Assembly (NCBI RefSeq): GCF_009745975.1 | Contig: NZ_WHOL01000100.1 | Location: 1-64,000 of the forward strand | DNA: 64,000 nucleotides | Origin: Actinokineospora pegani | GTDB taxonomy: Bacteria; Actinomycetota; Actinomycetes; Mycobacteriales; Pseudonocardiaceae | Reading direction: 5' to 3' | Part shown: positions 1 to 64,000 of the stretch, piece after piece | How the letters are laid out: each line of letters starts with the position of its first letter | Position numbering within the stretch: position 1 is the first letter of the stretch | Translations under genes and position numbers: made by a program | Notes under the pieces: generated by a model | What the model was told of the DNA's origin: nothing | Databases searched by the model: none | The model's input: the letters and a program-made list of their open reading frames with translations, nothing else

Positions 1-1270
1 GCTTGTAGGGGTCGGGGGCGGGCAGGCGCAGCAGCTTGCCGAACCGGCCCGGCCCCTGCGAGCGCAGCGCGGACACGGCCTCGGGCTCGTGCCGGGCGCA
101 GTTGGCCAGCAGGCCGAACACGATCATCGTCACCACCGCGGAGGTGCCGCCGGAGGAGATCATCGGCAGCGTGATGCCGGTGACCGGCAGCAGCCCGACG
201 ACGTAGCCGATGTTGATGGCGGCCTGCGCGACCAGCCACACGGTGAGGGTGGCGGCGACCATGCGCACCCACGGGTCGATGTTGCGCGCGGCGACCCGCA
301 TGCCCGCCACCGCGAGCATGATGAACAGCCCCAGCACCAGCGAGCAGCCCAGGAACCCGAGCTCGTCGCCGATCAGGGCGAAGATGAAGTCGTTGTGCGC
401 CTTGGGCAGGAAGCTCCACTTGGACGGCCCCTGGCCCAGGCCGCGGCCGAACAGCCCGCCGTCGGCCAGCGCCAACTGCGCCTGGTTGGCCTGGTAGCCG
501 GTGCCCTGCGGGTCGGCGCCCGGATTCAGGAACGACACCAGGCGGTCGAGCCGGTACCCGGCGCCGGTGGCGAGCAGCAGCACGCCCGCGACGCCGCCGA
601 GCGCCAGCGCGCCGAACAGCCGCAGCGGGGCGCCCGCGAACCACAGCAGGGCGATCAGCACCACGCCCAGGGTGATCGTGCCGCCCAGGTCGGGCTGCAG
701 CATGACCAGCGCGAACATCAGCAGCGCGACGGGCACGACGGGCACCAGCAGGTGCCGGTAGCGGTGCAGCACGGCGCGCTTGGCGACCAGCACGTGCGCG
801 CCCCACAGCGCGAGCGCCAGCTTGGCGACCTCGATCGGCTGGAACGAGAACGGGCCGTAGACGAACCAGCTCTGGGTGTTGTAGACCTCTGTGCCCAGCG
901 GGGTCAGGACGGCGACCAGCAGCAGCACGCAGACGGCCATCACCGCGGGGCTCAGCGCGCGGATCGTCGACAGCGGCACGCGCAGCGCCACCCAGAACAG
1001 CACCGACCCGATGGCGACGTAGACCAACTGCTTGATGAACACGGTGTAGAGCCCGGAGCCCGGCGTGTTGAACGACACGACCGACGACGCCGAGAGCACC
1101 ATGATCAGACCCAGCACCGTGAGCAGGCCGAACACGGCGAGCACGAGGTGGAAGGAGGCCAGCGGCCTGCCCAGCCAGGCGGTCAGCGCGACGCGGACGG
1201 CGTGCACCCGCCCCGGGGCCCGGCGGACCCGGCGGGTGCGCTCCGGCCGGGCCTCGACCTGGGTGGCCAT
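1..1270 (-). CDS. ftsW: FtsW, SEDS peptidoglycan glycosyltransferase (3' end outside window)
   Basis: FtsW polymerises lipid II at the septum together with the class B PBP FtsI. Translating the minus strand from 1270 gives [14 protein letters not shown], a basic cytosolic tail, then many hydrophobic segments. The SEDS signature GITLPMISSGGTS is clear near residue 375. About 423 codons are visible; the C-terminus lies before base 1. The ATG shares its A with the murD stop (TGATG), so ftsW is translationally coupled to murD. Position directly after murD is the usual dcw order and argues for FtsW rather than the paralogue RodA. The next dcw gene would normally be murG, outside this window. Confidence 0.95.
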   Translation of the reverse strand, partial: MATQVEARPERTRRVRRAPGRVHAVRVALTAWLGRPLASFHLVLAVFGLLTVLGLIMVLSASSVVSFNTPGSGLYTVFIKQLVYVAIGSVLFWVALRVPLSTIRALSPAVMAVCVLLLVAVLTPLGTEVYNTQSWFVYGPFSFQPIEVAKLALALWGAHVLVAKRAVLHRYRHLLVPVVPVALLMFALVMLQPDLGGTITLGVVLIALLWFAGAPLRLFGALALGGVAGVLLLATGAGYRLDRLVSFLNPGADPQGTGYQANQAQLALADGGLFGRGLGQGPSKWSFLPKAHNDFIFALIGDELGFLGCSLVLGLFIMLAVAGMRVAARNIDPWVRMVAATLTVWLVAQAAINIGYVVGLLPVTGITLPMISSGGTSAVVTMIVFGLLANCARHEPEAVSALRSQGPGRFGKLLRLPAPDPYK

Positions 1271-2652
1271 CAGCCGACCCCAGCTCCGCCGGGGCCGGGC
1301 GCCAGCGCGCCGACGGCGGCGGCGAACGCCTCACCCCGGTGGGCGTAGTCGCGGAACATGTCCATCGAGGCCGCGGCCGGGGCCAGCAGCACGACGTCAC
1401 CCGGACGTGCCATGGCGCGGGCCGCGTTGACGGCTGCGGTCATGGCCCCATCGTCTCCCGGCGCGACCCGGTGCACGGGGACCTCGGGCGCGTGTCGCGC
1501 CAGCGCGGCGGCGATGACCCCGGCGTCGCGGCCGATCAGCACGACGCCGCGCAGCCTGCCCGCGACCTCGGCGACCAGCTCGTCGACCGAGGCCCCTTTG
1601 AGCAGGCCGCCCGCGATCCACACCGCCGACTCGAACCCGCGCAGCGAGCTGGCGGCGGCGTGCGGGTTGGTGGCCTTGGAGTCGTTGACGTAGAGGACCC
1701 CGTCGAGGGAGCCGACCGGCACCGACCGGTGCGCGCCGGGCCGGTAGTCCAGCAGGCCCTGCCGCACGGCCTCGGGGGGGACCCCGAAGGCGCGGGCCAG
1801 GGCGGCCGCGGCGAGGGCGTTGGAGACCGCGTGCGGGACCTGGGGGCGCACGTCGGCGAGGGTGAACAGCTCCTCGGCGGAGGTGTCCGGCTCGGCGATG
1901 TAGGCGCGGTCGACCAGCAGGTCCTCGACCAGACCCAGCTCGCCGGGGCGCGGGGTGGACAGGCTGAACCCGACCTTGGCGCCGTCGTGGCCCTCGGTGA
2001 GCCGGGTGGACCAGTCGTCGTCGAGGTTGTGCACGACGACCTTGGCCCCGGTGTGGATGGTGGCCTTGGCGCGGGCGTAGGCGTCCATGCCGCCGTGCCA
2101 GTCCAGGTGGTCCTCGGCGAGGTTGAGCACGACCGAGGCGTGCGCGCGCATCGACGACTGCCAGTGCAGCTGGAAGCTGGACAGCTCCACGGCGAGCACC
2201 TCGTGCCCGGCGCGGACCGCGTCGACGACCGGCAGGCCGACGTTGCCGCAGGCCACGGCGTCGAGGCCGTGGGCGCGCAGCATCGACTCCAGCATCAGCA
2301 CCGTGCTGGTCTTGCCGTTGGTCCCGGTGACGGCCAGCCAGACCGGGGGTCTGCGCAGCCGCGCGCCGAGGCGCCAGGCCAGTTCGACGTCCCCGACGAC
2401 CTCGACGCCCGCGGCCGCCGCCGCGCGCAGCAGCGGGTTGTCCGGGCGCCAGCCGGGGCTGGTCACGACCAGGTCGGTGCCCGCGGGCGGGCCGTCGGGG
2501 GCGTGCGCGGTCTCGACGCCGAGGTCGGCGGCCAGCGCGGCCAGCCGGTCGGCGTCGCCGTCGGCGACCGTGACGTGCACGCCCTCGGCGACCAGGGCCG
2601 CGGCGACCCCGCGGCCCGCGACCCCGGCCCCGGTGACCAGGACCCTCCTCAC
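1270..2652 (-). CDS. murD: UDP-N-acetylmuramoylalanine--D-glutamate ligase MurD
   Basis: This cytoplasmic Mur ligase adds D-glutamate to UDP-MurNAc-L-Ala using ATP. The 460-residue protein starts [17 protein letters not shown] (a Rossmann-like N-terminal domain), has the ATP loop [10 protein letters not shown] near residue 112, and a C-terminal domain with [13 protein letters not shown]. Length is normal for the family. I chose the GTG at 2650-2652 because it overlaps the mraY stop as GTGA. A much longer open frame runs upstream in the same frame through mraY, but that part is antigenic noise of high GC and shows no homology-like content. Confidence 0.96.
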
Positions 2653-3737
2653 AGACCGCCGCCCAGGGCGAGCCAGTCGGCGTAGAACAGGCCGAGGCCG
2701 AACATCGCGCAGACGCCCGCGAGCAGCCAGAACCGGATGATGACCGTGGTCTCCGCCCAGCCAGCCAACTCGAAGTGGTGGTGGAACGGGGCCATCCGGA
2801 ACAACCGGCGGCGGGTGGTGCGGAAGATCGCGATCTGCAGCACGACCGAGACCATCTCGACCACGAACAGGCCGCCAATAATGATCATCAGCAGCTCGGT
2901 GCGGGTGGCCATGGCCAGGCCCGCGACCAGGCCGCCGAGCGCCAGCGAGCCGGTGTCGCCCATGAAGATCTTGGCCGGGGCCGCGTTCCACCACAGGAAG
3001 CCGATGCAGGCGCCCATCGACGACGCCGCCACCAGTGCCAGGTCCAGCGGGTCGCGCACGTCGAAGCAGGCGGCCTCGGCCACCCGGCCGCAGTCGTGGC
3101 TGAACTGCCAGAACGCGATGACCACGTAGGTGCCCAGCACCATCGCCGAGGAGCCGCCCGCCAGGCCGTCGAGGCCGTCGGTGAAGTTCACCGCGTTCGA
3201 CCAGGCCGACACCGCCAGGTAGCAGAAGATGATGAAGCCGATCGTGCCGAAGCTGACGATCGAGATGTCGCGGACGAACGACAGGTTGTCCGAGGCGGGG
3301 GTCAGGTTCCGCTCGTCGGGGAAGCTCAGCGCCAGCACCGCGAAGACGATGGCCACGACCAGTTGCCCGACCAGCTTCGCGGTCTTGTTCAGCCCCAGGT
3401 TGCGCTGCTTGCGGATCTTGATGAAGTCGTCCAGGAACCCGACCAGGCCCAGGCCGGTGGCCAGGCCCAGCACCAGGAGGCCGGACGCGGTGGGCGCCTC
3501 GCCCTGGGGGGTGGAGGTGGCGTTGACGATGTGCGAGGTCCCGTACCCGGCCCACATGGCGATGATGATCGCCACGCCGCCCATGGTCGGGGTGCCGCGC
3601 TTGCTCTTGTGGCCCTGCGGGCCCTCCTCGCGGATCTCCTGCCCGAAGCCCTGCCGGGAGAAGACCCGGATCAGGTACGGGGTGAGCAGGATGGACACGA
3701 CCATCGCGACAGCCGCCGCGATGAGGATGCTCTTCAC
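2649..3737 (-). CDS. mraY: Phospho-N-acetylmuramoyl-pentapeptide transferase MraY
   Basis: MraY is the integral membrane enzyme that moves phospho-MurNAc-pentapeptide to undecaprenyl phosphate, making lipid I. The 362-residue protein has about ten hydrophobic segments and the family motifs [14 protein letters not shown] (near residue 95), [12 protein letters not shown] and [13 protein letters not shown]. The start is the GTG at 3735-3737 (VKSILIAAA), overlapping the murF stop by GTGA. Neighbouring murF and murD are coupled in the same way, so the whole run is one operon. Confidence 0.96.
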
Positions 3738-5203
3738 TCGCCAGCCTCCAGCAGCGCGTCCGCCACCCGCCACAGGGCGGCGGCCTTGGACGCCTTCACG
3801 AGAACGACGTCATCGGGCGCCAGCTCGGCGCGCAGCAGCGCGATCGCGGCATCGACGTCCGGCACCAGCACCGACTCCTCTCCCCACGAGCCCTCCAGGC
3901 TCGCCCCCTGGTGCATGGGGCGCGCGTCGGCGCCGACCACCACCAGGCGGTTGATGTCCAGTCGCACGGCGAGCCTGCCCACCTCGTCGTGCGCGACGAC
4001 GTGGTCCTCGCCCAACTCGCCCATGACCCCCAGGACGGCCCAGGACCGGCGGCGGTTGCCCGCGCGCGCCATCGTGGCCAGCGCCTTGAGCGCGGCCCGG
4101 ACCGACTCGGGGTTGGCGTTGAAGGAGTCGTTGACCACCGTGACGCCGTCGGCGCGGGTGGTCACCTCCATGCGGCGCGCGGACACCGGCCGCGCGCCGG
4201 AGAGCCGCTCGGCGACCTCGGCCGGGGTCGCCCCCAGCTCGAGCGCGATCGCGGCGGCGGTCAGGGCGTTGCCGACGTGGTGCTCGCCGTGCAGGCCGAG
4301 CGCGACATCGGCCTCGCCGCGCGGCGTGACCAGGCGGAAGCTCGCCCTGGCCTGCTCGTCGAGGACGATGCCGGTGGCCCGCACGTGCGCGCCGGCGGCC
4401 TCGCCGACGAGCACGACCCTGGCCGCCGTGCGCTCGGCCATCGCGGCGACCAGCGGGTCGTCGGCGTTGAGCACGGCGACGCCGTGGGCGGGCAGCTTCT
4501 CGACCAGCTCGCCCTTGGTCCGGGCGATGTCCTGGCGGGAGCCGAACTCGCCGAGGTGCGCGGTGCCGACGTTGAGCACGGCGCCGATGTGCGGCGGGGC
4601 GGTCTCGCACAGGGCGGCGATGTGTCCGGGGCCGCGCGCGGACAGCTCCAGCACCAGGTGCCGGGTGCCCGCGTCGGCGCGCAGGGCGGTCCACGGGTGG
4701 CCCAGCTCGTTGTTGAACGAGCCGGGCGGGGCGATGGTCGGGCCCATCGGCGCCAGCACGTGGGCGATGAGGTCCTTGGTCGAGGTCTTGCCGGACGAGC
4801 CGGTCAGGCCGACCACGGTCAGCCCGGCCGGGGCGAGGCGGTCGACGACGGCGCGGGCCAGCGCGGCGAGGGCGGCCAGCACGGCGGCGCCGGAGCCGTC
4901 CTTGTCGCCGGTCAGCGCGACCGAGCGGGTGTGCGCCCGGTCGGCAGGCGGCACGACGACCGCCGGGACGCCGACCGGGCGCGCGGCCAGCACGGCCAGC
5001 GCACCGTCGGCGACGGCCTTGGCGGCGAAGTCGTGCCCGTCGACCCGCTCGCCGGGCACGGCGACGAACAGCCCGCCCGGGGTCACCTGGCGCGAGTCGA
5101 ACTCCACGCTGCCGGTGACGGGGGTTTCCGGGGCGGTGTCGCCCAGGTCGTGCAGGACGCCGCCGACGGCGTCGGCGACCTCCCGCAGGGTCAGGGGGAT
5201 CAT
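3734..5203 (-). CDS. murF: UDP-N-acetylmuramoyl-tripeptide--D-alanyl-D-alanine ligase MurF
   Basis: MurF adds D-Ala-D-Ala to UDP-MurNAc-tripeptide, the last cytoplasmic step before MraY. The 489-residue protein starts [15 protein letters not shown], carries the ATP loop [14 protein letters not shown] near residue 135, and has the ligase block [17 protein letters not shown]. The ATG at 5201-5203 overlaps the murE stop (ATGA). Length is typical for actinobacterial MurF. Confidence 0.96.
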
Positions 5204-6765
5204 CCGGCGTCCACTCGCTCGCGGATGGCGGCCTCCAGCTCGTCGCGGTCGGAGAAGGGGTGCACGACGCCCGCGACCTCTTGCCCGGTCTCGTGGCCCT
5301 TGCCCGCGATGACGACGATGTCGCCCTCGCGGGCGCGGGCGACGGCCTCGGTGATGGCCTGCCTGCGGTCGCCGATGTCGAGCAGCTCGCCGCGCTCGCC
5401 CGGCGGCACGGCGCGCGCCCCGGTGAGCATGGCGGCGCGGATGGCCTCGGGGTCCTCGGTGCGCGGGTTGTCGTCGGTGACCACCAGGACGTCGCTGCGG
5501 CGGGCGGCGGCCTCGCCCATCAGCGGGCGCTTGGCGGTGTCGCGGTCGCCGCCGCAGCCGAGCACGGTGATCAGCCTGCCGTCGGTGCGCGCGCGCATGG
5601 CGTCCAGCGCGACCGCGACGGCCTCGGGCTTGTGCGAGTAGTCGACGACGGCGGTGAAGTCCTGGCCGACGGCGACCCGCTCCATCCGGCCGGGGACGCG
5701 CACGCCGGCCAACCCGGCCAGGATCGCCTCGTCCGGCACGCCGATGGCGGTCAGCACGGCCGTGGCGACCAGGGCGTTGGCGATGTTGAACGAGCCGGGG
5801 ATGGGCAGCGCCGCCGCCAGCTCGCGGCCCCCGGGGCCGACCATGGTGAACGACTGCTCGCCGGACAGGGAGGTGCGCGCGTCCTTGGCGGTCCACGCCG
5901 CGTCGCCGGTGGTGGACACGGTGACCGTCGAGGGCGTGACCAGCCTGCGGCCCCACTCCCCGTCGACGCAGACCACCTCGACGGCGGAGCGGCCGTCGAA
6001 GAGCAGGGCCTTGGTCTGGAAGTAGTCCTCCATCGAGGGGTGGAAGTCCAGGTGGTCCTGCGAGAGGTTGGTGAACCCGCCGACGGCGAACCGGGTGCCC
6101 GCGGCGCGGCCGAGGGCCAGGGCGTGGCTGGACACCTCCATCGGCACGTGCGTGACGCCGCGCTCGACCATGACCGCGAGCAGCGCCTGCAGGTCGGGCG
6201 CCTCGGGGGTGGTGAACTCGCTGGCCAGCCGCTGCCCCGCGACGCGGGTCTCGACCGTGCCGATGAGCCCGGTGCGGTGGCCCGCGGCGGCGAGGCCCGC
6301 CTCGACCATGTAGGTGGTGGTGGTCTTGCCGGACGTGCCGGTGACGCCGAGGACCTTCAGCGCCAGCGACGGCTCGCCGTAGATGTGGCCCGCGAGCGGG
6401 CCGAGGGCGCCCCGGGGGTCCTCGTGGACGAGCACGGGCAGACCGGTCGCCAGCAGCGCGGGCCGCTCGGCGCCCGCAACGTCGGTGAGCACCGCGACAG
6501 CGCCCGCGGCGGCCGCGGCGGCGACGAAGTCGGCCCCGTGCGCGCGGGCGCCGGGCAGCGCGGCGAACAGGTCGCCGGGCAGCACGTGCTGGGCGCGCAG
6601 GGTCGCGCCGGTGACGACCACTTGGGACACCGGCACGGCGGCGGGACCACTGCCCGCGCGCAGGCGCGCCGAGGTGCGGGAGGCCAGGGCGGCGAGGGGC
6701 ACGGGCTGGATGCGGGAGGGGCGAGGCGGCGCTGTGACTGCCTTGCCGTCGAGCTTGGCGGGCAC
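5200..6765 (-). CDS. murE: UDP-MurNAc-L-Ala-D-Glu--meso-DAP ligase MurE
   Basis: MurE adds the third stem amino acid. The 521-residue protein has the ATP loop LGVTGTSGKTTTTYM and, near the C-terminus, the motif DDNPRTEDP; DNPR is the established signature of enzymes that use meso-diaminopimelate, consistent with an actinomycete wall and with dapA at 54121. The start is GTG (VPAKLDGKAV). Upstream, 265 bp separate it from the divergent beta-lactamase; that gap must hold any local murE promoter, but I see no convincing -35/-10 pair. In most actinomycetes murE directly follows ftsI, so the interruption is unusual. Confidence 0.96.
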   Translation of the reverse strand: MPAKLDGKAVTAPPRPSRIQPVPLAALASRTSARLRAGSGPAAVPVSQVVVTGATLRAQHVLPGDLFAALPGARAHGADFVAAAAAAGAVAVLTDVAGAERPALLATGLPVLVHEDPRGALGPLAGHIYGEPSLALKVLGVTGTSGKTTTTYMVEAGLAAAGHRTGLIGTVETRVAGQRLASEFTTPEAPDLQALLAVMVERGVTHVPMEVSSHALALGRAAGTRFAVGGFTNLSQDHLDFHPSMEDYFQTKALLFDGRSAVEVVCVDGEWGRRLVTPSTVTVSTTGDAAWTAKDARTSLSGEQSFTMVGPGGRELAAALPIPGSFNIANALVATAVLTAIGVPDEAILAGLAGVRVPGRMERVAVGQDFTAVVDYSHKPEAVAVALDAMRARTDGRLITVLGCGGDRDTAKRPLMGEAAARRSDVLVVTDDNPRTEDPEAIRAAMLTGARAVPPGERGELLDIGDRRQAITEAVARAREGDIVVIAGKGHETGQEVAGVVHPFSDRDELEAAIRERVDAG

Positions 6766-7030
6766 GGGGCGGAAGGCTACCCGCGCACGCAGGGCGACCG
6801 CGCGGCACCTCGATCACCCGGTCTCGACCGGCATGCGCTAAACGCCCCGGGCCGCCCCTGCCCGACCGCGCCCCACCTGGTCGGATGGGCCGCGGGCGGC
6901 AGGCGTCCGGACCAGGCGAGAGCCCCCCGCGGCGAACGCGCGTCCGCCTCCGGAGAGCGCTTTCGCAACGTTCCGCCCAGTCGCGCGTCTACCTGGTGAA
7001 CCCCTGTCACCACGCGCGAGGAGCCACGCT

Positions 7031-7954
7031 GTGCAGCACCCACCCACCCCGAGCAGGCGCGCGATCCTCCTGGGCGGACTGGGACTGGCGGGGTGGGCGA
7101 CCACCGCCTGCTCCGGTCCGTCCACACCGGCCGAGCGGCCTTCCCCGACCACGTCCGCGCTCGCGCCGCCGGAGCAGTCCCAGGCCACTGAGGAGTTCAC
7201 CGCCCTGGAATCCACTTTCGGGGGCCGCGTGGGCGTGTACGCGGTGGACACCGCCACCGGCCGCTCGACCGGCCACCGCGCGGACGAGCGCTTCCTGATG
7301 TGCTCCACCGCCAAGGTCCTCATGGCCGCCGCCGCCCTGCGGGCCACCCCCGACCTCATGGACCGCCTCGTCCGCTACACCCCCGCGGACCTGGTCGCCC
7401 ACTCCCCCGTCACCGAGCAGCACGTCGGCACCGGCATGACCGTCGCCGCCCTGTGCGAGGCGACCCTGACCGTCAGTGACAACACCGCCGCCAACCTGAT
7501 CCTGTCCACCCTGGGCGGCCCCCAGGCCGTCACCGACTACGTCCGCACCCTGGACGACCCCACCACCCGCCTGGACCGCACCGAGACCGCCCTCAACACG
7601 ACCACCCCCGAGGGCCTGGACACCTCCACCCCGGCCGCCTTCGCCCAGACCACCACCGCCCTCCTCGTCGACGGCGCCCTCCCCGCGCGGGCCCGCGACA
7701 CCCTCACCGCCTGGATGAAGGCCAGCACCACCGGCCTCGACCTCATCCGGGCAGCCCTCCCACCGACCTGGACCACCGCGGACAAGAGCGGCTCCGGCGC
7801 CCAGGGCGAGGTCAACAACGTCGCGGTGACCTGGCCGCCCAACGGCAAACCCTGGGTAGTCGCGGTCTTCACCGCCCCGGACGACCCCGAGTCGGACGGC
7901 TCGCGCGAGGTGGTCGCCCGGGCAGCCGCCATCGCCCTCAAGACCCTGGGCTGA
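7031..7954 (+). CDS. Class A beta-lactamase, Tat-exported lipoprotein
   Basis: A serine beta-lactamase of 307 residues. All class A landmarks are visible: SxxK as STAK (S92, K95), SDN (149-151), the general-base ExxLN (E185, N189) and KSG near residue 256 in place of the commoner KTG. The N-terminus has a twin-arginine signal (SRRAILLGG) and a lipobox (TTAC, Cys27), so it is probably exported folded by Tat and lipid-anchored. The GTG start has GAGGAG 7 bases upstream. It lies on the opposite strand between ftsI and murE, 21 bp from the convergent ftsI end. Composition does not differ obviously from its neighbours. Confidence 0.93.
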   Translation: MQHPPTPSRRAILLGGLGLAGWATTACSGPSTPAERPSPTTSALAPPEQSQATEEFTALESTFGGRVGVYAVDTATGRSTGHRADERFLMCSTAKVLMAAAALRATPDLMDRLVRYTPADLVAHSPVTEQHVGTGMTVAALCEATLTVSDNTAANLILSTLGGPQAVTDYVRTLDDPTTRLDRTETALNTTTPEGLDTSTPAAFAQTTTALLVDGALPARARDTLTAWMKASTTGLDLIRAALPPTWTTADKSGSGAQGEVNNVAVTWPPNGKPWVVAVFTAPDDPESDGSREVVARAAAIALKTLG

Positions 7955-7975
7955 CCGCCGGCCGGACGACCCCGG

Positions 7976-9922
7976 TCAGGGGGCGATGAGGGGGACGATC
8001 GGGGCCTCGGTGGCCGAGAGCGGGATGTTGTAGCGCTGGGCCAGGTACGAGGCCACGTCGTGGAAGAAGGGGGCGGCGGAGTTGCCCTCCGGGCTGGAGT
8101 AGACCGGGGAGTCGTAGACCATGCCCACGACGAAGCGGGGGCTGTCGGCGGGGAGTATGCCCGCGAAGGTGATCCAGTACTTGGAGTCGCTGTACTGGCC
8201 CGCCATCTGGTCGAACTGCTGGGCGGTCCCGGTCTTCCCGGAGATCTGGTAGCCGGTCAGGGCGGCGCCGGGGGCGGTGCCGCTGTTCTGGTGGGGGGCC
8301 TTCTGCACCACGGCGCGGAGCATCTCGCGGACAGTGGTGGCGGTCTGCGGGCTGACCACGCGGACCGGTTCGGGGCGTGGTTCGGCGATGCGGTCGCCGT
8401 CGGGGTCGATGCGGGCGGAGATGATCCGGGGCGGGACGCGGACGCCGTCGTTGGCGATGGCCTGGTACATGCCCGCCATCTGCAGCACGGTCATCGACAG
8501 GCCCTGGCCGATGGGCAGGTTGCCGAAGGTGCTGCCCGACCACTGGTTGCGCGCGGGGACCCGGCCGGGGCTCTCGCCGGGCAGGCCGACGCCGGTGCGC
8601 TCGCCGATGCCCAGCCGGGTGAGCATGTCGGCGAAGCGGTCGGGGCCGACCTGGTCGGCGAGCATGAGGGTGCCGACGTTGGAGGACTTGGCGAACACGC
8701 CGGTGGTGCTCATGTTCAGCGGGCCGTGTGCCCAGGCGTCGCGGATCGTGCGGTCGGCGACCTTGATCGAGCCGGGCACCGACTGCACGGCGTCGGGGGT
8801 GGTCACGCCGTACTCGATGGCCGCCATGGCGGTGACGATCTTGTTCACCGAACCCGGCTCGAACGGCGTGGTGACCGCCGGGTTGCCCATCAGCTTGGGG
8901 TCGCGGCCCTCGCGCGTCGACGGGTCGAAGGTCTTGTCGTTGGCCAGCGCGTAGACCTCGCCGGTCTTGACGTCGAGGACCACCGCGCTCGCGCTGGCGG
9001 CCCCGGAGCGCCTGGTGTACTCGGCGGTCTTCTGCTGCAGGTAGAACTGCAGGTCGGAGTCGATCGTCAGCTCCAGGTCGGAGCCGTCCACCGCGGGCTT
9101 GGGCTCGCGCTCGGTGAACGGGATGACGACGTCGGAGCCCTCCTGGGTCTCCACGAGCTGGCTGCCCCGCTGCCCGGCGAGGTCGTTGTCGCGCAGCGAC
9201 TCGAGGCCCACGCGGCCGTGCAGGTTGTGCTTGCTGGTGTCCGGGTCGTCCATCGACCAGTGCGCGTACCCGACGATGTTGGCCGCCAGCGAGCCGCCCG
9301 GGTACTCGCGCACCGACCGGTTCTCGGCGATGAGCTGTGGGAACTCCTGCTGGAGCACGCGGGTGGGACCGGGCTCGGCGTTGTCGACCAGGTAGACGAA
9401 CTTGCGGTCGGAGCGCAGCTCGCCGAGCAGCTCGGCCTCGTCGACGGAGGGGCCGAGCAGCTCGCGCATCCGGCGGGCGATGTCGGCGGTCTCCTGCTCG
9501 AACGACAGCGGCTCGTCGGGGTTTTCCGCGTTGAACTCCTCGATCTCCGCACGCTGGGCGATGGGCCGGTAGGCGATGGCCTTCGACTCCACCGTGAACG
9601 CCAACTGCGCGCCGTTGCGGTCGAGGATGGCACCGCGCAGCGCCGGGATGGAGATGGTCTCAGCGCGCTGCTGCAGCGCGCGGGCCGCCAGCTCCTCGGC
9701 CTTGAAGCCCTGCACCTGCACCAGCTTGAGCCCGGCCGCGACCAGCGAGGCGATCAGCAGGAAGCGGACGACGACGACCCGGGTGCGGTGGTCCGTCCCG
9801 GCGGCGCGCTTGGTCACCCGGCGCACCCGGCCCGGTGACAGGGGGGCACGCCGGACGGGGGCCGAACCACGCCGGGCCGCGGGCCGCCTGCCGTCCCGGT
9901 TGCGCTCAGCCACGATCCGCAC
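7976..9922 (-). CDS. ftsI: Septal class B penicillin-binding protein FtsI (PBP3)
   Basis: Transpeptidase that cross-links septal peptidoglycan with FtsW. The 648-residue protein has a basic Arg-rich tail, one membrane anchor (VVVVRFLLIASLVAAG, about residues 48-64), an N-terminal class B pedestal, and the transpeptidase motifs SVNK (S358, K361), SSN (AKSSNVG) and KTG (SGKTGTAQ). No PASTA repeats follow. I chose the GTG at 9922 (VRIVAERN), which follows a GGAGGGG purine run; GTG at 9913 is an alternative, and an upstream GTG at 9955 would overlap ftsL. Confidence 0.94.
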   Translation of the reverse strand: MRIVAERNRDGRRPAARRGSAPVRRAPLSPGRVRRVTKRAAGTDHRTRVVVVRFLLIASLVAAGLKLVQVQGFKAEELAARALQQRAETISIPALRGAILDRNGAQLAFTVESKAIAYRPIAQRAEIEEFNAENPDEPLSFEQETADIARRMRELLGPSVDEAELLGELRSDRKFVYLVDNAEPGPTRVLQQEFPQLIAENRSVREYPGGSLAANIVGYAHWSMDDPDTSKHNLHGRVGLESLRDNDLAGQRGSQLVETQEGSDVVIPFTEREPKPAVDGSDLELTIDSDLQFYLQQKTAEYTRRSGAASASAVVLDVKTGEVYALANDKTFDPSTREGRDPKLMGNPAVTTPFEPGSVNKIVTAMAAIEYGVTTPDAVQSVPGSIKVADRTIRDAWAHGPLNMSTTGVFAKSSNVGTLMLADQVGPDRFADMLTRLGIGERTGVGLPGESPGRVPARNQWSGSTFGNLPIGQGLSMTVLQMAGMYQAIANDGVRVPPRIISARIDPDGDRIAEPRPEPVRVVSPQTATTVREMLRAVVQKAPHQNSGTAPGAALTGYQISGKTGTAQQFDQMAGQYSDSKYWITFAGILPADSPRFVVGMVYDSPVYSSPEGNSAAPFFHDVASYLAQRYNIPLSATEAPIVPLIAP

Positions 9923-9944
9923 CCACTTCGCTCGCCCCTCCCAT

Positions 9945-10787
9945 TCAGCCGCCACCCGCCGCTGGCGGCGCGGGCGGCTGCTCCTGCTGCTCTTGTTGCT
10001 GTTGCTGTTGCTGTTCCTGCTGCTGCTGCTCCTGCCGCTGTCGCTCCTGCTCGGCGGCCACCCTGGCGGCCTCGCGCTCGGCGGCGATCTCCTGCGGTGT
10101 GCGCACCGGCGGGGGCGCGGCGGCCGGGGTCGGCTCGCCGATGACGGTCGTGCTGCCGTCGGGGGCCACCCGGATGTGGCCGGGGTCGCCGGAGGGCACC
10201 ATGCCCAACGCCTCGGCGCGCCTGGCCAGCGCGGGCGCCGACTCCTCGCGGCTGACCTCGCGCTGGAGCTGGGCCGCGCGCTCGGCCAGCTCGGTGACGC
10301 CGTTCTTGGCCGCGTCGAGCCGGTAGGTGTCGGCGATGGCCTGCGTGGTCAGCCACAGCGTCGCCGCGACGCCGACGACCAGCAGGCTGATCACCAGCAC
10401 GACGAACGAGGCCCGCCCGGCGGGCGCCTCCTGGTCGGCGGCGGACGCCGCGGCCTGGGCGACCCGGTGGTTGGAGTTGTGCGCGGGCCTGCCCTCGCGC
10501 TGGGCGCGCTTGGCGTAGGCGCGCTCGGCGGCGGCCGTGCGCGGCCTGCGCTCGCCGGCGCGCGCGGGGGCCTCGGCGCCCGCCCGCGCCTGGCGGCGGC
10601 CCTCAGACCCGGACCGCTCCCGCAGCGACCGTTCCCCCGTGCTCCGGGAGGTCCGCGCCCGGCGGGGCTGGGTCGAGGCGGGCGCCTCGGTCGTCGAACG
10701 CGACTTCGCCGAGCGGGTCTGGGCCGCGGCCCGGCGCGGCTGCGCGCCCGCCTCGTCCGGGGACGGCTTCCTGGCTGGCGCGGTCAC
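9945..10787 (-). CDS. ftsL: FtsL-like septum protein with long basic N-tail and Gln-rich C-tail
   Basis: Position between rsmH and ftsI and topology identify this 280-residue bitopic protein as FtsL-like. It has a long Arg/Ala-rich cytosolic tail (about 155 residues), one transmembrane segment ([20 protein letters not shown]), and an extracytoplasmic helix with heptad character ([19 protein letters not shown]). The last part is a Pro/Ala stretch and a Glu/Gln-rich tail ending in Pro/Ala/Gly. The GTG at 10785-10787 overlaps the rsmH stop (GTGA). FtsL sequences diverge strongly, so the name rests mostly on context. Confidence 0.82.
9978..10052 (-). repeat. Glu/Gln-rich codon repeat at the ftsL 3' end
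   Basis: A low-complexity run of CAG/CAA and GAG codons encodes a Q-rich tail with uninterrupted blocks of four and seven glutamines. On the plus strand it reads as runs of ctg/ttg trinucleotides. Such a tract is prone to slippage, so tail length may vary between strains. Confidence 0.85.
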
Positions 10788-11740
10788 GGGGCCTCCCTGG
10801 TGCGTTCGGCCGCGCGCAGGCGCACCGGCTGCGCGCGGGAGTTGCGTTCGGTCTCGCGCTCGTCCGCCTGCTCCGCGCCCCTGGTCAGCATGCGCAGCTG
10901 CGGGGCGTGCTCGGGCAGCTCGACCGGGAGGTCGGGCGGGGCGGTGGAGCGGGACAGCTCGGTGAGGCACCGCTTGACGATGCGGTCCTCGAGGGACTGG
11001 TAGCTCTCGACGACGATGCGCCCGCCGACGCGCAGGGCGGCGACCCCGGCGGGGATGGCGCGGCGCAGGACCTCCAACTCGGCGTTGACCTCGACGCGCA
11101 GGGCCTGGAAGGTGCGCTTGGCCGGGTGGCCGCCGGTGCGCAGGCTGGCCTGCGGGAGCACCGAGTACAGGAGCTGGACCAGCCGGGCGCTGGTGGTGAA
11201 CGGGGTCTTGTCCCGCTCCTTGAGCACCGCCGAGGCGATCTTGCCCGCGTAGCGCTCCTCGCCGTACTCGTGCAGCACGCGGGCGAGGTCGCCGTGGGAG
11301 TAGGTGTTGAGCACGTCCGCGGCGGTGGGGCCGGTGGTCGGGTCCATGCGCATGTCCAGCGGGGAGTCGCGGGAGTAGGCGAAGCCGCGCTCGGGCAGGT
11401 CGAGTTGCATGGAGGACACACCGAGGTCGAACAGCACCCCGTCCACGCGCGACAGTCCGAGGTCGGACAGCGCCGCGGGCAGTCCGTCGTAGACGGTGTG
11501 CACGAGGTGGACGCGGTCGCCGTGCGGGGCGAGCCGTTCGCCCGCCAGGGCGAGGGCCTGCGGGTCGCGGTCGAGGCCGACGAGGGTGAGGCGGGGGTTG
11601 GCGGTCAGCAGGGCGTCGGCGTGGCCGCCGAGGCCGAGGGTGGCGTCGACGAGGACGGCGTCGCGGTCGGCGAGGGCGGGGGCGAACAGGTCGACGATGC
11701 GCTCGAGCAGCACCGGGACGTGGCGGGGGCGGTCGGTCAC
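10784..11740 (-). CDS. rsmH: 16S rRNA (cytosine1402-N4)-methyltransferase RsmH (MraW)
   Basis: RsmH methylates N4 of C1402 in the 16S rRNA decoding centre using SAM. The 318-residue protein starts [15 protein letters not shown], has the SAM-binding block [14 protein letters not shown], the family motif [15 protein letters not shown], and [11 protein letters not shown] near the C-terminus. The GTG at 11738-11740 has a strong Shine-Dalgarno GGGAAGGG (11755-11748, read on the minus strand). A GTG two codons upstream is possible. The 190-bp leader between mraZ and this gene folds strongly (see 11778-11895). Confidence 0.96.
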
Positions 11741-11777
11741 GCGCACACCCTTCCCGTCGAACTCCCGGCCGCGCCCA

Positions 11778-11895
11778 GCGGCACCCCCCGGCCGGATGGC
11801 CGGGTGCCGCCAGGTCCCCGCCCGCTCGCCGGACTTGGCACCGGGGAAGGTGTGCCAAGGCCGGGGGCGAGCGGACCGAGGCCTGGCGGCACCCG
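11778..11895 (-). ncRNA. mraW RNA motif-like structured leader between mraZ and rsmH
   Basis: Seen: nested perfect inverted repeats, outer 14 bp (11801-11814 with 11882-11895), middle 9 bp (11822-11830 with 11866-11874) and apical 8 bp (11834-11841 with 11852-11859). The apical loop reads ACCUUCCCCG in the transcript. A conserved CUUCCCC terminal loop in the 5' UTR of mraW (rsmH) is my recollection of the described mraW RNA motif of actinobacteria. A second, mutually exclusive hairpin pairs 11778-11786 with 11802-11810. The loop is complementary to the rsmH Shine-Dalgarno GGGAAGG, so it probably controls rsmH translation or read-through into the operon. Confidence 0.78.
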
Positions 11896-11930
11896 TGTCC
11901 CCCTCGGTGCGGGCGCGCTCCGAGCCGTGC

Positions 11931-12362
11931 TCAGAACACGCCGGGCAGGACTTCCTCCCGGGCCTGGGAGTAGCTGTCCTCGTGCTCGTCCAGGTAGGCC
12001 TGCCACGCTCCCGCGTCCCAGATCTCCAGCCTGGTGATCGCCCCGATGACGACGCAGTCCTTGTTGAGGCCCGCGTAGCGCCGCAGTTCCGAGGCGATCG
12101 GGATCCGCCCCTGACCATCGGGTCGCTGCTCGTCCGTTCCGGCGAACAGGTACCGCTGGTAGGCGCGGACCGCCTCGTTCGTCAACGGGGCGGCGGCGAC
12201 CTTGCGCGCCATGTCCTCGAACTCCGCCCGCGGGAACACGTAGAGACAGTGATCCTGACCCTTCGTGACCATGAGTCCACCCGCGAGAGCGTCCCGGAAC
12301 TTGGCGGGCAGTGTCAGCCGCCCCTTGTCGTCGAGCTTGGGGGTGTGCGTGCCGAGGAACAC
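11931..12362 (-). CDS. mraZ: Transcriptional regulator MraZ
   Basis: MraZ is a ring-forming AbrB/SpoVT-fold DNA-binding protein that binds repeats in its own promoter and controls the dcw operon. The 143-residue product starts [19 protein letters not shown], the classic first half, and contains the second half with [14 protein letters not shown]. The GTG at 12360-12362 is preceded by GGGGAGG at about 11 bases. It is the first gene of the dcw cluster. Confidence 0.95.
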
Positions 12363-12418
12363 CCGGACACCCACCTCCCCACCGAACCGGTTGGATCGGC
12401 CGTGGAACCCCTGCTGCC

Positions 12419-12452
12419 CCACTGAGCGCCACAGTACCCCACTTTCCACCAC
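12419..12452 (-). promoter_or_regulatory. Four MraZ boxes in the mraZ promoter
   Basis: On the coding (minus) strand GTGG occurs four times with exactly 10-bp spacing; on the plus strand these are CCAC at 12419, 12429, 12439 and 12449. MraZ of other bacteria binds three or four G-rich boxes at 10-bp spacing just upstream of mraZ, so these are the expected operators. They sit over the core promoter, consistent with control of the whole dcw operon. Confidence 0.85.
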
Positions 12453-12458
12453 AGTCAA
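12431..12458 (-). promoter_or_regulatory. Predicted sigma-A promoter of mraZ and the dcw operon
   Basis: On the minus strand TTGACT (12458-12453) is followed after 16 bases by TACTGT (12436-12431), a good -35/-10 pair. Start would be near 12424, about 60 bases before the mraZ GTG. The -10 lies between MraZ boxes, and the -35 abuts the most upstream one. Confidence 0.7.
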
Positions 12459-13008
12459 CGCGAACGACGGCCGTCCAGCTCCGCGAAAATCGACGTTTTC
12501 GCAGGTGAGAAGGTGGGGGTCGCAGTGGGGGGCGGTGGGGGCACCACCGTCTCGGGTTACTCGACCACCCCGTGAAACCCCCGGTATCCAGGGTGCAAGA
12601 GCCCGCAATCGCACGTCACGGGGGCAACGTGAGCACCGCTGGGGGTCGAGGTGGGGAGCGGTGGGGATGGGCGTGGGGACCGGTGGGGGAGCAGTCCCGC
12701 GCCACGCAGAGTCAGCACCAGAGATGGTTGAGCGAGCAATATCACTCGAATGGCCCAGGGGTGGCCCCCGCCGAACGGGCTAGCCGGCGCGCGATCAGGG
12801 CACGCCGGGGACAACCCGGCCCCGCCCGGGTGCGCGCGGCGTGCGGGGAAACAGTGGGGGACCTCGCCCCGGTTTGACACACTGGGTGCCAGGCTGGCGT
12901 CCGGCACGGGACTTGCGACGGAGTGAGTCCGGCCCCACCGCCTCCAGACCGCCCATCCCGGCGGCGACGAGCGACCGGACGGCCGCCGTGAACGATGCAG
13001 GAGGTCGC
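12459..13008. other. Long non-coding gap between mraZ and moxR
   Basis: About 550 bp separate the mraZ promoter from the divergent moxR gene. I find no credible gene: open frames here lack recognisable content. The region carries the GTGGGG arrays listed separately and must contain the moxR promoter, for which no strong -35/-10 pair stands out. Confidence 0.6.
12512..12690 (+). repeat. Two arrays of GTGGGG boxes with alternating 12/10-bp spacing
   Basis: TGGG steps occur at 12514, 12526, 12536 (first array) and 12640, 12652, 12662, 12674, 12684 (second array), giving intervals 12, 10 and 12, 10, 12, 10. The blocks 12512-12542 and 12638-12668 are near-identical copies of one another. They resemble MraZ boxes but lie on the strand pointing toward moxR. 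Function is unknown; a cooperative DNA-binding protein is inferred. Confidence 0.6.
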
Positions 13009-14136
13009 GTGACGTCGAGCACCCCGCCCAGCGCTCCCCCGGGCGCCCCGTACGGGGCGAACGGTGGTGAGCCCCACCCCGGGCGCCCGCACCAAGCCCC
13101 GCCGGTCGCCTACCCCGGGACGGGGGCCCACCTGCCGGTCGCGGGCCACCAGCAGGGGCTCGCGGAGTTGCACGCGGTGGTGAACCGCATCGCGGCCAAC
13201 GTGGAGAAGGTGCTGGTCGGCAAGCCCGAGGTGGTGCGCATCGCGCTGGTGACGCTGCTGGCCGAGGGGCACCTGCTGGTCGAGGACGTCCCCGGCGTGG
13301 GCAAGACGTCGCTGGCCAAGGCGCTGGCCCGGTCCATCGACTGCTCGGTCAGCCGCATCCAGTTCACCCCGGACCTGCTGCCCTCCGACGTCACCGGCGT
13401 GTCCATCTTCGACCGGCGCAACAACGAGTTCGAGTTCCGGCCGGGTCCGGTGTTCGCCAACATCGTCGTCGGCGACGAGATCAACCGCGCCTCCCCCAAG
13501 ACCCAGTCGGCGCTGCTGGAGTGCATGGAGGAGCACCAGGTCACCGTGGACGGCAAGTCCTACGGGCTGGACTCCCCGTTCATGGTCATCGCCACCCAGA
13601 ACCCGGTCGAGATGGAGGGCACCTACGCCCTGCCCGAGGCCCAGCGCGACCGCTTCACCGCCCGGGTGTCCATCGGCTACCCCGACCCGGCCGCCGAGCT
13701 GGCGATGGTGGACGAGCACGCGGGCCACGACGTGTGGGCCGACCTCACGCCGGTGTCCGACGCCGACCAGGTGCGCGGTCTGATCGCGACGGTGCGCACC
13801 GTGCGGATGGCCCAGGAGGTCCGCCGCTACGCCGTGGAGGTCGTCACCGCGACCCGGCGGCTGTCGGAGATCCGGCTCGGCGCCTCGCCGCGCTCGACGC
13901 TGCACCTGGTGCGCGCGGCGCGGGCGCAGGCCGCGCTGGCCGGGCGCGACTTCGTGGTGCCCGACGACCTGCAGGCCGTGGCCGTGCCGGTGCTGGCGCA
14001 CCGGCTGGTGCTGACCCCCGAGGCGCAGGCCTCCCGCCGCGCCCCCGCCGACCTGGTCCGCGGGCTGCTGCAGCGGGTGCCGGTGCCGCAGGCGGGCGCG
14101 GTGGAGTCGCAGTGGCCGGGACAGGGCAGGCGCTGA
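13009..14136 (+). CDS. MoxR-family AAA+ ATPase
   Basis: MoxR ATPases act as chaperones, often with a DUF58 partner encoded next to them. The 375-residue protein has a Pro/Gly-rich N-tail, Walker A EDVPGVGKTSLAKAL (about residue 95), Walker B VVGDEINRASPKTQSALLECMEE-type (about residue 155), and the sensor block ATQNPVEMEGTYALPEAQ. The start is GTG at 13009 with AGGAGG five bases upstream. It leads a three-gene operon with DUF58 and transglutaminase genes. Confidence 0.92.
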   Translation: MTSSTPPSAPPGAPYGANGGEPHPGRPHQAPPVAYPGTGAHLPVAGHQQGLAELHAVVNRIAANVEKVLVGKPEVVRIALVTLLAEGHLLVEDVPGVGKTSLAKALARSIDCSVSRIQFTPDLLPSDVTGVSIFDRRNNEFEFRPGPVFANIVVGDEINRASPKTQSALLECMEEHQVTVDGKSYGLDSPFMVIATQNPVEMEGTYALPEAQRDRFTARVSIGYPDPAAELAMVDEHAGHDVWADLTPVSDADQVRGLIATVRTVRMAQEVRRYAVEVVTATRRLSEIRLGASPRSTLHLVRAARAQAALAGRDFVVPDDLQAVAVPVLAHRLVLTPEAQASRRAPADLVRGLLQRVPVPQAGAVESQWPGQGRR

Positions 14137-14170
14137 GCGGGCGGGTGGCCGTGGGAGAGGCGGGGTCGCG

Positions 14171-15433
14171 ATGCGCGCGGCGTTGGCTGGTCTGACGACC
14201 AGGGGGCGGTGCCTGCTGGCCGCCGGGCTGGCCGCGGCGCTGTGCTCGCTGGTCCTCAACGAGCGGGACCTGCTGCGGGTGTCGGTGTTCGTGGTGGCGC
14301 TGCCGCTGCTGGTGTGCTGGCTCACCGCGGCGACGCGGGTCGGCCTGCGGGCGCAGCGGCACATCACGCCGAGCCGGGTGCCGGTGGGCGGGCAGGCGGG
14401 CGTGGTGCTCGCCGTGCGCAGCACCGGGCGGCTGCCGACGGTGGGCCTGCTGGTCACCGACGGCGTGCCCTACGCGCTGGGCGGCAAACCCCGCTTCCTC
14501 ATCGACCGGCTGCCCCGGCACTCCGGGACGCGGCTGCAGTACGCGGTGCGGCCGATGCTGCGCGGCGTCCAGCAGCTCGGCCCGTTGCGCGCCACGGTCA
14601 CCGACCCGTTCGGCCTGGCCGAGTACGAGCGCGAGCTGACCGGGCAGTCGCGGTTGGTCGTGGTGCCGAAGGTGCACTCGTTCGCCAGCGCGCCCGGCGG
14701 TTCCGGCCTGGGCTCCGGCGACGACGGCTCGCACCGGCTCTCGGCCGGGCAGGGCGATGACGACGCCGTGGTGCGCCCGTACCGGCAGGGCGACGACCTG
14801 CGCAAGGTGCACTGGCGCTCCACGGCCAAGCGCGACGAGATGATGGTGCGGGTCGAGGAGAGCCCGTGGCGCGGCGGCACGACGGTGCTGCTCGACCACC
14901 GGCAGCACGGCCACCGCGGCTCCGGGGCCGACTCGAGCCTGGAGTGGGCGATCTCCTTCGCCGCCAGCGCCTGCCTGCACCTGCACCGCTACGGCCACCA
15001 GGTCCGGCTGGTCACCGAGAGCGGCTCGGTGCTGGTCTCCGACACCGGCGACGGCGGGCACAGCGACACGATGGTGCTCGACGCGCTGGCCGCGCTGAGC
15101 CCCTCGCACCACCGGGACATCTCCTGCCCGGCCGACCCCGGCGGCGGCCAGGAGCTGATCGCGGTGCTGGGCAGCGCCACCCCGGAGCAGCTCGGCGCGC
15201 TGATCCGCTACCGCAACCGCGGCGCGCGCAGTCTGGCCGTGCTGCTCGACACCCGGGCCTGGGGCGCGCAGAGCCCCTCGGTCGACCCGACCGGCGCGGC
15301 GACGCTGCTGGCCGGGGCGGGCTGGGGGGTCACGGTGGCCCGGCCGGACCTGCCGATGAACCGGGTGTGGTCCAGCCTGCACCGCTCGGGTTCGCGCCGG
15401 GACGGGACGATGATCACCGGAGCGGGGTCGTGA
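14171..15433 (+). CDS. DUF58 domain membrane protein
   Basis: A 420-residue protein with two N-terminal hydrophobic segments (about residues 13-48) and a DUF58 block with [20 protein letters not shown] around residue 215. DUF58 proteins have a von Willebrand A-like fold and are found beside moxR genes; their molecular role is poorly defined. The ATG is 34 bp after moxR and its stop overlaps the next start (GTGA), so the three genes are cotranscribed. Confidence 0.9.
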
Positions 15434-17892
15434 GCACTCAGCAGACCGAACACAGCGCGCAGGACACCGGTCGGCACGCGCCGGACCGCTCGTCGGAGGC
15501 CGCGCAGTGGTCGACGACGGTGACCCCGGTGGTCGCCGCGCTGACGACGCTGTGCGCGTCGACGGCGCTGGCCGGGGTGGTCGAGGGGGTGCGCTGGCTC
15601 GGCTACGCGGGCGTCGCGGTGATCGTCGTGGCCGCGGTCGGCATGGGCCTGCGCGCGCTGCGCACACCGACGGTCCTGGTCGGCCTGGCGCAACTGGCGG
15701 CGCTGCTGTGCCTGCTCGTCGCGCTGTTCACCGACGACGGCGTGCTGGGCGTGTTCCCCGGCCCGGACGCGTTCGCCGCGCTCGGCGACGTGCTCGCCAT
15801 GGCGGTGGAGACCGTCCAGGTCGGCGTGCCGCCGGTCGAGGCCGCCACGCCGGTGCTGTGCCTGGTCGTCATCGCGATCGGGCTGGTGGCGGTGCTGGTG
15901 GACACCCTGGCCGTGGCCGCGGGCGCGCCCGCGGCGTGCGGGCTGGTGCTGCTGTGCGTCTACGCGGTGCCCGCGTCGCTGGCCGACGAGATGCTGCCGT
16001 GGTGGTCGTTCGTGCTCGGCGCGGTGTCGTTCGCGGGGTTGCTGGCCGTCGACGGCACCCAGCGGCACCAGTTATGGCACAACCGGCCGCCGATGCCCGT
16101 CTCCGCCCGGGGCCTGGGCGCGCCCAGCGCGGTGGTGGCCGTCGCGCTGACGCTCGGCCTCGTCGTGGGGGTCTCGGTGACCGGCATCGGCACCGTGGGC
16201 GGGCTGCCGGGCAACCCGGCGGCAGGCTCCGGCGGCGGGCTGGCGCTCAAGCCGTTCACCGCGCTGCGCGGGATGCTCGACCAGGGCGCGAACGCGGAGC
16301 TGTTCCGGGTGCGCGGCCTGGGCTCCGAGGGCCGCTACCTGCGGGCGATGACGCTGCCGAGGTTCGACCGCAACGGCGGCTGGGTGGCCGCCGACGCGCT
16401 GTCGGTGGACGTGCGGGTCGAGGGCTCGCTGCCGCCCGCCCCCGGCGACCAGGGCAGTGGGTCGACCACGCGGATCGAGATTGAGCCGGTGAGCTCGCAG
16501 GACCTGTGGGCGCCGGTGTACGGCATCCCGCGCCGGATCGAGGGCCTGCCCGCGGACATGTACTACGACGTCGCGGGCGGGATGGTCTACTCGCGCAGCC
16601 CCCGCACCCTCGACACCTACGTCGAGCACGCCGACCTGAGCCACCCCGACGCCGCCGACCTGCGCCGGGCGAGCGCCCAGTACCCGTCGAGCATCGGCGT
16701 CTACCTGGGCGCGGAGGGCATCGACCAGGAGGTCGTCGACCTGGCGTCCCAGCTGACCCAGGACGCGGACAACCCGTTCGACAAGGCGCTGGCGCTGAAG
16801 GGGTACTTCAGCCCGGAGAACGGCTTCCGGTACGACACCCAGACCGGCACCTCCAGCGACGAGGACGCGCTCGAGGAGTTCCTGTTCCGGTCCAAGCTGG
16901 GGTTCTGCGAGCAGTACGCCTCGGCCATGGCCATCCTGGCCAGGGCCGCGGGCCTGCCCGCCCGGGTCGCGATCGGCTACACCGGCGGCTACCTCACCGG
17001 CGACTACCGCACCATCACCACCCAGGACGCGCACGCCTGGGTCGAGGTCTTCTTCCCGGGCAGCGGCTGGGTCACCTTCGACCCCACCCCGCTGGCCGAC
17101 GGCCGCGCCTACCAGCCGCCGTACGTCGAGAACGGCGGGGGCACCACCGCCCCGCCGACGACCACGACCACGGAGCCCGTCCCCACCGAGGCCCCCGCCC
17201 CGACCGTGGGCCCGCTCGACCCCGGTGACGGCGACTTCACCCAGGGCGGGGGGCGCGTCGGCGGATCAGGCGCGTCGTTCTCCCTGCCCTGGCAGGTCTG
17301 GGCGGGTCTGGTCCTGCTCGTCGTCGTGGTCGGTGTGGGCGCCCCGACGACGACGGCCGTGCGCCGCGACCCGCGCCAGGCCCGGGTGCCCGTGCTGGCG
17401 ATCGCCGCGCTGGCGGTGGCCGCCGTGGTGGTGTTCCTCGGCGCCGTCTCCTGGTGGCTGGCCGCGCTGGTCATCCCCCTGGCGGTCCTCGCCGTGCCGG
17501 TCGCCCTGCGCACCTGGCGCCGCCGCGAGTCCCGCGCCGCCATCACCGACCTCCAGGCCGACCAAGCCTCCGCCGCCTGGTCGGAACTGGTCGCCGAGTC
17601 CCGCGACCGCGGCGCCCAGGTCCCCGAATCCGACACGGTCCGCTCCACCGCCCGCCGGATGGTGCACACCCACAACCTCGACGACCAGGGCCAGTCAGCC
17701 CTGCGCACGGTCGTCGTCTCACTCGAGCGGAGCTGGTACGGCGGTCTCCCCGGCCAGGACCCCACCCTGCCCCCAGCGTTCGACGAGGTCGTGGCGAGCC
17801 TGCACCGCTCAGCCCCCCTGGGCTGGAAGGACAAGCTCCTCCCCCGCTCGATCGTGCGCCGCAAGCCCAAGAAGCCCACCAACGAGAACTAG
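15430..17892 (+). CDS. TgpA-like membrane transglutaminase
   Basis: An 820-residue membrane protein: at least six N-terminal hydrophobic segments (DUF3488-like), an exported transglutaminase core, a Thr/Pro linker, another transmembrane pair, and a cytosolic C-tail. The papain-like triad is visible in [11 protein letters not shown] (Cys), [10 protein letters not shown] (His) and WVTFDPTP (Asp). Together with moxR and DUF58 this is a widespread actinobacterial cassette thought to act on envelope proteins. The TAG stop lies inside the CTAG end of the MITE-like repeat that follows. Confidence 0.9.
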
Positions 17893-17984
17893 GTCGTGTT
17901 TCGAAAGCCGCTGTCCGCGATAGCCGCGCCGGGGCGGCCCCTGATCACGACTCTCATCGAACGAACTTCCGAAACACGACCTAG
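17889..17984 (+). mobile_element. MITE-like element, copy 1 (96 bp)
   Basis: The element is bounded by perfect 15-bp inverted repeats (17889-17903 and 17970-17984) beginning CTAGGTCGTG and extendable to 19 bp with one mismatch. It has no coding capacity. Its left CTAG contains the TAG stop of the transglutaminase gene. A second, inverted, slightly longer copy is at 23577-23692. The 4-bp CTAG at both ends could be a target duplication of the YTAR type known for IS5-like elements, or part of the inverted repeat. Confidence 0.75.
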
Positions 17985-18093
17985 CCCCACCGCCCCACCC
18001 AAAGCACCCAGCGTCCGCCTCCACCAAAATCTCCCAGCGCCCGACCTACGGAGATCTCCCAGCACCCCCACCGGCCACAGGACCACCCAGAAC

Positions 18094-18141
18094 ACAGCGG
18101 CGCCCGCCCCCCGAAGATCCCGGGGGCGGGCGCCACGCTGT
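18094..18141. terminator. Strong hairpin, bidirectional terminator
   Basis: A perfect 13-bp stem (18099-18111 with 18122-18134) flanked by ACAGC/GCTGT lies between the plus-strand transglutaminase operon and the convergent DUF3040 gene. There is no long T run, as is common in actinomycetes. Confidence 0.65.
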
Positions 18142-18158
18142 CTGTCCTGTGGAGGAGC

Positions 18159-18566
18159 CTAACGCTCCTCGTCGAAGCGGCGCTTGAACCGCTCCTCCAT
18201 CCGTTGCGAGAACGAGCTGCGATTGCGCGCGGGGGTCGCACCCCCGCCGCCGCCGCCTTCGGACTCCTCACCGGATTCCGCGGCCTCGCCCCCCCGCCGC
18301 ATCGCCGTCAGCGTCACCAGGGCGCCGCCGAACATCGCGAGGAAGCCGAGCAGGCTCAACGCGGGGAACCCGTTGAAGTTGAAGGCCACGCCCACCACGA
18401 GGAGGGCTACCCCCACGATGAACAGTGCGATGCCCAACAGCCGCCGTCGGCGGGACGGCTTGCGCAGGCGGGCACCTCGGACGGTGGACGCGAATTTGGG
18501 GTCCTCGGCGTAGAGAGCGCGCTCGATCTGGTCGAGCAGTCGCTGCTCGTGCTCGGAGAGTGGCAT
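18159..18566 (-). CDS. DUF3040 small membrane protein
   Basis: A 135-residue protein starting MPLSEHEQRLLDQIERALYAEDPKF, the recognisable start of the actinobacterial DUF3040 family. Two transmembrane segments (about residues 43-62 and 67-89) follow a basic RKPSRRRR patch, and the tail is Gly/Glu/Arg-rich. Function is unknown; in many actinomycetes a DUF3040 gene is close to dcw and polymerase IV genes, as here. Standalone gene. Confidence 0.88.
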   Translation of the reverse strand: MPLSEHEQRLLDQIERALYAEDPKFASTVRGARLRKPSRRRRLLGIALFIVGVALLVVGVAFNFNGFPALSLLGFLAMFGGALVTLTAMRRGGEAAESGEESEGGGGGGATPARNRSSFSQRMEERFKRRFDEER

Positions 18567-18783
18567 CTTTCCTCCTCCGGCACAGTCGCGGGCGCCGGGC
18601 GATCACGGGTTGCCGCCGGACCCGGCGGGCACCCCGCACGGGGGTGTCACAACCCAGGATACGGGCCCTCGCGCCGGAGGACTACCCGATCCCGGATCAC
18701 GAGTCGACGGGTTTTCGCCACGCGCCCGTCACCGGTGGGTCCACCCCGGGTCACGGGGCGTGGCGGTGACGGTCGGTGACCGC

Positions 18784-20796
18784 TCACGCGCGGGCCGCGT
18801 CGTGGGCGTGCTGGGCGGCCTGGCGGTCGGCCTCGGCTCCCGTCGCGATGGGCGCGGCGACCAGCGAGTCGGGGATGGCGAAGGCGTCGACCAGGTCCGC
18901 GACGTGCGGGCGCAGGTGCTGGCACAGGGTGTTGACCGCGCCGGTGACCGCCTTGGCCCTGGCCGCGGTCATCCGGCCGTGGCCGAGGAACCAGTCCAGG
19001 TCGGCCTCGATCTGCGAGAGCACGTGCAGGTCACACACCCTGCTCAGCAGCGCGGCGACGGCCTCGTCCGCGCACCGGTCGATGGCCGCGACGAACGCCT
19101 CCAGCACGACCCGCTCGATGTGCACCCTGGCCGCGCGCAGCACGTGGTCCTGGGCGTTGTTGAACACCTGGAACGGGTCGGCGTCGGCGTCGCCCGCCTT
19201 GCGCAGGCGGCGCACGGCGGTGTCGAGGACGTGCTTCTCCCGGTCCTCGAACAGCTTGAGGTGCCAGCCGCGGTCGAGCAGGTCGGTCTCGTCGTCGTTG
19301 GGGGTCACGGCGTTGACGAGCTTGTCGATCAGCGACCGGGCCGCGGTCCGCTCGATGACGGTGTCGACCACCTGGTCGGCGACGAACCGGGCCATGCCGA
19401 CGCTGCCCAGCTCGCCGACGTGCTGCCGGTAGCCGGTGAGCAGGCCCTTGGCGACGAGCTGCTGCAGCACGGTGTTGTCGCCCTCGAACGTGGTGAACAC
19501 GTCGGTGTCGGCCTTGAGCTGCGGCAGCCGGTTCTCGGCCAGGTAGCCCGCGCCGCCGCAGGCCTCCCGGCAGGCCTGGATGGTGCGGGTGGCGTGCCAG
19601 GTGGTGGCCGCCTTGAGCCCGGCGGCGCGCGACTCGAGCTCGCGCTGGCGGTGTTCGTGGGCCTCGGTGTTCTGCTCACCGTCGGTGTACTCGACGGCGG
19701 CGTCGTTGGCCTCGCTCAGCTCGTGCAGGGTCGTGACCAGCTCCTCCTGGGCGAAGTGCAGCGCGTAGGAGGTGGCCAGCGCGGGCAGCAGCTTGCGCTG
19801 GTGGGCCAGGTAGTCCAGGACCACGACCTCCCGGTCGCGGCCGGGCGCGTCGAACTGGCGGCGGACCAGGCCGTAGCGCACGGCGATGGTCAGCGCGCTC
19901 TTGGTGGCGCTGCCCGCCGCGCCCGCGACGCTGATCCGGCCGCGGATCAGGGTGCCGAGCATGGTGAAGAAGCGGCGGCCGTCGCTGTCGATGGGGCTGG
20001 TGTAGGTGCCGTCCTCGGTGACGTCGCCGTACCGGTTGAGCAGGGACTCGCGGGGCACGCGCAGGTGGTCGAACCAGATCCGGCCGTTGTCGACGCCGTT
20101 GAGGCCCGCCTTGCGCCCGCAGTCCTCGATGCGCACGCCCGCGACCAGGTTGCCCCCGTCGTCGCGGATCCGCACGAGCAGCGCGTGCACACCCCGGCTC
20201 CGGCCACCCACGACGAGCTGGGCGAACACCACGGCCATGCGCCCGTCGCGGGCGGCGTTGCCGATGTAGTCCTTGCGCGCGCCGTCGTGCGGGGTGTGCA
20301 GCTCGAACTGGCCGGTCGCCTGGTCGTAGGTCGCGGTGGTGCGCAGACTTTGCACGTCGGAGCCGTGCCCGGTCTCGGTCATCGCGAAGCACCCGGGCGT
20401 GTCCAGCTCCATGATCGCGCGCAGGTGCGCGTCGTGGTGGCGCTCGGTGCCCAGCGCCTCGACGGCCCCGCCGAACAGGCCCCACTGCACGCCCGCCTTG
20501 ACCATGACGGACAGGTCGCCGAAGCCGAGCATCTCGAACGAGGTCAGCGACCCGCCGGTGTCGCCGTCGCCGCCGTAGCGCTTGGGGAAGCCGACGCGGG
20601 GGTAGCCCGCCTCGGCCAGCAGCTTGAGCTCGCCGAAGACCTGGGCGCGGTGCTCCTCGGTGCTCAGGTCGTGGGTGGCGGGCGAGGGCAGTTCCGACAT
20701 CCGCTGCCTGGCCTGCCTGCGCACGTGCCCCCACCTGCCGTCCAACAGCTCGGTCAACCTGTCCACCGAAGCGGCGGGGGTGGCGGGGATGTCCAT
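18784..20796 (-). CDS. Acyl-CoA oxidase/dehydrogenase family protein (670 aa)
   Basis: A large flavoprotein of fatty-acid beta-oxidation. The block GCFAMTETGHGSDVQSL (about residue 130) is the FAD/substrate region of acyl-CoA oxidases and dehydrogenases, and REACGGAGYLAENRL with FTTFEGDNTVLQQLVAKGL is characteristic of the oxidase branch. Length (670) fits acyl-CoA oxidase rather than the ~390-residue dehydrogenases. Whether electrons go to O2 or to ETF cannot be told from sequence. The ATG at 20796 has GGAGG just upstream. No co-directional close neighbour. Confidence 0.88.
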   Translation of the reverse strand: MDIPATPAASVDRLTELLDGRWGHVRRQARQRMSELPSPATHDLSTEEHRAQVFGELKLLAEAGYPRVGFPKRYGGDGDTGGSLTSFEMLGFGDLSVMVKAGVQWGLFGGAVEALGTERHHDAHLRAIMELDTPGCFAMTETGHGSDVQSLRTTATYDQATGQFELHTPHDGARKDYIGNAARDGRMAVVFAQLVVGGRSRGVHALLVRIRDDGGNLVAGVRIEDCGRKAGLNGVDNGRIWFDHLRVPRESLLNRYGDVTEDGTYTSPIDSDGRRFFTMLGTLIRGRISVAGAAGSATKSALTIAVRYGLVRRQFDAPGRDREVVVLDYLAHQRKLLPALATSYALHFAQEELVTTLHELSEANDAAVEYTDGEQNTEAHEHRQRELESRAAGLKAATTWHATRTIQACREACGGAGYLAENRLPQLKADTDVFTTFEGDNTVLQQLVAKGLLTGYRQHVGELGSVGMARFVADQVVDTVIERTAARSLIDKLVNAVTPNDDETDLLDRGWHLKLFEDREKHVLDTAVRRLRKAGDADADPFQVFNNAQDHVLRAARVHIERVVLEAFVAAIDRCADEAVAALLSRVCDLHVLSQIEADLDWFLGHGRMTAARAKAVTGAVNTLCQHLRPHVADLVDAFAIPDSLVAAPIATGAEADRQAAQHAHDAARA

Positions 20797-20903
20797 CGTG
20801 TCCTCCCGGATCGTGCTGCTGACCCACTCCCCGCCGACGCTAACCGCGCCCGTCGCGGCGCGCCGGGTGTGCGAGGTCCGCCCGGGTGCGGTTTCCTGGC
20901 CCG

Positions 20904-21911
20904 ATGGACCCGGTGGCCGCCCTCAAGCTGATCGCCCTGTCGCTGGAGCGGGCCGCCGCGCCCACCCAGAAGGTCCGCGCCTTCCGCCGTGCCGCGGCGG
21001 TCCTCGCCGAGCTGCCCGCGGGCGAGCTGGAGACCCGCCTCACCGGCGGCACGCTGGAGGAACTCCCCGGGATCGGGGCCTCCACCGCCCGCGCCATCAC
21101 CCAGGCGGCGGCCGGGGCCGAGCCGGACTACCTGACCGACCTGCTGGCCGCCCAGCCCCCCGAGCTCGAGGGCGGGAGCCCGCTGCGCGAAGCCCTCCGT
21201 GGCGATTGCCACACCCACTCGACGTGGTCCGACGGCGGCAGCCCGATCCGCGAGATGGCCGAGGCCGCGATCGCCCTCGGCCACTCGTGGATGGCCGTGA
21301 CCGACCACTCCCCCCGCCTCCGGATCGCCAACGGGCTCTCCGCCGAGCGCTTGGAGCAGCAGTTGGCTGAGGTGGCCGAGCTGAACGAGGCGCTGGCGCC
21401 GTTCCGCGTCCTCACCGGCATCGAGGTCGACGTCCTCCTGGACGGCGCGCTGGACCAGTCCGAGGAGCTGCTGTCGCGGCTGGACGTCGTCGTGGCCAGC
21501 GTGCACTCCAAGCTCGCCATGCCCGCCGCGGAGATGACCGAGCGGCTGCTCACCGCGGTGGCCAACCCGCACGTGGACGTCCTCGGCCACTGCACGGGCA
21601 GGCTGGTCGGCGCCAAGAAGCGCCCGGAGTCGCGGTTCGACGCAGGCGCGGTGTTCTCCGCGTGTGCCGAGCACGGGGTCGCCGTGGAGATCAACTCCCG
21701 GCCGGAGCGCCTGGACCCGCCCCGGCGGCTGCTGGCCCAGGCGCGGGACCTGGGGTGCCGGTTCGCGATCGACTCCGACGCGCACGCGCCGGGGCAGCTG
21801 CACTGGCTGCCCCGCGGGTGCGCGCGGGCCCAGGAGTGCGGGATCGGGCCGGATCGGGTGATCAACACCCTGGACGCGGACGCGTTCCTGGACCGGCCGC
21901 GCACGCCCTGA
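20904..21911 (+). CDS. PHP domain phosphoesterase with N-terminal helix-hairpin-helix (PolX C-half-like)
   Basis: The 335-residue protein has an N-terminal helical part with a helix-hairpin-helix (LEELPGIGASTARAI) and a C-terminal PHP domain with the metal motif DCHTHSTWSDG, then VTDHS, GIEVD, VASVHS, GHCTG and IDSDAHA, which supply the remaining metal ligands. It resembles the C-terminal half of family X DNA polymerases without the polymerase domain. The ATG at 20904 is chosen; GTG at 20886 is possible. It ends one base before the convergent MarR gene. Confidence 0.85.
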   Translation: MDPVAALKLIALSLERAAAPTQKVRAFRRAAAVLAELPAGELETRLTGGTLEELPGIGASTARAITQAAAGAEPDYLTDLLAAQPPELEGGSPLREALRGDCHTHSTWSDGGSPIREMAEAAIALGHSWMAVTDHSPRLRIANGLSAERLEQQLAEVAELNEALAPFRVLTGIEVDVLLDGALDQSEELLSRLDVVVASVHSKLAMPAAEMTERLLTAVANPHVDVLGHCTGRLVGAKKRPESRFDAGAVFSACAEHGVAVEINSRPERLDPPRRLLAQARDLGCRFAIDSDAHAPGQLHWLPRGCARAQECGIGPDRVINTLDADAFLDRPRTP

Positions 21912-21912
21912 C

Positions 21913-22398
21913 TCAGGCGGTGTCCTGCTGGCGGATCGACTGCGCCGGGGTGGCCACGGCGGAGGTGAACTCGCGCAGGCCGCGCAGCAGCGCCCCCCGC
22001 CCCTGGGTGCTCATCCGCTCCAGGACCTCCGCCAGGCCCGCGCGGCGGGCGGCCCGCAGCCGGTCGAGCAGGCTCGCGCCGTCGCTGGTCAGCACCAGTT
22101 CGACCTCGCGGCGGTCGGCGGTGGCGGGGCGGCGGTCGAGCAGGCCCGCGGCCTGCAGCCGGTCGCAGACCCGGCTCGCCGACGAGGCGATGGTGCCCAG
22201 CTCCTCGGTGAGGCGGGTGAGGTTGATGGGCTCGTTGGCCCCGATGAACTCGAGCGCTCTGAGCTGGACGGCGGGGACCTTGGGGTAGACCGAGGCGGTG
22301 GCCTTGGCCAGGAGGGAGCCCAGGACGCCCGCCGCGATCTCGGTCATGGCCGCGGGGTCGGGTGGGTCCGGCGTGGGAGCGGGCCAGGACGGAGCCAT
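21913..22398 (-). CDS. MarR-family transcriptional regulator
   Basis: A 161-residue winged-helix protein: LRALEFIGANEPINLTRLTEELGTIASSASRVCDRLQ is the DNA-binding helix-turn-helix region and DRREVELVLT the wing. It is divergent from the PP2C phosphatase gene with 57 bp between them, so it may control that gene or the sigma-factor island, but no clear palindromic operator is seen. Confidence 0.85.
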   Translation of the reverse strand: MAPSWPAPTPDPPDPAAMTEIAAGVLGSLLAKATASVYPKVPAVQLRALEFIGANEPINLTRLTEELGTIASSASRVCDRLQAAGLLDRRPATADRREVELVLTSDGASLLDRLRAARRAGLAEVLERMSTQGRGALLRGLREFTSAVATPAQSIRQQDTA

Positions 22399-22455
22399 AC
22401 TTCAACTCTCGCACACTGGCGGCCCGAGCGGGCCCATGCCTGCCGGAGGCCACTC

Positions 22456-23580
22456 GTGATCGCCGCTGACAGCCTGCGCGCCCTCGGGGTGGCGCTGAGA
22501 GCCCTGCCGCTGCACTCCCTCGCCGACGGGTTGCCTGCTGTGCTGGCCGAGCACGTGGGGGTCAAGGGGGCCGTGGTGCGGTTGGTCGACTACCCGGCGG
22601 TCCAGCTCGTGTCGGTGGCCGACCCGCGGGACGCCGTGCCGATCGCGGGGACCGTGGTGGGAGCGGCCTACCGGGAGCAGCAGGCGGTGCTGGACGGCCC
22701 GGAGGCGCACCTGCCGCTGGTGTGCCGGGGGCACTGCCACGGGGTGTTGAGCGGGACCGTGCAGGACGCCGAGCTGGCGGAGCTGGCGGAGGTCGCCGAC
22801 GCGGTCGCCGACGCGCTGCAGGTGGCGGACGTGGGCACCGACCAGCTCACCCGGGCTCGGCGGGACCGCCGGATGACGGTGGCGGCGGAGATGCAGTGGG
22901 ACCTGCTGCCCGCCCGGGGCCTGGCGTGCGCGGAGTTCACCCTGGCGGGGCAGCTCGAACCCGCCTACAGCGTCCGCGGGGACAACTTCGACTGGAGCCT
23001 CGACCCCGGCCACCTGACCCTGACGCTGACCAACGGGTGGGGCGAGGGCATGGACGCGGCCGTGGTCACGGCCATCGCGATCTCGGCGATGCGCAACGCG
23101 CGGCGCTCCGGGCACGGGATCGCGGAGGCCGCCGCGCTCGCCGACCAGGCCGTCTACGGTCAGTACGCCGGGGAGCGGTCGGTGGCGGCGCTGCTGATGT
23201 CGATCGACCTGGCGACCGGGGCGATGAGCGTCGTCGACTGCGGGTCGCCGGAGCTGTGGCTGGTGCGCGACGAGGCGTGCACGCGGATCGACCTCGACCG
23301 GCAGGTGCCGCTGGGCGCGGTGGAGGAGACGCTGTACCGGGTGCAGCCGGAGCGGCTGCTGCCCGGCGACCGGCTCGTGGCCGTCAGCGACGGCGTCTTC
23401 GACTCCAGCGACGGGGAGCGGACCTACGCCGACACCTCGCTGCCCCGCACGCTGCGCACGACGCGGGGGCTGCCGCCTGCCCAGGTGGTGCGGGCGGTGC
23501 TCAGCGACTTGGCCCTCTTCCGCGACCACCGGGAACTCGACGACGACGCGGTGGTCGTGTGCCTGGACTGGCGCGGCTAG
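22456..23580 (+). CDS. PP2C/SpoIIE-type serine phosphatase (RsbU/RsbP-like) with altered metal motif
   Basis: A 374-residue protein: GAF-like N-terminal region (1-125), a short coiled linker, then a SpoIIE-type phosphatase domain. In partner switching such enzymes dephosphorylate STAS antagonists. RGDNFDW matches the first metal motif and SDGVFDS and DDDAVVVC match later ones, but the usual GDxxGHG site reads TNGWGEG, so the Asp is replaced by Asn. Activity is therefore uncertain. GTG start with GGAGG 7 bases upstream. The TAG stop is inside the left CTAG of the repeat element. Confidence 0.82.
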   Translation: MIAADSLRALGVALRALPLHSLADGLPAVLAEHVGVKGAVVRLVDYPAVQLVSVADPRDAVPIAGTVVGAAYREQQAVLDGPEAHLPLVCRGHCHGVLSGTVQDAELAELAEVADAVADALQVADVGTDQLTRARRDRRMTVAAEMQWDLLPARGLACAEFTLAGQLEPAYSVRGDNFDWSLDPGHLTLTLTNGWGEGMDAAVVTAIAISAMRNARRSGHGIAEAAALADQAVYGQYAGERSVAALLMSIDLATGAMSVVDCGSPELWLVRDEACTRIDLDRQVPLGAVEETLYRVQPERLLPGDRLVAVSDGVFDSSDGERTYADTSLPRTLRTTRGLPPAQVVRAVLSDLALFRDHRELDDDAVVVCLDWRG

Positions 23581-23692
23581 GCCGTTTTTCGGAAGTTCGT
23601 TCGATGAGAGTCGTGATCGGGGTGGTTCCTGGCCGTGCGGGGCCGCATCCGGCGCGGCTATCGCGGACAGCGGCTTTCGAGACACGGCCTAG
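23577..23692 (-). mobile_element. MITE-like element, copy 2 (116 bp), inverted relative to copy 1
   Basis: Read on the minus strand this copy matches 17889-17984 almost base for base at both ends and differs by about 20 extra bases in the centre. Both ends carry CTAG. The left end supplies the TAG stop of the PP2C gene (23578-23580) and the right end supplies the TAG stop of the convergent STAS gene (23689-23691). It has no ORF of its own and could also act as a bidirectional terminator. Confidence 0.78.
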
Positions 23693-24009
23693 CTCGCCGC
23701 CGCTGTCTGCAGGACGGCCGACAGGCCGGTCACCGCGAGGATGCGGTTGAGGAACGGTGGCACGTCGCGGAGCACGAGGCAGGCGCCGCTGTGGGAGAGC
23801 GCCGCCTTGTGCACGGCGATGAAGACGCTCAGGCCGCTGGAGTCGACGAAGCTGAGTCCGGCCAGGTCGACCACCAGTTCGGTGTCGTCGGCCAGCAGGT
23901 CGAGCAGGTCCTGCCGGAACTCGCCTGAGTTGTGCATGTCCAGTTCGCCGACCGCGGTGACCAGGACCCGGCCGCCCGCGACGGCGGCGTTGTGGTGGAA
24001 GTCGTTCAT
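23689..24009 (-). CDS. STAS-domain anti-sigma factor antagonist (RsbV-like)
   Basis: A 106-residue single-domain protein. The phosphoacceptor region is LVVDLAGLSFVDSSGLSVFI, with the conserved DSSG serine pair expected to be phosphorylated by an HATPase partner. The ATG at 24009 (MNDFHHNA) gives the normal length. It lies downstream of the HATPase gene with a 100-bp gap and ends inside the repeat element, so its last residue and stop may be altered by the insertion. Confidence 0.88.
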   Translation of the reverse strand: MNDFHHNAAVAGGRVLVTAVGELDMHNSGEFRQDLLDLLADDTELVVDLAGLSFVDSSGLSVFIAVHKAALSHSGACLVLRDVPPFLNRILAVTGLSAVLQTAAAS

Positions 24010-24109
24010 GGCGGCGGCGGTCCAGACGTCAGCGGGGAGGGGTCGCGCTCTCGGTCGCCGCGGACTCGCCCGGGGTCGGGCCCCTCCCGCGACGGGAGAG
24101 GAACCAAGA

Positions 24110-24709
24110 TTACTGCGCCTCGGCCGGTCCCGCCGCCGCACGGGTGCGACTCACCGGCAGATCGGCGGGCAGGGCGAAGTCGGCCCACACCCACTTGCCG
24201 TCGTTGGCGAGCACCTCGTGGCCCCAGGCGGAGCTCAGCGCCTCGACGATGATCAGCCCCCGGGAGCGCTCGGACAGCAGCGAGGGCTGCCTGCGCACCG
24301 GGATGCCGCGCGACCGGTCGCCCACGCGCAGCCGCACCGCGCCGTCGAGCGCCCAGACCTCGACGTCGACCGACCCGGAGCCGTGCTCGATGGCGTTGGT
24401 GACCAGCTCGGACACCGACAGCACGATGTCGCCTGCCAGGGCGGCGGGCACCGACCAGGCGCCCAGCGCGGCGCCGACGAACTCCCTGGCCTCGCCCACC
24501 GAGTCCTCGACCGCGGGCAGCCGCGTGCTCGACCGACGCGCCCCGGCCGCGCCCGGCCCGCTGCTCACCGCGCTCCCGTCCACCGCCACCGTCCTCGGGG
24601 GATCACACGCCTGCTGCCACCACGCCCCGGTCACCGCGACCGGGGCGCGGCCCAGGTGCGCGTCCCGCTTGGTCACCACCGGCGCCAGCCGGATCGCCTG
24701 CTCGTCCAC
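24110..24709 (-). CDS. HATPase_c anti-sigma / regulatory kinase (RsbW-like)
   Basis: A 199-residue protein with a GHKL ATPase fold: VLSVSELVTNAIEHGSG is the N box, VRLRVGDRSRGIPV the G1-type box, and RGLIIVEALSSAWG the lid/G2 region. Such proteins bind a sigma factor or phosphorylate STAS antagonists. About 65 residues precede the domain; the GTG at 24709 is used but a downstream start is possible. It is 46 bp from the upstream STAS gene, so both are probably one transcript. Confidence 0.85.
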   Translation of the reverse strand: MDEQAIRLAPVVTKRDAHLGRAPVAVTGAWWQQACDPPRTVAVDGSAVSSGPGAAGARRSSTRLPAVEDSVGEAREFVGAALGAWSVPAALAGDIVLSVSELVTNAIEHGSGSVDVEVWALDGAVRLRVGDRSRGIPVRRQPSLLSERSRGLIIVEALSSAWGHEVLANDGKWVWADFALPADLPVSRTRAAAGPAEAQ

Positions 24710-24755
24710 GCTCCGGTGGGTACCCCGCGCTGGGCGGGATGAACCACCTCGGCCC

Positions 24756-25067
24756 TCACGCGCTGTCTGCGAGCCCGAAGACCTCGGACAGACCCGTGAT
24801 CTGAATGATGCGGCGGACCCGATCGTGCGGGGCGGCCAGGGTCAGCACGAGGCCCTTCTGCTCGGCGGCCGCACGGGCGGCGACGAGCACCCGCAGACCG
24901 GCGGAGTCCATGAACTCGACCCCGGCCAGGTTCACCCGGACCCCGGTGGCGCCCGGCACCCGCACCGCGTCGGCCAGCTTGGCCTCCAACTGCGGGGCCG
25001 TGGCCAGGTCGACCTCCCCGGTCACCGCCACGACGACCGGGTCGACGCCCTCGGTGTTGATCTCCAC
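24756..25067 (-). CDS. STAS-domain anti-sigma factor antagonist, second copy
   Basis: A 103-residue protein with the typical start EINTEGVDPVVVAVTGEVDLATAPQLE and the site LAGVEFMDSAGLRVLV, with a single Ser (DSAG) as likely phosphorylation site. The GTG at 25067 is preceded by GGGAGGGAAGG. It differs clearly from the other STAS protein, so the two probably serve different partners or signals. Confidence 0.9.
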   Translation of the reverse strand: MEINTEGVDPVVVAVTGEVDLATAPQLEAKLADAVRVPGATGVRVNLAGVEFMDSAGLRVLVAARAAAEQKGLVLTLAAPHDRVRRIIQITGLSEVFGLADSA

Positions 25068-25189
25068 GTTGTTCCTTCCCTCCCGGCTGGGCCGCGCCCC
25101 GCCGTGTGGTGACAGTAGTGGGCGCGGGCCCGGCGCACCGGATCACCGCACGTGCGTGAGCGGCCGCACATTTTGCCCCAAGCGGGTGT

Positions 25190-25215
25190 GTTTCGCCCGC
25201 CGAGGGCCGGGGTAA
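25190..25215 (+). promoter_or_regulatory. SigF/SigB-type promoter of whiB
   Basis: GTTT (25190-25193), 16 bases, GGGTAA (25210-25215). The established consensus for mycobacterial SigF and streptomycete SigB is GTTT-N14-17-GGGTAT/GGGTAY, so only the last base deviates. A start near 25222 would leave about 45 bases of leader before the whiB ATG. The cognate-type sigma factor gene is 330 bp downstream. Confidence 0.72.
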
Positions 25216-25267
25216 GTCGTCGTCGCAACCCCGCGGCGCGGCGCGGGGCCGTGAGGAAGGAAGCAGC

Positions 25268-25564
25268 ATGGCGGAGATCACCCGACTGCCCAAGCCGGTC
25301 GCCGACGAGTGGTCGTGGCAGCTCGAGGGCTCGTGCCGGGGGGCGGACAGCAGGGTGTTCTTCCACCCCGACGCCGAGCGGGGTCCCGCCAGGCACGCCC
25401 GCGAGGAGCGGGCCAAGGCGATCTGCCGGGAGTGCCCGGTGCTGGCGCAGTGCCGGGAGCACGCGCTCGCCGTGCAGGAGCCCTACGGCATCTGGGGCGC
25501 CATGGGCGAGGGCGAGCGGCGCACGCTCATCGCCCAGCGCCGTCGCGAGCTGCGCGTGTCCTGA
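25268..25564 (+). CDS. WhiB-family iron-sulfur transcription regulator
   Basis: A 98-residue protein with the four cluster cysteines C23, C53, C56 and C62 (CRECPVLAQC) and the turn GIWGAMGEGERR followed by a basic C-terminus for DNA contact. WhiB proteins bind a 4Fe-4S cluster and partner with sigma factor region 4. The ATG has GGAAGGAAG upstream. It is preceded by a SigF/SigB-type promoter and faces the sigma gene convergently. Confidence 0.93.
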   Translation: MAEITRLPKPVADEWSWQLEGSCRGADSRVFFHPDAERGPARHAREERAKAICRECPVLAQCREHALAVQEPYGIWGAMGEGERRTLIAQRRRELRVS

Positions 25565-25594
25565 CCGTGGAGGCGCGGTGGCGGGCATCGGTCC

Positions 25595-26398
25595 CTAGCC
25601 TGCCATCGTGTCCTCGCCGAGGGCGTTGCGCAGCCGCTCGAGCGTCTTGGCCAGCAGCCGCGACACCTGCATCTGCGACACGCCGACCCGGCGGGCGATG
25701 TCGGCCTGGGACAGGCCGCGGAAGAATCTCAGCACGATGATCCGCTGCTCGCGCTCGGGCAGCTCCGCCAGCAGCGGGCCCAGGGCGCGGCGGTTGTCGA
25801 CCTCGTCCAGCCGGTCGTCGGTGTAGCCGAAGCGGTCGCCCGAGGGCTCCGCGAGCCGGGCGTCCAGCGAGGTGCCCTGCTTGCCCGCGCTGGCGACGAG
25901 CGCCTCGTAGACCTGTTCCTTGGTCAGACCGAGGTGCTCGGCCAGCTCGCTGGGCTTGGGGGCCCGGCCCAGTTGCTGGCTGAGCTCGTTGCGCCCGGCC
26001 GCGACCGTGACGTGCAGCTCCTTGAGCTGCCGCGGGACGCGCACCGCCCAGCCGGTGTCCCGGAAGTGCCTGCGCAGCTCGCCCATGATCGTGGGGATGG
26101 CGAAGGCGTAGAAGTTGCCCCGCTCGACCTCGAACCGGTCGACGGCCTTGATCAGCCCGATCGTGGCCACCTGGACCAGGTCCTCGAGCTGGTCGCCGCG
26201 CCGGTCGAACTTGCGAGCCAGGTTGCGCGCGAGGTCCACGTGGTCGGCGACGAGTTCCCCGCGCAGCGCCGCGCGCCGCGGGTCGCCCTCGGCCAAGCCC
26301 GCCATCTCCTGGAACCGGGCGACGTCCTCGGCGTCGCGCCTGGCCTTGTCGGCCCGCGCCCGCTCGGCGGCCTCGCCTGCCTTCCCCGCGGGGCTCAC
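25595..26398 (-). CDS. SigF/SigB-family alternative RNA polymerase sigma factor
   Basis: A 267-residue group 3 sigma factor. Region 2 contains DLVQVATIGLIKAVDRFE and YAFAIPTIMGELRRHFRD, region 3 begins VPRQLKELH, and region 4 ends LSQADIARRVGVSQMQVSRLL. This is the stress/sporulation SigB-SigF-SigG class that is held by RsbW-type anti-sigma factors. GTG at 26398 overlaps the stop of the upstream anti-sigma gene (GTGA), the usual coupling of the pair. Confidence 0.93.
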   Translation of the reverse strand: MSPAGKAGEAAERARADKARRDAEDVARFQEMAGLAEGDPRRAALRGELVADHVDLARNLARKFDRRGDQLEDLVQVATIGLIKAVDRFEVERGNFYAFAIPTIMGELRRHFRDTGWAVRVPRQLKELHVTVAAGRNELSQQLGRAPKPSELAEHLGLTKEQVYEALVASAGKQGTSLDARLAEPSGDRFGYTDDRLDEVDNRRALGPLLAELPEREQRIIVLRFFRGLSQADIARRVGVSQMQVSRLLAKTLERLRNALGEDTMAG

Positions 26399-26838
26399 GG
26401 CGACCCTGTGCCAGGGCCGCAGCTCAGCTCGATCGACACCCGGTGCCCGCCGTCGGCCTCCTCGACCCGCTCGCCCGCGGACTGGGCCAGCGCGGTGAGG
26501 ATGCGCCAGCTCATCGCGTCGGCCGACGGCGGCGTCGGCTCGGCCGCGTCGACCGCGGCCAGCAGCGCCAGCCGGGCCTCGCCCGCCTCGAACCGGCATT
26601 CCAGCGACGTCCCCGGCACCGCGGCGCGCACCAGCATCAGGCACGCCTCGTCGACGGCCATCCGCAGGTCCTCGATCGCGTCGAGGTCGAAATCCATCCG
26701 CATCGCGATGTCCGCGGCGAACGAGCGGACCAGCGGCACCTGCTCGGCGTCGGCGAACACCCGCACCTCGACCGTCCGCACCCCGTGGGCGCGCACCGCC
26801 TGATCCGTCTCCACCATGCCTGCTTCGACCTCGGACAC
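26395..26838 (-). CDS. Anti-sigma factor, RsbW/HATPase family (cognate of the following sigma gene)
   Basis: A 147-residue GHKL protein: the N-box region reads IEDLRMAVDEACLMLV, with no Asn in the usual position but the DEAC form seen in SigF-type anti-sigma factors. Start GTG at 26838 (VSEVEAGMVETD) is favoured because AGGAGG lies six bases upstream; ATG at 26817 is an alternative. It is coupled to the sigma gene by a 4-bp overlap. Confidence 0.87.
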   Translation of the reverse strand: MSEVEAGMVETDQAVRAHGVRTVEVRVFADAEQVPLVRSFAADIAMRMDFDLDAIEDLRMAVDEACLMLVRAAVPGTSLECRFEAGEARLALLAAVDAAEPTPPSADAMSWRILTALAQSAGERVEEADGGHRVSIELSCGPGTGSP

Positions 26839-26987
26839 GCCTGACCTCCTGCCGTCCCGTGTTGTCCCGGGACCGTACCGCCCGGGAGGCAAATGGTGGA
26901 GCGGGGCGGGATTCGCGCCCCGCGGGGGCACCCTCACCACCCCGCTCCACAGCGGTTGGCTCATCGGGGCACACGACCCGACAACTG

Positions 26988-27013
26988 ATACCCGATCGGG
27001 TAGATCGACAAAC
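26988..27013 (-). promoter_or_regulatory. SigF/SigB-type promoter of the anti-sigma/sigma operon
   Basis: On the minus strand GTTT (27013-27010), 16 bases, GGGTAT (26993-26988), a full consensus match. Start near 26981 leaves a leader of about 140 bases. This predicts positive autoregulation of the sigma operon, as for sigB/sigF elsewhere. Confidence 0.8.
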
Positions 27014-27054
27014 CACGCTGTCCCATTTTCTTGGAAACTTCTTCTCCGCGCAGG

Positions 27055-28347
27055 TCATCGGCGGTGCGGGTCCGGCAAGGTGGCCCCGGAGCGGTCCGGG
27101 GCCTCGCCGAGCAGCGCCGCCGGGCGGATCGCCAGGTCGCCGAACCGGGCCCTGGCCCGGTCGGCGGCCTGGTCGGCGTCGCGCCAGCCCTGCTCGGGCG
27201 CGTCGAGGGCGAGCTGCTCGGCCGCGCCCGCGCCGAGCTGCTCGACCCGCACCCCGATGAGCCGGACCGCGCCGGGCGGGGTCTGCTCGGCGAGCAACTG
27301 GGCGGCGGTGCGGTAGATCTCCTGGGTGACGTCCGTGGGCACGCTCAGGGTGCGGCTGCGGGTGATGGTGGTGAAGTCGCTGTAGCGGACCTTGATCACC
27401 ACGGTGCGCCCGCGCAGGCCCCTGGTGCGCAGGGTCGCGGCGGTGCGCTCGGCCAACCGGAGCAGCTCCCGGCGCAGCAGGTCGCGGTCGAAGTGGTCGG
27501 TGGAGAAGGTCTCCTCGGCGCCGATGGACTTCTCCGCGTGCTCGGGGACCACCGCCCGGGCGTCGTGGCCCGAGGCCAGGGCGTGCAGGTGCTCGGCCAT
27601 GGCCGTGCCGATGAGCCTGCGCAGCCGGGGCAGCGGGCAGGCCGCGACGTCGGAGACCCGGTCGAGGCCGACGTCGCGCAGCTTCTCGGCGGTCTTGCGG
27701 CCCACGCCCCACAGCGCCGTCACCGGCAGCGGGTGCAGGAAGGCGAGCACGTCGGTCTTGGGCACGACCAGCATGCCGTCCGGCTTGGCCAGGCCGGAGG
27801 CGAGCTTGGCGGTGAACTTGGTCGGGCCGACGCCGACCGAGCAGACGATGCCGTGCTCGGCGCGCACCCGCTCCCGGACGCGGGCGCCGACCCCGGCCGG
27901 GGTGGTGCGCAGCCGCTTGAGCGCACCGGAGACGTCGAGGAACGCCTCGTCCAGGCTCAGCGGTTCCACCAACGGGGTGATGTCGCGGAAGATGGCCATG
28001 ACCCCCGCGGAGACCTCTTGGTAGAGGGCGAAGGTGGGCGGCAGGAAGACCGCGGTCGGGCACAGCCGCCTGGCCTGCCCGGTGGGCATGGCCGAGCGGA
28101 CGCCGTACTCGCGGGCGATGTAGTTGGCCGAGGACACCACCCCGCGCGCGCCGACGCCGCCGACGACCACCGGCTGGTCGGCCAGCTCCGGCCGCTCCCG
28201 GATCTCCACCGAGGCGTAGAAGGCGTCCATGTCGACGTGCAGCACCGGGCAGCCGGAGTCGTCCGGCCACGACCGGCGCCCCGGCGGCCCCTCGACCGCC
28301 CGGTACCTCTCGACCAGCCCCTTGGGCAGGTCAGCGCTGCGCCCCAT
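27055..28347 (-). CDS. dinB: DNA polymerase IV (DinB, Y family)
   Basis: Translesion polymerase of 430 residues. Catalytic motifs HVDMDAFYASVE (about residue 38) and PLSLDEAFLDVS (about residue 130) supply the metal carboxylates; WGVGRKTAEKL is the helix-hairpin-helix and the little-finger domain follows. The C-terminal tail carries no obvious QLxLF clamp motif, though QLALDAPEQ is a possible variant. No LexA box was seen upstream. Confidence 0.94.
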   Translation of the reverse strand: MGRSADLPKGLVERYRAVEGPPGRRSWPDDSGCPVLHVDMDAFYASVEIRERPELADQPVVVGGVGARGVVSSANYIAREYGVRSAMPTGQARRLCPTAVFLPPTFALYQEVSAGVMAIFRDITPLVEPLSLDEAFLDVSGALKRLRTTPAGVGARVRERVRAEHGIVCSVGVGPTKFTAKLASGLAKPDGMLVVPKTDVLAFLHPLPVTALWGVGRKTAEKLRDVGLDRVSDVAACPLPRLRRLIGTAMAEHLHALASGHDARAVVPEHAEKSIGAEETFSTDHFDRDLLRRELLRLAERTAATLRTRGLRGRTVVIKVRYSDFTTITRSRTLSVPTDVTQEIYRTAAQLLAEQTPPGAVRLIGVRVEQLGAGAAEQLALDAPEQGWRDADQAADRARARFGDLAIRPAALLGEAPDRSGATLPDPHRR

Positions 28348-28379
28348 GCCGTGAGCAAACCACGGCGGACCGACAGCCC

Positions 28380-29099
28380 TCAGCCCGGCTTGCGGGCCAG
28401 CGCGTGCAGGCTGGTGGCGATGTCGCGCAGCGGCGGCAGCTCGGCCAGCGCGTCCTCCAGGTCGGCCAGCGAGTGCGGGTTGGCCTCGCGCACCGAGCGG
28501 CTGGCCAGGTCGGTGACCACGCCCTGCCCGCGCAGCGCCGCCACCACCAGGCCCGCGCCGGTGAGCAGGGCGGTGAGCGAGCCGGTGTCGAAGCGGCGCA
28601 GCAGCGCCTCGGCGGGCGCGCCGAGGACGCCGGTCGGGGCGGCGAGCAGGGCCGTGGCCTCGTCGACGCGGCCCGCCACGGCGCGGCTGAGCACGGTGGC
28701 GAAGCGGTTGGCGACCAGCGCCGAGACCGCGCCGCCCGCGACCGCGGCCCCGGCCAGGGCGGCGACGGTGGCCGCCGGGTCGTCGACGACCTCGAGCAGG
28801 CCGTGCGCGAGGACCAGGTCGGCGCTGCCGGGGGCGACGAGGTCGGCGAGGGCGTCGCTGTCGGCCTGCACGGCGGTGATCCGCTCGGCGACCCCGGCCT
28901 CGGCGGCCCGCCGGTGCAGGGTGGCCAGCGCGTTGGGGCTGGGCTCGACCACGGTGACGACGCACCCGGTCTCGGCCAGCGAGACGGCCAGCACCCCGCT
29001 GCCCGCCCCGACGTCGAGGACGTGCGGGGCCGCGCCCCGGCGGGCGCGGGCGGCGGTCAACTCGAGGTCGAGCACACGGCGAACAGCATCCGGTCGCAT
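28380..29099 (-). CDS. SAM-dependent class I methyltransferase
   Basis: A 239-residue methyltransferase with motif I VLDVGAGSGVLAVSLAE and a following acidic turn VVEPSPNAL. The substrate is unknown. ATG at 29099 is chosen because it lies 8 bases after a TAGAGT -10 element, suggesting a leaderless mRNA; GTG at 29105 adds two residues. It is divergent from the ParA gene with only about 30 bp between them. Confidence 0.8.
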   Translation of the reverse strand: MRPDAVRRVLDLELTAARARRGAAPHVLDVGAGSGVLAVSLAETGCVVTVVEPSPNALATLHRRAAEAGVAERITAVQADSDALADLVAPGSADLVLAHGLLEVVDDPAATVAALAGAAVAGGAVSALVANRFATVLSRAVAGRVDEATALLAAPTGVLGAPAEALLRRFDTGSLTALLTGAGLVVAALRGQGVVTDLASRSVREANPHSLADLEDALAELPPLRDIATSLHALARKPG

Positions 29100-29107
29100 G
29101 GACACGG

Positions 29108-29126
29108 ACTCTAGAGACTCTAAGGT
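29108..29126. promoter_or_regulatory. Back-to-back -10 elements in a tiny divergent gap
   Basis: TAAGGT (29121-29126) lies 7 bases before the ParA GTG, and TAGAGT (29113-29108, minus) lies 8 bases before the methyltransferase ATG. TANNNT 6-8 bases before a start codon is the usual layout of leaderless actinobacterial genes. The segment also contains the palindrome TAGAGACTCTA. Confidence 0.5.
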
Positions 29127-29133
29127 CTAGGGC

Positions 29134-29997
29134 GTGCAAACGGTCGCAGTGCTCAGCCTCAAGGGCGGCGTCGGCAAGACCACGGTGGTGCTGGGCCTGG
29201 CCTCGGCCGCCCAGCGCCGCGGCGCCCGCACGCTGGTCGTCGACCTGGACCCGCAGTGCAACGCGACGGCCACGCTCGACCCGGCTGAGACCGAGGCCAC
29301 ACTGGCCGACGTCCTGGAGACCCCGCGCGCGTCGGTGCTGCGAGCGGCCATCGCCCGCAGCGCCTGGAGCGACCAGGTCGACGTGATGGTCGGCTCCGAG
29401 GAGCTGGAGTCGCTCAACGACCCGGACCCCGGGCAGCGCAGGCTGGAGAAGCTGGGGCGGGCGCTGGCGGAGCTGGGCTCGCTGCTGGCCGAGGGCGAGC
29501 TGCCCTACCAACTGGTGCTGATGGACTGCCCGCCGTCGCTGGGCAGGCTGACCCGGTCGGCGCTGGTGGCCGCGCAAGGGGCGCTGCTGGTGACCGAGCC
29601 CACGCTCTACGCGGTGTCGGGCGCGCAGCGGGCGTTCGAGGCCGTCGAGGACACCCGCGAGCGGCACAACCCGAACCTGGTGCCGCTGGGCGTGGTGGTC
29701 AACAAGGTGCGCACGCACTCCTACGAGCACCAGTTCCGGATCGCGGAGCTGCGGGAGAGCTTCGGGGCGCTGGTGATGCCGGTGGCGCTGCCGGACCGGT
29801 TGGCGGTGCAGCAGGCGCAGGGGGCGTGCATGCCCATCCACCAGTGGCACACGCCGGGCGCGCGGGAGGTGTCGCTGGCGTTCAACCTGCTGTTGGCGCG
29901 CGTGCTGCGCACCGGTGGCCGGGGCAGGCACCAGGCGATCGCGTGGCCGGACGACGATGACGAGCCGAGCACGGACGCGGACCCGGCGGCGGACTGA
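29134..29997 (+). CDS. Orphan ParA-family ATPase
   Basis: A 287-residue Walker-type ATPase with the deviant P-loop LKGGVGKTTVVLG at the N-terminus, switch I DLDPQCNATATL and the Walker B-like LVLMDCPPSLG. ParA proteins position DNA or protein cargo. There is no ParB gene or parS-like palindrome nearby, so this is not a complete partition locus. The C-terminal tail is acidic (DDDDEPSTDADP). It starts GTG, probably leaderless, and is followed 21 bp later by nei. Confidence 0.87.
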   Translation: MQTVAVLSLKGGVGKTTVVLGLASAAQRRGARTLVVDLDPQCNATATLDPAETEATLADVLETPRASVLRAAIARSAWSDQVDVMVGSEELESLNDPDPGQRRLEKLGRALAELGSLLAEGELPYQLVLMDCPPSLGRLTRSALVAAQGALLVTEPTLYAVSGAQRAFEAVEDTRERHNPNLVPLGVVVNKVRTHSYEHQFRIAELRESFGALVMPVALPDRLAVQQAQGACMPIHQWHTPGAREVSLAFNLLLARVLRTGGRGRHQAIAWPDDDDEPSTDADPAAD

Positions 29998-30018
29998 TCC
30001 CGGGGGCATGCTGGTGCC

Positions 30019-30816
30019 ATGCCCGAGGGTGACACCGTCTTCCGCACCGCCGCGCGACTGCGCGCGGCGCTGGTCGACCACGAGCTGGCCAAGGGCGAGC
30101 TGCGCCACCCGCGATTGTCCACTGTGGACCTCGCTGGCCGGGTGGCGGTCGGCGTGCGCAGCGTGGGCAAGCACCTGTTCATCCGGTTCGACCGCGACCT
30201 GAGCCTGCGCAGCCACCTGGGCATGGACGGCGCGTGGGACGTCTACGACCCGGGGGCGCGCTGGCGCAGGCCCGGGCACCAGGCGCGGGCGCTGCTGTCC
30301 ACGGCGCAGCGGCAGGCGGTGGGCTTCAACCTGCACGAGATGGCGCTCGTCCGCACGGACGAGGAGGACCGGCTCGTCGCGCACCTGGGTCCAGACCTGC
30401 TGGCCGCGGACTGGGGACCCGCGCTGGCGGCGGAGGCGAGCAGGCGGCTGGCCGAGTCGCCGGGGCGGGAGTTGGGGTTGGCGCTGCTCGACCAGCGGGT
30501 GATGGCGGGCGTGGGCAACGTGTTCAAGGCCGAGATCTGCCACATCCTGCGCGTCTCACCGTGGTCCCCGGTGTCCGCTGTGGACGTCGACGAGGTGGTG
30601 GCGCTGTCGCGGGACCTGTTGGAGCGCAACAAGACGCGGGTGGAGCGCTGCACGACCGGCGACGAGCGCCGGGGCAGGCGGTTGTGGGTCTACGGACGGC
30701 GACGCGAGGGCTGCCTGCGCTGCGGCGCGCGGGTGGTCGCGGGGACGCAGGGCCGGGACGTTCGCGAGCGGGTCGCCTACTACTGCCCTGTCTGCCAGCC
30801 GGGCCCCACGGGCTGA
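30019..30816 (+). CDS. Endonuclease VIII-like DNA glycosylase (Nei/Fpg family)
   Basis: Base-excision repair glycosylase/AP lyase of 265 residues. MPEGDTVFRTAARL is the Nei-type N-terminus (catalytic Pro2, Glu3), the helix-two-turn-helix region contains VMAGVGNVFKAEI, and the zinc finger is CLRCGARV followed by YYCPVCQ. The MPEGDTV start favours Nei (oxidised pyrimidines) over MutM. Confidence 0.92.
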   Translation: MPEGDTVFRTAARLRAALVDHELAKGELRHPRLSTVDLAGRVAVGVRSVGKHLFIRFDRDLSLRSHLGMDGAWDVYDPGARWRRPGHQARALLSTAQRQAVGFNLHEMALVRTDEEDRLVAHLGPDLLAADWGPALAAEASRRLAESPGRELGLALLDQRVMAGVGNVFKAEICHILRVSPWSPVSAVDVDEVVALSRDLLERNKTRVERCTTGDERRGRRLWVYGRRREGCLRCGARVVAGTQGRDVRERVAYYCPVCQPGPTG

Positions 30817-30829
30817 GCGGGCGGTCGGG

Positions 30830-31276
30830 TCAGCAGAACAGCAGGCCGCAGGGCTTGGTGGTGGTCGTCGTCGTGACCGGCGGAGGCGGCGGGGGTGGGG
30901 GCGGCGGGGGCGGCTGCTGCGTGGTGCTGCTGGTGGTGGTGACCGGCGGCGGGGGCTGCCTGGTCGGCTCCTCGACGGGCGGCGGGGGCGGCTGCGCCTC
31001 GGACCCCGCGGTGGTCCTCGGGGTCGACGTCGTGGACGCGGTCGTCGTGGTGCTGGACGGCACGAGCACCGACACCGAGGTCACCACCTCGACGCTCGTG
31101 CGCTCGGTCGCCGGGGCCGGGATGGGCTCCGGCACGGCCTCGGCGGCGGGCCGCGAGGCGGGGAGGTCGCCGGGCAGCGGCTCGGCCGCCACGCCCTCGT
31201 AGAACAGCGCCGCGGTCGTCGCGCCGACCACGGCGCCCAGGGCCAGCCGCCTCGACCTGCTCAGCGAACTCCGCAA
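30830..31276 (-). CDS. Secreted or membrane-anchored Pro/Thr-rich protein with Cys-containing C-terminus
   Basis: Family not recognised. From a TTG start (31276, with GGAGGGGG upstream) it is 148 residues: a basic SLSRSRRLAL start, a hydrophobic segment (about 8-24), then a Ser/Thr/Pro-rich tail with Pro runs of 5, 4 and 12 and Thr runs, ending KPCGLLFC. The topology suggests an exported tethered or glycosylated stalk. The upstream sequence has GGAT-N16-GGGTAT (31358-31333, minus), a weaker SigB-type promoter candidate. Starts further upstream are open in frame. Confidence 0.6.
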   Translation of the reverse strand: MRSSLSRSRRLALGAVVGATTAALFYEGVAAEPLPGDLPASRPAAEAVPEPIPAPATERTSVEVVTSVSVLVPSSTTTTASTTSTPRTTAGSEAQPPPPPVEEPTRQPPPPVTTTSSTTQQPPPPPPPPPPPPVTTTTTTKPCGLLFC

Positions 31277-31383
31277 CGACTGTCCCCCTCCAGGCAGCAC
31301 GGGCACTTGTGAGTGAAATTCATACACGTCACATACCCGGTTGATCACCCTAGCATCCACCGAATGGGTGACTGGAAAACACG

Positions 31384-31412
31384 TTGAAGCCTTCCGGGCG
31401 ACCGCCTACATT
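31384..31412 (+). promoter_or_regulatory. Sigma-A promoter of an orphan transcript
   Basis: TTGAAG (31384-31389), 17 bases, TACATT (31407-31412). Transcription would begin near 31419 and run away from the Pro/Thr-rich gene. No annotated-size gene lies downstream on this strand until pyrD, more than 1 kb away. Confidence 0.65.
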
Positions 31413-31444
31413 TGACGGCACACGAGAGAGGAGGTGGTCCAACA

Positions 31445-31483
31445 GTGATTTCCGCTTGGGCACGTGAGGTGACTGTCCGCTAA
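31445..31483 (+). CDS. Tiny ORF of 12 codons inside a hairpin
   Basis: GTG start with GAGAGGAGG about 10 bases upstream encodes MISAWAREVTVR and stops at TAA directly before the right arm of the 8-bp stem 31433-31440/31484-31491. The left arm overlaps the ribosome binding site. The arrangement resembles attenuation leaders, but no downstream target gene is present. Confidence 0.4.
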   Translation: MISAWAREVTVR

Positions 31484-31499
31484 GGACCACCCATCGAAG

Positions 31500-31547
31500 A
31501 TGGTTGCCGGCTCGCTCACGGCAGACACCGGTCACCCGGTGCCGTAG
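31500..31547 (+). CDS. Second tiny ORF of 15 codons
   Basis: ATG at 31500 encodes MVAGSLTADTGHPVP and stops with TAG. Its ATG is inside the CCATC-GAA-GATGG hairpin and its only upstream purine signal is weak (GAAG). It is reported because it follows the first tiny ORF in the same transcript; translation is unproven. Confidence 0.25.
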   Translation: MVAGSLTADTGHPVP

Positions 31548-31676
31548 GCGCGGCGTGGTCGGCGAATACCAGGCAGTCACCCGGCCCCCGGGCTCTCAGG
31601 ATGGTCCGTCCTGAGCCCTGGCCCGCACCCGCGGGACAGGGAGTCGCCCGGGGGCCGACCCATGCCCGGACCCGGG

Positions 31677-32495
31677 TCAGCCACTCTCGCCCTCCACCTG
31701 GCGCAGCTTGCGCCAGGCCAGTCCCGCGGCGCGCTCGGCCGCCTTGGCCTGGCGGCGGGCGGACTGCAACCGGCGGCGGGCGTCCAGTTCGGCGGTCTCG
31801 GCCTCGTCCAGCAGGGCGTTCAGCTCGCGGACCCGGTCCTCGGCCGCCGTCGTGGCCTCCTCGGCGTCGGCCACCGCGTGGTCGGCGCCCGCCCGGTCCG
31901 CCTCAGCCGCCTTGACCGCCGACCGCGCCTCCTTGACGGCGGCGCGGTCGACCGGCGGGGTCTTGGCACTGGGTCGCGTCTCGGGCCCGCGCTTGGCGGG
32001 GAGGGGCTTGGCGACGGTGAGACCGGGCCAGGACGGGGTGATCGCCAGGTCCCTGGCCGAGGTGACCTGGGCGTCCAGCAGCCGCTCGGTGGCGTCGGCG
32101 TCGGTGATGGCCGCGGTGAGCATGTCCTCCAGCTCCCGGGTGACCGCCTCGCTCGGGGACTCCCCCGCCGCCGCGGCGCGCACGAGGTCTCGGAGGAGCG
32201 CGGTGCGCTCGCGGGTCAGGGCGCGCAGGTCGGCCCCGGAGCCGTCGGTGTGCGCGGCGCGGAGGCGCTTGCCCAGGGAGACCAGGGAGTCGAGGGCCGC
32301 CTGGTCCTGGCGGACCAGGCGGTTGAGCAGCCAGGCCGAGGTGGTGGGTTTGGCCAGGCGTCTGATCTCGGCGGCGCGCGCGGTGTCGCCGTCCGCCTTC
32401 ACCGCCTTCGCCCAGGTGTCGCGGGCGGCGGTGAACTCCTCTCGGGGCAGCGCGTAGAGGTCCCGGGCGCTGTGGACGTCGGTCACGGGGTCCAT
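31677..32495 (-). CDS. Ala/Arg-rich coiled-coil protein of unknown function
   Basis: Family not recognised beyond resemblance to hypothetical actinobacterial proteins. The 272-residue product is almost wholly helical, with a basic linker (about 155-180) and a C-terminal heptad-rich coiled coil ([20 protein letters not shown] onward). The motif [18 protein letters not shown] near residue 46 looks conserved in character. No signal peptide or membrane segment. It is divergent from pyrD with 35 bp between the starts. Confidence 0.75.
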
Positions 32496-32530
32496 TCTCC
32501 CCGTGCGGGCGCTGGTGGGACGATTCGGCC

Positions 32531-33580
32531 GTGGTCTACCAGCAGATTTCCCGCAGCGTCCTGTTCCGCCTGGGGTCGGGGGACCCCGAGGTCGCCCACG
32601 AGCAGGTGCTCGCGGGCCTGGGCCGGGTGGGGGCGGCGCGGCCCGTCGTCGAGGGCATGGCGCGGGTGTTCGGGCCCAAGCGGGGGGCGACGGTGTTCGG
32701 GGTCCGGTTCCCCGGGCTCGTCGGGCTGGGCGCGGGCGCGGACAAGAACGGCGTGGCGCTGCGGGCGTGGCGGGGCCTGGGGTTCGGCTTCGTCGAGGTG
32801 GGCACGGTGACCCGGCACGCGCAGCCGGGCAACCCCAAGCCCCGGCTGCACCGGCTGCCCGAGAGCGGCGCCGTGATCAACCGGATGGGGTTCAACAACG
32901 CGGGCGCCGACGCGCTGGCGGCGACGCTGCGGCGGGTGGGGCCGCCCGGGGTGCCGCTGGGCGTGAGCATCGGCAAGTCCAAGGTGACCCCGGTCGAGGA
33001 CGCGGTGGCCGACTACCGGCACTCGCTGCGCGTGCTGCACCCGTTCGCCGACTACTTCGCGATCAACGTCAGCTCGCCCAACACCCCGGGGCTGCGCGGC
33101 CTGCAGGACAAGGCGCAGCTCACCGAGCTGGTCGGCGAGCTGCGCCGGGAGACCCTGGCGCTGGCGTCCGGCTCGCTGCCGCCGACGCCGCTGCTGGTCA
33201 AGATCGCCCCCGACCTCTCCGACAACGCGGTCGCCGAGGTGCTGCAGGTGTGCGCCGACCACGGCGTGGCCGGGCTCATCGCCACCAACACCACGCTGGG
33301 CCGGGGCGGCCTGGACCCGAACGACGTCGAGACCGGGCAGCAGGCGGGTGGCCTGAGCGGCCGGCCGCTGACCGAGCGGGCCCGCGAGGTCGTGTCCTTC
33401 GTCACGCGCGAGACCGGCGGCGCGCTGCCGGTGATCGGGGTCGGCGGCATCATGACGCCCGACGACGCGGTGCGGATGCTCGACGCGGGCGCGCGGCTGG
33501 TGCAGCTCTACACCGGGTTCATCTACGGCGGGCCGCCGCTGGTGCGGGCGGTCAACCGCGCGGTCGAATCCCGCCGGTGA
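32531..33580 (+). CDS. pyrD: Dihydroorotate dehydrogenase (quinone), class 2
   Basis: Membrane-associated FMN enzyme of pyrimidine synthesis, oxidising dihydroorotate with quinone. The 349-residue protein has the class 2 N-terminal helices ([14 protein letters not shown]), [14 protein letters not shown], the catalytic-serine block [15 protein letters not shown] and FMN-binding [16 protein letters not shown] start. Its last 29 bases overlap the convergent permease gene, which could salvage the same pathway's base. Confidence 0.95.
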
Positions 33581-34832
33581 ACTCGCCGCCGCGGTGCAGC
33601 CACCGCAGCAGGGGGTGACCGGCCACGACGGCCAGGCAGCCCCAGCCGATGCCGTCGACGGTCATCCCGCCCAGGGTCAGCTCGAGGTCGCCGACCCCGG
33701 CGGCCACGGCCACGGCCACGACGGTGAGGTTGACCGGGTCGGCGAAGTCGACCGCGTTCTGCTGCCAGATCCGCACGCCGATCAGGCCGATCATCCCGTA
33801 CAGCAGCAGTGAGGCCCCGCCGAGCACGCCCGCGGGGACGGTGTCGATGAGCGCGCCGAACTTGGGGCTCAGCGACAGCAGCACGGCCACCAGTGCGGCG
33901 ACCACGTAGGTGGCGGTGGAGTGCACGCGGCTGATCGCCATGACGCCGATGTTCTCGGCGTAGGTGGTGGTGCCGGAGCCGCCGCCCGCGCCCGCCAGCG
34001 ACGTGGACAGGCCGTTGGCGATCAGCGCGTCGCCCACCGTCCCGTCGACGTTGCGGCCGGTGATCGCGGCGACCGCCTTGACGTGCCCGACGTTCTCCGC
34101 GACCAGCACCAGCACGACCGGGATGACCAGCAGGATCACCGAGGGCCGGAACTCCGGGCTCTGGATCTGCGGCAGCCCGACCCACCCGGCCGCGCCGAGC
34201 CGGTCGAGCTTGTCCGGGTCGATGCCGCCGGTTAGCACCGCGGTCAGCCACCCCGCGAGCACCCCGACCAGGATCGACACCCTGGACAGCAGGCCGCGCG
34301 GGACGAGCGTGCAGCCCAGCACCACGCCCAGCGTCACCACCGCGATCAGCGGCTGCTTGCCGAAGGAGTCGGCGGCGTCCGGGGTCAGCTTCAACCCGAT
34401 GATCACCACGACCGCCCCGGTGACGACCGGTGGCATGACCGACTCGAGCAGCCGCACGCCCAGCGCCTTGACCGCGACGCCCACGCCCATCAGCAGCAGC
34501 CCGCCGACCAGGACGCCGCCGAGCTTGGCCGCGGGGGTCTCCCCCGCGGCTGCCTGCAGCGGGGCGATGAACGCGAACGACGACCCGAGGTAGGCCGGGA
34601 TGCGGTTGCGGGTGATGACCAGGAAGAGCAGTGTGCCCAACCCGGAGAACAGCAGCGTGGTGGTCACCGGGAAACCGGTGGCGAGCGGGACGACGACGGT
34701 CGCGCTGAACATCGCGGCGACGTGCTGGACGCCGAGGCCGATGGTGAGCGGCCAGCTCAGCCGCTCGTTCGGGGCGACGACCTCGCCGTCGCGGAGACGG
34801 CGACCGTCCCCGTGCACGGACCACACGGTCAC
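33552..34832 (-). CDS. NCS2 uracil/xanthine permease
   Basis: A 426-residue membrane transporter with about 12-14 hydrophobic segments. Signatures include [19 protein letters not shown] at the start, [13 protein letters not shown] and [16 protein letters not shown], typical of the UraA/PbuX family. Uracil is the likeliest substrate given pyrD next to it, but purine transport cannot be excluded. GTG at 34832 is chosen because GGAGGGG lies 5 bases upstream; an ATG at 34877 gives 15 more residues. It overlaps pyrD tail-to-tail by 29 bp. Confidence 0.9.
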
Positions 34833-34956
34833 CCTCGCCCCTCCACACCCCGGTGCCCCCGACCGGATGTGCTGCATGCTGCCACAGGACGTAGTCGATC
34901 AGTCGAGACCACGCCGTGATGTTCACACGAATGCCGTATCAAGTACCGGCCGTGAC

Positions 34957-34976
34957 CTGCCCAAACGAGTGGGCAG
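34957..34976 (-). terminator. Small hairpin after pspM
   Basis: CTGCCCA (34957-34963) pairs with TGGGCAG (34970-34976) around a 6-base loop, 40 bp beyond the pspM stop. It is a modest candidate terminator for the psp transcript. Confidence 0.4.
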
Positions 34977-35015
34977 CTACCACTGGTGAGCTCTGCGGCG
35001 TGCAGGATCGCCAGG

Positions 35016-35804
35016 TCAGCGCTGCAAATCGCGGAGCGCGATCGCCAGCGCGGAGAGCCGGTCGGAGGCGTCGGTGAGGGTGTCGTGCGAAGCCGACGCG
35101 GTGCTCGCGGCGAGCGCGCGGCCCGCGGCGGAGACCAGCCCCAGGTAGCCCTCGACGCCCTCGTCGAGTTGGCGGCGCAGTCCGCGCACGCCCTCGGACA
35201 ACGGGGAGCGGTCGCGGGACGGGGAGTGGTCGCGGGCGCGCTCGACGGCCTGGAGCTGGGCGGAGATCGCGTGCAGCGCGGTGGCGGCCTCGGCGCCGGA
35301 GGCGCGGGCCTGGGCGACGTCGTCCGGCGGGACCAGCGCGGCGCTGCCGAGCTGTTCGAGCAGCACGTGCAGGGTCTCCTGGGCCTCGCCCAGCCTGCGC
35401 ATCGGCTCCCGGGCGGCGGAGGTCCTGGCGGGCAGCGCGACCGGCTTGGGCGGGGGCTCGGGCAGCGGCTGCCGGTGCAGCCGCCAGGACTGCACCCCGG
35501 AGACGGTGGTGGCGATCCCGGAGAAGACCGCCCCGCCGATCAGCAGCGGCAGGCTCACCCCCGGGTTGAGCACGGCGATGTCGACCACGGCCGCGCCGAC
35601 GCCGGTCGCGGCCGTCGTGGCGCCCCAGCCCTGGGCGATCGCCACGGACTGCTTGCGCTTGCGGATGGCCTTGGCCCTGGGATCGCGCCACCCGGCGAGA
35701 GCACCCCGGACCTGTTCGGCGTAGGGGTGGGAGAGGCCGCGGAGGCTCTGCTCGACCATCTTGTTGCCGAGCTTGATCAGCTCGTTCCTCCGCGACCCCA
35801 CCAC
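35016..35804 (-). CDS. pspM: PspM-like phage shock envelope stress protein
   Basis: A 262-residue membrane protein directly after pspA. Two adjacent hydrophobic segments (about residues 58-78 and 82-100) follow a basic RDPRAKAIRKRKQS patch; the C-terminal half is soluble and Ala-rich. In Mycobacterium the pspA neighbour PspM (Rv2743c) has two membrane segments and joins the ClgR-PspA-PspM-PspN module. The name is inferred from order and topology. A PspN homologue is not present downstream. Confidence 0.78.
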   Translation of the reverse strand: MVGSRRNELIKLGNKMVEQSLRGLSHPYAEQVRGALAGWRDPRAKAIRKRKQSVAIAQGWGATTAATGVGAAVVDIAVLNPGVSLPLLIGGAVFSGIATTVSGVQSWRLHRQPLPEPPPKPVALPARTSAAREPMRRLGEAQETLHVLLEQLGSAALVPPDDVAQARASGAEAATALHAISAQLQAVERARDHSPSRDRSPLSEGVRGLRRQLDEGVEGYLGLVSAAGRALAASTASASHDTLTDASDRLSALAIALRDLQR

Positions 35805-35815
35805 GTGCCCTCTTC

Positions 35816-36652
35816 TCAGCCGTTGGCTTGCGGGTTCTTCTCCTGCGCGACCCGCGAGGCGATCTCGGCCTGGATGTCACCGCCCGCGGGCGAGGCGCTC
35901 GCGCCACCGCTCACCTGACCGGCCACCTGACCGCCGCCCATCGACGCGCGGATCTGGTCGAGCCGCGACTGGCCCGCCATCTCGGTGGTGGAGGCCTGGA
36001 CCTCCATCATCCGGCCCTGCACCGAGTTCTGCGCCAGCTCAGCCGAGCCCAGCGCGGTGGTGTAGCGCTTCTCGATCTTGTCCCGGACCTCCTCCAGGGA
36101 GGGGGTGTTGCCCGGGGCGGCCAGCTCGCTCATCTGGTTGAGCGACTTGGAGACCTGCTCCTGCATCTTGGCCTGCTCGAGCTGGCTGAGCAGCTTGGTG
36201 CGCTCGGCCAGCTTGTTCTGCAGCACCATGGCGTTGCGCTCGACGGCCTGCTTGGCCTGCGCGGCGGCCTGCAGCGCCTGGTCGTGCAGCGTCTTGAGGT
36301 CCTCGATGCCCTGCTCGGCGGTCACGAGCTGGGTGGCGAAGGACTGGGCGGCGTTCTCGAACTGCGTCGCCTTCTGGTCGTCGCCCTTGCCGCGGGCCTC
36401 GTCGGCCAGCACCAGCGCTTGGCGCGCCGAGGCCTGCAGCTTCTCGACCTCGCCGAGCTGGCGGTTGAGCTTCATCTCCAGCTGGCGCTGGTTGCCGATC
36501 ACGGAGGCGGCCTGCTGCGAGAGTGCCTGGTGCTGGCGCTGCGCCTCCTCGATGGCCTGCTGGATCTGCACCTTGGGATCGGCGTGCTCGTCGATCTTCG
36601 ACGAGAACGACGCCATCAGGTACTTCCAGAACTTCACGAACGGGTTGGCCAT
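35816..36652 (-). CDS. pspA: PspA/IM30 membrane-stress protein
   Basis: A 278-residue, almost fully coiled-coil protein beginning [27 protein letters not shown], the amphipathic membrane-binding helix and first coil of the PspA/IM30 family. The C-terminal tail is Gly/Ala/Ser-rich. ESCRT-III-like PspA assemblies protect the membrane under envelope stress. GGCGGAGGAG directly precedes the ATG. An ECF-type promoter lies at 36709-36736, and pspM follows after 11 bp. Confidence 0.94.
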
Positions 36653-36708
36653 CTCCTCCGCCTGCCTTCTCGTACTGCCGGTCCACTGGTCCCGTCGGCC
36701 GCGTTAGG

Positions 36709-36736
36709 CCAACGTGCCTGCGCCTGCGCGGGTTCC
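36709..36736 (-). promoter_or_regulatory. ECF sigma (SigE-type) promoter of pspA
   Basis: On the minus strand GGAAC (36736-36732), 17 bases, CGTT (36714-36711); extended it reads GGAACC-N16-CGTTGG. This matches the mycobacterial SigE consensus, and SigE is known to induce pspA in Mycobacterium tuberculosis. The start would be near 36703, leaving about 50 bases before the ATG. Confidence 0.75.
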
Positions 36737-36942
36737 ATCGAGCTGTGCGGTCCATCGTGTCAGGTGCGTTCGGGCGGTTCCACCGGACCCGGGGGAATTC
36801 CCGGGTTCTCCCGGAGACCTCGGACCACCCTCGGGGTCCGCCCGACCCCGGGTATGGGTGATTCTCCCCGATGACACGGCCGGAGCCGGGACGAACGCGG
36901 GAAACGGCCGCCGAATGTCACCTCGACGTGATCACCCGCGGA

Positions 36943-36990
36943 CGGGACGGGCCCGGGGGACGCGCGGTGCGCTCCCCCGGGCCCGTCCCG
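36943..36990 (-). terminator. Terminator hairpin of clgR
   Basis: A perfect 18-bp inverted repeat (36943-36960 with 36973-36990) around a 12-base loop that can itself pair. It lies 27 bp after the clgR stop and separates clgR from pspA transcription. Confidence 0.75.
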
Positions 36991-37016
36991 GCTGTGTGTG
37001 GTTGTCGGTGCGGGTC

Positions 37017-37448
37017 TCAGGCGGCGAACACTGCCTCGGACCTGCCCGCGCCGAGGGGGGGCTCGATCCGGTGCGTCAGCACCGGCTGCAACCGCAGGTC
37101 GGCCAGGCTGTCCCCGACGACGGCGGGCACCAGCCTGCCACCGTCGACGCGCGCCACGGCCTCGCTGTCCACCGGCTCGGTGACGCGCCCGGGCACGCCG
37201 TCGGCGACGGCGGTCAGCGCGCCGATGTCCGAGGCCACGTTGTGCAGCAGCTCCGACAGCGGCAGTTCCAGGGCGTCGCAGATCGCCGCGAGCAGCTCGC
37301 TGGAGGCCTCCTTGCGGCCCCGCTCCACTTCCGAGAGGTAACCCAGGCTGACCCGCGCGGAGCGGGAGACCTCCCGCAGCGTGCGCTGCTGGTTGGTGCG
37401 GGCGTGTCGGAGCCGATCACCGATCGCCTCGCGCAACAGCACGGTCAT
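37017..37448 (-). CDS. clgR: ClgR, XRE-type activator of Clp protease and psp genes
   Basis: A 143-residue regulator with a Cro/C1-type helix-turn-helix: [34 protein letters not shown] is characteristic of ClgR/PspC-like activators. ClgR activates clp genes and the psp operon in actinobacteria, and its C-terminus is a ClpP-dependent degron; this one ends SEAVFAA, with an Ala-Ala terminus suited to ClpXP recognition. A ClgR box and an ECF promoter lie upstream (37586-37625). Confidence 0.9.
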
Positions 37449-37585
37449 CGCGCACCTCCCTTCCTCGGCGGACCTCAGTCCGAGCGTCGCCCCCGCCCCG
37501 GGTGACTTGAGCGGAAACCACGCCTGGCCCTCATGCGAACAACGTTACCCAGTGGGTCGGACACAGCGCAGCGACTTCTCGGGTA

Positions 37586-37625
37586 GTCCGCCAAGAGCGA
37601 ACGTCCCAGACGCCCGGATCGTTCC
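37586..37625 (-). promoter_or_regulatory. clgR promoter: ECF-type elements overlapped by a ClgR box
   Basis: On the minus strand GGAAC (37625-37621), 17 bases, CGTT (37603-37600), the same spacing as the pspA promoter. GTTCGC-N5-GCGGAC (37602-37586, minus) fits the ClgR box (CGC-N5-GCG core) and overlaps the -10. This suggests SigE-type activation with ClgR autoregulation. The leader to the clgR ATG is about 145 bases. Confidence 0.65.
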
Positions 37626-37656
37626 CCGGGCCACACCACTGACCGTGACCGGCCAC

Positions 37657-38166
37657 TTACCCGTAGAGGGTACCGAGTCGCCCCGCGAGCAGGTCAAGGG
37701 CGGCACGCACGGCGACGGTGCGAATTTGGTCTCGCCCACCCGCCGCGACCGGCGCTGACGACCACGCGCCGTCCGGTCCGGACAGCGCGGCGAAGATCAT
37801 CCCGACCGGCTTGCCGTCCTGCTCGTCGGGACCCGCGACGCCGGTCAGGCCGATACCGTACGTGGCCGAGCAGCGGGTCCTGGCGCCCTCGGCGAGGGCG
37901 GCGGCGACGGCCGGGTCGACCGGTCCACGAGCCGCGAGCAGCGCTGGGTCGACCCCGGCGAGCCCGGATTTCAAGTCGGTCGCGTAGACGACCAGCCCGC
38001 CGCGGACCACGGTGCTGGAACCGGCCACGGTGGTCAGCGCGGCGGTCAGGAGCCCCGCCGTCAAAGACTCCGCTGTGGCGACTGTCTCATTTCGGGCGCG
38101 CAGCCCGGCCACGACGCGCACGACCTCGGCCCGGGTGAGGCCGGGCAGCAGGTCCAGCCCCGTCAC
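37657..38166 (-). CDS. CinA C-terminal domain protein (PncC-like nicotinamide-nucleotide amidase)
   Basis: A 169-residue stand-alone CinA-C domain. TVATAESLTAGLL and GIGLTGVAGPDEQDGKPVG are the family signatures; proteins of this kind hydrolyse NMN to NaMN (PncC). The GTG at 38166 overlaps the pgsA stop (GTGA), so it is cotranscribed with pgsA and rimO. In other genomes the same unit often precedes clgR, as here. Confidence 0.9.
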   Translation of the reverse strand: MTGLDLLPGLTRAEVVRVVAGLRARNETVATAESLTAGLLTAALTTVAGSSTVVRGGLVVYATDLKSGLAGVDPALLAARGPVDPAVAAALAEGARTRCSATYGIGLTGVAGPDEQDGKPVGMIFAALSGPDGAWSSAPVAAGGRDQIRTVAVRAALDLLAGRLGTLYG

Positions 38167-38894
38167 GGGGCCATGGCCCGGCGCCCCCGGGCGCGCAGCC
38201 GCACGGCGCGCACGACGTAGTCGACGCCGGTGACGACGGTCAGCACCAGCGCGACGGCCATCACCACCCAGGCCGCGGGCACCAGGAAGCCGGGCAGCGG
38301 GAGCACGAACAACCCGATCGCCAGCACCTGGGCCAGCGTCTTGGCCTTGCCACCCCGGCTGGCCGGGATGACCCCGTGCCGGATGACCCAGAACCGCAGC
38401 AGCGTCACCCCGACCTCGCGCACGGCGATGACGGTGGTGATCCACCACGGCAGCATGCCCAGCACGCTCAGCCCGACCAGCGCCGAACCGGTGAGCGCCT
38501 TGTCCGCGATCGGGTCGACGATCTTGCCGAAGTCGGTGATCAGGCCGTGCTTGCGGGCCAGCCGCCCGTCGATGTGGTCGGTGACCGAGGCGACGGCGAA
38601 GACGAACCAGGCCACCAGCCGCCACAGCGGGTCGGTCCCGTCCTCGGCGAACAGCGCCAGCAGGAAGAACGGCACCAGCAGCAGCCGGGACACGGTGAGC
38701 ATGTTGGCGATGTTGAGCAACGGCACGCGCGTGGGCTCGGGCAGCGTGGCGTGCGGCGGCTCGGCGCCCGCGGGCTGGGCGGTCGGGGCGGCGACCGGCC
38801 GGACCGGCGGCTGCCCGGCGGGTTGGGGCGGGGACTCCTGCCCCGGCTCGACCCGCTCCGCCGCCCCGCCCTGACCACCCGCCGCCGTGCTCAC
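38163..38894 (-). CDS. pgsA: CDP-diacylglycerol--glycerol-3-phosphate 3-phosphatidyltransferase PgsA
   Basis: Membrane enzyme of phosphatidylglycerol synthesis, 243 residues. The CDP-alcohol phosphotransferase motif is complete: [19 protein letters not shown] followed by PIAD. About 58 Pro/Ala/Gln-rich residues precede the first membrane helix; they are probably a disordered cytosolic tail, or the true start is internal. GTG at 38894 overlaps the rimO stop. Several PgsA paralogues exist in actinomycetes, so the exact acceptor is inferred. Confidence 0.88.
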
Positions 38895-40363
38895 GCCGCG
38901 CCCGGTGACACGCGGGGCAGCACCTCTAGCGGCTCGACCAGCAGGTCGACGCCCTCGGTGTCGACGACGCGGCCGCGCACCAGGTCGCCGACGGCCAGGT
39001 CGGCGGGCTCGAGCGAGTCGCCCGCGACGAACACGCACTCGCCGTCGACCTCGGGGGCCTGGTGGGCGGCGCGGCCCGCGCAGTCCTCGTCGTCGGTCTC
39101 GGGGCGCTCGACGAGCACGACGACCTCGGCGCCGACGCGCTCCTCGGCGCGCTGCGCCGTCAGCTCCTCGACCAGGTCGGAGATCCGGGAGACGCGGGCG
39201 GCGATGGTCTCGGCGTCGAGCTTGTCCGGGAGGTCCGCCGCCTCGGTGCCGTCCTCGTCGGAGTAGCCGAACACGCCGACGGCGTCGAGCCGGGCCTCGG
39301 TGAGGAAGCGGACCAGCTCGGCGAAGTCGGCCTCGGTCTCGCCGGGGAAGCCGACGATGAAGTTGGACCGGATGCCCGCCGCGGGCGAGTGCTCGCGGAT
39401 CTGGCCGACCAGCTTGAGGAAGGAGTCGGTGTCGCCGAAGCGGCGCATCCGGCGCAGCACCGACTCGCTCGAGTGCTGGAAGGACATGTCGAAGTAGTCG
39501 GCGACGCCCGGGGTGGTGGCGATGGCGCGGACCAGGTTCGGCCGGGTCTCGGCGGGCTGCAGGTAGGACGGGCGCACGCGGTCGATCCCGGGCAGCGCGG
39601 CCAGCCGGGTCAGCAGGGCCTCCAGGGCGCGGTCGCCCGCGTGCTCGCGGCCGAGGTCCTTGCCGTAGGAGGTGGTGTTCTCGCTGACCAGGACCAGCTC
39701 GCGCACGCCCTGACCGGCCAGCCACGCGCCCTCGGCGATGATCTCGTCGGGCAGCCGGGACACGAACGAGCCGCGGAAGCTGGGGATGGCGCAGAACGAG
39801 CACCGGCGGTCGCAGCCGGAGGCGATCTTCAACGAGGCGACCGGGGCGTCGTCGAGGCGCTTGCGCTCGATGCGCGGGCCCCAGGCGTGGCCGGGCACGG
39901 TCACCTCGGCCGCGGCGGCCTGCCGGTCGACCGGGCTGATCGGCAGCAGCGTGCGCCGGTCCACCGGCACGTGCGAGGGCACGGCGTGGCCGGAGAGCAC
40001 GTCGCCGAGGCGTTCGGCGAGGTCGGGGTAGTGGTCGAAGCCCAGGACGGCGTCGGCCTCCGGCAGGCTCTCGGCCAGCTCGGCGCCGTAGCGCTCGGCC
40101 ATGCAGCCGACCGCGACGACCTTGGCCCCGGTGTCGGCGGCGGCGAGCAGGGTGTCGACCGAGTCCTTCTTGGCCGACTCGACGAACCCGCAGGTGTTGA
40201 CGACGATGACGTCGGGGCTCGACCCGTCCTCGCCGCCGTCGGGGTCGACCAGCTCCCAGCCACCGCCCGCGAGCCTGCCCGCGAGCTCCTCGGAGTCGAC
40301 CTCGTTGCGGGCGCAGCCGAGGGTGAGCATGGCGACACGGCGTGACGTGGACGGAGAAGGCAC
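38891..40363 (-). CDS. rimO: Ribosomal protein S12 methylthiotransferase RimO
   Basis: Radical-SAM enzyme that adds a methylthio group to an Asp of ribosomal protein S12. The 490-residue protein has the N-terminal cluster cysteines ([29 protein letters not shown]), the radical SAM triad CDRRCSFC near residue 195, and a C-terminal TRAM domain. [11 protein letters not shown] with YLQPAE favours RimO over MiaB. GTG at 40363 is used; a TTG two codons upstream is open. Confidence 0.92.
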
Positions 40364-40622
40364 GACCAAAGGGTAACCGCCGGGGGGTGGCCTGCCCGCG
40401 AGGGACGGGGAGGGGGCGGGCGCCGAGCCGGATAAGTGTTGATCACCGTCGATGAGAACTGTCGGCGTTCGACAAACCCCTCACAGGGGGTCATCGTGCA
40501 CCGTCGGGTTTAACACCGTTGCGCAATCGGGACTACGAATACTCGCTGTAATAGTGCAGAGTGTCAGTCCTGTACAGGCTGCGCCCGATCGTGGGCGGGA
40601 TGTCAAGGGAGCGGTTGGGGTC

Positions 40623-41912
40623 ATGTCCAGGGGTCGGCACCGCAAGAAGCGCAGGATTCCCACAGCCGCGGCGGCGTTGGTGCCGGTCGCGGTCGTGCTG
40701 GTGGTCTCCACCGGCGACGGGGCCGAACAGCCGGGCCCGACCGGGCCGCGGGCGCTGCCCGCCGAGCTGTTGGTGCCCGTGCCCGCCTCGATGAGCTCCG
40801 TGGCGGTCAACGGCTCGCTGCCCACCGACCAGGAGCTCTCCCCCGAGCTGCTGCAGGCGGTCGTGACCGCGGGCACCTCGGCCGAGCCCGCCTGGCCGAC
40901 CGTCGACGTCGACCTCACCGACTCCTCGATCCCCGAGGTGGCGATGCGCGCCTACGCGCGCGCCGAGCAGCTCCTGCGCGCGGCGCAGCCGGGCTGCAAC
41001 GTCACCTGGACGCTGCTCGCGGGCCTGGGCAAGGCCGAGTCCGACCACGCGGACGGCGGCCTGGTCGACGGCGTCGGCGACACCCTGAGCCCGATCCTGG
41101 GCCCGCTGCTCGACGGCAGCGAGGGCTCCGGCGCGGCGAAGGTCCCCGACACCGACGGTGGCCGCTGGGACGGCGACAAGCACTGGGACCGCGCGGTCGG
41201 CCCCATGCAGTTCATCCCGGGTGTGTGGTCGGTCTACGGCACCGACGGCAGCGGCGACGGCAAGGCCGACCCGAACAACCTCTACGACGCGGCGGTGACC
41301 GCGGCGCGGTTCCTGTGCGCGGGCGGCACGGACCTGGACGACCCGGCGCAGCGGGCCAGGGCGATCTTCCGCTACAACCACTCGGACAACTTCGTCCGCG
41401 TCATCCTGACCTGGGACGCCTCGTACGGCAAGGTCGTGGAGCAGCCGACCGGGATCATCCCGCCGCCCGGCGCGGGCGCCCCGGACGAGGGCGGCGTGCT
41501 CGCGGGCGGCGCCCAGCCCACCCCGCTGGCGGCCGCGGGCACGACGGTCGCCCCGCAGGCGGGCAACACCCCCGGCGGCATCACGGTGCCGCCGATCACG
41601 GTGCCGGGCGTGCCCGGCGTCCAGATCCCCGGCATCCAGATCCCGGTGCCCGGCCTGCCGAACACCCCGCCCCCGCCCGGGGCCACGCCGCCCAAGCCGA
41701 CCACGACGAACCAGCCGAGGCCGACGACCACCACGGCGCAGCCGAAGCCGACCACGACGCAGCCCAAGCCGACGACCACGGCCCCCAAGCCGACCACGAC
41801 GCAGCCGAGGCCGACGACGACCACCCCGAGGCCGACCACCACGTCCAACACGCCGAACCTGCCCGGCACCGACTGGTACGACTGGACCGTCTGGCTCCCC
41901 TGGAACCGCTGA
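40623..41912 (+). CDS. Secreted lytic transglycosylase with Pro/Thr repeat tail
   Basis: A 429-residue exported murein hydrolase. A basic start (MSRGRHRKKRR) and hydrophobic segment (about 13-30) form a signal or anchor. The lytic transglycosylase (SLT) domain has LLAGLGKAESDHADGG with the catalytic Glu, AVGPMQFIPGVW and the Asn-containing IFRYNHSDNFVRVIL. The tail is Pro-rich with about seven PKPTTT/PRPTTT repeats, then ends WYDWTVWLPWNR. ATG at 40623 follows AAGGGAG at about 12 bases. A 19-bp terminator follows. Confidence 0.87.
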   Translation: MSRGRHRKKRRIPTAAAALVPVAVVLVVSTGDGAEQPGPTGPRALPAELLVPVPASMSSVAVNGSLPTDQELSPELLQAVVTAGTSAEPAWPTVDVDLTDSSIPEVAMRAYARAEQLLRAAQPGCNVTWTLLAGLGKAESDHADGGLVDGVGDTLSPILGPLLDGSEGSGAAKVPDTDGGRWDGDKHWDRAVGPMQFIPGVWSVYGTDGSGDGKADPNNLYDAAVTAARFLCAGGTDLDDPAQRARAIFRYNHSDNFVRVILTWDASYGKVVEQPTGIIPPPGAGAPDEGGVLAGGAQPTPLAAAGTTVAPQAGNTPGGITVPPITVPGVPGVQIPGIQIPVPGLPNTPPPPGATPPKPTTTNQPRPTTTTAQPKPTTTQPKPTTTAPKPTTTQPRPTTTTPRPTTTSNTPNLPGTDWYDWTVWLPWNR

Positions 41913-41921
41913 CGCGCGACG

Positions 41922-41962
41922 CGCCCGAGGCCCCCACCCGCCGCGGGTGGGGGCCTCGGGCG
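41922..41962. terminator. Perfect 19-bp bidirectional terminator
   Basis: 41922-41940 pairs perfectly with 41944-41962 around a 3-base loop, followed by TTCT. It lies between the convergent lytic transglycosylase and thiolase genes and serves both strands. Confidence 0.85.
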
Positions 41963-41964
41963 TT

Positions 41965-43179
41965 CTAGACCCGCTCGAACAGCGCGGCCAGGCCCTGCCC
42001 GCCGCCGATGCACATCGTCTCCAGCGCGTAGCGGCCCTGCCTGCGGTCCAGCTCGCGCAGCATGGTCGCCAGGACGCGGGCGCCGGTGGCCCCCAGCGGG
42101 TGGCCCAGGGAGATGCCGGAGCCGTTGACGTTGACCCGCTCCCAGTCGGCCTCGGTGAGCCCCCACTCGGCGGCGACCGCGAGCACCTGGGCGGCGAAGG
42201 CCTCGTTCAGCTCGATGAGGTCGACCTCGGCCAGGGTCAGCCCGGCGCGGCCGAGCGCCTTGGCGGTGGCGGGCACCGGGCCCAGGCCCATCAGGTGCGG
42301 CGCCACGCCCGCGCTCGCCCAGGACACCAGCCGCGCCAGCGGTCGCAGCCCCAGCTCGGCGGCCTTCTCCGGGGTGGTGACCACGCAGCACGCGGCGCCG
42401 TCGTTCTGGCCGCTGGCGTTGCCCGCGGTGACGGTGGCCTCGGCGTCCTGCCTGCCCATGATCGGCTTGAGCCCGGCCAGGGTGTCGGCGGTGGTGTCGG
42501 CGCGCGGGTGCTCGTCGCGGTCGACGTCCACGGCGGGCCCGCCGCGCTTGCCGGGGACGGTGACCGGCACGATCTCGTCGGCGAAGCGGCCCGCGGTGAT
42601 GGCGGCGACGGCGCGCGCGTGCGAGCGCACGGCCAGCTCGTCCTGCTCGGCGCGGGAGATCCCGTACTCGCGGCGCAGGTTTTCCGCGGTCTCCACCATG
42701 CCGCCGGGCACCGGGTGGTTGGCCCCACCCGCGGTCACCCTGGCCCTGGCCAGCCGGTCGTGCAGCTCGACGCCCGCGCCCTTGATCCCCCAGCGCATGG
42801 CCGTGGAGTAGAACTCGACCTGGCTCATGTTCTCCGCGCCGCCCGCCACGACCAGGTCGTTGGCCCCGGTCTGCACCCGCATCGCGGCGTCGATGACCGC
42901 CTGCAGCCCGGAGCCGCAGCGCCGGTCGACCTGGACACCGGGCACCTCGACCGGGAACCCGGCGTCGAGCGCGGCGACCCGGCCCAGCGCGGGCGCCTCG
43001 GCGTTGGGGTGGCACTGGCCGAACACCACGTCCTCGACCACCGCGGGGTCGATGCCCGTGCGCGCGATCAGCGCGCGCAGCGCCGTCGCGGCCAGCTCGG
43101 TCACCGCCACCCCGGCGAACTGCCCGCCGAAGCGCCCCACCGGGGTCCGGACCGGTTCGCAGATGACCGCCTCGCGCAT
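41965..43179 (-). CDS. Acetyl-CoA acetyltransferase / thiolase
   Basis: A 404-residue thiolase catalysing reversible condensation or cleavage of acyl-CoA. The nucleophile is in [13 protein letters not shown] (about residue 92), followed by [18 protein letters not shown] (His) and the second Cys in CIGGGQG. Both biosynthetic and degradative roles fit; no other pathway gene is adjacent. ATG at 43179 is preceded by GGGAG. Ends 3 bp from the shared terminator. Confidence 0.9.
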
Positions 43180-43318
43180 GGTGCTCCCTGGTTCCTCTGG
43201 CCTCGCCGCCGGATGACGGCCCCAGCCTGCCCCCCGGACGGGCACCGTCGCCATGTGCGGTACCACACGGGGTGTCCCACCGGCGTGAACCCGGCCCCGA
43301 GGGCTAGATTGGCCGGTT

Positions 43319-43813
43319 GTGAAGCCGGTAGTGCGCAGGGCCAGGACCGCCGACGTCCGCCCGATGAAGGCGGTGATCGACACCTACGTCGGCAAGGTGC
43401 TGCTCGCCAAGCCCATCGTGACCCTGTACGAGGACGTCCAGGAGTTCTGGGTGGCCGAGGTCGACGGCGAGCTGGTGGGCTGCGGCGCCCTGCACGTGCT
43501 GTGGGAGGACATCGCCGAGATCCGCACGATCGCGGTGGCGCCGGGCGCGCGCGGCCTCGGCGTCGGGCACCTGCTGGCCGAGGCGCTGATCGCGGTGGCC
43601 CGCGAGCTGGGCCTGCAGCGGATCTTCGTGCTGACCTTCGAGACCGGATTCTTCGCCAAGCACGGCTTCGTCGAGATCGACGGCACGCCGGTGGCCCCGG
43701 AGGTCTACGAGGAGATGCGCCGCTCGATGGACGAGGGCGTCGCGGAGTTCCTCGACCTGGAGTACGTCAAGCCGAACACCCTGGGCAACAGCAGGATGCT
43801 GCTCAAGCTCTGA
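43319..43813 (+). CDS. argA: Amino-acid N-acetyltransferase (ArgA-like, arginine synthesis)
   Basis: A 164-residue GNAT enzyme like the short mycobacterial N-acetylglutamate synthase Rv2747. RIAV-type acetyl-CoA site reads [20 protein letters not shown], and [16 protein letters not shown] is typical of this ArgA group. Context (pgsA, clgR, pspA on one side, ftsK on the other) repeats the Rv2744c-Rv2748c order. GTG start 8 bases after TAGATT, so probably leaderless. Confidence 0.87.
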
Positions 43814-43835
43814 GCGCCCGGCGGGGACCGCGCGG

Positions 43836-44225
43836 CTACTTCGTGGCGGCGAGCTGGATCAGGTTGCCGCAGGTGTCGTCGAACACGGCGGTGACCACCG
43901 GCCCGAAGTCGGTCGCCTCCTGGGTGAACTCGACCCCGAGGCCCTTGAGCCGCTCGACCTCGGCGGGCACGTCGTCCACGGCGAAACTGGTGAACGGGAT
44001 GCCGTCGGCCACGAGGGCGTCCTTGAACGGCTTCGCCGCCGGGTGGGCGCTGGGCTCGAGCAGCAACTCGACCCCGTCCGGGCTGGCCGGGGAGACCACC
44101 GTGAGCCAGCGGTACTCGCCGGCGGGCACGTCGGTCTTCTTGGTGAACCCCAGCTTCTCGGTGTAGAACGCCAGCGCCTTGGCCTGGTCGTCGACGAACA
44201 CGCTGGTGACGTTGATGCGGATCAC
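43836..44225 (-). CDS. VOC (glyoxalase/bleomycin-resistance fold) protein
   Basis: A 129-residue single-chain VOC protein starting VIRINVTSVFVDDQAKALAFYTEKLGF, with FDDTCGNLIQLA at the C-terminal metal edge. Substrate unknown: it could be a dioxygenase/isomerase or a binding protein. GTG at 44225 overlaps the ArsR stop (GTGA), so it is the co-repressed partner of the ArsR regulator. Confidence 0.87.
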   Translation of the reverse strand: MIRINVTSVFVDDQAKALAFYTEKLGFTKKTDVPAGEYRWLTVVSPASPDGVELLLEPSAHPAAKPFKDALVADGIPFTSFAVDDVPAEVERLKGLGVEFTQEATDFGPVVTAVFDDTCGNLIQLAATK

Positions 44226-44518
44226 GGGGTGCTTCCCTCTCGGTGGACGGGCCATCGCTCGGAGATCGAGCGCAGTGGGCCCGTGTCGATGTCGTGGAAC
44301 TTGTACCGGCCCTGCCGCCGGGTGCGCACGAGACCAGCCTGCTCCAGCACCGCGAGGTGCTGGGAGATCGCTTGCCGCGAGGAGGCCAGGCCGTGCTTCA
44401 TGGTGAGTCGCCCGCAGATCTCGAACAGCGTCTGGCCGTCCCGATCGATCAGCTCATCCAGGATGAGCCGCCGCGTCGGGTCCCCGATGGCCTTGAACAG
44501 CTCGTGGTCTGCGTCCAC
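44222..44518 (-). CDS. ArsR-family repressor, probably leaderless
   Basis: A 98-residue winged-helix protein with the ArsR core FKAIGDPTRRLILDELIDRDGQTLFEI, the recognition helix SRQAISQHLAVLEQAGLV and wing RRQGRYKFHDI. No Cys metal motif (CxC) is present, so it belongs to the non-metal group often paired with VOC or START proteins. GTG at 44518 lies 7 bases after the -10; an upstream GTG at 44542 lies within the operator itself and is less likely. Confidence 0.88.
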   Translation of the reverse strand: MDADHELFKAIGDPTRRLILDELIDRDGQTLFEICGRLTMKHGLASSRQAISQHLAVLEQAGLVRTRRQGRYKFHDIDTGPLRSISERWPVHREGSTP

Positions 44519-44525
44519 CGGCGCC

Positions 44526-44555
44526 AGTATAGGCAAGTCCACACTTGCCTGTCAA
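44526..44555 (-). promoter_or_regulatory. Consensus promoter with ArsR operator between -35 and -10
   Basis: On the minus strand TTGACA (44555-44550), 18 bases, TATACT (44531-44526). The spacer is filled by the inverted repeat AGGCAAGT-N4-ACTTGCCT (44550-44531). A repressor bound there would block polymerase directly. Consensus elements this good are rare in such a GC-rich genome. Confidence 0.85.
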
Positions 44556-44677
44556 GGCGCAGGGGGCCGGTGCCCGCCGACAGGGGTTCGGCGGGGTATG
44601 CCCGGCGGGGCGCGCGGTGGGATTAATTGCTGGCCGGATCTCCGGCCCCGATTCCCGAGTCTCGAGGGAGACCACCC

Positions 44678-45130
44678 GTGGCCACGACCACCCTGCGCCG
44701 TGCCAGCCGAGCCTTCGTCCTGTCCGCCGCGGCGACCGCCGCCATGATCGTCGGCGCGGGCACCGCCTCCGCGGACCTGTCGAGCGCGCAGTTGCGCTCG
44801 ACCACCGACAGCTACCTCTACACCCACAGCCTCAACGGGTTCCAGTCGACGCGGAACAACCGCCCCTACGCCAGCCAGCTCGACTGGTCGTCGGACGGGT
44901 GCTCCAACTCCCCCGACAACCCGTTCGGCTTCAACTTCGTGAAGGCCTGCCACCGCCACGACTTCGGCTACCGCAACTACAAGAGGCAGAGCCGCTTCAC
45001 CGAGGCGAACCGACTGCGCATCGACAACAACTTCAAGGAAGACCTGTACGAGATCTGCGCGGGCAACTGGAGCTGCAACCGGACCGCGGACGTCTACTAC
45101 GCCGCCGTCCGCCAGTTCGGCAACAGCTAG
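44678..45130 (+). CDS. Secreted prokaryotic phospholipase A2
   Basis: A 150-residue exported enzyme with a signal peptide (about 1-32, ending GTASA) and the actinobacterial phospholipase A2 core: DGCSNSPDNP and the catalytic CHRHDFGYRNYKR (H94, D95), with cysteines 75 and 91 and a second pair near the C-terminus for disulfides. It would release fatty acids from glycerophospholipids outside the cell. GTG start with GGGAG upstream. Followed by a strong terminator. Confidence 0.9.
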   Translation: MATTTLRRASRAFVLSAAATAAMIVGAGTASADLSSAQLRSTTDSYLYTHSLNGFQSTRNNRPYASQLDWSSDGCSNSPDNPFGFNFVKACHRHDFGYRNYKRQSRFTEANRLRIDNNFKEDLYEICAGNWSCNRTADVYYAAVRQFGNS

Positions 45131-45141
45131 TCCGGAACAGG

Positions 45142-45179
45142 CGAAGCGCCCGTCGGACCGGGGACCGACGGGCGCTTCG
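45142..45179. terminator. Perfect 15-bp bidirectional terminator
   Basis: 45142-45156 pairs with 45165-45179 around an 8-base loop, between the convergent phospholipase and DUF5684 genes. Confidence 0.85.
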
Positions 45180-45196
45180 AGAATCGTGGGGGCCGC

Positions 45197-45790
45197 TCAG
45201 CCCTGGTAGCCGCCACCCTGCTGCGGGTAGCCGCCCTGCTGCGGGTAGCCGCCCTGCTGGGGGTAGCCCTGCTGCTGCGGGTACCCACCCTGCTGGGGAT
45301 AGCCCTGCTGCGGGTACCCCGGCTGACCGTAACCCTGCTGCGGGTACCCCGGCTGGCCGTAGCCCTGCTGCGGGTAGCCGCCGTGGAAGCCGGGGGCGCC
45401 CGCCGGGCCGACGTAGCGGGCGGAGCCGAAGCCGAGGATCGGGAAGCCGATGAACGGCAAGAAGATGAGCAGGACCGCGAAGCCGCCGTCCTTGCCGTAG
45501 GACTTGGCGACGTCGATGTAGAGCATGATCATGATGACGATGTTCACCAGCGGGATCAGCATCAGCAGGATCCACCACGCCGGCCTGCCCGCGATCTTGA
45601 GCAGCACGATGATGTTGTAGATCGGCACGATGGCCGCCCAGCCGGGCTGCCCCGCCTTGGTGAACATCTTCCACATCGAGGCGATCATGAAGACCGCGAA
45701 CACGAGGTAGAACAGGCCCATCCCGACCAGGAGGCCGGTGGGGATCTCGGTGCTCGTGTAGGTGTAGTCGTAATCGTACTGCTGGGCCAC
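45197..45790 (-). CDS. DUF5684-like membrane protein with GYPQQ repeats
   Basis: A 197-residue protein: three to four hydrophobic segments with [26 protein letters not shown] and PLVNIVIMI, typical of the DUF5684/signal-peptidase-associated family, then a Tyr/Gly/Gln/Pro tail of about ten GYPQQG-type repeats. Function unknown. GTG at 45790 has GAGG six bases upstream; GTG at 45802 is an alternative. Confidence 0.8.
45200..45375 (-). repeat. Tandem codon repeats (GYPQQ) in a coding region
   Basis: Imperfect 15-18 bp direct repeats of the type ggg-tac-ccg-cag-cag encode the GYPQQ(G) tail of the membrane protein. They look array-like in the DNA but are in-frame coding repeats without unique spacers. 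Confidence 0.85.
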
Positions 45791-45901
45791 GGTGGTCCTC
45801 ACGGTCTCCGGTATCGGTGTGCGCGCTTGATTGTCGCGAATGGACCCTCGGACGTTGCCGCAGTTACCCGTTTGTGACCTCGCGGGGGTACAAGACCGTG
45901 C

Positions 45902-48397
45902 TCAGTCGTCCTCACCGGTGTCGACGGTCACCGGCCCGCCGCCGCGCATCTCGTACAGCACGCCGTCCAGCTCGTCCGGTTTGATGAGCACGTCGCGCGC
46001 CTTGGACCCCTCGGTCGGGCCGACCACGCCGCGTGTCTCCAGCAGGTCCATCAGCCGCCCGGCCTTGGCGAACCCGACCCGCAGCTTGCGCTGCAGCATC
46101 GACGTCGAGCCGAACTGGGAGGTCACGATCAGCTCGGTGGCCGCCACCAGCAGCTCCAGGTCGTCGCCGATGTCGGGGTCGATCTCCTTCTTCTCCCCGG
46201 CCTTGGCCGAGGTGACCCCGTCGGTGTAGTCCGGCTGCGCCTGCTCCTTGGTGAACGCGACGATGCCCATGATCTCCTCGTCGGAGACGTAGGCGCCCTG
46301 CACGCGCACCGGCTTGGACGCGCCCATCGGCAGGTAGAGCCCGTCGCCCATGCCGATCAGCTTCTCCGCGCCCGGCTGGTCGAGGATGACCCGGGAGTCG
46401 GTCAGCGACGAGGTGGCGAAGGCCAGCCGCGAGGGCACGTTGGTCTTGATCAGGCCGGTGACCACGTCGACCGAGGGCCGCTGGGTCGCCAGGACCAGGT
46501 GGATGCCCGCCGCGCGCGCCTTCTGCGTGATCCGGACGATGGCGTCCTCGACGTCGCGCGGGGCGGTCATCATCAGGTCGGCCAGCTCGTCGACGATGGC
46601 CAGGATGTAGGGGTACGGGCGGTACACGCGCTCGCTGCCGGGCGGGGCGGCGATCTCGCCGGACTTCACCTTCTTGTTGAAGTCGTCGATGTGGCGGACC
46701 CGGTTGGCCTGCATGTCCTGGTAGCGCTGCTCCATCTCCTCCACCAGCCAGGTCAGCGCGGCGGCCGCCTTCTTGGGCTGGGTGATGATGGGCGTGATCA
46801 GGTGCGGGATGCCCTCGTAGGGGGTCAGCTCGACCATCTTCGGGTCGATCAGGATCATCCGCACCTCGTCCGGGGTGGCCCGCGCCAGCAGCGAGACCAG
46901 CATCGAGTTGACGAAGCTGGACTTGCCGGAGCCGGTGGAGCCCGCGCACAGCAGGTGCGGCATCTTCGCCAGGTTGGCCGTGATCATGTGGCCCTCGATG
47001 TCCTTGCCGAGGCCGACGACCATGGGGTGGCTGTCGGACAGGGCCGTGGTCGAGCGCAGCACGTCACCGAGGCGCACCATCTCGCGGTCGGCGTTGGGCA
47101 CCTCGATGCCCACCGCGGACTTGCCGGGGATCGGGGCCAGCAGGCGCACGTTGTCGGTGGCCACCGCGTAGGCGATGTTCTTGGTCAGCGCGGTGATCTT
47201 CTCGACCTTCACCCCCGGGCCGAGCTCGACCTCGTAGCGGGTGACCGTCGGCCCCCGGGTGAAGCCGGTGACCTGGGCGTCGATGTTGAACTGGTCGAGC
47301 ACGCCGGTGATGGCCTCGATCATCGCGTCGTTGGCCTTGGAGCGGGCCTTGGGCGCGTCGCCCGCGACCAGCAGCCCCGGGTCGGGCAGGGCGTAGTCGC
47401 CGTCGACGACGCGGGTGACGGTGATGGTGTCCGGGTCGCGCGGGGTGTCGGCGACCTGCGGGGTCTCCTTGACCTGTGGCTTGCCCTTGGCGCGCGCGGG
47501 CTTGGCCCGCGCGGGCTCGTCCAGCGGCAGGGCGGGCTGCTCCTGGGCCGTCTCCGCCTCGGCGTCGGCCTTGCGGGAGCGGCCCTTGCGCGGCTTGAGC
47601 GGCGGCTCGACCAGGTCGTCGGAGCCGAGGTCGAAGTCGTCGATGCCGAGGTGGCCGCCGTCGTCCTCGTCGTCGGGGCGGCTCAACTCGCGCAGCCGGG
47701 TGGGGATCTCGCGGACCGGGGTGCCGGTGAAGACCAGGATGCCGAAGCCGAGCACGAGCACCAGGACCGGCACCGCGACCCAGGCGGTGACGCCCTTGGC
47801 GAGCAGGCCGCCGGACAGGTAGCCCAGGGCGCCGCCCGCGAACATCCGGCCGTCGTTGGTCTCGGGCATCCCGGCGAACACGTGCAGCACGCCGAGCACG
47901 GCCAGCACGGCCAGCAGCGTGCCCACGGCGTAGCGGGGCCGCTTGTCCGGTTGCGGCTCCGAGCGCATCAGCACAACGCCGATCACGACCAGCGCGACCG
48001 GCACCACGACCGACAGCGCGCCGAACACCGTCCGCACCCCGATGGCCAGCCCCGCGCCGACGACGCCCGCCGCCCGCCACCACACGGCCGCGGCGAGGAC
48101 GACGCCCAGGGCCAGCAGGGCGAAGGCCGCGCCGTCGCGGCGGTGGGCCGGGTCGAGCTCCTTGGTCCGGCCGATCGCGCGGGCCAGCGACCCGACGCCG
48201 CGGGCGAGCAGGCCGAATGCCGAAGCGACCGCGCCCTTCTTCGGCGGCGCGACGGGCTGGCGCGCGGGGGCCTTGCGGGCCGTGGCCCTCGCCGCGGGTT
48301 TGGCCGGGGCCTTCGCGGCGGGCTTGCGTGGGCCGCCCGAGGACGCCCGAGCCCTGGTGGTCCCGGTGTTCTTCGAGGTCGTGGAGCGGCTCGCCAT
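45902..48397 (-). CDS. ftsK: DNA translocase FtsK/SpoIIIE
   Basis: An 831-residue septal DNA pump. After a basic Ala/Lys tail come four to five transmembrane segments (about 85-260), an acidic/charged linker, and the motor with Walker A GSTGSGKSSFVN (about residue 487), Walker B YILAIVDELADLMM and ATQRPSVDVVTG. The C-terminal gamma domain (MLQRKLRVGFAKAGRLMDLLE) reads polarity sequences. ATG at 48397. Length is typical for actinobacteria. Confidence 0.95.
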   Translation of the reverse strand: MASRSTTSKNTGTTRARASSGGPRKPAAKAPAKPAARATARKAPARQPVAPPKKGAVASAFGLLARGVGSLARAIGRTKELDPAHRRDGAAFALLALGVVLAAAVWWRAAGVVGAGLAIGVRTVFGALSVVVPVALVVIGVVLMRSEPQPDKRPRYAVGTLLAVLAVLGVLHVFAGMPETNDGRMFAGGALGYLSGGLLAKGVTAWVAVPVLVLVLGFGILVFTGTPVREIPTRLRELSRPDDEDDGGHLGIDDFDLGSDDLVEPPLKPRKGRSRKADAEAETAQEQPALPLDEPARAKPARAKGKPQVKETPQVADTPRDPDTITVTRVVDGDYALPDPGLLVAGDAPKARSKANDAMIEAITGVLDQFNIDAQVTGFTRGPTVTRYEVELGPGVKVEKITALTKNIAYAVATDNVRLLAPIPGKSAVGIEVPNADREMVRLGDVLRSTTALSDSHPMVVGLGKDIEGHMITANLAKMPHLLCAGSTGSGKSSFVNSMLVSLLARATPDEVRMILIDPKMVELTPYEGIPHLITPIITQPKKAAAALTWLVEEMEQRYQDMQANRVRHIDDFNKKVKSGEIAAPPGSERVYRPYPYILAIVDELADLMMTAPRDVEDAIVRITQKARAAGIHLVLATQRPSVDVVTGLIKTNVPSRLAFATSSLTDSRVILDQPGAEKLIGMGDGLYLPMGASKPVRVQGAYVSDEEIMGIVAFTKEQAQPDYTDGVTSAKAGEKKEIDPDIGDDLELLVAATELIVTSQFGSTSMLQRKLRVGFAKAGRLMDLLETRGVVGPTEGSKARDVLIKPDELDGVLYEMRGGGPVTVDTGEDD

Positions 48398-48539
48398 GCC
48401 TACACGGTAGTCGCCCCAGCCCCTCCCGCACCGCACATCACCTGCGCCACCTGCGACGCGGGCGGCACACTCCCCGCGGGCGCGAGCGCGCGCGGGGGCG
48501 ATCCACCCGGCTGACCAGCACCGTGCCATGCTCTGCGCC

Positions 48540-49370
48540 ATGGTTGCGCTGCGAGGCGACGGCGATCGGGCGACACGCCGGAAGAAGGCCATCCACGACA
48601 CACCGGCGGTCTGGCGGTTCCTCACCGCCCTCGACCGGGTCGTCGTCCGGGCCGTGGGCACGCTCGAGGTCACCGGTGAGTTCCCACCGCACCTGCTCGG
48701 CAAACCGGTGCTGGTCGCGGCCAACCACATCGGCATGTTCGACCCGATGGTCATCATGGCGGCCTCCGGCACCCAGGGCTTCCTGCCGCGCTTCATGCTC
48801 ACCGCGGGCCTGATCGACGCCCCGGTCGTCGGCTGGTTCCTGCGCAAGAGCGGCCACCTGCGCGTCGACCGGGGCAAGGCCAACATCATCGAGGCCTTCA
48901 CCGTCGCCATCGACACCCTCAGAACGGCCAGGGTGCCGCTGCTGGTCTACCCCGAGGGCCGGGTGACCCTGGACCCGGGCATGTGGCCGGAGAAGGGCAA
49001 GACCGGCGTGGCCAGGATGGCCCTGGGCGCCTCGGTCCCGGTCGTGACGATCAGCCAGTGGGGCGCCCACGAGGCCGTCTACTGGGGCTCGGAGACGGTC
49101 TCGGGCTGGAAGGACGTCAAGCCACTGCTGACCTCCTTCCTCAAGGCCATGCGCCGCCGTCCGGTCTTCAAGGTCCACTTCGGTGGCGAGGTGGACCTGT
49201 CCGACCTGACGGCGGGCAAGCCGGGGGACGCCATGCGGGCGCACAAGCGCATCATGCAGGCCATCACCGACGGCCTGGTGCCGTTGCGCGCGGACGAGCC
49301 GGACATGCCCGCCTTCCACGACCCCACCCGGCCCACCATCGCCAAGAGCCCCTGGAAGCCCACCGCCTGA
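48540..49370 (+). CDS. 1-acyl-sn-glycerol-3-phosphate acyltransferase family (PlsC-like)
   Basis: A 276-residue acyltransferase of phospholipid synthesis. Motif I NHIGMFDPM is the NHxxxxD catalytic site, FLRKSGHLRVDRG is block II, and YPEGRVTLD is the EGR block III. ATG at 48540 (MVALRGDGD) is used; another ATG four codons upstream is possible. No clear ribosome binding site, so it may be leaderless. Confidence 0.87.
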   Translation: MVALRGDGDRATRRKKAIHDTPAVWRFLTALDRVVVRAVGTLEVTGEFPPHLLGKPVLVAANHIGMFDPMVIMAASGTQGFLPRFMLTAGLIDAPVVGWFLRKSGHLRVDRGKANIIEAFTVAIDTLRTARVPLLVYPEGRVTLDPGMWPEKGKTGVARMALGASVPVVTISQWGAHEAVYWGSETVSGWKDVKPLLTSFLKAMRRRPVFKVHFGGEVDLSDLTAGKPGDAMRAHKRIMQAITDGLVPLRADEPDMPAFHDPTRPTIAKSPWKPTA

Positions 49371-50035
49371 GCCCGCGGCGCATTCCCCCGCCCGAATCCC
49401 ATCCAGGCACCACCGCGGGTCGCCCGTGCGAATACCGACTCCACGATTCATCAACGCCCCGCACTCGGAATCGACGGTCGTAATTCCCGCGTTCAGCACT
49501 CCGGCGACGAACGAACCCAAAGGTGTGAGCCACCTGGTCGCGCCCGGCCTGCGCGGATTTGGCGAGGTCAGCCAACTTCAGCCACAAGGCCCGCCAACCA
49601 GCCCAGGTCTGCGGTTATCGGACCTCGACCGGTGCTGAACAGCCACCCGGACGGTGGAACGCACAGCGTGCACACGCGAACCTGATCGACTGTCAGTAAA
49701 AGTAAAGAGTTTGCCATCACCCGGACAGGCGTTTGCCCTACCCAGCGCTCGCCCGGCTCAATCGCCGTTGGCGCGCATTTTTTCCGCCTGCAACAGCATT
49801 TCTCCTGCGTGATGACCGGACGGTCTCGTCACACGTACGAGAGTTGGATCACACCCTATTGGGCTATCCGGGTGAATACTTGACAGCAGACTGCCCAATC
49901 GGAACGGTAGTGGGTAAAGATCTGTTTACTCGACGAACGCGACAACCTGTGTCATCTTCGTCACAATGAGCAAGCGATCGTTCTCGCTGCGCAACGACGC
50001 GCGCCCCTGCTAGATCCACCACCTGGAGGTCACCA
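49371..50035. other. Non-coding gap with an AT-richer core
   Basis: No credible gene is seen in this 665-bp stretch; short open frames lack a ribosome binding site and family features. The portion 49680-49970 is distinctly richer in A/T than the rest of the window. It contains TTGACA (near 49879) and the near-palindrome GTAAA-N6-TTTAC just before the SulP gene. It probably holds the regulated promoter of the transporter. Confidence 0.55.
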
Positions 50036-52300
50036 ATGGGTGCTGCACGCACCGACGCCCACGCCCCACCGCACCAGCGCTTGCGGTCGTGGTTCGTTGA
50101 GGACGCCCGGCACGACCTCCCAGCCTCGCTGGTCGTGTTCCTGGTCGCCGTCCCCCTCTCGCTCGGCATCGCCGCCGCCTCCGGCGCGCCGGTCATGGCC
50201 GGGCTCATCGCCGCCGTCATCGGCGGCATCGTCGCGGGCAGCCTCGGCGGCTCCGCGCTCCAGGTCAGCGGCCCCGCGGCCGGCCTGACCGTCGTCGTCG
50301 CCGGACTGGTCTCCCAGTTCGGGTGGGCTGTCACCTGCGCGATCACCGTCATCGCCGGTGCGCTGCAACTGCTGCTGGGCGCCTGCCGCATCGGCCGCGC
50401 CGCGCTCGCCATCTCCCCCACTGTCGTGCACGCCATGCTCGCGGGCATCGGCGTCACCATCGTCCTCGGCCAGCTGCACGTCCTCCTGGGCGGCGCGGCC
50501 GGGTCATCCGCCTGGGAGAACATCAGCGAGCTGCCCGCGCAGCTACTGGGCCTGCACAGCCCCGCCGCCTTCATCGGCCTCGGCGTGATCCTGCTGCTGC
50601 TGGTCTGGCCCAAGCTCCCCGCCAAGGTCCGGGCGGTCCCCGGCCCGCTGGTCGCGATCACGCTGGCCACCGCCGTGGCGGGTCTCGCCGCGCTGCAGGT
50701 GGCCCGGGTCGACCTGCCGGACAACCCGCTCTCGGCGATCAGCCTGCCCAGCCTGCCCGAGGGCCAGTGGGGCGCGTTCGCGCTCGGCGTGGTCACCATG
50801 ACGATCATCGCCAGCGTGGAGAGCCTGCTCTCGGCCGTGTCGGTCGACAAGATGCGCGAGGGCCACCGCTCCAACCTCGACCGCGAGCTGATCGGCCAGG
50901 GCTCGGCGAACATGGCCTCCGGCCTGCTGGGCGGCCTGCCGGTCACCGGCGTCATCGTCCGCAGCTCCACCAACGTCCGCGCGGGCGCGCGCACCCGGGC
51001 CTCGGCGGTCATGCACGGCGTGTGGGTGCTGTTGTTCACCGCGCTGCTGGTCGGTCTGGTCGAGCAGGTGCCGATGGCCGCGCTGGCAGGCCTGCTGGTC
51101 CACATCGGACTGGCGCTGGTCAAGCCGGACGACATCCGCGCCGCCCGCAGGCACGGCGAGCTGCACGTCTACGTCATCACCGTGCTCGGCGTGGTGTTCC
51201 TGAACCTGCTCGAGGGCGTGCTCATCGGCGTCGCCGTCGCGGTGCTGGGCATGCTGCGCCGCGTGGTCTGGGCCCGGGTCCGGGTGGAGAAGGACGACGC
51301 CCCCGACCACTACTCGGTGATCGTCGAGGGCACGCTGAGCTTCCTGTCCGTGCCCCGGCTGTCGCGGGTGCTCGCCCAGGTCCCCGAGGGTGCGCACGTG
51401 GACGTGGAACTGGTGGTCGACTACCTCGACCACGCCGCCTACGAGCACCTGGCCACCTGGAAGGCCACGCACACCGGAGCGGGCGGCACCGTCGTGGTCG
51501 ACGAGGTCGGCCTGGGCACCGAGCAGCGCTCGGCCCCGAAGCCGGGCAACCGCGTGTTCCTGGCCTGGTCGCAGTGGCAGGAGGGCGAGCCGGAGATCCC
51601 CGCGCAGACCCGCCGCGACCCCCTGGTCGAGGGCGCCCGCGAGTACCACAAGCGCAGCGCCCAGATGATCCGCCCGCAACTGGAGAAGCTGGCCTCCTCC
51701 CAGGCCCCGCACGCGCTGTTCCTCACCTGCGCGGACTCCCGCATCGTGCCCAACGTCATCACCACCTCGGGCCCCGGCGACCTGTTCACCATCCGCAACG
51801 TCGGCAACCTGGTCCCCCGCCACAACGAGTCCGACGACCAGTCGGTCCACGCGGCGGTCCAGTACGCGGTGGACAACCTGGACGTGTCCACGATCGTCGT
51901 CTGCGGCCACTCCCGCTGCGGCGCGATGACGGCGGCCATCGCCGACGGTGCCCTGGACGGACCCGTGGGCAAGTGGCTCCGCTGGGCCGAGACGAGCGTC
52001 CGCGCCTGGCGCGCGGGCCACGTCCTCGGCCGCGCGGCCGCCGACGACGGCTGGTCGGAGATCGATCAGCTCGCCATGGTCAACGTGGCGGTGCAGCTCG
52101 AGTCCCTGTCGGAGTTCCCGGAGGTGCGGGAGGCGGAGGTCAAGCTCGTCGGCCTCTTCTTCGACATCCCCACCGGGACCCTGCTGATGCTCGACGCAGG
52201 CGCCGAGCGATTCACTCCCATGCCGGGCGGCCGGGCGTCGCTGGTGCCCGCGTCGACCAACGGCGCGGCCACCCCGGTCACCGGGGTCATCACGGGCTAG
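50036..52300 (+). CDS. SulP anion transporter fused to beta-carbonic anhydrase
   Basis: A 754-residue fusion. Residues 1 to about 410 form a SulP (SLC26) transporter with ten or more hydrophobic segments (LVVFLVAVPLSLGIAAASGAP), then a STAS-like region, and from about 520 a beta-carbonic anhydrase with zinc/active-site motifs CADSR (C565, D567) and CGHSRCG (H625, C628). The likely job is bicarbonate transport coupled to CO2 hydration; the same fusion occurs in Mycobacterium (Rv3273). GGAGG lies 9 bases before the ATG. Confidence 0.93.
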   Translation: MGAARTDAHAPPHQRLRSWFVEDARHDLPASLVVFLVAVPLSLGIAAASGAPVMAGLIAAVIGGIVAGSLGGSALQVSGPAAGLTVVVAGLVSQFGWAVTCAITVIAGALQLLLGACRIGRAALAISPTVVHAMLAGIGVTIVLGQLHVLLGGAAGSSAWENISELPAQLLGLHSPAAFIGLGVILLLLVWPKLPAKVRAVPGPLVAITLATAVAGLAALQVARVDLPDNPLSAISLPSLPEGQWGAFALGVVTMTIIASVESLLSAVSVDKMREGHRSNLDRELIGQGSANMASGLLGGLPVTGVIVRSSTNVRAGARTRASAVMHGVWVLLFTALLVGLVEQVPMAALAGLLVHIGLALVKPDDIRAARRHGELHVYVITVLGVVFLNLLEGVLIGVAVAVLGMLRRVVWARVRVEKDDAPDHYSVIVEGTLSFLSVPRLSRVLAQVPEGAHVDVELVVDYLDHAAYEHLATWKATHTGAGGTVVVDEVGLGTEQRSAPKPGNRVFLAWSQWQEGEPEIPAQTRRDPLVEGAREYHKRSAQMIRPQLEKLASSQAPHALFLTCADSRIVPNVITTSGPGDLFTIRNVGNLVPRHNESDDQSVHAAVQYAVDNLDVSTIVVCGHSRCGAMTAAIADGALDGPVGKWLRWAETSVRAWRAGHVLGRAAADDGWSEIDQLAMVNVAVQLESLSEFPEVREAEVKLVGLFFDIPTGTLLMLDAGAERFTPMPGGRASLVPASTNGAATPVTGVITG

Positions 52301-52313
52301 CAGGCTGACCACA

Positions 52314-52357
52314 CCGGTCCGGGTTCGTGCGAGGTGTCTCGCACGAACCCGGACCGG
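52314..52357. terminator. Perfect 20-bp bidirectional terminator
   Basis: 52314-52333 pairs perfectly with 52338-52357 around GTGT, between the convergent SulP fusion and RNase J genes. Confidence 0.85.
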
Positions 52358-52405
52358 AGGTGCTGCTCGGGGGTCGCCAACCAGGCGACTCGGCCGCTGG
52401 GGCGG

Positions 52406-55158
<2,753 letters not shown>

Positions 55159-55212
55159 TCAGTTGGGCCGTTCACCACCTGAGTGATGTGACCCCGCGTT
55201 ACCGTCGCGACC

Positions 55213-55734
55213 ATGGCTGAGGACTCGTCCGCGCGCCCGGTTTTCGACTCCGACCCGGCGGACCCGCTCACCGACAGGGTCAAGGTCCTGCGCGGCGCGC
55301 CCGAGGGCACGCGCGACGTCCGGGTGCGGTTCCGGGCCGGTGGCGGCCTGCTCGGGCGCCGGACGGTGCGCCGGGACCAGGCCGACTCGGCGCTGCTGAC
55401 CTACGTCGGCGGGGATGAGTACAAGCAGGAGGAGGTGTTGACGCTCGCGGGGGTGGACGAGTTCTTCGCGGAGGTGCGGGCGCGGGCCGCCGAGGAGGAC
55501 GCGGTCGAGGCGGCCAAGAACGCCTGCGTGCACCTGCGGTGCCGTTATTGCGACGTGCGCGCGGAGTACCTGGGGACACGGACGTGGGTGGTCGGGGAGC
55601 CGACCATGACCGGGACGGCGCTGCGGTCGTTGAGCGAGGAGGCGGTCACGCAGCATGTCTACCGGTGTCCGCGGTGTGGGTTGCTGGAGTTGTTCGCTGA
55701 GGGGTTCCTGCGGCATCCGGTGCCGGAGGCCTGA
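55213..55734 (+). CDS. Zinc-ribbon protein of unknown function
   Basis: Family not recognised. The 173-residue product has an N-terminal beta-rich half and a C-terminal CRYC...CPRC pair (about residues 112 and 157) that would form a treble-clef or zinc-ribbon site with an insert between the knuckles. No signal peptide. It is divergent from dapA with 78 bp between them and ends before the convergent TIGR03085 gene. Confidence 0.75.
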   Translation: MAEDSSARPVFDSDPADPLTDRVKVLRGAPEGTRDVRVRFRAGGGLLGRRTVRRDQADSALLTYVGGDEYKQEEVLTLAGVDEFFAEVRARAAEEDAVEAAKNACVHLRCRYCDVRAEYLGTRTWVVGEPTMTGTALRSLSEEAVTQHVYRCPRCGLLELFAEGFLRHPVPEA

Positions 55735-55786
55735 GAGGCCGGGGTGTTCGCTTGGGCGGCTCGTCGGAATGGGGGCCGCCGGTCGG

Positions 55787-56404
55787 TCAGAAACCGCGCT
55801 TGAGGCCCTTGAGCCGGGCCACGCCGGTGTCGGAGCCCTCGAACTCCAGGACGCTCTGGTCGCGGCCGAAGGCCCACAGCAGGATCTCGCCGGGGGCGCC
55901 GGTCAGGGTCACCGGGTCGGGGCCGTTCTTGACCGTCGACCGGCGCTCGCCCGAGACCAGGGTGATGCCGACGGGGCTCTTGCGGAGGAGGACCTTGCCC
56001 ATGCGGCCCAGGGTGGCCCAGATGGCGGCGTCGCGGCGGGGGTCCGCGGGGCGGGGGGTCCAGGTGGGGGTCGCTCGGCGGACGTCCTCGTGGTGGACGT
56101 AGTACTCGGTGGTGTTCACCAGGTTGTCGAGGGGGTTGAACGGGGACCAGACCGGGGGGCCGGTGCGGATCAGCTCGACGATCTGCTCCCACGGCTTGTC
56201 GAGGTAGGACTTGGTGACCTTGTCCAGGTAGCCCGAGAACACGGGCAGCAGGATGCCGGGGGCGGCGTCCAGGCGGCGCTCGCGAATGACCAGGTGCACG
56301 GCGAGGTCGCGCGTGGTCCAGTCACCGCACAGCGTCGGCGCGTCCGGTCCGACTGCGGTGAACAGGTCGCAGAGCTGTGCGCGTTCGTCCTTGGCGACAC
56401 CCAT
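55787..56404 (-). CDS. TIGR03085-type metal-binding protein (DinB/mycothiol maleylpyruvate isomerase fold)
   Basis: A 205-residue actinobacterial protein starting MGVAKDERAQLCDLFTAVGPDAPTLCGDWTTRDLAVHLVIRERR. The sequence TEYYVHHEDVRRA supplies His metal ligands of the four-helix DinB-like fold; some relatives are mycothiol-dependent enzymes. Substrate unknown. Standalone. Confidence 0.82.
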   Translation of the reverse strand: MGVAKDERAQLCDLFTAVGPDAPTLCGDWTTRDLAVHLVIRERRLDAAPGILLPVFSGYLDKVTKSYLDKPWEQIVELIRTGPPVWSPFNPLDNLVNTTEYYVHHEDVRRATPTWTPRPADPRRDAAIWATLGRMGKVLLRKSPVGITLVSGERRSTVKNGPDPVTLTGAPGEILLWAFGRDQSVLEFEGSDTGVARLKGLKRGF

Positions 56405-56451
56405 GGGCAGACCCTACCGGCGGTCGGTGGCCGCCGGGCAGGGCGACCGGG

Positions 56452-57954
<1,503 letters not shown>

Positions 57955-58005
57955 CCATCCACCTCCTGCGAACGCGGGGATAGTAACCGTGCCCCGCTCG
58001 CCGGT

Positions 58006-58401
58006 TCAGTCGTTCGGCGGATGCACTTCGTGTCCTGCCTCGCGCAACGCGCGCACTGCGCGGTCCAGCACGGCGTCGCGGACCAGGATGTGGTCGGTGT
58101 CGAAGGTCGACAGCGCGAACAGCGAGACCCCGGCGGCGGCCAGCGACCCGGCCAGCGAGGCCATGATCCCGGTCAGGCTGAACTCCAGCGGCCCGCGCAC
58201 GGTCAGCAGCCGCCAGCCCGGCTCCGCGCGCCCGGCGTCCGGGGCGTGCCCGGCCGGGGCGACCACCGAGATCTCGGTGACGCTGCTGGTGATCGAGACC
58301 AGGCCGGGGGCGGCGAACACCGCCGGGTCGACCGGGGCGCCCCGGTCGAGCCGGGTGATCGTGTACAGCCCGTCGACCACGTCGACGACCAGGCGCTTCA
58401 C
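58006..58401 (-). CDS. ACT-domain protein
   Basis: A 131-residue protein of the paired-ACT (ACT_7/CASTOR-like) type: GLYTITRLDRGAPVDP at the start, then GPLEFSLTGIMASLAGSLAAAGVSLFALSTFDTDHILV, the usual ligand-binding helix and strand. Probably binds an amino acid. GTG at 58401 lies 4 bp after the thyX stop, so it is cotranscribed with thyX. Confidence 0.85.
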   Translation of the reverse strand: MKRLVVDVVDGLYTITRLDRGAPVDPAVFAAPGLVSITSSVTEISVVAPAGHAPDAGRAEPGWRLLTVRGPLEFSLTGIMASLAGSLAAAGVSLFALSTFDTDHILVRDAVLDRAVRALREAGHEVHPPND

Positions 58402-58405
58402 CGGC

Positions 58406-59158
58406 TCAGCCCTCGGCGACGAGCGGGCTGGAGGCCACGTCGGTGCCGTCGGGCAGCGCGGTGATGGCGAAGTCGGCGAACGCGCCGGGCGCGGCCTTCT
58501 GGAGCTGGCGCAGGCACTCCACCGCCAGGGCGCGGATCTCGACGTCGGCGTGCTCGGTGGCGCGCATGGCGATGAAGTGCCGCCAGGCGCGGTAGTTGCC
58601 GGTGACCACGATGCGGGTCTCGGTGGCGTTGGGCAGGATCGACCGGGCCGCCTGGCGGGCCTGCTTCTTGCGCAGGGTGGCGCTGGGCGCGTCGGCGAAC
58701 TTGGCCTCGAGGCCCTTGAGCAGCGAGTTGTAGGCGTCCTGGCTGGCCTGGGCGGCCTCGAGGAACTGCGCGTGCAGCTCGGGGTCGGAGGCGATGACGT
58801 CCGGCTCGACCATGGCCGCGGACTTCTCCGGCACGTAGCGCTGCGAGAGCTGCGAGTAGGAGAAGTGGCGGTGCCGGATCAGCTCGTGGGTCAGCGACCG
58901 GGAGATGCCGGTGAGGTAGAACGACACGCTGCCGTGCTCGAGCACCGACAGGTGGCCGACCTCGATGATGTGGCGCAGGTAGCCCTCGTTGGTCGCGGTG
59001 GCCGGGTTGGGCTTGGTCCACGACTGGTAGCAGGCGCGCCCGGCGAACTCGGCCAGCGCCTCGCCGCCGTCGGCGTCGGTGGACCAGGGGACGTCCTCCG
59101 GCGGGAAGAACTCCGTCTTGGCGATGAGCCGCACCCGCACCCGCACCGTCTCGGTCAC
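58406..59158 (-). CDS. thyX: Flavin-dependent thymidylate synthase ThyX
   Basis: Makes dTMP from dUMP using FAD, methylene-THF and NADPH. The family motif [13 protein letters not shown] (RHRx7S) is complete. GTG at 59158 ([18 protein letters not shown]) gives 250 residues, the length of the mycobacterial enzyme, and has GAGGG 8 bases upstream; a GTG ten codons earlier is open. The neighbourhood dapA-rnj and thyX repeats Rv2752c-Rv2754c, with extra genes inserted here. Confidence 0.95.
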
Positions 59159-59205
59159 CCGTCGATCCCTCGCTCCGCTGTCGATCACCGACCGGGGGCG
59201 AACGC

Positions 59206-59262
59206 CGCCCCGGCTCCGCCTGCCAGCCTAAAGGGCGTGGCGCGGTCGGCGGAGCCGGGGCG
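59206..59262 (-). terminator. Inverted repeat between DUF4097 gene and thyX
   Basis: 59206-59220 pairs with 59248-59262 (15 bp, perfect) across a 27-base loop. It could end transcription from the RHH-DUF4097 operon before thyX. Confidence 0.55.
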
Positions 59263-59272
59263 CGGCCGGGAC

Positions 59273-60148
59273 TCAGGGCCGCGCGAAGGTGACGGTGAGG
59301 TCGCCGGAGCCGGTGCGCCCGCGCACCCGCAGGCCCGGCTTGGCCGCGGGCTCCTCGTGGCTCAGCGGCAGGTCGTTGCTGACCGTGCCCGCGCCGGAGG
59401 TCAGGTCGAACTCGGCAGGGGTGCCCCGCGCGACCGCGACGGTGAGGCCGCCGGTGCCGGTGGACAACTCCACCTGGCCGCTGCGCGCGTCGGCGACGGT
59501 GATCGTCCCGGTGCCGCTGCGGACCATGACGTCGCCCTCGACCCGGCCCAGGTGCACGTCGCCGCCGCCGGTGGTGATGCTCGACGGGCCCGAGACCGCG
59601 CTGACCTCGACGTCGCCGGAGCCGCTGCGGGCGCGCACGCCCGAGGCGACCGGTCCGACGCGCACCGCGCCGGTGCCGTTGGTCACCTGCACCGGGCCGC
59701 TGGCGCGCTCGACGTCGACCACGCCGGAGCCGCTGGTGGCCCTGACCCGGCCCGCCTCGCCCACAACCGTGATGGAGGCGCCGCCGCCCACGACGACCAC
59801 CTCGGACCCGGTGTGCGCCAGGACCGTGACGCCCAGCGGAATGGCCCGCAGCGGCATGCTCTTGGACGAGCGGACCGTCAGCCTGCCCGCGCCGAACTCG
59901 ACCTGGGTCCTGGCGACGGCCTCGGTGGGCGCGTCGGCGGCGTCGGACTGCTCGCCCAACTGCCCGCCGACCCAGCTCAGCAGGGACGACACGCCCTCCA
60001 TCCACGGGGTGGCGGCCTCCGGGGCGTGCCGGACCTCGACCTGCACGCCCGGCTCGTCGACCAGCCGGACCTCCACCAGGCCCGCGGCGATGCCGATGTC
60101 GACCTGGACCGGGCCCTCGGCCTCGAACGCCTCGATGCGCGTGCTCAT
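59273..60148 (-). CDS. DUF4097 beta-helix-like repeat protein
   Basis: A 291-residue protein with a regular ladder of short beta-strand repeats (GSGVVDVERASGPVQVTNGTGAV-type, about every 20 residues), as in DUF4097/DUF2807 proteins. It has no signal peptide, so it is cytosolic here. The ATG overlaps the stop of the ribbon-helix-helix gene (ATGA), which implies a joint function or co-regulation; its action is unknown. Confidence 0.85.
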   Translation of the reverse strand: MSTRIEAFEAEGPVQVDIGIAAGLVEVRLVDEPGVQVEVRHAPEAATPWMEGVSSLLSWVGGQLGEQSDAADAPTEAVARTQVEFGAGRLTVRSSKSMPLRAIPLGVTVLAHTGSEVVVVGGGASITVVGEAGRVRATSGSGVVDVERASGPVQVTNGTGAVRVGPVASGVRARSGSGDVEVSAVSGPSSITTGGGDVHLGRVEGDVMVRSGTGTITVADARSGQVELSTGTGGLTVAVARGTPAEFDLTSGAGTVSNDLPLSHEEPAAKPGLRVRGRTGSGDLTVTFARP

Positions 60149-60696
60149 CCCTGGTACCAGCCCTTCACCTCGGCGCCGGTGCCGCCCGGGTCGGCGTCCG
60201 CCGCGCGCCGCTGCTGCTGGTCTTGGCCGCCGTGCTTGCCGAAGCCCTTGGACAGCGCGCCCTGCACGGCCTGCTGGACGTAGGTGTTGAGCGAGACGCC
60301 CTGCTTGGACGCGGCGTGCTCGGCCTTGGTCTTGAGCTCCTCGAACAGCCGCAGCGTCATCCGGCTCATGTCGCCCGCCGCGGTGGCGACGGGGGTGAGC
60401 GGGACCTCGGGCTCGGGTTCGGGCTCCGGGTGCGGCTCGGCCGGGCGCGGCCTGCTGGTCGCGGTGACCGCCACCCGGACGTCGCGGCCGTCGAGGCGGA
60501 CCTCGACGACGTGGTCGGGCAGCTCGGCGGTCACCTCGGCGGCCAGGTCGGACAGCGCGTTCATGATGGCCAGCCGGGCCGCGGGCTCCAGCGCGGCGCC
60601 CAGCACGGTCGCGGCGCGGCGGGTGCTCTCGTCACCCGCCGCCGCCGTGGTGGTCAGGTCATCCCGCAGAGCGGTGATGTACGGGCTCAGATCCAT
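60145..60696 (-). CDS. Ribbon-helix-helix regulator with HicB-like features
   Basis: A 183-residue protein: N-terminal helical region, a Pro/Glu hinge (EPHPEPEPEPEVP), and a C-terminal Arc-type ribbon-helix-helix (MSRMTLRLFEELKTKAEHAASKQGVSLNTYV is the beta strand and two helices). ATG at 60696. Upstream and over the start are TGACACC repeats that are good candidates for its own operator. It is the first gene of a pair with DUF4097; no HicA-type toxin is present. Confidence 0.82.
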   Translation of the reverse strand: MDLSPYITALRDDLTTTAAAGDESTRRAATVLGAALEPAARLAIMNALSDLAAEVTAELPDHVVEVRLDGRDVRVAVTATSRPRPAEPHPEPEPEPEVPLTPVATAAGDMSRMTLRLFEELKTKAEHAASKQGVSLNTYVQQAVQGALSKGFGKHGGQDQQQRRAADADPGGTGAEVKGWYQG

Positions 60697-60768
60697 GACA
60701 CCACTATGACACCGCTTTTGACACCTGTCGAGGAATCGTGACGTCAGAAATGGTGTCGCGGTGATGTC
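60696..60768 (-). promoter_or_regulatory. TGACACC half-site cluster before the RHH gene
   Basis: TGACACC begins at 60696, 60707 and 60719 (spacing 11 and 12), and the opposite orientation GGTGTC (near 60752) and GTCA (near 60765) follow. The first site overlaps the start codon. Ribbon-helix-helix proteins bind such short tandem half-sites cooperatively, so autoregulation is inferred. Confidence 0.6.
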
Positions 60769-61993
60769 AAACGGCGTTTCGGAGCGAAGCGGCCAAATCG
60801 CCCCGCTCACCGACCCAGATCCGGTCCAGGCCCTGCCAGTCCGCCATGAGCCGCAGCTCCTCGGCCAGCTCGCCCGCGACGCGGGTGGTGTCGGCCCCCT
60901 CTTCGGCGAACGAGCCCTGGACCCGCAGGGTTCCCGCGGCGCGGTCGGCCTTGAGGTCCACCCGGGCCACCAGCTCGCCGTCGAGCAGGAAGGGGAACAC
61001 GTAGTACCCGTGCACCCGCTTGGGCTCCGGGACGTAGATCTCGATGCGGTAGTGGAAGCCGAACAGCCGCAGGGCGCGGTCGCGCTCCCAGATCAGCGGG
61101 TCGAACGGGCACAGCAGCGCCCGGCCCCGCACCTCGCGCGGGGCGCGCGCAGCCGGGTGGCGGTAGGCGGGCGCGCGCCAGCCCTCGACCGCGACCGCCT
61201 CGAGCAGCCCCTCCTCGACCAGCTCGGCGACCGCCTGCTTGGACTGGGCGGGCTGGAGGCGGTAGTAGTCGCGCAGGTCCTTCTCGGTGCCGATGCCGTG
61301 CGCGAGCGCGGCGCGCAGGGTCAGCCGCCGGGCGCACTCCTCGTCGTCCGGGGTCTGGGCGAGGGCCTCGGCGGGCAGCACCCGCTCGGGCAGGTCGTAG
61401 TGGCGCTGGAAGCTCCTGCGGGTGCCCGTGGTCAACTCCCCCACCCCGAACAGGTACTCGCACACGTGCTTGACGTCGGACCGGTTCCACCAGCCGCCCT
61501 TGACCTTGGGCACCGCCCCGCCCAGCGCCGCCTCCAGCGCGCCCGCGGCGATCGGCCCCTGCTCGCGCACGGTCGCCAGCACGTCCTCGACCAGACCGGG
61601 CGACTTCTCGCGGATGGGGGCCAGGTGGTGGGCGTAGCGCTGCTCGTAGCCGCGCATCCGCCAGCGGAACAGCGGCCAGTCCTCGGCCGGGATCAGGCTC
61701 GCCTCGTGCGCCCAGTACTCGACCAGCAGCCGGGGCCTGCGCGCGCTGTGCGACCACGCGGCCTCGTCGACGAGGTCCTGGTCGTAGGAGCCGAGCCGGG
61801 CGAACAGCGGCATGTAGTGCGCGCGGACGGCCACGTTGACCGAGTCCAGTTGCAACAACTGCACCCGGCTCAGCGCCTTCTGCAGGTGCTTGCGCGTGGG
61901 GCGGCCGCTCGGGCGGGGGTCGGCGAAGCCCTGCGCGGCGAGGGCGGTGCGGCGGGCGGTGTCGGCGGAGACTGTCTGCACAACGGCGGTCAC
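60767..61993 (-). CDS. YcaQ-like winged-helix DNA glycosylase (DUF1006/HTH_42)
   Basis: A 408-residue protein of the family that includes E. coli YcaQ, an interstrand-crosslink DNA glycosylase, and AlkZ. LSRVQLLQLDSVNVAVRAHYMPLFARLG is the characteristic N-terminal helix pair, followed by EYWAHEASLIP and a C-terminal YYRLQPAQSKQAVAELVEEG winged helix with FDPLIWERDRALRLFGF. YcaQ's catalytic QxQ-type motif corresponds to the LLQLDS region. GTG start. Confidence 0.88.
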   Translation of the reverse strand: MTAVVQTVSADTARRTALAAQGFADPRPSGRPTRKHLQKALSRVQLLQLDSVNVAVRAHYMPLFARLGSYDQDLVDEAAWSHSARRPRLLVEYWAHEASLIPAEDWPLFRWRMRGYEQRYAHHLAPIREKSPGLVEDVLATVREQGPIAAGALEAALGGAVPKVKGGWWNRSDVKHVCEYLFGVGELTTGTRRSFQRHYDLPERVLPAEALAQTPDDEECARRLTLRAALAHGIGTEKDLRDYYRLQPAQSKQAVAELVEEGLLEAVAVEGWRAPAYRHPAARAPREVRGRALLCPFDPLIWERDRALRLFGFHYRIEIYVPEPKRVHGYYVFPFLLDGELVARVDLKADRAAGTLRVQGSFAEEGADTTRVAGELAEELRLMADWQGLDRIWVGERGDLAASLRNAV

Positions 61994-62047
61994 GGTGCTG
62001 ATGCTGCCAGTGACCACCGACAACCCGGCACCAGATAGGTTCACGCC

Positions 62048-62605
62048 ATGGCCGATGCCGCTGTCCGCCCCGCGACCCCGGGCGACGCCGCCGAGATCGC
62101 CCGCATCCAGGTCGAGACCTGGCGCACCGGGTTCGCCGACCTCCTCCCCGCGCTCGTGCTGGCGGGCCTGGACGTCGACGCGGCGGCCGAGCAGTGGCGG
62201 GCGGCGGTGGCCCAGGGCCCGGCGACGGTGCTGGTGGCCACCGAGGGCAACTGGGTGGTCGGGTTCTGCTCGGCGGGCCCGTCGCCGGAGTCGGAGTCGG
62301 CCGCGGCCAACGACGTCCCGGTCCCGGACGCCTCGACGGTCGCCCTGGTGGGCTCCCTGCTGGTCGAGCCGCGCTGGGGCAGGCGCGGGCACGCGGGGCG
62401 GCTGTTGGCCACGATGGCCCAGCGGCTCCGGGCGGGCGGCGCGACGCGCGGGATCGCGTGGGTGCCGGTGCGCAACACCGCGTCGCTGGAGTTCTACCGG
62501 CGCGCGGGCTGGGCGCCCGACGGCGTGGTGCGGACGCTGGACGCCGACGGACAGCCACTGCGTGAGCTGCGTCTCACCGGATCGTTGGACTTGGCTCTGC
62601 ACTAG
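62048..62605 (+). CDS. GNAT-family N-acetyltransferase, leaderless
   Basis: A 185-residue acetyltransferase: VRPATPGDAAEIARIQVETWR start, and the acetyl-CoA loop VEPRWGRRGHAGRLLATMA. Substrate unknown. TAGGTT (62036-62041) sits 6 bases before the ATG, the layout of leaderless genes. Divergent from the YcaQ-like gene with 54 bp between them. Confidence 0.86.
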   Translation: MADAAVRPATPGDAAEIARIQVETWRTGFADLLPALVLAGLDVDAAAEQWRAAVAQGPATVLVATEGNWVVGFCSAGPSPESESAAANDVPVPDASTVALVGSLLVEPRWGRRGHAGRLLATMAQRLRAGGATRGIAWVPVRNTASLEFYRRAGWAPDGVVRTLDADGQPLRELRLTGSLDLALH

Positions 62606-62665
62606 GCGCGGGAGGTGGTTGACTCGGTCCCGGTTGATCATGATCCCGTGGAACGGAGTCACCGC

Positions 62666-63229
62666 GTGCCCCCCAGCGAGTTCCTCGACCGCAAGCTCAC
62701 CCGCCGGTTCCAGACCTACGACCTCGACGGCAACGGCCACCTGGAGCGGGCGGACTTCGACCGCGCCCGCGACAACCTGGCGGCGGAGTACGGACTGGCC
62801 GCCGAAGACCCCAGGGTGACCCGCCTGGGCGAGTTGATGACGGGGCTGTGGGAGCACCTGCTCGGCGTCGCCGACACCGACTCCGACCAGCGCGTCTCCG
62901 AACAGGAGTACAAGCGCGCCTTCGCCGCGGGCCTGCTGGAGACCCCGGAGAACTTCGACTCGGTCTACCAGCCGTTCCTCGACGCGGTCATGGCCATCGC
63001 CGACACCGACGGCGACGGCGCGCTCACCGCCGAGGACGAGGTCCGCTGGACCCGCGGCCTGATGGCCCTGCCCGAGGCCGACGCCCGCGAGGTCCACCGC
63101 CGCCTCGACACCGACGGCGACGGCCGCGTCGGGGTGCGCGAACTGCTGTCGGCCATTCGCGAGTACTACTTCGACGACTCGCCCGGCTCGGCGGGCGAGT
63201 ACCTGCTCGGCCCGCTCCCCCGCGGCTGA
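62666..63229 (+). CDS. Four-EF-hand calcium-binding protein (calerythrin-like)
   Basis: A 187-residue soluble protein with four EF-hand loops: DLDGNGHLERADF, DTDSDQRVSEQEY, DTDGDGALTAEDE and DTDGDGRVGVREL. All have the Asp/Glu ligand pattern, so all may bind calcium. Length and spacing fit calerythrin from Saccharopolyspora. GTG at 62666 with GGAG 8 bases upstream is chosen; GTG at 62615 would add 17 residues. Confidence 0.88.
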   Translation: MPPSEFLDRKLTRRFQTYDLDGNGHLERADFDRARDNLAAEYGLAAEDPRVTRLGELMTGLWEHLLGVADTDSDQRVSEQEYKRAFAAGLLETPENFDSVYQPFLDAVMAIADTDGDGALTAEDEVRWTRGLMALPEADAREVHRRLDTDGDGRVGVRELLSAIREYYFDDSPGSAGEYLLGPLPRG

Positions 63230-63319
63230 GGCGCCCCCGCTGGTGCCGGACCCGGCCCGATCCGCCCCCGGGTCCGGTACCGTCGGTGGCCGACCGCTCC
63301 CGGGAAAGGTGGTGTCCGC

Positions 63320-63832
63320 GTGGCGCTGGCTTGGCTCGGCCTGGCCATGGGCATCGCCTTCGGCTCCGCCCTGGTCCCGTTCATCAGCATCGAGCTGTTC
63401 GTGATCGGCATGGCCGCGCAGGAGCCCCAGGTCTCGTGCCTGCTGCTGGGCTTGGTCGTCGCCATCGGCCAGGTGGGCGGCAAGCTGCTCTACTACTACG
63501 CCGGGCGCGGGTCGATCCGCCTGCCCGCGTTCCTGCACCGCGAGGCCCGGCCGATGACCGCCCGCCGGGAGCGGTGGCACGTGCGCACCAAGCGCCTCCG
63601 CTCCTGGGTCGCGGTGCTGCGCGCCAAGTGCGAGCGCCACCCGCACTGGATGGTCGGCGCCTACAGCGTCAGCTCCGTGGTCGGGCTGCCGCCCTACATG
63701 GCGACGGTGGTGCTGGCGGGCCTGGTCCGGATGCGGCTCGCGACCTTCATCAGCGCGGGCCTGGCGGGCCGGTTCATCCGGTTCAGCCTGCTGGCCGCCT
63801 CCCCCGCCCTGTTCACCGGCTGGCTCTTCTAG
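63320..63832 (+). CDS. Small multi-spanning membrane protein (YqaA/SNARE-assoc-like)
   Basis: A 170-residue protein with four hydrophobic segments (about 3-25, 38-57, 112-133, 140-165) and a basic Arg-rich cytosolic loop (RREARP-type). It resembles small YqaA/VTT-type proteins, but the match is by general character only. GTG start. Confidence 0.65.
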   Translation: MALAWLGLAMGIAFGSALVPFISIELFVIGMAAQEPQVSCLLLGLVVAIGQVGGKLLYYYAGRGSIRLPAFLHREARPMTARRERWHVRTKRLRSWVAVLRAKCERHPHWMVGAYSVSSVVGLPPYMATVVLAGLVRMRLATFISAGLAGRFIRFSLLAASPALFTGWLF

Positions 63833-63842
63833 GCCCTGCTCC

Positions 63843-64000
63843 TACCGACCCTTGACGACCAGGCGGTCCAGCAGGTCCGCCGTGGCGGCGGCCACGGCGT
63901 CGACGGCGGCCTCGAAGGCCTCGGCGTTGTGCGCGGCCGGGGCGCGGAAGCCCGAGATCTTGCGCACGTACTGCAACGCGGCGGCGCGGACGTCATCGTC
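63843..64000 (-). CDS. DUF2277 protein, 5' end outside window
   Basis: Translating the minus strand from the right edge gives 52 codons reading DVRAAALQYVRKISGFRAP, then HNAEAFEAAVDAVAAAT and a stop at 63843-63845 after VVKGR. The QYVRKISG and NAEAFEAAV blocks match my memory of the small DUF2277 family, usually about 85-90 residues. The start codon lies beyond base 64000. Confidence 0.75.

Follow-up and report, generated by a model that had tools for sequence, protein, structure and literature searches.

SgrS/SgrT and RNAIII are dual-function small RNAs that also encode a peptide, and the peptide has a function. In infC, the AUU start codon is sensed by IF3. CTG, ATC and ATT starts are rare in ordinary genes. 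According to the available part of PMC3997798, strong SD sequences (STAB-SD) stabilise transcripts in Bacilli, even when no start codon follows. In leader-peptide attenuators and in the extended SD/uORF control of S. aureus (PMC13009471, available in part), RNA structure or expression is determined by translating a very short ORF, in cis on a gene.

We analysed a member of the Ms_IGR-5 RNA family that is comparable with each of these systems. Like SgrS/SgrT and RNAIII, it is a single small RNA that is structured and, as we infer, also translated; unlike them, the amino acids of its ORF are not conserved. Like the STAB-SD of Bacilli, it has a ribosome site of very high strength close to its 5' end, whereas a STAB-SD, as described in the same part of PMC3997798, needs no start codon and Ms_IGR-5 conserves start, frame and stop. 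The likeness to the S. aureus systems, as far as the accessible text of PMC13009471 describes them, extends to the extended SD pairing and the non-canonical start codons. However, both these systems and the attenuators act in cis on a gene, while the Ms_IGR-5 unit is free-standing. Rare start codons recall infC, as ATT or ATC occurs in a few Ms_IGR-5 copies.

The first-pass annotation of the window (the whole 64-kb stretch of DNA analysed) had proposed a free-standing structured transcription unit at this place, and the analysis supported this. The locus is not new. Positions 31420-31663 (+) belong to the catalogued RNA family Ms_IGR-5 (RF02471), for which a cmscan of the 64-kb window gave 96.8 bits, the gathering score being 45. 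The match spans the full model (1-184) and is the single one in its own genome. The window RNA folded alone was far more stable than its shuffles (z -4.39).

Ms_IGR-5 was first reported in M. smegmatis, where a transcript is described (PMC10454040); other sources report it as transcribed in two streptomycetes, S. lividans and S. avermitilis (PMC8079986, PMC8780764). The available portions of these three accounts describe no ORF, and the original report (Li et al.) may note one. For M. abscessus and M. smegmatis, a study that asks whether such RNAs code found ribosome-protected reads on the Ms_IGR-5 homologs (PMC4974804); it cautions that classical noncoding RNAs attract ribosome-protected reads too, and the accessible text gives no translation score for Ms_IGR-5. 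The main text of PMC5521070, as available, does not name the family. In the literature consulted, which comprised later sources than Li et al., in part, no function, helix A, pseudoknot K or 16S match was found for it. The family is widespread in the phylum, yet little more than a name in these sources.

Among 61 relatives, 48 had Ms_IGR-5, with every one of the 16 searched genomes of the genus among them. The family was also present in 249 of the 394 genomes sampled from the class and in 57 of the 296 sampled from the phylum. Of the 270 phylum-sample genomes that lie outside the class, 38 had a match; seven of these 38 passed the curated cut-off and 31 were below it. All 14 well-known control genomes lacked the family. 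We also searched with a pattern that contains no start codon but favours a stop-like triplet at its end. It matched 219 of 394 class genomes and 72 of 296 phylum-sample genomes, 55 of the 72 being outside the class, and the reversed pattern had no matches among the rows listed. All homologs were recruited by the family model, which imposes no reading frame, or by the derived pattern, and are biased to the consensus; their counts include related genomes and are not independent. Three pattern matches in viral contigs had no ribosome site and look like chance, and a 46-bit match (L260, genome G052) was discarded as spurious. Two matches were seen in single genomes for G654 (two loci), G143 and G398, while nearly all others listed have one.

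The promoter was located where the first-pass annotation had placed it, at 31384-31412 (+), with a -35 element TTGAAG (31384-31389), a 17-base spacer and a -10 element TACATT (31407-31412). From this sequence, transcription would start at about 31420. Support from the homologs was partial: 170 copies share a loose upstream consensus, and TANNNT lies within the tested upstream interval in 75 of them, with an upstream TTG in 58. A terminator-like stem (5' arm 31582-31593, 3' arm 31646-31657, +) is seen in the sequence and in the alignment, where all 11 pairs tested show double changes; it has no T run after it.

On comparative evidence, the 12-codon ORF of the first-pass annotation (GTG to TAA, 31445-31483, +) is real, far beyond chance. 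Its frame was open in 131 of 132 distinct class homologs, against 7 and 32 for the other two frames, and a strict start codon (ATG, GTG, TTG) fell within the tested interval in 130, against 6 and 3. The ORF persists in other classes of the phylum. Among 29 copies outside the class, the ORF frame was open in 29 (other frames 4 and 10), with a strict start in 16 (0 and 2) and a lenient start in 28 (5 and 5). Fifty distinct pattern-derived copies outside the class, which overlap the 29-copy set, gave 50 open frames (8 and 14), 31 strict starts (1 and 6) and 48 lenient starts (8 and 18), the lenient set being met fairly often by chance, as in the 18 of 50 for one wrong frame. In this pattern-derived set, genome G626 was scored as start-less because its TTG sits one base nearer than the tested interval. 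By the lenient set, the ORF was present in 139 of 140 class copies and in 29 of 30 outside the class.

In 130 distinct extracted copies, a set that includes the spurious L260 and lacks L055, which the script did not locate, the codon at the start place was TTG in 64, ATG in 34, GTG in 28, ATT in one and ATC in one. The two others were L245, which has one extra codon in frame, and L260. A stop was at codon 13 in 128 of the 130 copies, with TAG, TAA or TGA at the same place across copies. The distant copies L298 and L300 are shifted relative to the motif, and they still read TTG...TAG. As exceptions, L223 lost the stop codon and L263 has no acceptable start codon. Outside the class, the ORF is mostly 13-15 codons long, and CTG, ATT or ATC starts occur in 13 of 29 ORF-bearing copies (L265, L266, L271, L273, L274, L277, L296 and others). 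Since such starts are rare in ordinary genes, they hint at a link to initiation fidelity.

The structure was tested on an alignment (A1) of 33 natural copies. The 5' strand of helix A (31468-31477, +) extends from the third position of codon 8 through codon 11, and its 3' strand is at 31572-31581 (+). In the 33 sequences, 96.7% of the cells of this helix were paired, with double changes at six of its ten pairs, and RNAalifold recovered nine of the ten unprompted. The pseudoknot K joins strand K5 (31458-31461, +) in codons 5-6, which is GGGC here and GGAC in most copies, to strand K3 (GTCC, 31604-31607, +) at the top of the inner hairpin. K5 and K3 were paired in 33 of 33 sequences (100% of cells). 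In the window copy, two top pairs of the inner hairpin must open to free K3, and one K pair is G-U.

We then surveyed K in the copies other than those known from patterns alone. In 140 class copies, K5 was GGAC in 131 and altered in eight, whereas in L245 it was merely shifted by the extra codon. In L212, L282, L285, L288, L289 and L290, GGAU was matched by AUCC in the hairpin, and the pairing was held via G-U in L229 (GGAU/GUCC) and in the window copy (GGGC/GUCC). Outside the class, CGAC occurred with GUCG in L261, L272 and L275, and CGAU with GUCG in L262. K was altered and matched in 10 copies; as the six GGAU copies come from one taxonomic family, the independent K events are perhaps as few as two. 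The matching 4-mers were read at the inner hairpin, since the automatic loop search often chose other hairpins (e.g. in L289). Genome G087, with GAAC at the K place, may break the pairing.

For the structure as a whole, 73 cells were double-changed, where shuffling gave 15.2 on average, and pairing fell to 31-46% when the structure was slid along the alignment. The covariation check proposed by the first-pass annotation thus did find compensatory changes, in helix A and K, pairings that it had not seen. Helix P2, taken from the minimum-energy fold, pairs codon 12, the stop codon and the following bases (31478-31490, +) with 31555-31564 (+). Its support was weaker: 71.3% of cells were paired against 65.5% in shuffles, 18 cells were double-changed against 10.2, and four pairs had double changes, a number reached by 70 of 500 shuffles. 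A bulge AATNCCA (31565-31571, +) is conserved in A1. RNAalifold also gave a possible local hairpin GGUCC/GGAC around the start codon, which was ranked below K because one pair is broken in 3 of 33 sequences and it is never double-changed. In the structure line given by Rfam, codons 10-11 are the partner of the ribosome site, and neither helix A nor the pseudoknot appears. Helix A and K make up a revised Ms_IGR-5 structure, which eases mutational tests.

The codons under these helices bear on a working micropeptide, with MxxxRTREVAVR as its common class form, which the first-pass annotation had offered as one option. The ORF is conserved, and E8 and V9 were invariant in 123 of 123 distinct 12-codon ORFs; both are coded in fixed RNA bases. 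In the same 123 ORFs, codon 5 was AGG in 48, CGG in 39, TGG in 29 and GGG in seven, so that GG is fixed while the codon's first position is free and its amino acid varies (Arg, Trp or Gly). Codon 7 (R/C/S/G) behaves alike, and codon 12 is variable as well (R/S/G/H/A). Because the amino acids of codons 5 and 7 vary while the paired bases are fixed, the constraint is on the RNA bases, the start, the frame and the stop, not on the peptide. In addition, sequence and length change outside the class. The proposed search for conserved peptides therefore returned a kept ORF whose amino acids are not kept, and we regard a working micropeptide as very unlikely. By the two marks of a dual-function small RNA, Ms_IGR-5 has a conserved ORF that looks translated in comparison (frame open in 131 of 132), but selection on the peptide was not seen, as codons 5, 7 and 12 change freely and the helix bases stay fixed.

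The ribosome site at 31425-31440 (+) is complementary to the 16S 3' tail in 16 contiguous pairs (G-U allowed), the longest such match in the window; the next longest has 12. The duplex has a predicted energy of -27.9 kcal/mol; among the unrelated sites that were sampled in the window, the best reached -20.2. The 16S tail GGATCACCTCCTTTCT was confirmed in the genus members G004, G007 and G009 and matched exactly in 8 of 21 genomes searched; an exact copy was not found in the window's own draft genome. From 120 fetched loci, 111 were named; the site was the longest 16S match of its locus in 110 of these 111, and it had 15 or 16 pairs in 109. Across 168 distinct homologs, the 16S pairing was kept in 2677 of 2688 cells, and 10 of the 11 exceptions were at the outermost base. 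Exceptions aside, swaps between A and G are confined to positions opposite U, and swaps between C and U to positions opposite G; none of the eight positions that face C or A varies.

A match of this length could in itself be the function. As a ribosome decoy, the RNA would mainly capture 30S via the 16S match, with a poor start and a short ORF limiting the rest. The conservation of the match, its rank as the strongest in 64 kb and the frequent TTG starts, with CTG, ATT or ATC outside the class, agree with a decoy. However, a decoy has no need for a conserved stop, frame or length, or for an ORF that doubles as a strand of the core, and we consider it unlikely. The site also lies some 5 bases away from the transcript's inferred 5' end, which would suit a 5' stabiliser of the STAB-SD type, where the 30S sitting on the RNA would protect it from degradation and the trans-acting part would be the folded 3' half. 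The SD strength of such an element was found here (16 pairs, kept in 2677 of 2688 cells), and a raised half-life would be predicted. The conserved start, frame and stop are left unexplained by a stabiliser, which we judge quite improbable.

Our preferred reading, held with roughly even confidence, is that Ms_IGR-5 is a free-standing RNA acting as a ribosome-operated switch, by translation itself and not by the peptide. The site matching the last 16 bases of 16S rRNA would load a ribosome near the 5' end, and this ribosome would read the 12-codon ORF to its fixed stop. Together with the stop codon, codons 5-12 would double as the 5' strand of the core formed by K, helix A and P2. Because a ribosome on the ORF covers these strands, the core could close only when the ORF is free: it would be open while translation is ongoing and closed when initiation is blocked or scarce. 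The two states may differ in stability, or in exposing the GGCAGYCACC 3' strand and the GUCC loop to targets. Translation of the ORF in this species is probable, as is the mutual exclusion of translation and folding in the cell. The ribosome-protected reads in the two mycobacteria speak for this reading, subject to the caution given with them; the CTG, ATT or ATC starts and the many matches below the cut-off outside the class, as well as the two hairpin pairs that must open for K in the window copy and its G-U pair, speak against it. When a ribosome shadow over 31420-31489 was modelled, it cost 32 kcal/mol of predicted structure and left the terminator intact. A wider proposal is more tentative, and we incline somewhat against it: an RNA found in several classes of Actinomycetota would sense ribosome loading by 16S-tail pairing and by an ORF without a functional peptide serving as the moving strand of a pseudoknot, with translation setting its activity in trans. 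If the switch reading holds, a trans-acting RNA would answer to the act of translation and not to a peptide or ligand, actinobacteria would gain a direct readout of initiation capacity, and the ribosome footprints on Ms_IGR-5 would have a reason.

The coupling of translation and folding had already been suggested by the first-pass annotation, from a different pairing. The idea was supported, but family-wide it runs mainly via K (codons 5-6 with the terminator loop) and helix A (codons 8-11 with 31572-31581). The 8-bp stem on which it had been based pairs a left arm GGTGGTCC (31433-31440, +), overlapping the ribosome site, with a right arm GGACCACC (31484-31491, +), which shares the P2 5' strand and is thus an alternative to P2. 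Each of the 16 genus copies can form all eight pairs, as can 3 of the 13 copies from elsewhere in the taxonomic family; none of the 111 copies from the other families of the class can, and none of the 30 from outside the class. With shuffled targets, eight pairs were reached in 37 of 3400 trials. The minimum-energy fold lacks this stem, and the right arm pairs instead with GTGGTC at 31555-31560. As a family-wide element, the stem was rejected, since its 56.3% of paired cells did not exceed what shuffles gave, and it was kept as a genus feature only. One genus copy (L005) has lost the downstream arm of P2, where the best remaining downstream partner makes 5 of 7 pairs, and it retains GGACCACC; this suggests that, in the genus, the stem serves as a genuine additional lock. 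The second, 15-codon ORF of the first-pass annotation exists (31500-31547) but is not conserved: in 14 of the 16 genus copies, the frame that begins at the first ATGG past the stop runs for 8 to 128 codons, and the other two copies lack such an ATGG.

The surroundings of the RNA bear on the attenuation leader that the first-pass annotation had considered. An ORF, an alternative pairing and a terminator-like stem occur together here, as they would in one leader. In rough gene calls at 113 loci, the next downstream frame was on the same strand in 69 and on the opposite strand in 38, but these calls include frames overlapping the RNA, and such frames were therefore left out of a set of 20 picked loci. 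In that set, a downstream frame was called in 18, and 15 of the 18 were on the opposite strand, towards the RNA. The window is alike: the next downstream frame (31677-32495), without a Pfam match, is on the reverse strand and is followed by the dihydroorotate dehydrogenase gene pyrD. When we checked whether the element lies before a gene elsewhere, as had been proposed, the neighbours differed and the 20 loci had no constant downstream gene across lineages, which argues against a leader for one gene. They include an aminotransferase gene with a THAP4-like heme-binding gene, or else a FUR, GcvT-fold, pyridoxamine-phosphate oxidase or M24 peptidase gene. Moreover, the terminator hairpin of the window copy is predicted with or without a ribosome on the ORF, which also speaks against attenuation. 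We consider a leader for a downstream gene highly improbable.

A THAP4-like heme-binding gene adjoins the RNA in several distant lineages (L063, L078, L143 and L071), a call that rests on Pfam for L071 and was made by eye otherwise; this neighbourhood may be the ancestral site. On the upstream side in the window, there is an Fpg/Nei-type glycosylase gene (30019-30816), and then a divergent proline- and threonine-rich frame (30830-31360, -) that starts just upstream of the RNA's promoter. This frame ends in a cysteine motif, KPCGLLFC, and had no Pfam match for 30830-31282. Elsewhere in the window, an mraW RNA (RF01746) matched at 11792-11900 (-) with 61 bits against a cut-off of 50.
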